From positions 1 to 42,189 of the forward strand of contig NZ_CAKRGI010000021.1 of NCBI RefSeq assembly GCF_934330165.1: DNA of 42,189 nucleotides. The letters run 5' to 3'. Numbering within the stretch: position 1 is the stretch's first letter; every line of letters starts with the position of its first letter. Shown here piece after piece: positions 1 through 42,189 of this stretch. Below the pieces are notes generated by a model, which did no database searches, was not told where the DNA came from, and was given only the letters and a program-made list of their open reading frames with translations. The stretch is from an uncultured Mediterraneibacter sp. (GTDB lineage: Bacteria > Bacillota > Clostridia > Lachnospirales > Lachnospiraceae). A program made the position numbers and the translations under genes.

Positions 1-14
1 TCCTAGACATAAAA

Positions 15-75
15 ATATGCTCCTCATATGATAGATTTTTGGATATTTCCATTGTCTACCATATGGGGAGCATAT
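15..75. repeat. Imperfect 21-bp inverted repeat
   Basis: The arms at 15-35 and 55-75 are complementary at 19 of 21 positions around a 19-nt loop. The repeat lies where the missing 5' part of the following phosphatase gene would be expected, so it may mark the end of an inserted element or be an old terminator. No T-run follows the right arm, which makes a simple terminator less likely. Confidence 0.6.
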
Positions 76-156
76 CAGAAAATGGGGGATGACCTCTTTG
101 ATTTTGTCCTGCTGATACTAAAATTATATTCCTTTTTTTCAAAATAGTGAAAAGAA

Positions 157-630
157 GTGAATGCAATATCGGGAGAAAAATGTGATACAGCATGGTTGGT
201 TTCCGACATGCCATATGAAAGAAAAAAAGAATTGAAAGAAATTTTTCTCGGAACAAAAGAAGCATCCTCGAACAGTGAAAATCCGCAGTATCCTTATGGA
301 GATTATTTTGTACGGTTTGGAGGGGAAGATCTGGATGCTTTTACAGACCGTATTTACGATGCAGTCAGAGAAATTGCAAGAGAAGATACAGGAGAAACGA
401 TCCTGATCGTGACGCATGGAATGGCGATGCGACGTTTCCTCAAGGCAGTTAGTTACCAGCAGGATGGAACAGGTTTTATCGGAAACTGTGGGATTGTGCA
501 ACTCCAATATGAAGAAGATACTTTTGAGGTCAGAAAAATAATCAATCCTGCAGGAACTGCACAAAATATTAATATTTTAGGAAAGTTCTGTGGGAAAAGA
601 GAGGTAGATCCGCATTACGTATCGAAATAA
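157..630 (+). pseudogene. Histidine phosphatase (phosphoglycerate mutase-like), 5'-truncated fragment
   Basis: This 157-residue frame matches the C-terminal two thirds of a histidine-phosphatase domain. The second catalytic-core segment ILIVTHGMAMRRFL is present around residues 82-95, preceded by a GGED segment and a helix that resemble the usual region before the second histidine. The defining N-terminal RHGxT motif, with the phospho-accepting histidine, is absent. Family members normally run to about 200-230 residues. Reading upstream in the same frame meets stop codons at once, and the only start is a GTG without a convincing ribosome binding site. I infer a remnant left after a 5' deletion or insertion, with the inverted repeat at 15-75 near the break. 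It is unlikely to be catalytically active. A strong terminator follows directly. Confidence 0.75.
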
Positions 631-645
631 AATAAGGAATAAGAG

Positions 646-704
646 AAACCGGAAGTATCGTGCCAGATCTGTAAGAAGTCTGGCACGATACTTCCGGTTT
701 TGAG
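646..704 (+). terminator. Rho-independent terminator with a perfect 22-bp stem
   Basis: The arms 646-667 and 679-700 are perfectly complementary over 22 bp with an 11-nt loop. The stem is bounded by AAACC on the left and GGTTTT on the right. It lies 16 bp after the phosphatase stop codon. The stem is longer than usual and could work in both directions. Confidence 0.85.
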
Positions 705-781
705 ATTCTATATACAGAACTTTTTTGAGTATTATTTTGTTTTACTGCATATACTAAGAAAAATAATCAGGAGGTAGTAAA

Positions 782-976
782 ATGAGCAGAAAAAGAAGAC
801 TGACAACAGAAGAGATTGAAAATCAGAAACAAATCGATGCCTGCGATTATCTGTCCAATGCAGTATCCACTCAGGATTGCACAGGACTGATTCCGTCAGC
901 ACCGGTCAGTGACGCAGAACTGGAGTCTTATGAAGAGGTGTATCATTACCAGCCTCCGAAGGTGAAGAAAAAATAA
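782..976 (+). CDS. Small conserved-looking protein of unknown function (64 aa)
   Basis: I do not recognise this protein. It is 64 residues, very hydrophilic, with a basic N-terminus (MSRKRRL), an acidic middle containing DACDYL and a DxELESYEE stretch, and a lysine-rich end (PPKVKKK). It has no signal peptide or membrane segment. Two cysteines (in DACDYL and QDCTG) lie about 13 residues apart. An excellent ribosome binding site, AGGAGG, sits 8 nt before the ATG, which argues for a real gene. It is isolated: a strong terminator lies upstream. The TAA stop codon is shared with the left end of structured repeat copy A (TAAATTTTG), so the natural end of the protein may have been altered by that insertion. 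No function is assigned. Confidence 0.7.
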   Translation: MSRKRRLTTEEIENQKQIDACDYLSNAVSTQDCTGLIPSAPVSDAELESYEEVYHYQPPKVKKK

Positions 977-1280
977 ATTTTGTATTTGTTGTGATGATAC
1001 GCTTAGAAGGCATATAAATTCTTAGTGACAGATCGGACGCGGAAATCAGAGATATTCCTTCGCAGTGCAGAGCCCGCTTTACCTCAGCCCGTTGACCGTT
1101 TGTAATTCGAAAGTGGAAATCTTCGTGCAATGGCACTCAATTTACTTTCTCTAACAAACGCTGCAAAGTGTCTTCGGAACGCTCTACGCTAATGCACCTG
1201 CTCAGGAACACCCTGCTTTCCGCTGCCGATGCACCACAAAGAAACTTTCTATTTTATAAGCGTATCACCCCAATAAATTT
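975..1280 (+). mobile_element. Structured repeat element, copy A (subtype 1, complete)
   Basis: This is a complete copy of a repeat seen five times in the window. Its ends are imperfect terminal inverted repeats: the left end reads AATTTTGTATTTGTTG and then GATACGCTTA, and the right end carries TAAGCGTATC then CCCCAATAAATT. A TA dinucleotide flanks each end (974-975 and 1280-1281), as expected for TA-targeting elements. Internally, 1039-1069 pairs with 1193-1223, and 1097-1103 pairs with 1154-1160 around a smaller hairpin capped by GTGC-AATG-GCAC. A C-UUCG-G hairpin follows near 1168-1182. There is no coding capacity; the short antisense frame through it is not a gene. The left end shares its stop codon with the small upstream gene and the right end with the Rpn gene. 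Confidence 0.8.
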
Positions 1281-2295
1281 ATCCAACTACAGCCAATATC
1301 TTGCTGATTCCATCAACCGATTCTCTTAGTACTGCTGCAATTGCATCCAAAGAATAACCAAGCTTTTGCATTTGCCGGGCTACCTCCTTTTTGTGGGAAG
1401 CTTTACCTTCCGCAATGCCAAGTTCTTTTCCATGAGCTTCTCCTTCCGCAATCCCCGATTGTCTGCCCTGTTCAATTCCAGTCTGAACGCCATCATTATA
1501 AATATCTTCCAGTGCTTTACACATATCCAGTTCCTCCATTTCATTCTTTTCTACGCTTATTTCCATAAGCTGACGGGAATTCAAAAATGCTCCAAGTGCA
1601 TGATAAGTCTCCAGATCCAGCTTTTGGAAATAGTCTTTATGATTTGCCACATATGTACGCAATGCGTATTTATCCTGACTACATTGTAGCATACCGAAGA
1701 TGATTTGTAAATCACTTTGAAAAGATTCTAAATTTTTCAGTCTTCTGACATCAATGAGGTTAATGTGATAATTGGGAAGATACTTTTTCATCCGTTCCGC
1801 ATGGCTTTTTTCTGTCCCAAGATCGAACATCTGATGCAGTTCTAAAGGACCATCCCATTCCTCTGTTCCATAATAGAAAACCAAAGTAATCACCGGAATG
1901 AGCTTGTCATTCTTTTGAAACCGGGAAAGAAATTCAGCCGAAGAAAGGCGGGGCGGACGTTCTTTCCATTTGACCCGCACCTGTTCTGCGTATTCCAGGC
2001 TGTCATAGAGCATTACTTTTAACGGTGCGGCATAATGAATGGCAGTTTGTGATTCCACCGCCAGCAACATCAGCACAGCCTGATCCTGCCAGTTCATAAT
2101 GATATCGCGGTATTGCTTTTTTACAACATTTTTCCCCTGAGCATCCTGAAGACTGACTGCGGTTGTCTCCGGGCTGAGGTGAAGGTTTTCCGGCAGGATC
2201 ACAGGTTTTCCCTGAAATAAAATGGCATTGAACAGGTCTGCAAACCTTTTCGTATCCTTAAGCCAAAGATTAACATTTACATCTGCTTGTCCCAT
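1279..2295 (-). CDS. Rpn family recombination-promoting nuclease / putative transposase (PD-(D/E)XK)
   Basis: This 338-residue protein belongs to the Rpn/YhgA-like family (transposase_31 type), whose members are DNA endonucleases with a PD-(D/E)XK fold that stimulate recombination. The diagnostic segment LLAVESQTAIHYAAPLKVML lies near residues 76-95 and carries the ExQ catalytic pair typical of the family. VITLVFYYG near residues 136-144 is also characteristic. The C-terminus has an EGxxxG-rich helical tail (IEQGRQSGIAEGEAHGKELG) followed by a short helical domain, the usual Rpn ending. I chose the ATG at 2295 because AAGGGGGA lies 7 nt upstream; a TTG two codons earlier is possible. The gene lies between repeat copies A and B/C. 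Its stop codon overlaps the right end of copy A. The association with repeats suggests a role in their mobility, but this is inference. Confidence 0.85.
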   Translation of the reverse strand: MGQADVNVNLWLKDTKRFADLFNAILFQGKPVILPENLHLSPETTAVSLQDAQGKNVVKKQYRDIIMNWQDQAVLMLLAVESQTAIHYAAPLKVMLYDSLEYAEQVRVKWKERPPRLSSAEFLSRFQKNDKLIPVITLVFYYGTEEWDGPLELHQMFDLGTEKSHAERMKKYLPNYHINLIDVRRLKNLESFQSDLQIIFGMLQCSQDKYALRTYVANHKDYFQKLDLETYHALGAFLNSRQLMEISVEKNEMEELDMCKALEDIYNDGVQTGIEQGRQSGIAEGEAHGKELGIAEGKASHKKEVARQMQKLGYSLDAIAAVLRESVDGISKILAVVG

Positions 2296-2393
2296 AGGCA
2301 AGTCCCCCTTAATAAAAATAAAATATTGCTATCATCAAAATGAAAATCTCTGACCGAAATGGTCTTGAAATACGAGATGCATCCGTGGCGAAT

Positions 2394-2535
2394 TTTCAGA
2401 AATTCTCTACTTATTGGACATCAGACATAGAAAACGAAAATTGAATCTGTCTGAGATTTTGATGTGAGATGAGTATAAAATAGTGTAAGAAAAAAATCAA
2501 TTAAAAGAGTTTAAAGTTTGTGTGAAATAAGTATA
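2394..2535. promoter_or_regulatory. Conserved AT-rich leader between the Rpn gene and repeat B
   Basis: This non-coding stretch is repeated near the window's other end (about 41906-42032). The block 2477-2521 is identical over 45 nt to 41974-42018, and flanking sequence is similar. It holds two TATAAAAT-like boxes (near 2474 and 2533). The second, preceded at 16 nt by TTTAAA, would start transcription rightward into repeat B. The remainder of 2302-2393 shows nothing recognisable apart from the Rpn ribosome binding site region. Confidence 0.55.
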
Positions 2536-2852
2536 AAATTTGTATTTGTTGAAGAGCATATATCCCGGCAGCAGGAAGTTTTTTTGACAGAAGAGCGTCC
2601 ATATCCGCACTTGTTGTTGCATCGCAGTGCAGGACCCGCTTTACCTCAGCCCGTTGACAACTTGTAACAGAAACGTGGAAATGCTCGTGCAAAGGCACTC
2701 GCATTTACGTTCCTTAACAAGTTGGGCAAAGTGTCTTCGGAACGCTCCCTGTCAATGCACTGCTCACGCAGCAGCAAGTGCGGATATTGGGCTTTTCAAG
2801 TCAGAAAGCGTTCCTCGCACCGGGACATTTTCTCCCAACAAATACGAAATTT
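2536..2852 (+). mobile_element. Structured repeat element, copy B (subtype 2, complete)
   Basis: The terminal inverted repeats are AAATTTGTATTTGTTG at the left and its near-complement CAACAAATACGAAATTT at the right; CCCGG and CCGGG also pair just inside. The main stem is 2601-2631 with 2756-2787, and the apical stem is 2658-2665 (CAACTTGT) with 2717-2724 (ACAAGTTG). The core GACCCGCTTTACCTCAGCCC and the segment GTGTCTTCGGAACGCTC are shared with copies A and C, but the stems use different bases that still pair. Unlike copies A, C and D, it is not flanked by TA at both ends. Confidence 0.8.
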
Positions 2853-2863
2853 CAAATAAGAAG

Positions 2864-2960
2864 TAGAAAGCCGGAAGGTTACCAACTAAGATATTATATC
2901 CTGCGTTTTGCAGGTCGTTTATCCTGGTCGATAACCATCCGGCTTCTTTCTATCGTTTTT
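2864..2960 (+). terminator. Long imperfect hairpin followed by a T-run
   Basis: The left arm at 2864-2881 (contains GAAAGCCGGAAGGTTA) pairs with the right arm at 2932-2952 (contains TAACCATCCGG and CTTTC). Inner pairing includes TATCCTGC with GCAGG. TTTTT follows at 2956-2960. It lies between repeat copies B and C and could end transcription coming through B. It could also be a separate small palindromic repeat. Confidence 0.5.
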
Positions 2961-3269
2961 AAATTTGCATTGTTGAGTGAATACGCTGCAGAGTCGGAAA
3001 AAACTTCTTACTGCGATGGGCAGCGGAAAGCAGGGTGTTCCTGAGCAGGTGCATTAGCAGGAGCGTTCCGAAGACACTTTGCAGCGTTTGTTAGAGAAAG
3101 TAAATCGAGTGCCATTGCACGAAGATTTCCACTTTCGAGTTACAAACGGTCAACGGGCTGAGGTAAAGCGGGCTCTGCACTGCGAAGGAATATCCTGCTT
3201 TCCGCGTCCGATCTGCTTTTAAAAAGTTAGCTGATTCTTTATAGCGTATCACCCCAACAAATACAAATT
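2961..3269 (-). mobile_element. Structured repeat element, copy C (subtype 1, complete, inverted)
   Basis: On the minus strand this copy starts with AATTTGTATTTGTTGGGG and GATACGCT and ends with AGCGTATTCACTCAACAATG then CAAATT. TA flanks both ends (2960-2961 and 3269-3270). It is nearly identical to copy A through the core: the GCGGAAAGCAGG arm pairs with CCTGCTTTCCGC, the CGTTTGT/ACAAACG apical stem is unchanged, and the C-UUCG-G hairpin is present. In the long stem, this copy restores pairing where copy A has mismatches (GCAGG rather than TCAGAG). Its minus-strand left end overlaps the TAA stop codon of the giant activase gene. It is inverted relative to copy A, and A and C together bracket the Rpn gene and copy B. 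Confidence 0.8.
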
Positions 3270-6200
3270 AGTTCTCTTTCTCCAGATTCTTAAACGCTGT
3301 TGACAGCATCAGTTTGATTCTGTTCAACTGGTTTACTTCACTTGCACCCGGATCGAAGTCGATGGCTACGATATTGGACTCCGGATGTCTGCGGCGGAGT
3401 TCTTTGATAACGCCCTTGCCGACTACATGGTTTGGCAGGCAGGCGAATGGCTGCGTACAAACGATATTTCCTGCACCGCTGTGGATCAGCTCCAGCATTT
3501 CTCCGGTTAAGAACCAGCCCTCACCGGTCTGATTTCCGAGTGATACGATCTCAGAAGCCATTTTCCCAAGATCTTCAATATGTGCCGGAGGATCAAAGTG
3601 TTTGCTTTGCTCAAATGCTTTTGAAGCAGGGGAACGGAACCATTCCAGTGCCTTAATACCAAGATTACCGACCGTTGCTTTTGATTTCTTCATGCCAAGA
3701 TGTGACACCTTGAAATTCTGATTATAAAAGCAGTAAAGCAGGAAGTCCAGCAGATCAGGAACGACAGCTTCTGCACCTTCGCTTTCAAGCAGCTCGGCAA
3801 GATGGTTGTTGGCAGCCGGCAGGAATTTAACAAGGATTTCTCCTACGATTCCGACACGTGGCTTTTTAATATCCAGCGTTTCAATGGTATCAAAATCATG
3901 AATGATCTCATTGCAGAGTTTTTTAAATTTTCGACGGGAAGGATAACCTTCCGATACGAATTTCTTCACGACTTCTGCCCATTTCCGGTGAACCTGGTCT
4001 GTCGTGCCGGGAACGGTCTCGTATGGACGCATCCGATAAACGCATTTCATGAAAATATCTCCAAATACAGCAGCATATAATCCACGCAGAACCAGTGCCG
4101 GAGAAAGCTTAAAGCCAGGATTCTCCTCCAGTCCGCTTAAGTTGATGGAGATGACCGGGATGTGTCCCATGCCGGCTTTTTTCAAAGCACGACGGATAAA
4201 TCCAATGTAGTTGGAGGCACGGCATCCGCCACCGGTCTGACTGATGATAACGGCTGTCTGGTTCAGGTCATATTTTCCTGAAAGCAGGGCATCCATAATC
4301 TGTCCGACTACGATCAGAGATGGATAACAGGCATCATTATTTACATATTTCAGGCCCATGTCAACGGCCTGTTTATTGTCGTTCGGAAGTACTTCAATCT
4401 TATATCCTGCTGCACAGAATGCAGGCTCAAGAAGCTCAAAGTGAACCGGTGACATCTGTGGGCAGAGGATGGTATAAGTCTTCTGCATTTCCTTTGTAAA
4501 CGGTACTTTTTCAATAGAAGACGGTCGGATCGTTCTCTGTTCCTGCTTTTTCTCACGTACACGAATCGCAGCAAGGAGAGAGCGGACACGGATTCTTGCT
4601 GCTCCCAGGTTATTGACTTCGTCAATCTTCAGTGTTGTATAAATCTTGTCTGAATTGGTCAGGATCTCAGCAACCTGATCTGTCGTTACGGCATCCAGAC
4701 CACAGCCAAAGGAATTTAACTGGATCAGATCCAGATTCTCAGTCGTCTTCACATAGTTTGCGGCTGCATAAAGTCTGGAATGGTACATCCACTGATCCAT
4801 GACATTCAGAGGGCGTTCTACCTGATGAAGGTGGGAGACGGAGTCCTCTGTCAGTACTGCAATATTGTAGGATGTAATCAGTTCAGGGAGTCCGTGGTTG
4901 ACCTCAGGGTCAATATGATAAGGACGTCCCGCCAGAACGATACCACGGTTGCCGGTCTCATTCAGGAAACGGATCGTCTCCTCTCCTTTCGTTCTCATGT
5001 CCTGACGGCAGGCTGCAAGTTCTTCCCATGCTTTATGTACAGCAGAACGGATTTCTGTATCAGAAAGGGAAAATTTCTTTCCGAGTTCGTCGATCAGACG
5101 GTAAGAGATTGTATCCTCACTTTCAAAGTTCAGGAATGGATGGATAAGATCAACTTCTCCATGCACGATCGGATCCATGTTGTTCTTAATATTTTCCGGG
5201 TAGGAAGTAACGATCGGGCAGTTATAATGGTTGTCTGAATCAGCAAATTCTTTCCGCTCATAAGGGATGGAAGGATAGAAAATGTGCTTTACTTCCTGAT
5301 TGATGAGCCACTGTACATGTCCGTGTGCAAGCTTGGCCGGATAACATTCGGATTCACTCGGGATGGATTCAATTCCAAGCTCGTAAATCTTTCTCGTAGA
5401 TGCCGGGGAAAGAACGACACGGAATCCCAGTTCAGTGAAAAATGTAAACCAGAACGGATAATTTTCATACATATTCAGAACCCGTGGGATACCGATCACT
5501 CCGCGGCGGGCATCGGCCTCTTCGAGCGGAGTATAATCAAAGTAACGATGCAGCTTATATTCAAAAAGGTTCGGCATCTGATTCTTTGACTTCTCTTTTC
5601 CAAGACCTCTCTCACAGCGGTTTCCGGTGATGAATTTACGGCCACCGCTGAAATGGTTGATCGTCAGACGGCAGGTATTGGTACATCCACGACATTTGGT
5701 CATAGTTGTAGAATATTCCAGGGAACGGATTTCATCGATGGAGAGCATGGTGGTTCCCTCGCAGTCGGTATAACGTTCTCTTGCAATCAGGGCAGCTCCG
5801 AATGCTCCCATGATCCCTGCAATGTCAGGACGGATCGCCTCGCAGTTGGCGATTTTCTCAAAGCTCCTGAGAACCGCATTATTATAGAAAGTACCACCCT
5901 GTACAACGATATGCTTACCAAGTTCAGAAGCGTCAGAAACTTTGATTACCTTGAATAAAGCATTCTTGATAACGGAGTAGGCAAGTCCGGCAGAAATATC
6001 AGCAACAGAGGCTCCTTCTTTCTGAGCCTGCTTTACTTTGGAATTCATAAATACAGTACAGCGTGTACCGAGGTCGATCGGATTCTGTGCATACAGTGCC
6101 TCCTGAGCAAAATCCTCCACAGAGTAGTTCAGGGATTTGGCGAAAGTTTCAATGAAAGAACCGCAGCCGGAAGAGCAGGCCTCGTTGAGCTGGACGCTGT

Positions 6201-7515
6201 CTACAGTCTGGTTCTTGATCTTGATACATTTCATGTCCTGCCCACCGATGTCAAGGATACAGTCTACATCCGGTTCAAAGAAAGAAGCTGCATAATAATG
6301 AGACACTGTTTCAACCTCTCCCTCATCCAGCATCAGTGCGGATTTGATCAGTGCCTCACCGTAACCGGTAGAGCATGAGTGGACAATCTCCACACCTTTA
6401 GGCAGCTGGTCATAAATATCCTTGATGGCAGAAATGGTTGTGCCAAGCGGATCTCCTTCATTATTATGATAAAAAGAATACAAAAGAGTACCGTCTTCTC
6501 CAACCAGGGCAGCTTTTGTGGTGGTAGAACCTGCATCGATTCCGAGGAATGCCTTTCCTCTGTATGTTGCAAGATCTTTTACCGGAACCTGATGCTGTGC
6601 ATGGCGTGCAGAAAATTCTTCATAGTCTTTCGTGGTTGCAAAGAGTGGATCAAGACGTTCTACCTCAAACTCCATTTTGATCTTTCCCTCAAGACGCTTT
6701 TGCATTTCAAGAAGAGCCATCGGAGTATCCTTTTTAGAATTGAGGGCAGAACCGATCGCAGCAAATAAATGAGAATGGTTCGGTGCAATAATATGCTCGT
6801 CATCCAGTTTCAGTGTACGGATGAAAGCTTCTTTCAGTTCTGAAAGGAAATGAAGCGGTCCGCCCAGGAAAGCGACGTGTCCACGGATCGGTTTACCGCA
6901 GGCAAGTCCGCTGATCGTCTGGTTGACAACTGCCTGAAAAATGGATGCAGCAAGATCTTCTCTGGCAGCACCATCGTTGATCAGTGGCTGAATATCCGTC
7001 TTTGCAAATACACCACAGCGTGCAGCGATCGAATAAAGAGCCTTATAATTTTTAGCATATTCATTCAGACCGGATGCATCGGTCTGGAGGAGAGATGCCA
7101 TCTGGTCGATAAAGGAACCTGTACCACCGGCACAGACACCATTCATACGCTGCTCGACATTTCCGCCTTCAAAATAGATGATCTTGGCATCCTCGCCGCC
7201 AAGCTCGATCGCAACATCAGTCTGTGGAGCGTAATCCTGCAGAGCTGTAGATACAGCAATGACCTCCTGCACAAAAGGTACGCCAAGATGTTTGGCGAGT
7301 GTCAGTCCGCCACTTCCTGTGATAACAGGAGAGACCTGAATCGGTCCGAGTTTGTAAATGGCACGTCCGAGAAGATCTGACAGAGTTTCCTGAATATTGG
7401 CAAAGTGACGCTCATAATCAGAGAAAAGCACTTCGTTCTCGTTGTCCAGAATGGCAATCTTAACGGTCGTAGAACCAATATCGATTCCCAAAGTATAGAG
7501 TTCTTTTGAATTCAT
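3268..7515 (-). CDS. Acyl-CoA dehydratase activase, large multidomain (BadF/BadG/HgdC type, 1415 aa)
   Basis: This protein combines parts that are separate in classical 2-hydroxyacyl-CoA dehydratase systems. Two ASKHA ATPase modules of the BadF/BadG/HgdC type are visible, starting with [11 protein letters not shown] near residue 9 and [11 protein letters not shown] near residue 324. Each has a glycine-rich GGxD segment ([16 protein letters not shown]) and a CxGG or CSSGCGSF segment that in activators contributes cysteines to a bridging 4Fe-4S cluster. A cysteine-rich [10 protein letters not shown] follows near residue 620, then a DUF2229-like and HgdB-like C-terminal half containing [12 protein letters not shown] and [16 protein letters not shown]. 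Activators of this family pump electrons into dehydratases using ATP. The substrate partner is not nearby, so the exact role is unknown. A strong promoter lies upstream on this strand. The TAA stop codon is shared with repeat copy C. Confidence 0.9.
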
Positions 7516-7603
7516 GTTACTATCCCCAATCTTTCGTAATAGTCTATGATATATGTATGAGTTACTTCTTATTAAATGCGTTTACAGATTCGCAATACAT
7601 AAC

Positions 7604-7632
7604 ATTATACGACATCCGGCGGGAAAAGACAA
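7604..7632 (-). promoter_or_regulatory. Sigma-A-type promoter for the activase gene
   Basis: On the minus strand TTGTCT (7627-7632) is followed after exactly 17 bp by TATAAT (7604-7609). The leader to the activase ATG is about 85 nt. Confidence 0.75.
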
Positions 7633-7706
7633 TTGTAATTGTTGTTCATGATTCTGAAATATTCATAAAGAACTTGTTAAATCTTAAGGAAAATAATAAC
7701 ATTGGT

Positions 7707-7735
7707 TTGACAAAATAAAGCCCGGACGGTACAAT
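7707..7735 (+). promoter_or_regulatory. Sigma-A-type promoter for the rhomboid-like gene
   Basis: A perfect -35 TTGACA (7707-7712), 17-bp spacer and TACAAT (7730-7735). The -10 box overlaps an in-frame ATG at 7734, so that ATG cannot be the start; this supports the TTG start at 7785. Confidence 0.8.
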
Positions 7736-7784
7736 GACTGATGTATGGAAGAAGAACAATTTTGGTAAAAAAGGAGTTAATGTA

Positions 7785-8630
7785 TTGAACTGGCTTGATA
7801 AATTAGAAAGAAAATTCGGACGTTATGCAATTTCAAACCTGACAGTTTATCTGTTGGCAGGATATGTCATCGGGTTTGCAGTTTATTATCTTGCACCGGA
7901 TCTGCTTGGGTATCTTACACTGGAACCGTATTATATCCTGCACGGGCAGATCTGGAGGATCATTTCATGGGTACTGATTCCACCGACGGAAAGTCTCTTT
8001 TCGCTTTTCTTTTTAGTACTTTTATACTATTCACTGGGAACAGTCCTGGAGCGGACATGGGGGACATTCCGGTATAATGTCTATATTTTTTCCGGTATTT
8101 TCTTCACTGTGATCGCTGTATTTATTTTATACGGAGTATTTTATCTTATTTATGGAGTTGTACTTCCGATGTCCAGCATCGGACTGATCAGCACGAATTA
8201 TATCACGATGTCGATCTTCTTGGCATTCGCTTCAATTTACCCTGATATGGAAGTGATGCTTTACTTTATTCTGCCAATTAAGATGAAGTGGATGGCACTT
8301 GTCTATGCAGCAATGGCACTGTATTATTTCTTCACAGGAAGTCTTGCAGTAAAAGTTGCGATTGGAGCTTCTCTACTTAACTTTGTGATCTTTTTCTGCT
8401 CCAGCAGAAATATAAAAAGATTTGGACCGAAGGAGCAGGCACGTAAGGCAAAGTTCCGGCAGCAGTCCAGACCGCATATGACTTATTCTAATGGGGCAAG
8501 ACACCGCTGTGCAGTATGCGGAAGGACAGAACTGGATGATCCGAACCTTGAGTTCCGGTTCTGCTCAAAGTGTAATGGAAATTATGAATATTGTCAGGAT
8601 CATCTTTTTACGCATGAGCATGTAAAGTAA
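7785..8630 (+). CDS. Rhomboid-like membrane protein, probably non-catalytic, with C-terminal zinc-binding motif
   Basis: The 281-residue protein starts with NWLDKLERKFGRYAI and has about six hydrophobic segments between residues 15 and 200. HGQIWRIISWVLIPP and the LYYSLGTVLERTWGTFRYNVYIFSG segment resemble the second and third helices of rhomboid proteases. The catalytic GxSG serine and the later membrane histidine are not visible; the corresponding region reads PMSSIGLIS. It is therefore probably a pseudoprotease. The soluble C-terminus carries CAVCG and CSKCN pairs about 21 residues apart, plus a later C and two H (YCQDHLFTHEH), a likely zinc ribbon. I chose the TTG at 7785: AAGGAG ends 8 nt before it, and the promoter rules out the earlier ATG at 7734. 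The substrate or partner is unknown. Confidence 0.75.
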   Translation: MNWLDKLERKFGRYAISNLTVYLLAGYVIGFAVYYLAPDLLGYLTLEPYYILHGQIWRIISWVLIPPTESLFSLFFLVLLYYSLGTVLERTWGTFRYNVYIFSGIFFTVIAVFILYGVFYLIYGVVLPMSSIGLISTNYITMSIFLAFASIYPDMEVMLYFILPIKMKWMALVYAAMALYYFFTGSLAVKVAIGASLLNFVIFFCSSRNIKRFGPKEQARKAKFRQQSRPHMTYSNGARHRCAVCGRTELDDPNLEFRFCSKCNGNYEYCQDHLFTHEHVK

Positions 8631-8742
8631 AAAACCGACAGAAGAGATGGAGCTGAAATCTGAGCTGTTGCCAGAACCGGCTTCATGAAGATGATACAGA
8701 AACTGAAAAAATTAATATAATCATGAAAAGGAGAGTGCTTCT

Positions 8743-10179
8743 ATGAAAAAGACGAAAGTAGTATGTACGATGGGACCAAATACGAATGATAAAGAACTGA
8801 TGAGAAAGCTGATCCGGAATGGAATGGATGTGGCACGTTTCAATTTCTCCCACGGAGATCATGCAGAGCAGAAAAGCCGTATGGATCTTCTGAAGGAGCT
8901 GCGTGAGGAAGAGCATTCCAATGTTGCGATCCTGCTGGACACCAAAGGACCGGAGATCCGTACCGGACTGCTGAAGGACGGAAAGAAGATCACGCTGGAG
9001 GCCGGAAAGAAATTTACGCTTACGACAGAAGAGGTGGCAGGAGATGAGAATATCGTATCTATTTCTTATCCGGGACTGATCAACGACGTGAGCAAGGGAA
9101 AGACCATCCTGATTGATGACGGACTGATCGGACTGAAAGTAGTCGAGAAGAAAGAGAAAGAACTGGTCTGTGAGATTATCAACGGTGGAGAGCTTGGGGA
9201 GAGAAAAGGTGTGAATGTGCCGAATGTACCGATCCATCTTCCGGCGATCACAGAGAAGGATAAAGAAGATATCAGGTTTGGTGCAGAGCAGGGAATTGAT
9301 TTTATTGCAGCATCTTTTGTGAGAAATGCAGAGTGTATTCTGGAGATCCGGGCTTATCTGAAGTCTCTCGGAGCACCGTTCATTCCGATCATTGCAAAGG
9401 TTGAAAATTCAGAGGGAATTGAAAATATCGATGAAATCATCCGTGCAGCAGACGGTGTTATGGTTGCCCGTGGAGATCTCGGTGTGGAGATTCCGGCAGA
9501 GGAAGTTCCATATTTGCAGAAGATGATCATTCAGAAGTGCAACAGTCACTTTAAGACAGTTATTACAGCAACCCAGATGCTGGATTCCATGATGAGGAAT
9601 CCACGTCCTACAAGAGCCGAGGTAACAGACGTTGCCAATGCTGTTTATGACGGAACAGATGCAGTGATGCTTTCCGGTGAGACTGCACAGGGCAAGTACC
9701 CGTTGGAGGCACTTCAGATGATGGTTCATATCATTGAGAATACAGAGCAGCATTTAGATTATGAGGAGATGCTTGAGAAGGAGTATGGTCATTTAAAGAG
9801 CGGTGTATCCAGTGCCATAGGATATTCTTCCGTACTTGCTGCTGCAAATCTGAATGCAAAGTGTATTCTGACACCAACTGTTTCAGGTGCAACTGCAAGA
9901 GTGGTTTCCAATTTAAGACCGAGACAGGAGATTCTTGGAATTACACCGAACGAAAGAACTTTAAGAAGAATGTCCATATACTGGGGAGTCAGACCACTGA
10001 AATCTCTGGAGCATGACAATACAGAGGATATCTGCGAGAATGCTATGGAACTTGCAAAAGTAAAGCAGTATGTAGAGCAGGGGGATGTGGTTGTCCTGAC
10101 GGCGGGAATCCCTTCCCCGAATGTAGGAAAAGAAAGAAGTTATACAAGCAATATGATGCGAATCGCTACGATCGATTGA
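8743..10179 (+). CDS. pyk: Pyruvate kinase
   Basis: This 478-residue protein converts phosphoenolpyruvate and ADP to pyruvate and ATP in the last step of glycolysis, in the cytoplasm. It begins with KKTKVVCTMGPNT and has the signature IIAKVENSEGIENIDEII near residue 215, the active-site loop GVMVARGDLGVEIP, and TATQMLDSMMRNPRPTRAEV. The A and B domains and the C-terminal regulatory domain are complete; the extra phosphohistidine domain found in Bacillus enzymes is absent, as the length shows. AAAAGGAGAG precedes the ATG. TATAAT at 8715-8720 may be a -10 box but lacks a good -35. A strong terminator follows, so the gene is probably expressed alone. Confidence 0.97.
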   Translation: MKKTKVVCTMGPNTNDKELMRKLIRNGMDVARFNFSHGDHAEQKSRMDLLKELREEEHSNVAILLDTKGPEIRTGLLKDGKKITLEAGKKFTLTTEEVAGDENIVSISYPGLINDVSKGKTILIDDGLIGLKVVEKKEKELVCEIINGGELGERKGVNVPNVPIHLPAITEKDKEDIRFGAEQGIDFIAASFVRNAECILEIRAYLKSLGAPFIPIIAKVENSEGIENIDEIIRAADGVMVARGDLGVEIPAEEVPYLQKMIIQKCNSHFKTVITATQMLDSMMRNPRPTRAEVTDVANAVYDGTDAVMLSGETAQGKYPLEALQMMVHIIENTEQHLDYEEMLEKEYGHLKSGVSSAIGYSSVLAAANLNAKCILTPTVSGATARVVSNLRPRQEILGITPNERTLRRMSIYWGVRPLKSLEHDNTEDICENAMELAKVKQYVEQGDVVVLTAGIPSPNVGKERSYTSNMMRIATID

Positions 10180-10203
10180 TGTCGGGAAGACGATGATAGA
10201 ATG

Positions 10204-10249
10204 AAACCCTTACAGTTCTTCAATAGAAAGAAGACCTGTAAGGGTTTTT
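10204..10249 (+). terminator. Rho-independent terminator of pyk
   Basis: AAACCCTTACAG (10204-10215) pairs perfectly with CTGTAAGGGTTT (10236-10247), followed by a T-run. The gene on the opposite strand ends 20 bp further on, so it could also serve the TetR gene. Confidence 0.9.
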
Positions 10250-10266
10250 GTCTGTTACATAGATTC

Positions 10267-10842
10267 TTAGTTCCCCTTTGCCGGAAATTCTACAAGATCC
10301 AGCACAGAGTTATGGATCAGATAATCATAAACTTCAGCCAGTTCTTTTGGCTCATAATCGACATCATGTGTCATGGCATATTTGATGGAATCAGCCAGAC
10401 CGAAAGTATAAAATCTCGCAAGACTCTCTTTCGTCAGAATCTTCAGGCGGGAAGGGGCTTTCAGAGGATACTTGTTGAACAGGGAAAAGATCAGTTCATA
10501 AATAAACTGGAACATCTGCTCTTCGAAAGAATTTGGACCTTCGATTAGGTACAGCTTTTTATAAAATGCCCGGTCTTTAGAAAGACAGGAACAGAGAAGC
10601 AGAAAAATATCATTTTCCAGATGATTCTCAATGAGTACATTGATCTTTTCTCTGATTTCTTTTTGGAGAATATATTCAAGAATCCCGTATTTATCCTGAA
10701 AATGCTTATAAAAAGTAGGGCGTATGACACCGGCACCGTCAGTGATCATTTTGATCGTTATCTTATCAAATGGAGTCTTAAGGATCAGTTCTCTGAAAGA
10801 TAGAGTCAGCAAATCTTTGGTAAGTTCTTTTTTATCTTCCAT
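10267..10842 (-). CDS. TetR/AcrR family transcriptional regulator
   Basis: The 191-residue protein has an N-terminal TetR-type helix-turn-helix: LLTLSFRELILKTPFDKITIK followed by MITDGAGVIRPTFYKHF, where FYKHF is the typical end of the recognition helix. The C-terminal ligand-binding part is helical and resembles the TetR_C_8 group often seen in Firmicutes; its ligand is unknown. I chose the ATG at 10842 (MEDKKEL) because GGGAAG lies a few bases upstream; an ATG four codons earlier has its ribosome binding site too close. The neighbouring genes are pyk, convergent, and an MntP-like exporter, which is divergent and 237 bp away. The exporter could be its target, but no operator was identified. 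Confidence 0.85.
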   Translation of the reverse strand: MEDKKELTKDLLTLSFRELILKTPFDKITIKMITDGAGVIRPTFYKHFQDKYGILEYILQKEIREKINVLIENHLENDIFLLLCSCLSKDRAFYKKLYLIEGPNSFEEQMFQFIYELIFSLFNKYPLKAPSRLKILTKESLARFYTFGLADSIKYAMTHDVDYEPKELAEVYDYLIHNSVLDLVEFPAKGN

Positions 10843-11079
10843 ATGTCTTCCCATTCCTTTCCGTAAGTCTGCTTTGCAGATTATACCATAAAACTTAAAA
10901 GGAAGAAAGTTCAAAGGATACAAAAATTCAAAAATGTAGCCTGTCCAATACAAATCTCATAAAATGTCTGATCAGAGATACAGTTTAAAAAAGCTGATTC
11001 TTAATGAAATAAAAAAAATAGAGTAGAATAACTGGAAAAGGGAGGAAATTTCAAAAGGCATAGCTGAAAGGAGAAGATT

Positions 11080-11652
11080 ATGTCATGGATTGAAATTATT
11101 TTGATTGGTGCAGGTCTTTCGCTGGATGTTTTTGCATATGCATTATGCAGAGGTGCTGTGGTTGGTGAAGTTGACAAGAAAAGTCTGATGATTCTGGGAG
11201 GCGGGTTCACGCTCTGGAATCTGATCAGTCTGACGGTTGGAAATTTTGTGGCAAAGATACCGGTTGTTTCAAAAAATGCGGAGTATGCGGTCAATGACTG
11301 GAAATATATATCGGTTGCGATTTTTCTTGGACTGGGCATTTATCTGATCATCAAAGCGGCAAGAGGAAAAGAAATAGAAGAGCGAAAGGCAGAAAGACTG
11401 GAATCGAGGCAGTTTGCAATGTGGATGGCAATTACCAGCCTTGATGTATTTATAGCAGGAATTGGATTTGGATTTCTGGATACAGTTTTTTTTAAGACGT
11501 TTATTGTGATCCTTCTGATCACTCCGGTCAGTGTGATTGTCGGACTATATGCCGGATGGTGGGCAGGGTGTCAGGCAAGAAAAAAAATTGTGGCAGTTGG
11601 TGGCTGTCTGCTTCTGATCGGTGGGATTGAACTTTTGATCCGGCTGACGTAA
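11080..11652 (+). CDS. MntP-like cation efflux membrane protein
   Basis: A 190-residue integral membrane protein with about six hydrophobic segments. Two related halves each carry the MntP-type signature: SLDVFAYALCRGA near residues 14-26 and TSLDVFIAGIGFGF near 113-126, with the conserved acidic residue of each half in place. Characterised MntP proteins export manganese. The cytoplasmic loop between the halves is rich in charged residues (GKEIEERKAERLESRQ). GAAAGGAGAAG precedes the ATG. No Mn-sensing riboswitch (yybP-ykoY) was recognised upstream, and the sequence is more divergent than standard MntP, so the transported ion is uncertain. A divergently transcribed TetR gene lies upstream. Confidence 0.75.
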   Translation: MSWIEIILIGAGLSLDVFAYALCRGAVVGEVDKKSLMILGGGFTLWNLISLTVGNFVAKIPVVSKNAEYAVNDWKYISVAIFLGLGIYLIIKAARGKEIEERKAERLESRQFAMWMAITSLDVFIAGIGFGFLDTVFFKTFIVILLITPVSVIVGLYAGWWAGCQARKKIVAVGGCLLLIGGIELLIRLT

Positions 11653-11790
11653 AAAGCAGAAAGGATATTATAAGAAATATAGGAGGGCAGGGTACTATAA
11701 GAAATATGGTATATACTGATAAAATAGAAGGTTGAATTGAGAGAAAAGACGAAAGAAAGGACCGGGAACTTCCGGAGAAAAGGTGAAAAA

Positions 11791-13176
11791 ATGGCAGGTT
11801 TAAAATTTCAGGCACAGAGAGCAGTATTCAGTGTGGCAGCAGATGCCGTTTTAAAGTATGTAAATAAGAATGACGATAGGACGAAGGCACTTTTGAAGGT
11901 TGTAGATCTAACGGAAAATTTTGCAAAAGACCGGTTTAAACCGGAGTCATATGAAGCAGCAAGAAAAATGATCCAGGATCCTGAAAATAAGTGGATGCAG
12001 TATCTGAACCGTTTATTTGACGAGGTAAGCCCGAATGTATTAAAGACGACGGCACTGAACCTTGGATTTGATGCAATGCTTTATGGAACAAAAGTGATGC
12101 ATGAGGCAAGAGAAAAATATCAGTGTAATGTACCGTGGCTGATCCTGATGGATCCGACGAGTGCCTGTAATCTGAAATGCACCGGATGCTGGGCAGCAGA
12201 ATACGGACATTTGCTGAATCTGTCTTTTGAAGATATGGATCGTGTGATCACGCAGGGAAAAGAGCTTGGTATTTATCTGTATATGCTTACCGGTGGAGAA
12301 CCGCTTGTGAGAAAGAAAGATATTATCCGGTTATGTGAGAAGCACAATGACTGTGAATTCCATGCATTTACGAATGGAACGCTTGTAGATGAAGAATTTT
12401 GTAATGAGATGGAACGGGTAGGAAATCTGACTCTTTCCATCAGTCTGGAAGGATATGAGGAAGTGAATGATGGCCGTCGTGGAAAAGGTGTCTATGAAAA
12501 AGTCATGCATGCGATGGATCTTCTGAAAGCTCATGGACAGATCTTTGGAACATCGATCTGCTATACAAGAGCCAATATCGAGACAGTTACATCCGATGAA
12601 TTCCTGGATATGATCATTGAAAAGGGATGCCGTTATGCATGGTATTTCCATTATATGCCGGTTGGAAATGATGCGGCAGTCGACCTGCTTCCTACAAAAG
12701 AGCAGAGAGAGTATATGTATCACCGAGTAAGAGAAATTCGTGGATTTACCGGTGGAAAGCAGATCTTTGCATTTGATTTCCAGAACGATGGAGAATATGT
12801 TGGAGGATGTATTGCAGGAGGCAGAAATTACTTTCATATCAATGCAAATGGAGATGCAGAGCCATGTGTATTTATCCATTACTCCAGTGCCAATATCAAA
12901 GAAGTCAGTGTACTGGATGCATTACGTCAGCCGTTATTTATGGCTTACCATAATAACCAGCCATTTAACAACAACCATCTCCGACCATGTCCGATGCTTG
13001 AGAATCCTGAAAAATTACAGCAGATGGTACATGAGACCGGAGCAAAGTCAACCGATCTTCAGTCACCGGAGAGCGTAGAGCATCTTTGTGGAAAATGTGA
13101 GCAGTACGCATTAATATGGAAAGAAAAAGCGGATGAACTGTGGGAAAAATCAGGCAAAGCAGAAAAAGAAGCCTGA
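11791..13176 (+). CDS. Radical SAM protein with SPASM-like C-terminal cysteines, substrate unknown
   Basis: This 461-residue protein has the radical SAM cluster motif CNLKCTGC at residues 126-133 (CxxxCxxC), a TGGEPL segment for S-adenosylmethionine binding about 45 residues later, and LTLSISLEG in the barrel. An unusual N-terminal helical extension of about 110 residues precedes the barrel. The C-terminus has further cysteines: GGCIAGG, EPCVFIHYS, RPCPML and CGKCEQY, which suggest an auxiliary iron-sulfur cluster of SPASM type. Such enzymes modify peptides, proteins or sugars, but there is no small precursor peptide next door and the substrate cannot be inferred. The start is the ATG at 11791 behind GGAGAAAAGGTG, not the upstream in-frame codon. 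A terminator follows. Confidence 0.85.
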   Translation: MAGLKFQAQRAVFSVAADAVLKYVNKNDDRTKALLKVVDLTENFAKDRFKPESYEAARKMIQDPENKWMQYLNRLFDEVSPNVLKTTALNLGFDAMLYGTKVMHEAREKYQCNVPWLILMDPTSACNLKCTGCWAAEYGHLLNLSFEDMDRVITQGKELGIYLYMLTGGEPLVRKKDIIRLCEKHNDCEFHAFTNGTLVDEEFCNEMERVGNLTLSISLEGYEEVNDGRRGKGVYEKVMHAMDLLKAHGQIFGTSICYTRANIETVTSDEFLDMIIEKGCRYAWYFHYMPVGNDAAVDLLPTKEQREYMYHRVREIRGFTGGKQIFAFDFQNDGEYVGGCIAGGRNYFHINANGDAEPCVFIHYSSANIKEVSVLDALRQPLFMAYHNNQPFNNNHLRPCPMLENPEKLQQMVHETGAKSTDLQSPESVEHLCGKCEQYALIWKEKADELWEKSGKAEKEA

Positions 13177-13240
13177 AACTTGAAGCGAAAGCTGTAAAAA
13201 AGCAGAAAAATCCGAGAAGTGAAATGATAAAAGAGTAGAG

Positions 13241-13281
13241 AAAATGGTGTGATCTCAAAACCGGGAACACACCATTTTTTT
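13241..13281 (+). terminator. Rho-independent terminator after the radical SAM gene
   Basis: AAAATGGTGTG (13241-13251) pairs with CACACCATTTT (13268-13278), followed by a run of T. It lies 64 bp after the stop codon and close to the end of the convergent coat-like genes. Confidence 0.85.
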
Positions 13282-13306
13282 GTTTCACACTGATATGCGG
13301 ACTTTA

Positions 13307-13555
13307 TCAGTTCGCTGAAAGAATTGATTTTACGTGTTCGACTTCTTCACGAGTGGCTTTTTCTGCCGGAACGTAGTAACTTTTTTCCCGGGCAACCTGA
13401 TACAGCTTTTCCTGGGACATCTCGCACTGAGAGCGGATCTGCTTGAGACACTGCTTCAGTTCTTTATTTTCTGTCTGTGGGATCATATCCCCGAACATTT
13501 TTAATTCGCCGTTGATGCCGGTGAGGGCATCGGCAACCATTGTCTTTTCGTTCAT
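13307..13555 (-). CDS. Small spore coat-like protein (CotF-type), 82 aa
   Basis: The helical 82-residue protein resembles the ferritin-like, CotF-type spore coat family of Clostridia: a helix with ELKQCLKQIRSQCEMSQEKLYQVAREKSYYVPAEKA, where the Y-x-P-A-E-K type ending is characteristic. In spores such proteins sit in the coat layers. Full-length CotF proteins have a longer two-part domain; this one covers roughly the second part, and the partner gene upstream covers the first. AGAGGAA lies 5 nt before the ATG. It is in tandem with the next gene on this strand, 69 bp apart, so the two are probably one operon. The assignment is by resemblance. Confidence 0.65.
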   Translation of the reverse strand: MNEKTMVADALTGINGELKMFGDMIPQTENKELKQCLKQIRSQCEMSQEKLYQVAREKSYYVPAEKATREEVEHVKSILSAN

Positions 13556-13624
13556 GATTATTCCTCTTTTCTATTTCATTTTTGGAGTTCCCTGCTGAAA
13601 TTTTATGTTGTGGGCTGAGGCAGC

Positions 13625-13807
13625 TTATAAAAATTTCAGAAGTTCCTGCTTATTTTTCATTGCGGAATCTGCCGCATCCTGAAATAATTTTTTGACTTCC
13701 GGGTCTTCTGTCTGAGAAGCGTAGTCTGTCATTTTTGAATAAGTTGTTGCATATCCGCCAATCAGATGGCGGAGATTCTGCAGATCGAGAATAGATATTT
13801 CTTCCAT
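13625..13807 (-). CDS. Small spore coat-like helical protein, 60 aa
   Basis: A 60-residue helical protein (MEEISILDLQNLRHLIGGYA, then KMTDYASQTEDPEVKKLFQDAA). The pattern of a leading helix, a DPEVKKLF segment and a closing basic helix is like the ferritin-like first half of CotF-type coat proteins. AAGGAGG lies 7 nt before the ATG, an excellent ribosome binding site. It is the first gene of a two-gene operon with the CotF-like protein downstream; the two may form a split, two-subunit version of the longer family protein. No sporulation sigma-factor promoter was identified with confidence. Confidence 0.6.
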   Translation of the reverse strand: MEEISILDLQNLRHLIGGYATTYSKMTDYASQTEDPEVKKLFQDAADSAMKNKQELLKFL

Positions 13808-13911
13808 GGGTTACTTCCTCCTTGTCGGTTAGTTTTAATTGCGAAGCATACAACCAAAAGATCCGGTGGATCTTTTTTAGTACGGGAATAGTATGGTTTG
13901 TTTTGCAGAAA

Positions 13912-14622
13912 TTATTCATCGGAGCCAGAACAATGTTCTACAAAAATTTTAAAAAGTGTCCGCATTTCAGATGAAGTGCGGAACATACATTCAGGATGCC
14001 ACTGGACCCCGACACCAAAAGGATAATCTTTCAGTTCGATCGCCTCAATCGTTTCGTCACAGGCACGGGCAGTGACTAAGACTCCTTTTCCGGTGAGATT
14101 GACAGCCTGATGGTGGAAACTGTTGACATAGAGAGAAGTTCCGAGACATTTCCGTAAATGTCCTGTCCTGCCGATACGGATTTTATGACTGATATCACTG
14201 CGGACATCGGTTTGTTGCATATGATCTAGTGTTTTTCCGGGAATCAGAGAAAAATCCTGCCAGATCGTCCCACCACAGGCAATGTTCAAAAGCTGCATTC
14301 CCCTGCAGATGGCGAAGACGGGTTTGCGGGAAGAAAGAATCTGTCGCATCAGATGAAGTTGGAAAATATCGGTAGAGATGCTTGTACGTCCGTTCCCGGG
14401 AAGAGGGGCTTCACCAAAAAGGAGCGGTGTGATATCGCCTCCTCCACAAAAGAGAAATCCATCACAAAGGGAAACATACTGCTTCAGCAGATCTTCTGAG
14501 CGGATCAGAGGCAGCAGAAGAGGAAGTCCATGAGAATACCGGACAGACTGAATATAGGGATTGGAGACAAACTGATGATTTCCCTCCAGTCCGCAGATGA
14601 CGATTCCAATTTTTGGCTGCAT
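13912..14622 (-). CDS. Class I glutamine amidotransferase-like hydrolase (gamma-glutamyl-GABA hydrolase / PuuD family)
   Basis: This 236-residue cytoplasmic protein belongs to the peptidase C26 branch of class I glutamine amidotransferases, which hydrolyse gamma-glutamyl bonds. The nucleophile is Cys106 in FAICRGMQLLN, and the catalytic pair His209 and Glu211 lies in GVQWHPE. The N-terminal CDGFLFCGGGDITP segment forms the oxyanion region. I chose the ATG at 14622, which has AGGAGG 6 nt upstream. The divergent neighbour is an M19 dipeptidase, 125 bp away, so the two may serve together in breaking down peptides or gamma-glutamyl compounds. The exact substrate is not determined; there is no polyamine pathway gene nearby to make PuuD activity likely. 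Confidence 0.85.
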   Translation of the reverse strand: MQPKIGIVICGLEGNHQFVSNPYIQSVRYSHGLPLLLPLIRSEDLLKQYVSLCDGFLFCGGGDITPLLFGEAPLPGNGRTSISTDIFQLHLMRQILSSRKPVFAICRGMQLLNIACGGTIWQDFSLIPGKTLDHMQQTDVRSDISHKIRIGRTGHLRKCLGTSLYVNSFHHQAVNLTGKGVLVTARACDETIEAIELKDYPFGVGVQWHPECMFRTSSEMRTLFKIFVEHCSGSDE

Positions 14623-14747
14623 AAAAATCCTCCTGTTCTGATGAGTGCCGATGTCCGGCAAAAAATCTGTTATGAAAATGTGGATTATGATGTATGATAG
14701 AGTATGAAAGAAATGAAAAAAATATACATAGGACCGAGGTGGTTGTC

Positions 14748-15719
14748 ATGAAATGGATGGATATGCATTGTGATACAGTGAGTGAATTATTTAAAAAGAG
14801 AAGTGAAGGAACGCTTTGGAAAAATAATTTGTGTGTGGATATCGAGAGATTGAAGAAAAGTGATTCTGTTGCACAATTTTTCGCATGCTATGTAAATGCA
14901 GTAGAATATCCGGGATGGGAAGAAGCTTTTGATGCAGCGGAAAAACTGATCCAGTCGGTGCATGAAGAGGAATCAAAAGAGTTTTGTGTTGCAGGATCAG
15001 CGGCAGAACTGAAAGCAGCACAGCAGGTAAAGAAGTATGCAGGGATACTTACGGTAGAAGAAGGTGGTGTATTGAATGGAAAAGCAGAAAGGGTAGAACA
15101 GCTTTACGAACAGGGAGTCAGGTTACTCACTCTGACATGGAATTATGAGAACTGTATCGGCAGTCCCAACAGCAGAGATACAGAGGTTATGCAGCGGGGG
15201 CTGAAGCCGTTTGGAATCGAAGTGGTCAGACGGATGAACGAACTGGGGATGCTGGTGGACGTATCCCATCTGTCGGACGGAGGATTCTGGGACTGTATCA
15301 GGTACAGTACAGCTCCGGTTGTAGCATCCCACTCAAATTGCAGGGAACTTTGCAGACACCCGAGAAATCTGACAGATGAGATGCTCCGTGCAGTGGGCGA
15401 AAAAGGTGGTGTTGTGGGATTGAATTTTTATTCTGCTTTCCTGACTGAAAAGAAAGAACGGGCAGGACTGGAAATGCTGGCAGAACATGCAAAACGGATG
15501 ATCCGGATGGCAGGAGAAGATGCAGTGGCACTGGGAACGGATTTTGACGGATTTGAAAGAAAAGATCTTCCGGAAAAGCTGGAAGGAGCCGAGAGCATGG
15601 AACTGGTATGGGATGCATTTCAGAAAGCAGGGATCTCGTCACGGCAGGCAGAAAAGATCGCTTACGGGAATCTTTTCCGTGTGATAGAGGAAGAATGTGG
15701 AAAAACATCAGTATTCTGA
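14748..15719 (+). CDS. Membrane dipeptidase family (peptidase M19)
   Basis: The 323-residue protein is a zinc-dependent renal-dipeptidase-like enzyme that cleaves dipeptides, including some with D-residues. The metal-binding start MDMHCDTVSE (HxD), the bridging glutamate in TVEEGG, and the later histidines in VDVSHLSDGGFWD and VVASHSNCRELCRHPRNLTD are all in place. GTDFDGF near the end is also a family hallmark. It has no signal peptide, so it acts in the cytoplasm despite the family name. The start at 14748 follows GAGGTGG; earlier in-frame codons have no ribosome binding site. It is divergent from a C26-type hydrolase. Intergenic sequence after it (15720-15899) shows no terminator that I can support. 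Confidence 0.9.
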   Translation: MKWMDMHCDTVSELFKKRSEGTLWKNNLCVDIERLKKSDSVAQFFACYVNAVEYPGWEEAFDAAEKLIQSVHEEESKEFCVAGSAAELKAAQQVKKYAGILTVEEGGVLNGKAERVEQLYEQGVRLLTLTWNYENCIGSPNSRDTEVMQRGLKPFGIEVVRRMNELGMLVDVSHLSDGGFWDCIRYSTAPVVASHSNCRELCRHPRNLTDEMLRAVGEKGGVVGLNFYSAFLTEKKERAGLEMLAEHAKRMIRMAGEDAVALGTDFDGFERKDLPEKLEGAESMELVWDAFQKAGISSRQAEKIAYGNLFRVIEEECGKTSVF

Positions 15720-15899
15720 AGAAAAAATGTGGAAAATGCAGGAAAAAAGGAGATACGGTGAAAGGAAAAGTCATGCCGGTGATGATAAAAAAGTAGTCAG
15801 GCAAGCATGGATATGGTAAAATAAAAAAAGTGATTTGATAGTGCAGTTTTCATAGTCTGTGCAAGAGGATCAGAAGAGAGAAGAGGAGGAAAATGTAAT

Positions 15900-17162
15900 A
15901 TGGAGAACAAAAGAATTATTCAGGTTGATGAGAAAGTTCCATTTAAGATGCTTGTTCCGCTGAGTATCCAGCATATGTTTGCTATGTTCGGTGCTTCAGT
16001 ACTTGTGCCATTTGTATTTGGAATCAATCCGGCAGTTGTATTATTCATGAACGGTCTTGGAACTTTATTATTCATCCTGATCACGAAGGGGAAAGCACCG
16101 GCATATCTTGGTTCAAGTTTCGCGTTTCTTGCACCGGCCGGGATCGTTATCTCAAAATGGGGATACAGTTATGCACTGGGAGGCTTTGTTGCAGTCGGAT
16201 TCTGTGGATGTATTTTATCCCTGATTATTTATAAGTTTGGATCAGACTGGATCAATGTAGTACTTCCACCGGCAGCCATGGGACCGGTAGTAGCACTGAT
16301 CGGTCTGGAACTTGCAGGAACAGCAGCATCAAATGCAGGTCTGAAAGATGAAGTGATCGACAGTAAGAATGTGATTGTATTTTTAGTAACGTTATTGACG
16401 GCAGTACTTGGATCGGTTGTATTCCGCAAGTTCCTTGCTGTGATCCCGATCCTGATCGCGATCATTGCAGGATATGTTGCAGCATTACTCTGTGGAATTG
16501 TAGATTTCACAGAAGTTGCAGCAGCACCGCTTTTTTCACTTCCGAATTTTTCAACACCAAAGTTCAAATGGGAGGCGATCGTGATCATTCTTCCGGTTCT
16601 TCTGGTCATTGCATCGGAACATATCGGACATCAGATCGTAACGAGTAAGATCGTCGGAAGAGATCTTTTAAAAGATCCGGGACTGCACAGATCTTTATTT
16701 GCAGATAACTTTTCGACTATGATCTCCGGTCTGATCGGTTCTGTACCGACAACAACTTACGGAGAAAATATCGGAGTTATGGCAATGACAAAGGTTTACA
16801 GTGTCTATGTGATCGGAGGAGCAGCAGTGCTGTCCATTATCTGTTCCTTTATCGGAAAGATGACAACTCTGATCAATACCATTCCAGGACCGGTGATCGG
16901 AGGAATCTCCTTCCTGCTGTATGGTATGATCGGTACATCGGGTATCCGTATTCTTGTTGAATCTCAGGTGGATTATGGGAAGTCAAGAAATATGGCAATG
17001 ACATCCGTTATTTTTGTAGTAGGATTGTCAGGTATTACGGTACAGTTTGGAAGTATCCAGTTATCAGGAATGGTACTGGCGTGTGTGATCGGTATGTTGA
17101 TGGGACTGATGTTCTATGTACTGGATAGGCTGAAACTGACGAATGACAGAGAAAGTGAATAG
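15900..17162 (+). CDS. uraA: Uracil permease (NCS2 family)
   Basis: The 420-residue membrane protein is of the nucleobase:cation symporter-2 family. About twelve to fourteen hydrophobic segments are visible. PLSIQHMFAMFGASVLVPFVFGIN near residue 20 is typical of UraA/PyrP uracil permeases, as are LPPAAMGPVVALIGLELA and the substrate-site EHIGHQIVTSKIVGRDL segment near residue 240, followed by GSVPTTTYGENIG. It imports uracil with protons. AGAGGAGGAAAATGTAAT precedes the ATG. It stands alone, ended by a terminator; no PyrR-binding attenuator was recognised in the upstream 180 bp. The symbol rests on similarity only; a role in xanthine or other base uptake is less likely from the motifs. Confidence 0.9.
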   Translation: MENKRIIQVDEKVPFKMLVPLSIQHMFAMFGASVLVPFVFGINPAVVLFMNGLGTLLFILITKGKAPAYLGSSFAFLAPAGIVISKWGYSYALGGFVAVGFCGCILSLIIYKFGSDWINVVLPPAAMGPVVALIGLELAGTAASNAGLKDEVIDSKNVIVFLVTLLTAVLGSVVFRKFLAVIPILIAIIAGYVAALLCGIVDFTEVAAAPLFSLPNFSTPKFKWEAIVIILPVLLVIASEHIGHQIVTSKIVGRDLLKDPGLHRSLFADNFSTMISGLIGSVPTTTYGENIGVMAMTKVYSVYVIGGAAVLSIICSFIGKMTTLINTIPGPVIGGISFLLYGMIGTSGIRILVESQVDYGKSRNMAMTSVIFVVGLSGITVQFGSIQLSGMVLACVIGMLMGLMFYVLDRLKLTNDRESE

Positions 17163-17211
17163 ATAGAAATTCTGTGAAAACTGCTACAGGGCAGTGATAC
17201 AGATACAGACG

Positions 17212-17292
17212 AAAATAAAAAGGAATATTTCTTTATGGATCGGTATAGCTGGCACACTATACAAAGGTTCATAAGAGGTGTTCCTTTTTTTT
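17212..17292 (+). terminator. Terminator after uraA
   Basis: AAAAAGGAATA near 17216 pairs with GTGTTCCTTTTTTT at about 17279-17292, with partial inner pairing (TCTT with AAGA). The T-run at the end is strong. Loop sequence is long for a simple terminator. Confidence 0.65.
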
Positions 17293-17329
17293 GACTTGAC
17301 AAGAAAGATTTTGCAGATTATATTTAAAT

Positions 17330-17363
17330 CGTAAGTAGTAAGTAATAAGCAGTAAGCAGTGCG
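17330..17363 (+). repeat. Short tandem heptamer-like repeat
   Basis: Four to five imperfect repeats of a GTAAGYA-type unit (reads as GTAAGTA, GTAAGTAA, TAAGCA, GTAAGCA). They lie in the 280-bp non-coding gap between uraA and the next gene. Apart from these and the terminator I see nothing else in the gap. Confidence 0.6.
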
Positions 17364-17442
17364 TGGTAAATGGCAGATGATTGAAGTCATGAGAAAGATC
17401 ATTTACGGAGAAAATAATTGAAACTGAGAAGGAGGAACGGGG

Positions 17443-18342
17443 ATGAGAGAGTTAAATTTATCAGAGAAATATGCACTGATAGCATTGGAAGGACAGGAGA
17501 GCCTCCACAGCTCCATGGCAAAAAGTGCAGTGCTTCGTGCGGTCATGGCAGCAGAAGTGCTGATGCCGGTTTTGGAAAAAGAAGGCTGTTCTTTATCTGA
17601 ATTTGCTGAAGAAGTGGAGAAAGCAATACAGGCAGCTAAGAATATGAATAAAAAGGAAGAGCGTCAGATCGAGCAGAAAGTGAAAGAATCTTTGGAAAAG
17701 GAAGGACTGTTGTGCGAGATACCGGATCTTCTTGGCTGTGATCTGAATTATTATTCGGCAGGGATTGAACTGAAATCCTATCGGAGTGAAGAACAGACTT
17801 ATTTCAGGATCAGGGAAGGTCTGCGGGCAGAAATCCTGGATGACGGAGAAATTACGATGGAGTGTCTGGGTCTCCTGTGGCTGCTGCGTGAAAGTGGCTG
17901 TATCCATGATCTGTTTTCAGCAGCGGAGCAGGAAAGGGTACTTGAACGGGTGAATGGAATGGCTGCGGAGAACGAATATTGCAGGATCTTGTGGGAAAAA
18001 GAATTTCACAGTATTTTTGAGAGTTTTACAGGGCGTTTCCTGCGGGCAAAAAGTAAACTGTTTGAAAATCCTTATTTAGAGGGAGTCAGTCTGGCATTCC
18101 CATATCTGGAGAGAAGAAAAGCAATCTTTATTGACTGTGTGGTGTTTGGGACGAATGTAGAAGAACGGAGAAGTGCTGCAGTTGATTTTTTGAGAAAGAT
18201 GGGACATAATGTTGAGGAAGTCAGATCAGGCAGCGAGACACTCCTGAAAATAGACCGTATGTATTATCGTATTTTTCCGACAACAAGAAGATCCTATCAA
18301 GTGCCGATCCAGGGTGTAAATCTTGTTCCGGTATACTGGTAG
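17443..18342 (+). CDS. Conserved-looking protein of unknown function (299 aa)
   Basis: I do not recognise the family. The 299-residue protein is soluble and mostly helical, without signal peptide or membrane segments. The N-terminus (LNLSEKYALIALEG, then SSMAKSAVLRAVMAAEVLMPVL) has a faint similarity to GPP34/GOLPH3-like domains; this is too weak to call. Residues 45-90 are highly charged and probably coiled-coil (EEVEKAIQAAKNMNKKEERQIEQKV). The C-terminus contains FPYLERRKAIFIDCVVFGTNVEERR and an FPTTRRSYQVPIQGVNLVPVYW ending. GAAGGAGGAACGGGG precedes the ATG. It is followed by a small MerR-type regulator after 18 bp, so the two are probably one operon and functionally linked. Confidence 0.7.
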   Translation: MRELNLSEKYALIALEGQESLHSSMAKSAVLRAVMAAEVLMPVLEKEGCSLSEFAEEVEKAIQAAKNMNKKEERQIEQKVKESLEKEGLLCEIPDLLGCDLNYYSAGIELKSYRSEEQTYFRIREGLRAEILDDGEITMECLGLLWLLRESGCIHDLFSAAEQERVLERVNGMAAENEYCRILWEKEFHSIFESFTGRFLRAKSKLFENPYLEGVSLAFPYLERRKAIFIDCVVFGTNVEERRSAAVDFLRKMGHNVEEVRSGSETLLKIDRMYYRIFPTTRRSYQVPIQGVNLVPVYW

Positions 18343-18360
18343 AGAAGAAAAGGTGAGAAA

Positions 18361-18618
18361 ATGTCCAGACAGAGAAGCATGGAAGTGATAGAACAGTCAG
18401 AGTATGTAACAATCGGGGAGCTTGTCAGGCTGACCGGTGTGAGATACAGTACACTGAAGTTTTATACGGAAGAAGGAATGCTGCCATTTGAGCAGGCAGA
18501 GGAAAATCTGACCCGGCGTTACAGACGGGAAGAAAGTATAGAGATGATCTATAAGATTCGGAAAATGCGAGAAGAAAAAATGACGATCCCGGAGATAAAA
18601 GGGAAAATAAAAGGATAA
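18361..18618 (+). CDS. Small MerR-type HTH protein (85 aa)
   Basis: The 85-residue protein is little more than a MerR winged helix-turn-helix: YVTIGELVRLTGVRYSTLKFYTEEGMLPFEQ, where LKFYTEEGML corresponds to the family's LRYYExxGLL, followed by the wing with RRYRREESIEMIYKIRKMRE. The dimerisation helix and effector-binding domain of full MerR proteins (110-280 residues) are missing, so it may be a stand-alone DNA-binding protein or an excisionase-like factor. AAAGGTGAG precedes the ATG. It lies 18 bp after an unknown gene and before a strong terminator. Its targets are unknown. Confidence 0.8.
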   Translation: MSRQRSMEVIEQSEYVTIGELVRLTGVRYSTLKFYTEEGMLPFEQAEENLTRRYRREESIEMIYKIRKMREEKMTIPEIKGKIKG

Positions 18619-18682
18619 AATTCTTTGAAGAAAATCCAGGACAGATCGTGAGAAAGTCGAAAAGTAAAAAGAAAAAGTTGTT

Positions 18683-18759
18683 AAAAAGGAACGCAGCTCC
18701 CAGCGTGGTTCGTGACAGGCAGTCACAGTAACCAGTCAGGGGAATTGCGTTCCTTTTTA
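18683..18759. terminator. Bidirectional terminator between the MerR gene and argG
   Basis: AAAAAGGAACGCA (18683-18695) pairs with TGCGTTCCTTTTT (18746-18758). An inner stem (GTGGTT with AACC, and GTGAC with GTCAC) extends the hairpin. T-runs on both strands mean it can end both the rightward operon and the leftward argG transcript. Confidence 0.85.
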
Positions 18760-18798
18760 TTTATATGATTATATGATCAAAAGACTTATCGGAAAGAA

Positions 18799-20028
18799 TT
18801 ATTTCTTCTGAGTCTCAACTTCCTGCATTTTCATTGCACGAACCTTCAGTGGAAGTCCGAAGAGATTGATAAATCCGTCCGCATCGTGATGGTCATACAG
18901 ATCACCTGTAGTGAAGCTTGCAAGAGATTCACTGTACAGAGAATAAGGAGATGTCTCACCGGCACGGATGATATTTCCCTTGTAAAGTCTGAATTTGACT
19001 TCACCGGTCACATACTGCTGCGTTACATCGACAAATGCCTGGATGGCTTCACGCAGTGGTGTATACCATTTTCCTTCATATACGATCTGTGCAAATTTAT
19101 TTCCAAGATCTTTTTTAACTTCATATGTAGCACGGTCAAGTACAAGCTCTTCAAGCTGTTCGTGAGCAGCCATCAGGATTGTTCCGCCAGGAGTCTCATA
19201 GACACCACGGGATTTCATTCCAACAACACGGTTCTCAACGATATCAACGATACCGATTCCATGCTTTCCGCCAAGCTCGTTCAGCTCTCTGATGATATCA
19301 GAAACTTTCATTTCTTTTCCGTTGACGCTCTTCGGAACACCAGCTTCAAAAGTCATTGTAACGTATTCATCTTTGTCAGGAGCTTTCTCAGGAGTCGTGC
19401 TTAATACGAGCAGGTCATCATAATTTGGCTCGTTGGCAGGATTTTCAAGCTCCAGACCTTCATGGCTGATATGCCATAAGTTACGGTCACGGCTGTAGCT
19501 GTGCTTTACGTCAAATGGAAGATCAATGCCGTGCTGCTTGCAGTATTCAATCTCGTCTTCACGGGACTGCATGGTCCATACATCGGTCATACGCCATGGA
19601 GCGATGATCTTAATATCAGGAGCAAGTGCCTTAATTCCAAGCTCAAAACGAATCTGGTCATTTCCTTTTCCTGTAGCACCGTGGCAGATGGCTACCGCAC
19701 CCTCTTTTCGTGCGATCTCAACCAGTTTCTTTGCGATCGCCGGACGGGCCATGGATGTTCCGAGAAGATATTTGTTCTCATAAACCGCACCTGCTTTTAC
19801 GCAAGGTACAATGAAGTCATCACAGAACTCATCAACGATATTTTCAATATATAATTTAGAAGCTCCGGAAAGCTTTGCTCTTTCATCCAGTCCGTCAAGC
19901 TCTTCTCCCTGTCCGCAGTCGATGCAGCAGCAGACAACATCATAATTAAATGTCTCTTTCAGCCATGGGATGATCGCTGTGGTATCAAGACCACCGGAAT
20001 ATGCCAATACAACTTTTTCTTTACTCAT
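18799..20028 (-). CDS. argG: Argininosuccinate synthase
   Basis: This 409-residue cytoplasmic enzyme joins citrulline and aspartate using ATP, the penultimate step of arginine synthesis. The PP-loop ATP-pyrophosphatase motif AYSGGLDTT is at residues 9-17. The substrate-binding segments [15 protein letters not shown] and [19 protein letters not shown], and [21 protein letters not shown], are intact. The length is normal for bacterial ArgG. AGGAGG lies 9 nt before the ATG. argH is not visible in the window, and the rest of the arginine pathway is some 5 kb away at argC-argD. The promoter and palindromes upstream resemble those of argC, so both are probably repressed by ArgR. Confidence 0.97.
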
Positions 20029-20143
20029 TTTTAATGCCTCCTGAATGTAATTTATACCTCTTTGGTTCTGGGTAAGATACCGAGAGGAGGGATGCTGCGA
20101 AAACCGCAGTCCTGTAAATCTCCGCTTCGATAAGCTACAAAAT

Positions 20144-20172
20144 ACTATACACTAGATTTTATAATTATGCAA
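20144..20172 (-). promoter_or_regulatory. argG promoter
   Basis: On the minus strand TTGCAT (20167-20172) is followed after exactly 17 bp by TATAGT (20144-20149). The -35 and the spacer contain TTGCATAATTATAAAA, which resembles an ARG-box half-site. The same TTGCAT -35 occurs at argC. The leader downstream, to the ATG at 20028, is about 110 nt and can form two or three small hairpins, for instance 20095-20099 with 20105-20109. Confidence 0.75.
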
Positions 20173-20204
20173 GAGAAAATTTATATAATCAATTAATATA
20201 CATA

Positions 20205-20260
20205 AAATATGCAAATATATGCATAAAAATACAAAAATATTCCTGCATATGCATAAAATT
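20205..20260. promoter_or_regulatory. AT-rich palindromes, probable ArgR operators
   Basis: TATGCAAATATATGCATA (20208-20225) and TGCATATGCATA (20244-20255) are near-palindromes upstream of the argG promoter. They resemble the TNTGAATWWWWATTCANW / TGCATAAWTATGCA type of arginine box. Similar motifs lie at the argC promoter. Confidence 0.55.
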
Positions 20261-20299
20261 CAGAATGACAGATGCAGGAATGCGTGACGATCCGGGGGG

Positions 20300-21229
20300 T
20301 TAACGTACCAAAGAAGAAGCCATTCTGCGGTAAGTATGTCGTTTTCCGCGGATCACAACGCTGTAGGCAGTGATATTTTCAGGAAGAGCCATTCCCATAT
20401 ATCCGCTGTCTCCGATATGATGGATGTCTGCTCCTGCCATCTTGCACATCAGAGCAATCTGACGGATCGTTGCCTCATCTGCCCCTTCCTGGGACGTACC
20501 GATCGTAGTCATGGCGAGAGCTTCTTTTGCATGAGCCTGATGGATCAGGGTACGTGCATACTCCAAAGTGATGCCCGGAACGGTTCCCGGAGCCGGAAGC
20601 AGGATGACATCAGCTCCGGCTTCAATAAACTGATCTACATCTTCCGGTGTGAGAATGCTTTCACCTGCTTCAGAAGCAATACCGGAAGCGTGCATTTTTC
20701 CGGCAGTCAGGATGACCCGGTCACCAACTGCTTTTTTTAACTGGGTAAGTGCGTGGATGATGGCATGATTTTCTACCCCGATTCCTGGATTTCCGGTCAG
20801 AATGATCATATCAACACCCATGTCAGCCGCCTTTTTGGCATTTTCTACCGTGGCACAGCGTCCTGAAGTAAGATCCCAGACAGATTCTTCTTTCTGACTG
20901 GATCTTGGTGCATACGCAACGGGTTCCAGATTAATGGCAACCATTTTCCCGGTCAGTCTTTTGATTTCCCGGATCGTATCCTCCGGGGCAACATCAGGAA
21001 GTCCCTGGATTATTGGGCGATTCACATCAAAGATATTGAGCATGATCAGATCGGATCCCAGCGAAGCAACAAATTCTGCATTCGTAATATTTACAAGCAT
21101 GGGTGTGACCGTTCCAATCGTTTCAGTGGCAAGTACGCGGCCCTCACTCTCAGCGATCGCCCTGAGCAGATCCTCTTTTGTATAAGCTGCCAGCTCACGG
21201 GCAGTACAGTCTATCAGTCTTTTTTTCAT
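20300..21229 (-). CDS. TIM-barrel protein of unknown function (309 aa)
   Basis: The 309-residue protein reads like a beta/alpha barrel with repeated strand-loop signatures: LATETIGTVTPMLVNITNAEF, DLIMLNIFDVN, KMVAINLEPVA, DMIILTGNPGIGV, DRVILTAGKMHASG and DVILLPAPGTVPG. The spacing suits an eight-strand TIM barrel, and the GNPGIG and APGTVPG loops could bind phosphate. Similar proteins occur in Firmicutes, often annotated only as domain of unknown function. Its reaction is not known to me. It starts at an ATG behind GAAGGAGC. It is transcribed toward argG from its own upstream region and is separated from argG by 271 bp of regulatory DNA, so it is not part of the arginine pathway by position. 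Confidence 0.75.
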   Translation of the reverse strand: MKKRLIDCTARELAAYTKEDLLRAIAESEGRVLATETIGTVTPMLVNITNAEFVASLGSDLIMLNIFDVNRPIIQGLPDVAPEDTIREIKRLTGKMVAINLEPVAYAPRSSQKEESVWDLTSGRCATVENAKKAADMGVDMIILTGNPGIGVENHAIIHALTQLKKAVGDRVILTAGKMHASGIASEAGESILTPEDVDQFIEAGADVILLPAPGTVPGITLEYARTLIHQAHAKEALAMTTIGTSQEGADEATIRQIALMCKMAGADIHHIGDSGYMGMALPENITAYSVVIRGKRHTYRRMASSLVR

Positions 21230-21443
21230 TTTACAGCTCCTTCTTTCATTTTAAAATATTGGGTATCTGAGTATCAGTATATAACAGATGAATGCAGAAT
21301 GGGAAAATTAATAAAATTGTCCGGGGAAAATACAAGATCATTGCAAAAAAAATCTGAATCCGATAAGATGATGATACCAAAGGGATTTGTTCCCAAAAAA
21401 CTATGGAGTCATACTATCATTGAAGAAAAAAGAGGTCAGGGAA

Positions 21444-23171
21444 ATGAAGGAAAAAATAAAATGCATGATCCGGTACAGCGTTTTGGCACTGGTCATCGGA
21501 GTGGCAGTCGGTGTCATTGATACAATTTTCGGAAGAGGACTTTTATGGCTGTCAGATTTCAGGACGGTTCACTACAGATATCTGCTGCCATTTCTTCCGG
21601 CTGCAGGACTGCTGATCGTGTGGATGTATCACCGGTTTAGCGAAGAAAGTCTGAAAGGAATGACGCTGGTACTGGAAACCGGACAGAAAAAAAGGAAGTC
21701 GATTCCACTGGCACTTGTTCCACTGGTGATTGTTGGAACATGGCTGACGCATCTTTTCGGAGGAAGTGCAGGAAGAGAAGGAGTGGCAGTACAGATCGGT
21801 GCTGCGATATCCCATGAGGCAGGGAGAAAATTTCATTGCCCGGAAAAGGACAGGATTATGCTGGCAGCCGGAATGGCAGCCGGTTTCGGGGGACTTTTTC
21901 AGACTCCGCTGGCAGCAGTCTTTTTTGCAATGGAGGTGATCGTTTCGGGATATATGCAGTATGAAGCATTACTGCCGGCAATGATCAGTGCTTATACAGC
22001 CGCTTTTACCTCTCATATACTGGGACTGGAAAAGTTTACAGTAGTGATCGGTGAGAAGCTGGATCTGTCAGAGACAAAGGTGATCCTGTGTCTGATCGTT
22101 CTTGGAATTTTGTTCGGGTTGGTCGGGAGACTTTTTTCAGGAACACTGCAATGGATGAAAAAACGGCTGGGTAATGCCATAAAAAATCCATACATAAGGA
22201 TCGGAACAGTGGCAGTACTTCTTGCAGTTCTTCTGTTCTTTTTTCACGGAGGCAGATACAGCGGACTGGGAACGAACCTTATATCAGCAGCCTTTGAAAA
22301 TGGAACTGTCTATGGGTATGACTGGATATTGAAGCTGGGATTTACGGTTCTGACACTGGCAATCGGCTTTCAGGGCGGAGAAGTGACACCGCTTTTCTCT
22401 ATTGGGGCATCACTGGGAATCCTTGCAGGAAATCTGCTCGGTATTTCCCCTGTGGTCTGTGCAGCACTTGGCTATGCGGCAGTATTTGGCAGTGCGACCA
22501 ATACACTGCTCGCTCCGGTTATGATCGGACTGGAAGTATTTGGAACAGAAAATGCAATCCCGTTGGTAGTTGTATGTATCCTTGCATATCTTATGAATGG
22601 GGGAAGTTCTATCTATACTGCACAGCAGCGGGCAGTCCTGAAGCTGGATGGGGAGAAAGAAATAGAAATCTTTCAGGCGGGCAGAGAATCGCTGGAAGAA
22701 GCGGTCCGACTGGTACGGAATACGGCAGAAAAGATGAAAGAAAAAAGCTGGTTTGTGGCAGAAAGTCTGGAAGAGTTTGACCGGTGGATGAGGAAGGATC
22801 AGGGATGGCTGTATGTGGCAAGGGATCGCAGCAGCGGACAACTGGCTGGAATGTTTTTTGTTGTCCTGCCGGGGTTGGAAGAAGAAAATCTGGGGTACGA
22901 TATCGGTATGCAGGGCAGGCAGTTGTATGAGTGTGCAATTATGGATACGGTTGTGGTCCTTCCTGAATACAGAGGAATGCATTTACAATATGAAATGATG
23001 CAGACTGCGGAGCGAAAGCTTCGCAAAGAGGGTTATCGTTATCTTCTCTGTACGGTTCATCCGGAAAATAAATTCAGCAGGGAGAATGTGAAAAGACAGG
23101 GATATAAAAAAATGCTGACAAAAGAAAAATATGGTGGATTTTTGCGGGATATATGGATGAAAGAATTGTAA
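21444..23171 (+). CDS. CLC-type ion channel/antiporter fused to a C-terminal GNAT-like domain
   Basis: Residues 1-410 form a CLC (chloride channel) membrane domain. The selectivity and gating segment GGSAGREGVAVQIG lies near residues 106-119, with the conserved gating glutamate in GREG; GLFQTPLAAVFFAME and GSATNTLLAPVMIGLE are also recognisable. GREGVAVQ is the variant seen in the fluoride-exporting CLC-F branch, so fluoride/proton antiport is a reasonable hypothesis. No fluoride (crcB) riboswitch was found upstream. Residues about 430-575 look like a GNAT acetyltransferase fold: CAIMDTVVVLPEYRGMHLQYEMMQTAERKL, then YLLCTVHPENKFSRENVKRQGYKKM. Fusion to CLC is unusual. AGAGGTCAGGG precedes the ATG at 21444. 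The usual CBS domains are absent. Confidence 0.8.
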   Translation: MKEKIKCMIRYSVLALVIGVAVGVIDTIFGRGLLWLSDFRTVHYRYLLPFLPAAGLLIVWMYHRFSEESLKGMTLVLETGQKKRKSIPLALVPLVIVGTWLTHLFGGSAGREGVAVQIGAAISHEAGRKFHCPEKDRIMLAAGMAAGFGGLFQTPLAAVFFAMEVIVSGYMQYEALLPAMISAYTAAFTSHILGLEKFTVVIGEKLDLSETKVILCLIVLGILFGLVGRLFSGTLQWMKKRLGNAIKNPYIRIGTVAVLLAVLLFFFHGGRYSGLGTNLISAAFENGTVYGYDWILKLGFTVLTLAIGFQGGEVTPLFSIGASLGILAGNLLGISPVVCAALGYAAVFGSATNTLLAPVMIGLEVFGTENAIPLVVVCILAYLMNGGSSIYTAQQRAVLKLDGEKEIEIFQAGRESLEEAVRLVRNTAEKMKEKSWFVAESLEEFDRWMRKDQGWLYVARDRSSGQLAGMFFVVLPGLEEENLGYDIGMQGRQLYECAIMDTVVVLPEYRGMHLQYEMMQTAERKLRKEGYRYLLCTVHPENKFSRENVKRQGYKKMLTKEKYGGFLRDIWMKEL

Positions 23172-23191
23172 AATACCTGAAATTGAGATTG

Positions 23192-23227
23192 GTTGCAGAA
23201 AGGCAACTTCCGTTGCAAAATAGCAAC
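23192..23227. promoter_or_regulatory. Tandem dyad operators GTTGC-N6-GCAAC
   Basis: Two copies of GTTGC-N6-GCAAC lie at 23192-23207 and 23212-23227, exactly 20 bp apart (two helical turns). They sit just upstream of the -35 box of the FeoA-like gene. The whole region can also fold as a cruciform, since GGTTGC and GCAACC at the outside also pair. Confidence 0.6.
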
Positions 23228-23238
23228 CAAGATTGCGA

Positions 23239-23268
23239 TTGACTAACCCTGCAGATATTTTCTAAAAT
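23239..23268 (+). promoter_or_regulatory. Promoter of the FeoA-like/proA operon
   Basis: TTGACT (23239-23244), 18-bp spacer, TAAAAT (23263-23268), followed closely by the ribosome binding site AAAGGAGGG. The tandem dyads end 11 bp before the -35, a position suited to an activator or repressor. Confidence 0.65.
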
Positions 23269-23288
23269 GGAAAAAAGGAGGGATTGTC

Positions 23289-23501
23289 ATGCAGGCGTTA
23301 TCAGATGCAAAAGCAGGAGAGAACTATACGATCAAGTGGATGTTCGGACTTCCGGAAGTTTTGGAGTTTCTGCACAGTCATCATGTAGAAGAAGGCTGTG
23401 ATGTGCAGGTGATCCGGAAGATGACAGACGGAGTGATCATTGCAGTACAGGATACGAGATTTGTACTGGGAAATGAGATTGCAGACCGGATCCAGGTATG
23501 A
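23289..23501 (+). CDS. FeoA-like (SH3-fold) small protein, 70 aa
   Basis: The 70-residue protein matches the pattern of FeoA domains: a start with [17 protein letters not shown], then [22 protein letters not shown], and a closing [23 protein letters not shown], which is the usual final strand with an LGxxIAxxI ending. FeoA proteins are SH3-like and assist the ferrous iron transporter FeoB; stand-alone versions also occur. No feoB is present in the window. AAAGGAGGG precedes the ATG by 7 nt. It is the first gene of a likely operon with proA 37 bp downstream, an odd pairing that gives no obvious iron link. The upstream tandem dyads may respond to a metal regulator, but this is inference. Confidence 0.7.
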
Positions 23502-23538
23502 TAAAATAGGTTTCAATCGGAAACTGAAAGGAGACGGA

Positions 23539-24792
23539 ATGATGGAGAGTTATATGCAGATGCTGGCAAAGCGTTCAAAAAATGCATCAAGAAGTGCTGC
23601 GAAGCTTGGCACAGCAGATAAGAACCGGGGACTGCTTGCAGTGGCAGATGAGCTGGTAGCAGAGCAGCAGCTGATCCTGGATGCGAATGCAAAGGATATT
23701 GAAGCAGCAAAGGAAAAGGGCGTGAAGCAGTCGCTGATCGATCGACTGGAACTTTCAGAACAGCGGATCGCAGATATGGCAGAAGGTCTCAGGCAGATCG
23801 CAGCACTGGATGATCCGGTGGGAGAGGTTCTATCTATGAAGACGAGACCGAACGGTCTTAGGATCGGGCAGAAAAGAGTTCCGCTTGGAGTGGTCGGTAT
23901 CATTTATGAGTCCAGACCGAATGTGACGGCAGATGCATTTGGACTTTGCTTCAAGACCGGAAATTCAGTGATCCTCAGAGGCGGCAGTGATGCGATTCAT
24001 TCCAATCAGGCGATCGTCCATGCAGTGAAGGACGGTCTCAGAAAAGAAAAGCTGAACCAGGATCTGATCATCCTGGTTGAGGATACGGACAGGGAAGTTG
24101 TCAATGAGATGATGAAGATGCATGGCTGGATTGATGTACTGATCCCAAGAGGCGGGGCAGGACTGATCGCAAATGTAGTTGCGAACAGCACCGTACCGGT
24201 CATTGAAACGGGAACCGGAAACTGTCATATTTATATAGACGAATCTGCAGATATCAGGATGGCAGCCGAGATCATCGAGAATGCCAAGACGCAGAGAATG
24301 GGTGTGTGCAATGCCTGTGAGTCACTGGTGATCCATTCCGGTATTCTTTCAAAGGCATTGCCGGAGATCGTGAAGAAGCTGAAAGCACATAATGTAGAGA
24401 TACGTGGGGACGAGAGAGCCTGTGCAGTGAGCAAAGAGATCATTCCGGCTTCAGAAGAAGACTGGGGAACCGAGTACCTGGATGCAGTGATCTCAGTTAA
24501 GACAGTGGATTCGCTCCGGGAGGCGATCGATCATATCAACCGTTATAATACAGGACATTCAGAATCGATCATTACCACAGATTATGCCAATGCATTGCAG
24601 TTTCAGGATGAGATCGATGCGGCAGCAGTTTATGTGAATGCGTCCACAAGATTTACGGATGGCTTTGAATTTGGATTTGGGGCAGAAATCGGGATCAGTA
24701 CGCAGAAACTTCATGCAAGAGGTCCGATGGGACTGAATGCACTGACAACAACCAAATATATTATTTTTGGTAATGGACAGATAAGAAAATAG
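23539..24792 (+). CDS. proA: Gamma-glutamyl phosphate reductase
   Basis: This 417-residue cytoplasmic enzyme reduces gamma-glutamyl phosphate with NADPH to glutamate semialdehyde, in proline synthesis. Motifs include [21 protein letters not shown], the NAD(P)-site [12 protein letters not shown], the catalytic-cysteine segment [13 protein letters not shown] near residue 257, and [33 protein letters not shown] near the end. Length is normal. The start is ATG 23539 or the adjacent ATG at 23542, both behind AAAGGAG. proB, the usual partner, is absent here, so glutamate kinase must be encoded elsewhere. It follows a FeoA-like gene in the same operon and ends at a strong terminator. Confidence 0.96.
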
Positions 24793-24798
24793 CAGAAA

Positions 24799-24870
24799 AA
24801 AAATAAGGGTGAGACAGGAAAAGGCAGACCCGTTAAAGTGGTGTGCCAGAAGCCTGTCCACCCTTATTTT
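24799..24870 (+). terminator. Rho-independent terminator of proA
   Basis: The left arm AAAATAAGGGTG plus GACAGG (about 24799-24818) pairs with CCTGTC plus CACCCTTATTTT (24853-24870). A single unpaired A breaks the stem. Loop 24819-24852 is long. Confidence 0.8.
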
Positions 24871-24879
24871 GAAATACCA

Positions 24880-24917
24880 CTTGCATAATATGCATAAAAG
24901 ATGTATTATTATGCAAG
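24880..24917 (+). promoter_or_regulatory. argC operon promoter inside a palindrome (ArgR-like)
   Basis: TTGCAT (24881-24886), 17-bp spacer, TATTAT (24904-24909). The site lies inside the inverted repeat CTTGCATAAT (24880-24889) / ATTATGCAAG (24908-24917), and the spacer also contains ATGCATAA. This arrangement, with the same TTGCAT -35 at argG, fits repression by ArgR binding over the promoter. Confidence 0.7.
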
Positions 24918-25101
24918 TAAACCGCATGATATGCCAGATGAAAGCAGAGAATGGACTGAAAAGGAGAGGCAAATTTTTAGAGACAGTTTTTTTTAATGGA
25001 AATACTTTACTTCCTATAAAAGGTGGTATATCATAAAATGATATGGCATATGGCAGTACGTTACCATAGCATAGTAAAAATGAAAGGACTTGAGAAGAAT
25101 T
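24918..25101 (+). other. Long untranslated leader of the argC operon
   Basis: About 185 nt separate the promoter from argC. An orphan ribosome-binding-like GGAGAGG lies near 24963, a run of eight T at 24989-24996 follows a weak ACTG/CAGT stem, and two small hairpins occur further on (TATATCA with TGATATG near 25030; TATGG with CCATA near 25055). This could be an attenuator, but no known riboswitch or T-box consensus was found. Confidence 0.4.
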
Positions 25102-26142
25102 ATGATTAAAGTCGGAATTATCGGAGCGACCGGATATGCAGGCGGGGAGCTTGTTCGTATATTAATGGGACATAAAGATGCAGAAATTAAATGGTATGGT
25201 TCCAGAAGCTATGTGGATCAGAAGTATGCAGATGTATACAGGAATATGTTCCAGATCGTAGATGCAAAGTGTATGGATGACAATATGGAAGAGCTGGCAG
25301 ATCAGGTAGATGTGATCTTTACGGCAACGCCGCAGGGACTTTGTGCATCGCTGGTCAGCGAGGAGATCCTGTCCAAGACGAAGATCATTGACCTGAGTGC
25401 AGACTTCCGTCTGAAAGATGTCGATGTATATGAAGAGTGGTATAAAATCGAACATAAAGCACCGCAGTATATTGATAAGGCAGTTTACGGACTTTGTGAG
25501 ATCAACAGGGATCTGGTAAAATCTGCAAGGATCGTTGCAAATCCGGGATGTTATACAACCTGCTCGATCCTGACAGCTTATCCGCTCGCAAAAGAAGGTC
25601 TGATCGATATGAGTACTTTGATCATAGATGCGAAGTCCGGAACTTCAGGAGCAGGAAGAGGTGCAAAGCTTCCGAATCTCTATTGTGAAGTGAATGAAAA
25701 TATCAAAGCGTATGGTGTTGCAACGCACCGTCATACACCGGAAATCGAAGAACAGCTTGGCTATGCATCCGGTGAGAAAGTGGTATTGAACTTTACACCA
25801 CATCTTGTGCCGATGAACAGAGGAATCCTTGCGACAGAGTATGCGACACTGAAAAAGGAAGTTACATATGAAGAAGTAAAGGCAGTTTATGATAAGTACT
25901 ATGCAAAAGAAAAATTTGTCAGAGTGCTGGATCGGGATGTATGCCCGGAGACGAAATGGGTAGAAGGCAGCAACTATGTAGATATCGGATTTAAGATCGA
26001 TCCGAGAACCAACCGCATCATTATGATGGGGGCAATCGACAATCTGGTGAAAGGTGCGGCAGGACAGGCAGTACAGAATATGAATCTTCTGTTCGGTCTT
26101 CCGGAGGAAGAAGGGCTGGAATTAGTTCCGATGTTCCCGTAA
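25102..26142 (+). CDS. argC: N-acetyl-gamma-glutamyl-phosphate reductase
   Basis: The 346-residue enzyme reduces N-acetylglutamyl phosphate with NADPH, the third step of arginine synthesis. It opens with KVGIIGATGYAGGELVRIL, a Rossmann GxTGYxG NADP motif. The catalytic cysteine is in ANPGCYTTCSILTAYPL near residue 155, and IIDAKSGTSGAGR follows. The histidine-rich AYGVATHRHTPEIEEQL and FTPHLVPMNRGILATEY are conserved family segments. The start MIKVG at 25102 is behind AAAGGACTTGAGAAG; a TTG four codons upstream is less likely. First gene of argC-GNAT-argJ-argB-argD. Confidence 0.97.
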   Translation: MIKVGIIGATGYAGGELVRILMGHKDAEIKWYGSRSYVDQKYADVYRNMFQIVDAKCMDDNMEELADQVDVIFTATPQGLCASLVSEEILSKTKIIDLSADFRLKDVDVYEEWYKIEHKAPQYIDKAVYGLCEINRDLVKSARIVANPGCYTTCSILTAYPLAKEGLIDMSTLIIDAKSGTSGAGRGAKLPNLYCEVNENIKAYGVATHRHTPEIEEQLGYASGEKVVLNFTPHLVPMNRGILATEYATLKKEVTYEEVKAVYDKYYAKEKFVRVLDRDVCPETKWVEGSNYVDIGFKIDPRTNRIIMMGAIDNLVKGAAGQAVQNMNLLFGLPEEEGLELVPMFP

Positions 26143-26163
26143 AGCGATAAAGGTGGTATATAG

Positions 26164-26610
26164 ATGATACGTGTAATGACGATTGATGATTATGACGGAG
26201 TGTATGCACTGTGGAAAAAGATCAAAGGATTCGGAATCCGCAGTATTGATGATTCAAGAGAAGGTGTAGAGCGTTTCCTGAAGAGAAATCCGACGACCAG
26301 TGTGGTTGCCGTTGAAGATGGAAAAGTGGTTGGAAGTATCCTGTGCGGACATGATGGAAGAAGAGGCTGTCTGTATCATGTCTGTGTGGATGAGGCATAC
26401 CGGAGACATGGGATCGGGAAAGACATGGTCGTATATGCCATGAAAGCATTGCAGGAAGAGAAGATCAATAAAGTATCTCTGATCGCATTTACCCAGAATG
26501 ATATAGGAAATGCATTCTGGAATACAATCGGATGGACAGAACGTCTGGATCTGAATTATTATGATTTTACATTGAATGAGGCAAATATAACTGCATTTAA
26601 TGAGCAGTGA
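26164..26610 (+). CDS. GNAT N-acetyltransferase within the arginine operon
   Basis: This 148-residue protein has a full GNAT fold: a first strand MIRVMTIDDYDGVYALWKKI, the VVAVEDGKVVGSILCGHDGRRG beta-4 region, and the acetyl-CoA loop DEAYRRHGIGKDMV (R/Q-x-x-G-x-G/A type) near residues 76-89. LNYYDFTLNE closes the sequence. It resembles the YpeA-like branch. Its position between argC and argJ, with tight spacing (21 bp after argC; 48 bp to the argJ ATG), suggests that it acts in arginine synthesis, perhaps as a short-form N-acetylglutamate synthase that primes the ArgJ cycle. That role is inference; another small-molecule acetylation is possible. AAAGGTGG precedes the ATG. Confidence 0.85.
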   Translation: MIRVMTIDDYDGVYALWKKIKGFGIRSIDDSREGVERFLKRNPTTSVVAVEDGKVVGSILCGHDGRRGCLYHVCVDEAYRRHGIGKDMVVYAMKALQEEKINKVSLIAFTQNDIGNAFWNTIGWTERLDLNYYDFTLNEANITAFNEQ

Positions 26611-26658
26611 GAAAAGTCTGCCGGTCAGATGGCAGTGAGGAGAAAGGAAGCGGATACG

Positions 26659-27882
26659 ATGGAGATGATCAAAGGCGGAGTGACGGCTGCAAAAGGATTT
26701 GAGGCAGCAGCAGTGGCGGCACAGATTAAATATCAGGGACGTACGGACATGGCACTGATCTACAGTGAAAAGCCATGCAAGGTTGCGGGAACATTTACGA
26801 CGAATGTAGTGAAAGCTGCACCGGTCAGATGGGACAGGCAGATCGTGGAGAATAAGCAGAAATCACAGGCAGTGATCATTAACTCTGGAATTGCCAATGC
26901 ATGTACAGGTGTAGAAGGAATGATATACTGTCAGGAGACAGCAAAAGAGGCGGCAAAGGTGCTTGGAATCGAAGAAGCAGGCGTGCTGGTCGGATCGACC
27001 GGTGTGATCGGAATGCAGCTTCCGATCGACAGGATCAAAGCAGGTATCTCTGAGCTTGCGAAAGTGAAAAAGGCTGGCATTGAAAGCGGAACAGAGGCAG
27101 CAAAAGCGATCATGACGACGGATACAAAGAGAAAAGAAGTTGCTGTGCAGTTCCGGATCGGAGATAAGACGGTAACGATCGGCGGAATGGCAAAGGGATC
27201 AGGAATGATCCATCCGAATATGTGTACCATGCTTGCATTTATTACAACAGATGCCGTTATTTCAAGAAAAGCTCTGCAGAAAGCCATGAGTAATGATGTG
27301 GAAGAAACTTATAATATGATCTCGGTAGACGGAGATACATCCACGAATGATACAGCTCTTCTGCTGGCAAACGGAATGGCAGGAAATAAAAAGATCAAAA
27401 AAGGAACACCGGAATTTAAGGCGTTTCAGGAGGCTCTTCATTATGTCAATGAGACACTGGCAAAGATGATGGCAGGAGACGGAGAGGGTGCTACAGCATT
27501 ATTTGAAGTGAAAGTGGTTGGTGCGAAGACGAAAGAACAGGCGAAGACTCTCGCAAAGTCGGTTGTCTGCTCCAATCTGACAAAAGCAGCGATCGCAGGG
27601 CATGATGCCAACTGGGGAAGAATTTTATGTGCAATGGGATATTCGGGTGCAAAGTTCGATCCGGAAAAGGTAGATCTGTATTTTGAGAGTACAGCAGGAA
27701 AGCTGCAGATCATCAAAGACGGAACAGCTGTGGACTACAGTGAGGAAAAAGCAACAGAGATCCTTTCGCAGGAAAAGGTAACGGCAACGGCTGATCTGAA
27801 GGCAGGAAAAGCAGAAGCAACAGCCTGGGGATGTGACCTGACTCATGGATACATCGACATTAATGCAGATTACAGAAGTTAA
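26659..27882 (+). CDS. argJ: Glutamate N-acetyltransferase / ornithine acetyltransferase
   Basis: The 407-residue protein moves the acetyl group from N-acetylornithine to glutamate, and in bifunctional forms also makes N-acetylglutamate from acetyl-CoA. ArgJ cuts itself at a conserved threonine; here it is Thr190 in [20 protein letters not shown]. The usual motif is MIAPNMATML, so the H and C substitutions next to the nucleophile are slightly unusual. [10 protein letters not shown] and [17 protein letters not shown] are also family signatures. I chose the ATG at 26659 (MEMIKGGV), behind AGGAGAAAGGAAG; an earlier start would add ten atypical residues. The presence of a GNAT gene just upstream raises the question whether this ArgJ is monofunctional. 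Confidence 0.96.
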
Positions 27883-27896
27883 GGAGAATTAAAAAA

Positions 27897-28799
27897 ATGA
27901 ACGATAATATGCAGAAATATCTTGAGAAAGCAGAAGTCCTGATTGAAGCACTGCCATATATCCAGCGTTTTAACCGTAAGATCATTGTTGTGAAATATGG
28001 TGGAAGTGCCATGGTAGACGAAGAACTGAAACGTCATGTGATCGAAGATGTGACACTTCTGAAGCTTTGTGGATTCAAACCGATCATTGTGCATGGCGGA
28101 GGAAAAGAAATCAGTAAGTGGGTCGGAAAAGTCGGAAAGGAACCTCAGTTTATCAATGGCCTGCGTGTAACAGACGAAGAGACCATGGAGATCGCTGAGA
28201 TGGTACTCGGACGTGTCAATAAAAGTCTTGTCCAGCTTGTGGAGAGTTTAGGTGTACGGGCAATTGGTATCAGCGGAAAAGACGGAGAACTCCTGAAAGT
28301 AGAAAAGAAGCTTTCCAATGGAGAAGATATCGGGTTTGTCGGAGATATCAAGCAGGTCAATGCCCAGATCCTTTATGATCTTCTGGAAAAGGACTTCCTT
28401 CCAATCATCTGCCCAATCGGAATGGATGATGATTATAATACCTACAATATCAATGCAGATGATGCGGCATGTGCCATTGCACGTGCGATGCAGGTAGAGA
28501 AACTTGCATTCCTGACAGATATTGAGGGAGTTTACAAAGATCCGAAAGATTCGTCTACACTGATCTCAGAGCTGGAAGTCGAAGAAGCAAAGCATCTGAT
28601 CAAAGACGGATACATCGGAGGAGGAATGCTTCCGAAGCTGCAGAACTGTATCGATGCCATTGAAAGCGGAGTATCAAGAGTACATATCATTGATGGAAGG
28701 ATCCCGCATTGTCTCCTTCTGGAGATTTTTACCAATAAAGGAATCGGTACAGCAATTTTGAGCAAGAAAGAAAGTAGGTATTACAATGGTGAACAGTAA
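27897..28799 (+). CDS. argB: Acetylglutamate kinase
   Basis: This 300-residue amino-acid kinase phosphorylates N-acetylglutamate with [18 protein letters not shown] (residues 24-38) is the nucleotide-binding start, [13 protein letters not shown] the glycine-rich loop, and [28 protein letters not shown] the acetylglutamate site. [30 protein letters not shown] and [13 protein letters not shown] complete the fold. The N-terminal helix ([25 protein letters not shown]) is the extension found in arginine-inhibited hexameric enzymes, so feedback inhibition by arginine is likely. AAGGAGAATTAAAAAA precedes the ATG. The 3' end overlaps argD by 14 bp. Confidence 0.97.
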
Positions 28800-29967
28800 G
28801 ATACAGGCAGCAGAAGAAAATCTGATCCATGTATACAATCGTTTCCCGATCGCACTGGATCATGGTGAAGGAATGTATCTTTATGATACAGAAGGAAAAG
28901 AATATCTGGATTTTGCAGCAGGATTTGCAGTGTCAGGTCTCGGATATGACAATAAAGAACTGAATCAGGCATTAAAAGATCAGATTGACAAGTTATATCA
29001 TACATCTAATCTTTATTATCATGAAAGCTGTGGGGAGGCTGCACAGGAACTGAACCGTATTTCGGGAATGGACAGAGTTTTCTTTACCAACAGTGGCGGA
29101 GAGGCAAATGAAGGTGCATTAAAAGCCGCAAGAAGATATGCTTATACAAAAAAGACCGGACGTTATGAATTTATTGCAATGAATAATTCTTTCCACGGAA
29201 GAAGCTTTGGTGCTGTATCAGTGACCGGACACGATTCCTATAGAGAACCGTTTGAGCCGGTAGTTCCCGGAGTGAAATTTGCTACGTTCAATGATCTTGA
29301 CAGTGTAAAGTCACTGGTGAGTGATAAGACCTGTGCGATCATTTTAGAGCCGCTTCAGGGAGAAGGGGGAATCAATCTTGCAACGCAGGAGTTCATGGAA
29401 GGGATTCGTAAAATCTGTGATGAAAATGGAATCCTGATGATCTGTGATGAAGTACAGTGTGGTATGGGAAGAACAGGTTCTATGTTTGCATGGCAGGGAT
29501 TTGGAGTGAAACCGGATGTCCTGACCATGGCAAAAGCAATCGGAAACGGAATCCCGGTAGGGGCATTTGCGATGACGGAAGAAGTTGCAAAATATTCACT
29601 TCAGCCAGGCGACCACGGTGCAACTTACGGCGGAAATCCGTTGGCATGTACTGCCGTAAAAACTGTGATCAAGATTTTTGAACGGGATCATATCGTGGAT
29701 CATGTCAATGCAGTAGCATCATATCTGACAAAGAAACTCGATGAACTGGTAGAGGAACTGGACTGTGTGACAGAGCGTAAAGGCAAAGGTCTGATGCAGG
29801 GGATCGTAGTGACGAAGCCACTTGCAGAAGTGAATAAGCGGGCGATCGAGGAGGGAATCCTGATCATCCAGGCACAGGGGAATGTGATCCGTTTTGTTCC
29901 ACCGCTGATCGTGGAAGAAAAGCATATTGATGAAATGATCGAAAAGATGAAGCGGGCATTGGCTTAG
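28786..29967 (+). CDS. argD: Acetylornithine aminotransferase
   Basis: A 393-residue PLP-dependent class III aminotransferase that makes N-acetylornithine from the semialdehyde. The PLP lysine is in [17 protein letters not shown] near residue 248. [44 protein letters not shown] and [20 protein letters not shown] are the usual motifs. Its ATG at 28786 lies inside the end of argB (14-bp overlap), which points to translational coupling. Last gene of the operon. No strong terminator was found in the 120 bp that follow; a short GTATC/GATAC hairpin near 30050-30071 is the only candidate. Confidence 0.96.
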
Positions 29968-30090
29968 AAGAAAAAAAGAAAAGAAACCGAAATGAATCCG
30001 CCCGGAAGTAAAAAGGACGAATAAGAAACCGGCTGTCGTACATACTATTTAGTATCTTGCCAAAAAGGATACAAAAGGAGGTATGGGAAG

Positions 30091-30531
30091 ATGGCCGGTT
30101 TTCTAATTGCACTTTTATCAGGTGCGTTGATGAGTGTGCAGGGCGTTTTTAATACGCAGGTGACAAAATCAACGGGAATCTGGGTGAGTAACGGCTGGGT
30201 ACAGTTGTCCGCTTTTGCACTGTGTGTGATGGTCTGGCTGGCGACAGGGCGTGAGTCGATCTCAACTTTATGGGAGGTCAGACCACATTATATGCTGCTG
30301 GGTGGAGTGATCGGGGCTGGGATCACATGGACAGTCATTCAGAGCGTTTCTGCTCTTGGACCTGCACGTTCTGCGTTACTGATTGTGATCGCACAGCTTG
30401 CAGTTTCTTATCTGATCCAGCTTTTCGGACTTTTCGGAATGGATCAGGAGCCATTCTCGTGGAAAAAGGCAGGAGGACTTCTTCTGGCGGTGGCAGGAAT
30501 TATGATCTTTCAGCTTTCCGGTACAAAATAA
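30091..30531 (+). CDS. DMT superfamily transporter, YdcZ type (146 aa)
   Basis: A 146-residue membrane protein with four to five hydrophobic segments. It matches the YdcZ (DUF606) group of small drug/metabolite transporters: LIALLSGALMSVQGVFNTQVTKSTGIWVSNGWVQLSAF at the start, LGGVIGAGITWTVIQSVSALGPARSALLIVIAQL in the middle and KAGGLLLAVAGIMIFQLS at the end. The family usually consists of paired or duplicated short proteins; only one copy is present here. The substrate is unknown. AAAAGGAGG precedes the ATG. It lies after argD on the same strand and could be read from the arg transcript if no terminator acts. Confidence 0.8.
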   Translation: MAGFLIALLSGALMSVQGVFNTQVTKSTGIWVSNGWVQLSAFALCVMVWLATGRESISTLWEVRPHYMLLGGVIGAGITWTVIQSVSALGPARSALLIVIAQLAVSYLIQLFGLFGMDQEPFSWKKAGGLLLAVAGIMIFQLSGTK

Positions 30532-30612
30532 AGAGATCAGAAAAATGCTTTTGTCAAATCTTACGACCGGTAACAAATGTAATACATCTGTAACAAAGCC
30601 TTAAATTTTCTA

Positions 30613-30641
30613 TTGTAATTCTGACAGAAATTCGTTACAAT
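30613..30641 (+). promoter_or_regulatory. Promoter of the comEA-containing operon
   Basis: TTGTAA (30613-30618), exactly 17 bp, TACAAT (30636-30641). It lies 54 bp before the comEA ATG. TGTAACAAA-like repeats just upstream (30569-30598) may be regulatory, but no known site is recognised. Confidence 0.7.
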
Positions 30642-30695
30642 ATTTTTATCCGGCATACAAGGGGTGGCTCACAGTCAGAAGGATGTGAGGCAGAT

Positions 30696-31370
30696 ATGAA
30701 GAACGGATGGAAAAGATGGATCAGGGAATGGATCCTGATCGTTATACTGTTATTGTTATCAGTGTCAGGATGCAGTACGTCAGAGGAGGACGGTCTGCAG
30801 GAAGTGACAGAAAAAGTATCTCAGGAACCGGAGGTATCGCAGAAAGATCCGGAAAAGAGTGAGGATCAGGAGACGTCTGGTCAGACAGAAGGAGATACAG
30901 ATACAGGGAGTAAAAAAAGTGCAGAGAAGAAGATCTGGGTCTATGTATGTGGGGCAGTCAATGCTCCGGGAGTTTACGAACTGAAAGAGGACGCAAGATT
31001 ATATGAAGCGATAGAACTTGCCGGAGGTGTGAACCATGAGGCAGCACCGGAAGTGCTGAACCAGGCAAGGGTACTGGCAGACGGAGAGCGGATCTATGTT
31101 CCAAAGCAGGATGAGGCAGAGGCTTATTCTTTGCAGGATCAGGGGTTGGAAAGTAACGCGGGAACAGCGGATACCGGGGGAAAGATAAATATTAATACAG
31201 CCGGAAAAGAGGAACTCATGACTTTGCCCGGTATCGGAGAATCGAAAGCAGAAAAGATTCTGCGTTACCGGGAAGACCATGGTGCGTTTCGTTCCATTGA
31301 AGACGTGATGCAGATTGAGGGAATCAAAGAGGGAGTATTTAATAAAATAAAAGAAAATATTACAATATAG
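30696..31370 (+). CDS. comEA: ComEA-like DNA-binding lipoprotein (SLBB and helix-hairpin-helix)
   Basis: The 224-residue protein binds double-stranded DNA at the cell surface for uptake. The N-terminus is a signal sequence with a lipobox (LLLLSVSGC near residue 26), so it is lipid-anchored rather than held by a membrane helix as in Bacillus. An acidic linker follows (residues 30-75). The SLBB domain covers WVYVCGAVNAPGVYELKEDARLYEAIELAGG to RIYVPKQDE. The C-terminal helix-hairpin-helix pair is ININTAGKEELMTLPGIGESKAEKILRYRE and GAFRSIEDVMQIEGIKEGVFNKI. A two-component system and GerMN gene separate it from comEC downstream. Confidence 0.92.
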   Translation: MKNGWKRWIREWILIVILLLLSVSGCSTSEEDGLQEVTEKVSQEPEVSQKDPEKSEDQETSGQTEGDTDTGSKKSAEKKIWVYVCGAVNAPGVYELKEDARLYEAIELAGGVNHEAAPEVLNQARVLADGERIYVPKQDEAEAYSLQDQGLESNAGTADTGGKININTAGKEELMTLPGIGESKAEKILRYREDHGAFRSIEDVMQIEGIKEGVFNKIKENITI

Positions 31371-31395
31371 CAGCAAAAAGACGGGAAAGAAGAAT

Positions 31396-32085
31396 ATGAG
31401 CAAGAAGATTTTAGTTGTAGATGATGAAAAACTGATCGTGAAAGGAATCCGTTTCAGTCTGGAACAGGAAGGCATGGAAGTAGATTGTGCTTATGACGGG
31501 GAAGAGGCACTGGAGTATGCAAAGAAATGTGAGTATGATCTGGTCCTGCTGGATGTGATGCTTCCAAAGTTGGATGGATTTCAGGTATGCCAGCAGATCC
31601 GGGAGTTTTCTGATATGCCGGTGGTTATGCTGACAGCAAAGAGTGAAGATATGGACAAGATCCTGGGACTTGAATACGGAGCAGATGATTATATCACGAA
31701 GCCGTTCAATATTCTGGAGGTAAAGGCAAGGATCAAGGCGATCATGCGGAGAACCGCCAAAAGAAAAGAAGAACCGGCTCAGAGTCCGATGCTTGTCAAA
31801 GGCAATATGAAGATCGACTGCGAGGGACGCAGAGTCTTTATCGGGGAGAAAGAGATCAATCTGACAGCGAAAGAATTTGATGTACTTGAGCTGCTGGCGA
31901 TGAATCCGAACAAGGTCTACAGCAGGGAAAATCTTCTGAATCTTATCTGGGGATATGATTATCCGGGAGATGCAAGAACGGTTGATGTACATATCCGTCG
32001 TCTGAGAGAAAAGATCGAGATGAATCCAAGTGAACCGAAATATGTACATACGAAGTGGGGAGTGGGTTATTATTTCCAGGGGTAA
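31396..32085 (+). CDS. OmpR/PhoB-family response regulator
   Basis: The 229-residue protein has a receiver domain (KKILVVDDEKLIVKGIRF, phospho-acceptor Asp53 in LVLLDVMLPKLDGF, VVMLTAKSE, and lysine in DDYITKPF) and a winged-helix output domain (KEINLTAKEFDVLELLAMNPNKVYSRENLLNLIWGYDYPGDARTVDVHIRRLREKIE). The output domain binds direct repeats in DNA. The closest functional analogues are PhoP/WalR-like regulators of cell envelope genes; the signal here is unknown. The next gene, its kinase partner, starts inside its 3' end, an overlap of about 44 bp. The gene lies between comEA and comEC. Confidence 0.95.
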   Translation: MSKKILVVDDEKLIVKGIRFSLEQEGMEVDCAYDGEEALEYAKKCEYDLVLLDVMLPKLDGFQVCQQIREFSDMPVVMLTAKSEDMDKILGLEYGADDYITKPFNILEVKARIKAIMRRTAKRKEEPAQSPMLVKGNMKIDCEGRRVFIGEKEINLTAKEFDVLELLAMNPNKVYSRENLLNLIWGYDYPGDARTVDVHIRRLREKIEMNPSEPKYVHTKWGVGYYFQG

Positions 32086-33517
32086 ATTTACGGTCAGACT
32101 AAAAGATAATATTTTTAAAAACCTGAGATTTAGGGTATTCCTGGTCGTGATGCTTGCCGGACTGATTCCCGGCAGTGCAGCATTACTGGGGATCGTGAAG
32201 GTTTATGAGAGCCGTGCTGTTGCCCTCCGCACAGCAGAGATCCAGAACCAGTGTACGATTGTGACGAATCAGATGAGTACGAATCACTATTTTTCTGATC
32301 CATCTTCAGAAGTGATCAATTCGGATCTGATCCAGCTGACAAATATTTATAACGGACGGGTTATGGTGATTGACGAAGATCTTAATGTAGTGAAAGATAC
32401 TTACGGACTGGATGAGGGCAGGATGGATGTATCGGAAAATGTGATCCGGTGCATGAAAGGAGAAAGCACGAACAGTTACGACAAGAAGAATCATTACATT
32501 GAAGTGACTGCACCGGTGACAGAAACCGGAAGCAGGCATACGATCGGTGTGATGGTGGCGAGTGTGTCCACAGACAGCATCGAGGACTCTATTCATATCC
32601 TGTATACTCAGGGAGGACTGATCATTGGATTATTTATGATCCTGCTTGCGATCGCTGCGGTTATATTTGCAGACCGGGTAGTAAGACCATTGAGGAAGAT
32701 TACTTCAGCGATCGAGAATGTCAGTGCAGGATATAGTGATGATATCCTTCATGTAGATACTTATACAGAGACGAAAAATATCAGTGAGTCGATCAATAAG
32801 ATGATGGGACGGCTGAAGCTTCTGGATGATTCAAGAGAAGAGTTTGTATCGAATGTATCTCATGAGCTGAAGACGCCGATGACTTCAATGAAAGTCCTGG
32901 CAGATTCTCTGTTGGAGCAGGAGAATGTTCCGGTAGAGATGTATCAGGAGTTCATGGGAGATATAGCAAAGGAAATCGACCGTGAAAATAAGATCATTAC
33001 AGATCTGTTATCTCTTGTAAAGATGGACAAGAAAGGGCAGACACTGAATATTGAGTCCATGAATATCAATAATCTGTTAGAGCAGATTCTGAAGCGGCTC
33101 AGACCGATCGCCCAGCAGAAGAATGTTGAGATCGTGATGGAGAGTTTTCGGCCTGTTACGGCTGAGATCGACGAGACGAAATTTTCACTTGCAATTTCCA
33201 ATTTAGTAGAAAATGCGATCAAATATAATCGTGACAATGGCTGGGTACATGTCTCACTGAATGCTGACCATAAGTTCTTTTATATAAAAGTAGAAGATTC
33301 AGGAATCGGAATACCGGAAGAAGATCAGGCTTATATTTTTGAACGGTTTTATCGCGTGGATAAATCCCATTCAAGAGAGATCGGAGGAACCGGTCTGGGT
33401 CTGGCAATCGCAAGAAATGCAGTGATCGTGCATCGTGGCTCGATCAAAGTATACAGTGCAGAGGGAGAGGGAACAACATTTACAGTGCGGATTCCTCTGA
33501 TCTATGCGGCATCATAG
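32042..33517 (+). CDS. Sensor histidine kinase, partner of the upstream response regulator
   Basis: The 491-residue membrane protein has two membrane segments (about residues 28-48 and 192-212) around an extracellular sensor region of about 140 residues. A HAMP segment (RVVRPLRKITSAIENVSAGY) is followed by the HisKA box FVSNVSHELKTPMTSMKVLADSLL with the phospho-accepting histidine, and the ATPase boxes ISNLVENAIKYNRDNG, VEDSGIGIPEEDQAYIFERFYRVD and GGTGLGLAIARNAV. The layout resembles WalK/PhoR-type kinases without a PAS domain. Start choice is uncertain: the ATG at 32042 overlaps the response regulator by 44 bp and lacks a good ribosome binding site, and a GTG lies 12 nt earlier. No better in-frame start follows. 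Confidence 0.9.
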   Translation: MYIRSGEWVIISRGKFTVRLKDNIFKNLRFRVFLVVMLAGLIPGSAALLGIVKVYESRAVALRTAEIQNQCTIVTNQMSTNHYFSDPSSEVINSDLIQLTNIYNGRVMVIDEDLNVVKDTYGLDEGRMDVSENVIRCMKGESTNSYDKKNHYIEVTAPVTETGSRHTIGVMVASVSTDSIEDSIHILYTQGGLIIGLFMILLAIAAVIFADRVVRPLRKITSAIENVSAGYSDDILHVDTYTETKNISESINKMMGRLKLLDDSREEFVSNVSHELKTPMTSMKVLADSLLEQENVPVEMYQEFMGDIAKEIDRENKIITDLLSLVKMDKKGQTLNIESMNINNLLEQILKRLRPIAQQKNVEIVMESFRPVTAEIDETKFSLAISNLVENAIKYNRDNGWVHVSLNADHKFFYIKVEDSGIGIPEEDQAYIFERFYRVDKSHSREIGGTGLGLAIARNAVIVHRGSIKVYSAEGEGTTFTVRIPLIYAAS

Positions 33518-33527
33518 GAGGACATAT

Positions 33528-34460
33528 ATGAAAAGGAAAAAGAAAAAAGCTCTTATTCTGAGTGTCTTCATGATCCTGCTGCTGGCAGCCTGCTCAAGCA
33601 GAACGAATGTCAGGGACGGGGATGATTATATCTACTGTCTGAATCCGGACAAGACCGGACTGGTGAAAGTCAGTTATGAGGTTCAGGGGGAAGATGTAGT
33701 CGAAGAGGCGAAAGACATTTTGAGGGAAATGCAGAAGCCGGCCGACGAGACCCGGTATACACCGGCTATTTCCAAAAAGATCAAAGTGCAGGACTGTAAA
33801 CTCAGGGGAAGTATCCTGGATGTTAATTTCAATAGTGAATACAGAGCTGTAAAGCCACTGGAAGAAAAGCTGATGCGTGCAGCGATCGTCCAGTCACTTC
33901 TGAGACTGGACGGAGTGAATGCAGTCAGTCTTTTTGTAGATGGCGAACCGTTGAAAAATGCAGATGGAACGGTGATCGGGCTGCTGAATGAGGATGATTT
34001 TGTTGAGAATACCGGATCTTCTTTAAGTTCCTATCAAAGCGGAACACTGACTTTGTATTTTGCAAATAAAAAAGGGGATAAGCTGGTGGAGCAGAAGATG
34101 GATGTCCGTTATAGCAGTAATGTTCCAAAGGAAAAGCTGATTGTAGAGAAGCTTATGCAGGGACCTACAGGGAACGGGGCATACCCGACGATCAATCCCG
34201 ATACGAATCTGTTGAGTGTTACGATCAAGGATCATGTATGTTACGTAAACTTTGACAGTACATTTCTGACGAGTGTGTATGATGTACTGCCGGAGATCAC
34301 GATCTATTCTCTGGTGGACTCCATCATAGAGGGAACAGAAGCCACGCAGGTCCAGATCACGATCAACGGAGAGACAAAGGCTGTCTATATGGAAAAGATC
34401 GATCTTTCGCAGCCTCTGGAAAAAGATATGGACTGGGTCGCAGTAAATGACGACGAATGA
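33528..34460 (+). CDS. GerMN-domain lipoprotein
   Basis: A 310-residue lipoprotein. The signal peptide (KRKKKKALILSVFMILLLAAC) has a lipobox LLAAC at residues 17-21. Two GerMN repeats follow: one around residues 40-155 (ending with SLFVDGEPLKNADG) and one around 180-300 (TLTLYFANKKGDKLVEQKMDVRYSS to VQITINGETKAVYM). In spore formers GerM is needed in germination and sporulation; other GerMN proteins, including LpqB, pair with two-component kinases in sensing. The second reading suits this site, as the gene follows the kinase after 10 bp. The start at 33528 is chosen for its AGGAGG. Its stop codon overlaps the comEC start (ATGA), pointing to coupled translation. Confidence 0.88.
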   Translation: MKRKKKKALILSVFMILLLAACSSRTNVRDGDDYIYCLNPDKTGLVKVSYEVQGEDVVEEAKDILREMQKPADETRYTPAISKKIKVQDCKLRGSILDVNFNSEYRAVKPLEEKLMRAAIVQSLLRLDGVNAVSLFVDGEPLKNADGTVIGLLNEDDFVENTGSSLSSYQSGTLTLYFANKKGDKLVEQKMDVRYSSNVPKEKLIVEKLMQGPTGNGAYPTINPDTNLLSVTIKDHVCYVNFDSTFLTSVYDVLPEITIYSLVDSIIEGTEATQVQITINGETKAVYMEKIDLSQPLEKDMDWVAVNDDE

Positions 34461-36760
34461 TCAAAAGAAAATTAGTAATGGCATGTCTGTTTGTACTTGT
34501 CATTCAACTGGTTCGTGTCTGCCTGCTGGCAGATACGAAAGACCAGCAGATGACCCCGGCAGAAGAAATTTCCGACGGAACAGAGGTTTTCGTCAGTGGT
34601 ACAGTGGAGTGGGTCAGGGAAAAAGAAAAGATAACGGCAGTCTGTCTCAGAAAAAATCAGGTGAGATACGCCGAAACCATTCTGAAAGAATCGAAATTAG
34701 TGGTCTGTATCAGACCGGATCAGCTAAAAGAACAACTGAATATAGGAGATACAGTAATCGCAGAAGGGGAAAAAGAATCTTTTGATGCAGCACGCAATCC
34801 CGGTAATTTTGATCAGAGAGAGTATTACAGAAAGCAGGGTATCCATGTAAAAATCAGGGCGGATACGCTGGAGAAGCAATCGGAAAGTTCTTTGCTGTAT
34901 GACCGGATAAAAAATGAACTGTGGAAGTGGAGAAAAAAACTTTCAGGACAGCTTCAGACAAAGCTGGGATCTTATTATGGCGGAACGATGAGTGCCATTT
35001 TGCTGGGAGAAAAGAGCGGGCTGGATGAGGAGATGCGGAAACTGTATCAGAAAAACGGAATGGGACATCTTCTCGCAATTTCAGGTCTGCATATGTCCCT
35101 GATCGGAATGGGAGTTTATTCTTCTCTGCGAAAAGCAGGCATTTCTTTTTTTACTGCGGGGATGGCAGGCAGTAGTTTCCTGTTATTGTATACCGGGATG
35201 ACAGGGAGTGGAATTGCAAGTCAGCGGGCATGGATTATGTTTGCTGTGCGAATGGGAGCGGAAATAGCCGGAAGAGAATACGATGCACTGACCGGACTGG
35301 CAGCAGCTGCAGTATGGATCTGCCTGAGACAGCCGTTGTATCTGACAGATGCGGGATTTTTACTTTCTTTTGGTGCAATTTTGGGGATGATTCTGATAGA
35401 ACCGGTGTATTCAGGGGAAAAAGAAGAGAAAGAAAAGAAGGAGTGGGAAAAGAAACCGGTTTTTCTGAAAGGACTTTCAGCAAGTCTTGCGGTGAATACG
35501 GCATTAATGGGACCGGTACTCTGGTTCTATTATGAGATTCCGGTATACTCAGTCATTCTCAATCTGCTGGTAATTCCACTCCTGCCGGTTGCCATGGGAG
35601 CAGGGCTTTTGGGGCTGGGAATCCTCCGGTTTTCAGAAGGGGCAGGTGATGGATGTCTGAATCTTTGCAAAGCAGTTCTGTGGATCTATGACAGAATCGG
35701 AGAACTGGCTGCCCGGCTGCCTGTCAGCCGTTGGGTCACAGGAAAACCGCCCCTGTATCTGCTTGTGGTTTACTATGGGCTGATACTTTTGATCTGCATC
35801 TGGTTTTACCGGCTGAAAGAACGAAGAACAGAAAAGGAACAGAGAAAAGAAAAATCGAGAGAAAGATGGGTGGGGGTGTCGGGAATCCTGCTGGGATGTC
35901 TTAGTGTACTGCTGCCAGGAAGCTGCTGGCTGATGCATCAGGTGCAGGGGCAGGTCACAGTGACAGTACTGGATGTGGGGCAGGGAGATGGAATCTGTAT
36001 CCGGATGCCGGGAGGAAAGAACTGTCTGATAGATGGCGGAAGCAGTGATGTCAGTTCCGTCGGAGCATACCGGATCGAGCCATATCTCCTTTATTGTGGG
36101 ATCAGAAACATTGATTATGCATTTGTGAGTCATGGAGATGAGGATCATATCAGTGGAATCCGTGAACTGCTGGAAGATCAGAAGCTTGGGATCGGAATCA
36201 GGACGTTAGTACTTCCAGCAGAAGAATACTGGGATGAGAAATTAAAAGAACTGGCTGTGCTGGCGGCAGAAAATGGAACGAGGATCGCAGAGATACATGC
36301 CGGAGAGCAGGTCGTGGACGGAACCGGAGAACAAAAGATGAGCCTTCGATGCATCGGTCCGGAAAGGGCACTTTCCGAAAGTGGAAATGCTGCATCCATG
36401 GTGCTGCAGGCTGAATATGGAAACTTTTCAATGCTTCTGACCGGAGATGTGGAAGGAGCCGGGGAGGAACAACTGGTTAAAAGTGGAAGACTCGGAAAAT
36501 GCAGGATACTGAAAGCAGCACATCACGGTTCAAAAAATTCAGGTACGGAGGAGTTTCTTGATGCAGTTAAACCGCAGATTGTTTTGATTTCAGCAGGACG
36601 GGGAAACCGTTATGGTCATCCACATGAAGAAACACTGGAACGGTTAAAAAGCAGAAACTGTCAGGTTTATTCAACACAGCAGTGTGGAGCTGTCACGATC
36701 CAAAGTGATGGAGAGAAACTGTTTTTCAGCAGAAAATGCGGTGGCGGTGACAGTGACTGA
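34457..36760 (+). CDS. comEC: DNA internalization protein ComEC/Rec2
   Basis: The 767-residue membrane protein carries transforming DNA across the membrane. A soluble N-terminal OB-like region (residues 30-140) is followed by the competence domain with GEKSGLDEEMRKLYQKNGMGHLLAISGLHMSLIGMGVY near residue 182, then several membrane segments, and a metallo-beta-lactamase-like domain from about residue 495 (VTVLDVGQGDGICIRMPGG, SHGDEDHISGI, LLTGDVEGAG, KAAHHGSKNSG). The metal-binding motif is intact, so nuclease activity is possible. The full length and intact motifs suggest that this organism keeps a working DNA uptake channel. It starts in an ATGA overlap with the GerMN gene. Confidence 0.95.
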   Translation: MIKRKLVMACLFVLVIQLVRVCLLADTKDQQMTPAEEISDGTEVFVSGTVEWVREKEKITAVCLRKNQVRYAETILKESKLVVCIRPDQLKEQLNIGDTVIAEGEKESFDAARNPGNFDQREYYRKQGIHVKIRADTLEKQSESSLLYDRIKNELWKWRKKLSGQLQTKLGSYYGGTMSAILLGEKSGLDEEMRKLYQKNGMGHLLAISGLHMSLIGMGVYSSLRKAGISFFTAGMAGSSFLLLYTGMTGSGIASQRAWIMFAVRMGAEIAGREYDALTGLAAAAVWICLRQPLYLTDAGFLLSFGAILGMILIEPVYSGEKEEKEKKEWEKKPVFLKGLSASLAVNTALMGPVLWFYYEIPVYSVILNLLVIPLLPVAMGAGLLGLGILRFSEGAGDGCLNLCKAVLWIYDRIGELAARLPVSRWVTGKPPLYLLVVYYGLILLICIWFYRLKERRTEKEQRKEKSRERWVGVSGILLGCLSVLLPGSCWLMHQVQGQVTVTVLDVGQGDGICIRMPGGKNCLIDGGSSDVSSVGAYRIEPYLLYCGIRNIDYAFVSHGDEDHISGIRELLEDQKLGIGIRTLVLPAEEYWDEKLKELAVLAAENGTRIAEIHAGEQVVDGTGEQKMSLRCIGPERALSESGNAASMVLQAEYGNFSMLLTGDVEGAGEEQLVKSGRLGKCRILKAAHHGSKNSGTEEFLDAVKPQIVLISAGRGNRYGHPHEETLERLKSRNCQVYSTQQCGAVTIQSDGEKLFFSRKCGGGDSD

Positions 36761-36785
36761 GAAAAAATATCTTGAGTGATATCTC

Positions 36786-36815
36786 TTGTCAAACTGTCTG
36801 TTTATCTTATATAAT
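36786..36815 (+). promoter_or_regulatory. Possible promoter of holA
   Basis: TTGTCA (36786-36791), 18 bp, TATAAT (36810-36815). It ends only 9 bp before the holA ATG, so a transcript from it would be nearly leaderless. The bases are good, but the position makes the call uncertain. Confidence 0.45.
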
Positions 36816-36824
36816 AGAAGAGCT

Positions 36825-37811
36825 ATGAAAAAATTGAATGAAGATTTTAAGAGTGGAAAATTTGAGCAGGTATATCTTTTGTATGGTGAAGAGGGATACC
36901 TGAAGAAGCAATATAAAAAGCGGTTTATCAAGGCGATGATCCCGGAGGGTGATACGATGAATTATGCCCATTATGAGGGGAAGAATATTCCGGTCAAAGA
37001 GGTGGTCGACCTGGCTGAGACGATGCCTTTTTTTGCGGAAAGAAGGCTCATCGTATTTGAAAATACCGGATTTTTTAAGACTGCGGCAGGAGCAGAACTG
37101 GCAGATTATATCAAAGAGATGCCGGAGACAACTTATTTTGTTTTTGTGGAAGAGGAAGTCGACAAGCGGAATAAGCTTTATAAGGCTGTAAATACAAAAG
37201 GCTATGCAGCGGCACTGACCATGCAGGATGAAGCGGTCCTGAAAAGGTGGATCGGGCAGATCTTACGCAGAGAAGGAAAAGAAATGTCCGGAGCGACCAT
37301 TTCTTATTTCCTTGGAAAAGTCGGAACGGATATGGAAAATATCCAGAGAGAGCTTGAGAAAGTCATCTGTTATGGGATCGACAAAGCTACACTTACCAGG
37401 GAAGAGATTGATGCAGTATGCGTAACGCAGCTTTCCAACCATATTTTTGATATGGTGGATGCGGTAGCAGCGGGGGATCAGAGAAAGGCACTGGATCTTT
37501 ATTACGAACTGATTGCACTGAAAGAACCGCCGATGCGGATTCTGTATATGCTGACAAGGCAGTACCGAAGCCTTTATTTTGTAAAAGCATTGATGGATCA
37601 GGGTTATGGGAAAAAGGAGATTGCATCCAAAGCCGGACTGCATCCGTTTGTAGTCGGGAAAAGCATGGTGCAGTGCAAGCGGTTTGGGATGGGCCGGCTC
37701 AGGCAGAGTATGGAAGAAGGTGCCGGACTGGAACAGGCTGTGAAGACCGGAACTTTAAGTGAAAATCTGGCGGTGGAACTTTTTATAGTAAAGCAGTCAG
37801 AAAAGAGATAA
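36825..37811 (+). CDS. holA: DNA polymerase III subunit delta
   Basis: This 328-residue protein is the delta subunit of the clamp loader, which opens the beta clamp during replication. The opening FEQVYLLYGEEGYLKKQYKKRF is typical, as is the MPFFAERRLIVFEN segment; TYFVFVEEEVDKRNKLYK follows. The C-terminal domain includes LSNHIFDMVDAVAAGDQRKALDLYYELIALKEPPMRILYMLTRQYR, the collar domain signature. The start at 36825 is chosen for the position of AGAAGAG and the protein alignment. The com-holA-lepA-hemW order is common in Firmicutes. Confidence 0.94.
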   Translation: MKKLNEDFKSGKFEQVYLLYGEEGYLKKQYKKRFIKAMIPEGDTMNYAHYEGKNIPVKEVVDLAETMPFFAERRLIVFENTGFFKTAAGAELADYIKEMPETTYFVFVEEEVDKRNKLYKAVNTKGYAAALTMQDEAVLKRWIGQILRREGKEMSGATISYFLGKVGTDMENIQRELEKVICYGIDKATLTREEIDAVCVTQLSNHIFDMVDAVAAGDQRKALDLYYELIALKEPPMRILYMLTRQYRSLYFVKALMDQGYGKKEIASKAGLHPFVVGKSMVQCKRFGMGRLRQSMEEGAGLEQAVKTGTLSENLAVELFIVKQSEKR

Positions 37812-37826
37812 GATGGAGGGCGAACA

Positions 37827-39641
37827 TTGTCAACGATTGATCAGAATCATATAAGGAACTTTTGTATCATTGCACATATCGATCATGGAAAGTCCACACT
37901 GGCAGACCGTATCATTGAGATGACGGGACTGCTCACAAGCCGTGAGATGCAGTCGCAGGTGCTGGATAATATGGATCTTGAGAGGGAGCGTGGAATTACG
38001 ATCAAGGCACAGGCGGTGCGTACGGTTTACCGGGCAGATGACGGAGAGGAGTATCTTTTCAATTTGATCGATACACCGGGACATGTGGACTTTAATTATG
38101 AAGTTTCGCGAAGTCTGGCGGCCTGTGATGGAGCAATCCTGGTAGTCGATGCGGCACAGGGTGTTGAGGCTCAGACACTGGCAAATGTATATCTGGCACT
38201 GGATCATGATCTGGATGTAATGCCGGTCATCAACAAGATCGATTTGCCGAGTGCAGAGCCGGAGCGAGTGAAAGAAGAAATCGAGGATGTCATTGGAATT
38301 GATGCGGAAGATGCGCCGTTGATCTCAGCGAAGACAGGACTGAATGTGCATGAAGTCCTGGAGCAGATCGTGAAAAAGATTCCGTCACCGGTAGGAGATC
38401 CGGATGCACCACTGCAGGCACTGATCTTTGATTCTAAATATGATTCTTATAAAGGAGTCATCGTCTTCTGCAGGATCAAGGAGGGAACGGTCAGAAAGGG
38501 AACCCCGATGCTGATGATGGCAACCGGAGCGAAAGCTGAGGTTGTAGAAGTCGGAACATTTGGTGCAGGACAGTTCATTCCATGTGATGAACTGGAAGCG
38601 GGAATGGTCGGATACATTACGGCAAGTCTGAAAAATGTAAAAGATACCCGTGTGGGAGATACGATCACGAATGCAGAGCGGCCATGTGCTGAACCATTGC
38701 CGGGATATAAGAAAGTAAATCCTATGGTTTATTGTGGACTGTATCCTGCAGATGGAGCAAAATACCCGGATTTAAGAGATGCACTTGAAAAGCTGCAGCT
38801 CAATGATGCGGCATTGCAGTTTGAGGCAGAGACTTCTGTTGCGTTGGGATTTGGATTCCGTTGTGGATTTTTAGGACTGCTTCATCTGGAGATCATCCAG
38901 GAGCGTCTTGAGAGAGAATATAATCTGGATCTTGTAACAACTGCACCGAGTGTTATTTATAAGATCCATAAGACAAACGGGGAAGTCATTGATCTGACCA
39001 ATCCGACCAATATGCCTGATCCGGCAGAAATTGAATATATGGAAGAACCGATGGTAAAGGCGGAGATCATGGTAACATCTGAATATATCGGAGCCATCAT
39101 GGATCTTTGTCAGGAACGCCGTGGAGTTTATCAGGGCATGGAATATATCGAAGAGACAAGAGCTGTGCTGACCTATCATCTGCCGTTGAATGAGATTATT
39201 TATGATTTCTTTGATGCATTGAAATCTCGTTCCAGAGGGTATGCATCTTTTGATTACGAAATGCTGGGATATGAGCGTTCCGAGCTTGTGAAGCTGGATA
39301 TCCTGATCAATAAAGAAGAAGTGGATGCACTTTCCTTTATTGTCTTTGAGGGAAGTGCTTATGAACGTGGAAGAAAGATGTGCGAGAAGCTGAAAGAGGA
39401 AATTCCACGTCAGCTCTTTGAGATTCCGATCCAGGCAGCAGTCGGAAGTAAGATCATAGCACGTGAGACCGTAAAGGCGATGAGAAAAGACGTTCTTGCC
39501 AAGTGCTATGGTGGTGATATTTCCCGTAAGAAGAAACTTCTTGAGAAGCAGAAGGAAGGTAAAAAGAGAATGCGTCAGGTAGGAAATGTTGAAATTCCGC
39601 AGAGTGCATTTATGAGTGTCCTGAAGCTGGACGATAACTAA
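37827..39641 (+). CDS. lepA: Elongation factor 4 (back-translocating GTPase)
   Basis: The 604-residue ribosomal GTPase rescues stalled or mis-translocated ribosomes. [19 protein letters not shown] (G1), [12 protein letters not shown] (G2), [16 protein letters not shown] (G3) and [13 protein letters not shown] (G4) are intact. The LepA-specific C-terminal domain has [38 protein letters not shown]. It starts at TTG behind GGAGGG, 15 bp after holA. The gene is complete and of normal length. Confidence 0.97.
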
Positions 39642-39671
39642 AAAGTATTGATCTGAAGTTTATATGGATTT

Positions 39672-40844
39672 ATGAATAAAATGAAAAAAAGAGATTTGGA
39701 ACTGTATCTTCACATTCCTTTCTGTGTAAAAAAATGCAATTACTGTGATTTCTTCTCTGCAGCAGGAAGCAAAGAAGAGCAGGAAGCATATGTGCAGGCA
39801 ATGATACAGGAAATACGCAGCTATAAAGACAGTCTTCACTTTCATGAGGTGAAGACTGTCTTTCTTGGAGGAGGAACCCCATCCCTTCTGTCAGAAAGAC
39901 AGGCAGAACAACTTTTTCAAAGCCTGTATGATAGTTTTACAATTCAGAAAGGTGCTGAGATCACGATGGAAGTGAATCCTGGTACAGTGGATCTGGAAAA
40001 GCTGAAGCAGTATAAAGCAGTAGGCGTGAACCGTCTGAGTCTTGGATTGCAGTCAACCCGGAATGAAGAACTGCGAAGACTGGGAAGGATACACACGTAT
40101 GAAGATTTTCTTGCTACGTGGAACTTTACAGAAAAGGCAGGATTCGAGAACCGGAATATTGATCTGATGTCGGCACTTCCAGGACAGACACTAGAGTCCT
40201 GGGAGGATACGCTGGAAAAAGTGATCGCTCTTGAACCAGAGCATATATCGGCATACAGTCTGATCCTTGAAGAGGGAACAAGATTTTATCGTTGGTATCA
40301 GGAAGGAAGATTTGATTCCGGTGAATGGAAACTTCCGTCAGAGGAAGAAGAATATCAGATGGGGGAATTGACAATAGAACGGCTTGCAAAGGCAGGACTG
40401 GAACGTTATGAAATTTCAAATTATGCAAGAACGGGACGGGAATGCAGGCACAACCTGGGGTACTGGGACAGAGTGGAGTATCTTGGGATTGGTGCAGGTG
40501 CATCCTCTCTTCTCGGAAACAGAAGATTTTCACATATAAGGAACAGAAAAGCTTATATAGAAGCAGTCCATGAAAAACAGCCCATTGAAACAGAGCAAGA
40601 ACTTTTGTCAGAAGAGTCTCAGATGGAAGAATTTATGTATCTGGGCTTACGAAAAGTGAACGGGATTTCAAAAGAAAAATTTGAGCGGATTTTTCAGAAG
40701 CCGATCAGTGAGGTGTATGGAAATGTTATAGAACACTTTCAAGCAGAACATTTATTAGAATGTAAGGGAGATCGCATTTTTCTGTCTCCCAGAGGGATGG
40801 ATGTAAGTAATTACGTGCTGGCAGAGTTTTTGCTGGGAGAATAA
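39672..40844 (+). CDS. hemW: Radical SAM heme chaperone HemW
   Basis: The 390-residue protein is related to oxygen-independent coproporphyrinogen oxidase but belongs to HemW, which binds heme and hands it to client proteins. The cluster motif CVKKCNYCDFF is at residues 18-28; HemW lacks the extra HemN cysteine, as here. LGGGTPSLL, NPGTVDLEKLKQYKAVGVNRLSLGLQS and RECRHNLGYWDRVEYLGIGAGASS are family markers. The ribosome binding site is weak; ATG 39681 three codons on is an alternative. A perfect 15-bp inverted repeat lies inside the gene (39825-39863). The TAA stop codon is shared with the left end of repeat copy D. Confidence 0.94.
   Translation: MNKMKKRDLELYLHIPFCVKKCNYCDFFSAAGSKEEQEAYVQAMIQEIRSYKDSLHFHEVKTVFLGGGTPSLLSERQAEQLFQSLYDSFTIQKGAEITMEVNPGTVDLEKLKQYKAVGVNRLSLGLQSTRNEELRRLGRIHTYEDFLATWNFTEKAGFENRNIDLMSALPGQTLESWEDTLEKVIALEPEHISAYSLILEEGTRFYRWYQEGRFDSGEWKLPSEEEEYQMGELTIERLAKAGLERYEISNYARTGRECRHNLGYWDRVEYLGIGAGASSLLGNRRFSHIRNRKAYIEAVHEKQPIETEQELLSEESQMEEFMYLGLRKVNGISKEKFERIFQKPISEVYGNVIEHFQAEHLLECKGDRIFLSPRGMDVSNYVLAEFLLGE
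39825..39863 (+). repeat. Perfect 15-bp inverted repeat within the hemW coding sequence
   Basis: AAAGACAGTCTTCAC (39825-39839) pairs with GTGAAGACTGTCTTT (39849-39863) around a 9-nt loop, about 155 nt into hemW. It encodes an ordinary part of the protein near SYKDSLHFHEVKTVFLGGG. Only three T follow the right arm, so it is not a strong terminator. Confidence 0.85.
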
Positions 40845-40977
40845 ATTTGTAGTTGTTGTGATGATACGCTTAGAAGGCATATAAATTCTTAGTGACGGAT
40901 CGGACGCGGAAAGCAGGATATTCCTTCGCAGTGCAGAGCCCGCTTTACCTCAGCCCGTTGATCGTTTGTAACTCGAA
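40843..40977 (+). mobile_element. Structured repeat element, copy D (subtype 1, truncated)
   Basis: This copy is close to A from the left end (AATTTGTAGTTGTTGTGATG) to CGTTTGTAACTCGAA at 40977, where the match stops abruptly in the apical hairpin. It retains the TA plus left terminal repeat, the GCGGAAAGCAGG arm and the core GCCCGCTTTACCTCAGCCC. The right half is missing and is replaced by unrelated cargo, so pairing cannot form. Its left end overlaps the hemW stop codon. Confidence 0.8.
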
Positions 40978-41080
40978 TTGATATGGAAGATAATTAAATT
41001 CTATGTAAAGTGGCATCCTTGTCTGACTGTTTGGTGGATTTTTTGGCTTGTATTTTGTGTTTGGTCAGGAAGTAAATGTG

Positions 41081-41103
41081 AAAAGCCGCCATTAGAGGCG
41101 GCT
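41081..41103 (-). terminator. Terminator of the small-protein/GNAT-like operon
   Basis: AGCCGCC (41084-41090) pairs with GGCGGCT (41097-41103) around a 6-nt loop. On the minus strand TTTTC follows the stem. It overlaps the stop codon of the 60-residue protein. Confidence 0.7.
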
Positions 41104-41285
41104 CATTTGATTCTGAAGTCTTCAGATTCTTTATCAGTTAAAGGACGTCCTAATTTTTCAACAAGCTTTCTCATTTTCCGATAATCAAATATTTTTCCGT
41201 CTGAAGGTTCTGTCAATCTACCATCTGCTGCATACTTTTCAAGATTAATTACTTTTCCCAATTTTTTCCCTTTTGCTGCCAACAT
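41103..41285 (-). CDS. Small protein of unknown function (60 aa), downstream of a GNAT-like gene
   Basis: I do not recognise this protein. It is 60 residues, basic at the start (LAAKGKKLGKVINLEKY) and mixed charge at the end, closing with KLGRPLTDKESEDFRIK, a style of ending that occurs in small partner proteins of Lachnospiraceae. The ATG at 41285 follows AGGTG by 6 nt; a GTG three codons earlier is possible. It lies directly after the GNAT-like frame (10 bp), so the two are co-transcribed. The pairing of a small charged protein with an acetyltransferase-like protein would fit a toxin-antitoxin module, but no antitoxin DNA-binding motif is visible. Confidence 0.6.
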   Translation of the reverse strand: MLAAKGKKLGKVINLEKYAADGRLTEPSDGKIFDYRKMRKLVEKLGRPLTDKESEDFRIK

Positions 41286-41294
41286 ATACAACAC

Positions 41295-41825
41295 CTACTT
41301 TCTGATATATTTATTTAATAGTATTTCTGCTGCATCTTCAAATATAACTAATCTTCTTGGCTGCAGTTCAACAGCGTTTAGTTCCTTTTTATAATATTCT
41401 ACTAAATTTGATTTTGCTGTAAAGACAACCACTCCGTTACAATTATTTTCCAGGCTGCACTGACATGCTATTGCAAATAAATGACCTCCTACACCCTCAT
41501 ATTTTCCATTATGTCCATAATTATGAGGTGCAGTCTCCACAATATCAATATCAGCGACACCGCCATTTATTTTCAGAGCAATTCTCCCTTGTACTGCTTT
41601 ATCACCTTTTACAAACAACTCATATATTTCATAGTTATTTTTTTCAGGTAAAGTCCAATTAAATTTCCAATTTTTATAGTCGGATTGCTTAATTTTAGAA
41701 ACTCTTTTTCTGTATTCTGTCTCTACAATTTTTCCACTTGTTCGTTCAATCAAACAATCCGTAAGTCTGTCAATTAAAATATCTACGCTCAATATAGTTC
41801 TCTTTTCTTTTGTATATTGTAACAC
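41295..41825 (-). CDS. GNAT-like protein, probably 5'-truncated
   Basis: The open frame gives 176 residues from a GTG. The second half looks like a GNAT acetyltransferase core: ADIDIVETAPHNYGHNGKYEGVGGHLFAIACQCS (an acetyl-CoA loop GVGGHLF), then GVVVFTAKSNLVEYYKKELNAVE. The GTG at 41825 lacks a ribosome binding site. The same frame stays open another 23 codons upstream to 41895, reading plausibly (RIFVIGDDELPDRKIL) without a normal start, up to a TGA close to where sequence shared with the Rpn leader begins. I infer that the 5' end of the gene was lost at the junction with the repeat locus. Base composition is more AT-rich than the neighbouring genes, which suggests transfer. Confidence 0.6.
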   Translation of the reverse strand: MLQYTKEKRTILSVDILIDRLTDCLIERTSGKIVETEYRKRVSKIKQSDYKNWKFNWTLPEKNNYEIYELFVKGDKAVQGRIALKINGGVADIDIVETAPHNYGHNGKYEGVGGHLFAIACQCSLENNCNGVVVFTAKSNLVEYYKKELNAVELQPRRLVIFEDAAEILLNKYIRK

Positions 41826-41905
41826 ATCAGTAAGTATTTTTCTATCAGGTAATTCATCGTCACCAATTACAAATATCCGACTAAAGCATGTATCTCATGG
41901 GAATT

Positions 41906-42032
41906 TTCAATCAGATATCAGTCGTGAAAAATGCAAATCGGATTTGTCCGAGATTTTGTTGTGAGAAAAGTGTAAAATAGTGTAAGAAAAAAATCAATTA
42001 AAAGAGTTTAAAGTTTGTATGAAATAAGTATA
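41906..42032. promoter_or_regulatory. Conserved AT-rich leader, second copy
   Basis: This is the counterpart of 2394-2535: 41974-42018 is identical over 45 nt to 2477-2521. It precedes repeat copy E exactly as the other precedes copy B, including the TATAAAAT box at its right edge. Weak similarity to the Rpn-side leader extends to about 41886. Confidence 0.6.
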
Positions 42033-42189
42033 AAATTTGTAGTTGTTGGGGGGAAAATATCTCGGCAGTAGAAAGTATCTGATGAAAAAACGTTCATATC
42101 CGCACTTGTTGTTGCATCGCAGTGCAGGATCCGCTTTACCTCAGCCCGTTGACAACTTGTAACAGAAACGTGGAAATGCTCGTGCAAAG
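42033..42189 (+). mobile_element. Structured repeat element, copy E (subtype 2, cut by the window end)
   Basis: The left end AAATTTGTAGTTGTTGGGGG and the ATATCCGCACTTGTTGTTGC arm (one base different) match copy B, as do the core and the start of the apical hairpin (CAACTTGTAACAGAAACGTG). The right half lies beyond the window, so its fold and right end cannot be seen. Confidence 0.75.

Follow-up and report, generated by a model that had tools for sequence, protein, structure and literature searches.

Tracts of about 300 bp that can fold into long hairpins recur directly behind genes in a contig of an uncultured Mediterraneibacter species (Lachnospiraceae), and they raise the question of what these repeats are, which of their strands folds and how they came to lie where genes end. 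Here we analyse this contig at its full length of 42,189 nucleotides (the window), together with copies of the same repeats collected from related genomes.

A widespread repeat family with a conserved fold

The core of the repeat, CCCGCTTTACCTCAGCCCGTTGA, occurs five times in the window at up to 3 mismatches, against a mean of 0.00 in 100 shuffles (Table 1). An earlier note on this DNA had described repeats of about 300 bp as one family with two subtypes, and had proposed to collect copies and build a covariance model. The family is real and far larger than the window, and both subtypes, S1 (copies A, C and D) and S2 (B and E), are supported in this species. Built from copies across genomes, the model matches A, B, C and E in the window and finds the family in 44 of the 58 sampled genomes of this gut genus. 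With a broader model, run on 397 genomes of the Lachnospiraceae, it was found in 7 from six genera outside Mediterraneibacter, and across the phylum genome G001 was the sole one matched among 398. Carrying genomes hold between one copy and dozens, and G001 has 66 long matches to S1 and S2 (34 and 32, respectively). The note knew of no named RNA family with this core; in agreement, Rfam covariance models gave only sub-threshold matches and none above the family cut-off in the stretches searched, and among the papers listed in literature searches none named the repeat family.

Table 1 Copies of the repeat and neighbouring features in the window
Feature	Position	Strand	Description
Copy A	975-1280	+	Subtype S1; 131.7 bits to covariance model; fold favoured on - strand
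Rpn-like ORF (PF04754)	1279-2301	-	Domain match
Leader	2400-2535		5′ of copy B, also 5′ of copy E; 5′ region of Rpn-like gene
Copy B	2536-2852	+	Subtype S2; complete; 151.4 bits
Linker hairpin GCCGGAAGGTTA...TAACCATCCGGC	2870-2943		Between B and C; A-rich and T-rich flanks; terminator-like by eye
Copy C	2961-3269	-	Subtype S1; complete; 127.8 bits
Copy D	40843-~40977	+	Partial S1; found by pattern search and by eye
Copy E	42033-42189	+	Partial S2; 3′ cut by window end; 47.0 bits

Each hairpin is about 250–320 bp long. The arms named in the note are present in copies B (CCGCACTTGTTGTTGC / GCAGCAGCAAGTGCGG) and C (GCGGAAAGCAGG / CCTGCTTTCCGC), but in copy A the 5′ arm, GCGGAAATCAGAG, is not exact. 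Likewise, A and C had both been called complete, which is right for C, whereas A has outer ends on both sides and is not an ordinary complete copy. Read by eye, these ends overlap two stops, at 974-976 (+), which ends a 64-aa ORF, and at 1279-1281 (-), which ends the Rpn-like ORF; the flanks match G001 loci L002 and L018. With outer ends on either side, copy A has the appearance of a hybrid that arose through an inversion with respect to G001.

Compensatory changes, from which selection on pairing had been argued, are borne out by the larger sample. Paired cells make up 93.9%, compared with 35–44% when the partners are slid, and the covariation score is 0.647, which none of 500 shuffles reached, compared with 0.085–0.159 with slid partners. 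Two-sided changes across species affect 29 of 43 pairs in an alignment of 26 sequences drawn from 95 distinct copies, and 27 of 34 pairs in a set of 37 sequences, for which the shuffle mean was 22.1 and 1 of 500 shuffles was as high; another row set comprised 102 distinct sequences of 113 rows. The internal loops are deeply conserved and read, on the antisense strand, GAGCGUUCCGAA // UGAGGURRAGCGG and UGUUAG // GUUACA.

Wobble pairs point to the antisense strand

A C-UUCG-G capped hairpin and G-U pairs had been taken as signs of RNA rather than DNA. Relatives read ATTCGG or TTTCGG at the place of the cap; they do not conserve the closing C, which defeats the UUCG argument for RNA. The pair counts do not support the G-U argument: when pairs are predicted from both strands, family S has 144 A.C against 39 G.T combinations on the sense strand, that of the note (96 sequences). 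Taking each 92% identity cluster only once gives 90 against 32 (P = 1.4e-7), and an unrelated hairpin family, S*, gives 33 A.C against 14 G.T in 13 sequences (P = 0.008), both P values being optimistic because clusters are not independent. The direction is the same by columns (25 A.C, 5 G.T) and in the 37-sequence set that includes remote genera (31 and 13, respectively). RNase P, our control, has 15 G.T against 2 A.C on its own known strand (16 sequences, from 16 of 20 loci with the class A model; class B is the wrong class for these genomes). Since A.C exceeds G.T on the sense strand, the tolerated wobbles lie on the opposite strand, and the hairpin seems to fold there, opposite to the strand chosen in the note. 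The bias is about 3 to 1, weaker than that of RNase P.

A first foldback count (276 G.T, 480 A.C) had fixed mismatches mixed in and was replaced by the both-strand pair count; in that earlier count, with the same admixture, G001-type copies alone had a slight bias (122 A.C, 98 G.T). In free folds, G.U makes up 5.8% of antisense cells in S, 9.2% in S* and 9.6% in RNase P, a share that by itself decides nothing because the folds are free and RNase P folded on the wrong strand gives 11.9%.

Paired hairpins between convergent stop codons

A same-strand stop lies 35–115 bases before the core in 89 of 111 copies, compared with 7.2–7.9% by chance, with 22 exceptions; a regular expression, which misses S*, had picked out 120 copies, and 111 of them were used. 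A separate orientation analysis, which took in 95 of 113 matches, likewise had the copies in sense orientation behind the stop. At the 56 located ends in G001, an ORF was callable at 37; its stop ends at −4 to +2 of the terminus in 29 of these and overlaps the terminus in 22, and where both ends of a locus were callable both stops end at −11 to +2 in 9 of 10 loci. Within the window, the outer end of copy C overlaps the stop (3268-3270) of a CoA-activase-like gene (3268-7515, -), and copy D overlaps the stop (40842-40844) of the ORF at 39672-40844. Copy D is broken near the hairpin apex, and G001 carries a full S1 at its site (L012/L037). The upstream genes are diverse, including glmM, pyrG, sigK and glgD; among 27 listed, 20 were tested and 19 had a family match.

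Neighbouring copies stand tail to tail in 16 of 16 pairs, and of the 91 copies that allowed the test, 80 face a convergent ORF no more than 900 bases away. The two hairpins of a pair differ from each other and are arranged around a palindromic linker between convergent genes, with palindromic linkers at the same position in other species. A further exception to the placement is an opposite-orientation copy at locus L246, between genes that by eye resemble pgk and tpi. In another genus, genome G479 has a similar paired arrangement with a weak second hairpin (14.8–16.7 bits, E 0.001–0.005). To judge by its look, the linker may act as a two-way terminator. A terminator scan, which allowed loops of 3–8 only, called two small sites over the window linker, at 2900-2914 (+) and 2887-2869 (-), and 3 sites in the window region against 2.1 expected; it did not call the linker hairpin at loci L213 and L133.

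Signs of spread and candidate enzymes

Lineage-specific bursts, inversions and collapsed copies are seen, as are inverted units in related species. In a tree of 81 rows (loci assigned to species, G001-type limited to 14, and built with an expression that misses the second activase-site hairpin), 17 rows, from the window and G001, make up a private clade of their own (100/99), and another 13 rows are grouped (99/99), of which 12 represent the activase site in other species. Terminal inverted repeats are present: G001 units carry AAATTTGTA-TTGTTG at each outer end, and other species have AAATTCGTGTTTGTT. The 149 termini in the collected loci divide into 133 of S, 4 of S*, 7 edge and 5 other, and within 330 bases of them no transposase was seen, the search covering the collected loci. 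Among 1902 comparisons, 956 with the motif, the clearest empty/filled case of those listed is L124 against L224, from two species with 100% identical upstream flanks, one side being compared; those listed showed no empty/filled pair within one species. Some copies are old and vertically kept, and current mobility is therefore unproved.

Several candidate partners were rejected. TnpB-type proteins (PF07282) occur in 13 of the 58 genomes, G001 and G058 included, but were not found in the copy-rich draft genomes G005, G006 and G037 and so do not follow copy number. This also separates the family from OMEGA/TnpB guide RNAs, structured RNAs of an element end beside a variable flank. The Rpn-like ORF is not a general partner, because its relatives are limited to G001 loci among 254 loci; one scan of viral contigs had none. 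Its leader is continuous with five S2 copies in G001, which has one further separate match. Relatives of S* do not qualify as an ORF-bearing autonomous partner, the frames listed within their units being short (60–108 aa).

A proposed mobile element recognised through its fold

We favour, at a probability of about one half, a reading in which the repeats are non-autonomous, recently mobile gene-end elements, recognised by way of the antisense strand in its folded state. A putative enzyme would recognise this strand, which is antisense to the neighbouring gene, when folded on its own as RNA or single-stranded DNA, and the same enzyme would join it at a stop codon, so that the element would spread in trans. 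Two features would make the element tolerable: its A-rich end leaves TAA or TGA unbroken, and a putative two-way terminator of its own, the linker, comes along. Against this reading, no mobilising enzyme was found among the Y1 and TnpB-type proteins surveyed, and no target duplication was recognised. More tentatively, and with doubt outweighing belief, we propose that the mobile system is directed to stop codons: the enzyme would use the folded antisense strand, RNA or single-stranded DNA with conserved internal loops, to set paired hairpins precisely between convergent stops. If true, gene ends would have been rebuilt across a whole bacterial genus, and in an enzyme that recognises both fold and stop, mobile DNA would have a targeting principle of a new kind; if there is no such enzyme, selection on gene ends between convergent genes would be striking. 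Two unrelated hairpin families that share architecture, strand bias and site, the stop codon, provide a test case for the spread of palindromic repeats.

That both hairpin families have their wobble pairs on the antisense strand, and that copies sit precisely at the stop codons of convergent genes, would also suit an antisense regulatory or insulating RNA that runs from the linker, or by convergent read-through, toward the neighbour's stop and blocks or marks such read-through. A promoter-like site on the - strand at 2855-2827 (9 of 12) is placed and oriented as antisense B would require, but the 8 promoter-like sites of the window region are not clearly above chance (4.2 expected, s.d. 1.9), consensus scans called none in the L213 or L133 linkers and the lineage bursts look like spread; we consider this RNA unlikely, if a serious contender. 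An ordinary MITE, whose terminal repeats (AAATTYGTRTTTGTT) would be acted on by a conventional transposase with the fold as a by-product, seems to us still less probable. Its inverted ends, of similar sequence in several species, its bursts and its precise placement fit, but the placement is exact at a stop codon, the conserved internal loops and strand-biased wobbles suggest that the fold has a function, no larger, transposase-bearing element with these ends was seen in the collected loci, and by eye no target site duplication was recognised in the G479 or G001 flanks, for which an exact same-species empty site was lacking.

A sense-strand 3′-UTR RNA protecting or processing the mRNA of the upstream gene, as the note's strand would imply, is very improbable: the sense orientation right behind the stop means that this strand is probably transcribed, but it has fewer G.T than A.C combinations and the weaker consensus fold (−44.3 against −61.1 kcal/mol for the antisense strand; 96 sequences). 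Least credible of all, to the point of near dismissal, is kinship with REP/BIME, with a RAYT-type Y1 transposase as the mover, or else an architectural role between convergent genes. REPs are palindromes of 20–40 bp with a GTAG or CGTC tag at one end. Like the family here, they are described as palindromic and multicopy; they lie in intergenic DNA downstream of genes, often where two genes converge, and in closely spaced copies of opposite orientation (PMC3733652). The hairpins here, however, are some 300 bp long with well-conserved internal loops, and different families of them are paired stop to stop around a palindromic linker, with strand-biased wobbles. Moreover, in G001, with its many copies, Y1_Tnp is matched only once, by a 159-aa open frame that is not of RAYT size. 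Y1 proteins of about 260–310 aa, RAYT-like to judge by size, occur in copy-bearing G005 and G058 and in copy-less G023 and G052, so Y1 presence does not follow copy number, and a RAYT/Y1 partner was rejected.

Relation to other known elements

Integron attC sites lie directly behind stop codons. Their palindromic structure is conserved, and recognition requires that a single strand be folded, the bottom strand being clearly preferred (PMC4792948). The wobble pairs here are likewise on the antisense strand, but the neighbouring genes tested belong to the resident genome, in many cases to its core, rather than to cassettes, and the units are convergent pairs of about 300-bp hairpins rather than one-directional cassettes. 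EFAR elements of Enterococcus faecalis, palindromic miniature elements of a Firmicute that are reported to insert at stem-loop targets, differ from the family here in size and composition. Other palindromic repeats include ERIC and YPAL; targets of YPAL, for which recent mobility was inferred, span or adjoin dyad symmetry (PMC2229807). Inverted repeats in Escherichia coli are enriched just behind stops and are described as mostly parts of terminators (PMC6060812). Unlike such intrinsic terminators, the hairpins here are homologous over several genera and have a separate hairpin in the linker. Carriage by phages or plasmids was rejected, as plasmids gave no match to the family and viral contigs no exact match to the core pattern; four short unannotated faecal contigs labelled Bacteriophage sp. 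do match, the matches lying at a contig end or no more than 13 bases from one.

Structure and copies of the repeat

The window holds three full-length and two partial copies of the hairpin repeat (table), and its unpaired 23-base core occurs five times at up to 3 mismatches (shuffled sequence mean 0.00). The subtypes proposed in the earlier note stand, with A, C and D in one (S1) and B and E in the other (S2), although its reading of A as an ordinary complete copy does not. The flanks of A adjoin two different S1 copies (L002, L018) in the nearest genome, G001, which shares 35% of sampled 31-letter words with the window; A therefore looks like an inversion product with its junction near the hairpin centre. 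Its ends overlap the stop codons of a 64-aa ORF (974–976) and an Rpn-like ORF (1279–1281, minus strand). Copy D, whose counterpart in G001 is a full S1, is broken near the hairpin apex; beyond the break (window 40977–42033) are two small ORFs, one at 41295–41825 (minus strand) and one before that, which by eye resemble a gene pair of acetyltransferase type.

Copies of the hairpin repeat in the window
Copy	Subtype	Position	Strand	State
A	S1	975–1280	+	full-length; both ends are outer ends
B	S2	2536–2852	+	full-length
C	S1	2961–3269	-	full-length
D	S1	40843–~40977	+	partial
E	S2	42033–42189	+	partial, cut by window end

RNAalifold placed 43 pairs in an alignment of 26 sequences, 29 of them changed on both sides. 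In an antisense alignment of 37 diverse sequences, 93.9% of cells are paired, compared with 34.6–44.2% for slid partners; covariation scores 0.647 versus 0.085–0.159. The structure was itself built on this alignment, which gives it an advantage over its slid counterparts. Changes on both sides occur at 27 of 34 pairs (shuffle average 22.1). The compensatory changes first noticed among the window copies recur in both sets. The fold is one long stem with almost no branching. Two of its internal-loop regions are well conserved (antisense, GAGCGUUCCGAA // UGAGGURRAGCGG and UGUUAG // GUUACA), and a third, looser one near the stem base was recognised by eye only. The earlier note knew of no named RNA family with this core; in the stretches searched, the repeat matched no Rfam family, and none of the papers listed in literature searches named it. 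A perfect 22-base inverted repeat at window positions 646–700, behind a His_Phos_1 ORF, looks terminator-like by eye, and a miRNA family match there stays below its Rfam cut-off.

The favoured fold is antisense

A functional fold tolerates G·U and rejects A·C, so transition mismatches tell strands apart. Over 39 pairs shared by the predictions for the two strands, the sense strand, which is that of the adjoining gene and the one folded in the earlier note, carries 39 G·T versus 144 A·C in 96 sequences, 32 versus 90 with one count per 92% identity cluster (p = 1.4e-7; such clusters are not fully independent) and 5 versus 25 by columns. By this excess of A·C the favoured folding strand is antisense to the adjoining gene, and the earlier note's argument for RNA from G-U pairs on the sense strand is not supported. 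A set of 37 sequences that includes remote genera gives 31 G·T versus 13 A·C on the antisense strand, 31 versus 11 by clusters (p = 0.003) and 10 versus 3 by columns (p = 0.09).

RNase P RNA, a control of known strand, gave 15 G·T versus 2 A·C among 16 relatives and 14 versus 1 in 5 clusters. Because the ratio of the repeat is weaker than this, and an earlier foldback count of G001-type copies alone found a slight bias (98 G·T versus 122 A·C), selection may be mixed. The test fits RNA and single-stranded DNA alike. The G·U share of free folds is uninformative, because RNase P RNA folded freely on its wrong strand reaches 11.9%.

Most repeats lie at stop codons

Placement was scored in public genomes at 100 loci that carry 120 copies between them; upstream sequence was sufficient for 111. 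In 89 of these 111, an ORF of 100 aa or longer on the same strand stops 35–115 bases before the core, compared with 7.9% of positions drawn at random from these loci and 7.2% of their intergenic ones. A convergent ORF lies within 900 bases of 80 of the 91 copies for which both sides offer enough sequence. The genes upstream are unrelated to one another, and many of them are core genes (glmM, pyrG, sigK, glgD and others), as judged from 20 of the 27 listed. For G001, 56 of 66 ends were located, 37 with a callable ORF: the stop ends –4 to +2 from the terminus at 29 of the 37, the first bases of the element form part of the stop at 22, and where both ends were callable both stops fell within –11 to +2 in 9 of 10 loci. 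One remote copy (L246, 1501–1631) is oriented opposite to the rule; its flanking genes resemble pgk and tpi, named by eye.

Neighbouring copies are arranged tail to tail in 16 of 16 pairs, 14 of them 266–271 bases apart. In several species the partner is S*, a third, unrelated hairpin family missed by the models, with a palindromic linker between the two (L107, L120, L161, L163, L213, L214). S* is similar to the main repeat in its termini, strand bias and stop-codon site and unrelated in its core; its sense strand carries 14 G·T versus 33 A·C (13 sequences, p = 0.008), and its Rfam matches, to miRNA and lncRNA families, were all sub-threshold. In G479, from another genus, copies are 93–99% identical; a second hairpin faces the other way and by eye likewise follows a stop, but the model scores it weakly (14.8–16.7 bits). 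At the G009 locus L256, beside a CoA-activase-like gene, long hairpins of different sequence barely score (8.6 bits) and may represent one more family built in the same way.

Distribution and history

With 40 candidates scored for each subtype, G001 gave at least 34 long S1 matches and, at lengths from about 300 bases upward, at least 32 for S2. Among the matches listed for a degenerate core pattern, 80 record titles were mostly Mediterraneibacter, the others Ruminococcus, Lachnoclostridium, Clostridium sp. and similar labels. The model searches ran under strict filters, at the cost of weak matches. R1, a covariance model built on the core, matched in at least 44 of 58 genomes sampled within the genus, with at most 50 candidates scored per genome. 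It matched in 5 of 397 genomes family-wide (4 outside the genus) and a broader model (R2) in 9 (7 outside it, in six genera); across the phylum, R2 matched G001 alone among 398 genomes.

A survey of single loci took in the convergent site next to the CoA-activase-like gene, which occurs in 57 of 58 genomes. Of 50 such loci surveyed (30 + 20), 15 gave 25 model matches; empty sites inspected, such as L264, L268 and L291, show a stop and then a terminator-like hairpin. The unit there, host hairpin included, is inverted between related species (L262 and L280 versus L263, L265, L277, L278 and L290). Copies at L035, L092, L151, L267 and L284 have lost the apex or more and look like collapsed palindromes. 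A tree with 81 rows places the copies from the window and from G001 in a private clade (17 rows). A further 13 rows group together, of which 12 come from other species' loci at the activase site. Survey and tree together indicate a history of vertical retention plus lineage-specific amplification.

A candidate gene-end element

We give roughly even odds (about 0.5) that the repeat is a non-autonomous element of gene ends and that its antisense strand, once folded, is the form recognised. The anatomy, placement, strand bias and history are observed; on this reading an enzyme would recognise that folded strand, and the element would be joined at stop codons. Sites of the attC type are positioned behind stop codons, and EFAR repeats offer another comparison system. 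Searches for a partner among Rpn-like genes, Y1 transposases and TnpB were negative, as was a search of the collected loci for longer elements sharing the repeat ends. PMC2229807, PMC3733652, PMC4792948 and PMC6060812 served as comparison literature.

By eye the linker is terminator-like; a scan confined to loops of 3–8 called it in neither L213 nor L133, and in the window region it found 3 sites versus 2.1 expected. The weakness of the terminator claim leaves the odds of the mechanism unaffected, because the placement and strand results are independent of it. A promoter-like site at window positions 2855–2827 (minus strand) is placed so that it could make antisense B, weak evidence given 8 such sites in the region versus 4.2 expected.

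Paralogues of the Rpn-like type (PF04754; window 1279–2301) are 88–95% identical along their whole length. In G001 they occupy six sites flanked by compound units (L006/L043, L018/L031, L032/L039, L033/L248, L034/L048 and L035), as if duplicated with the help of the repeats.
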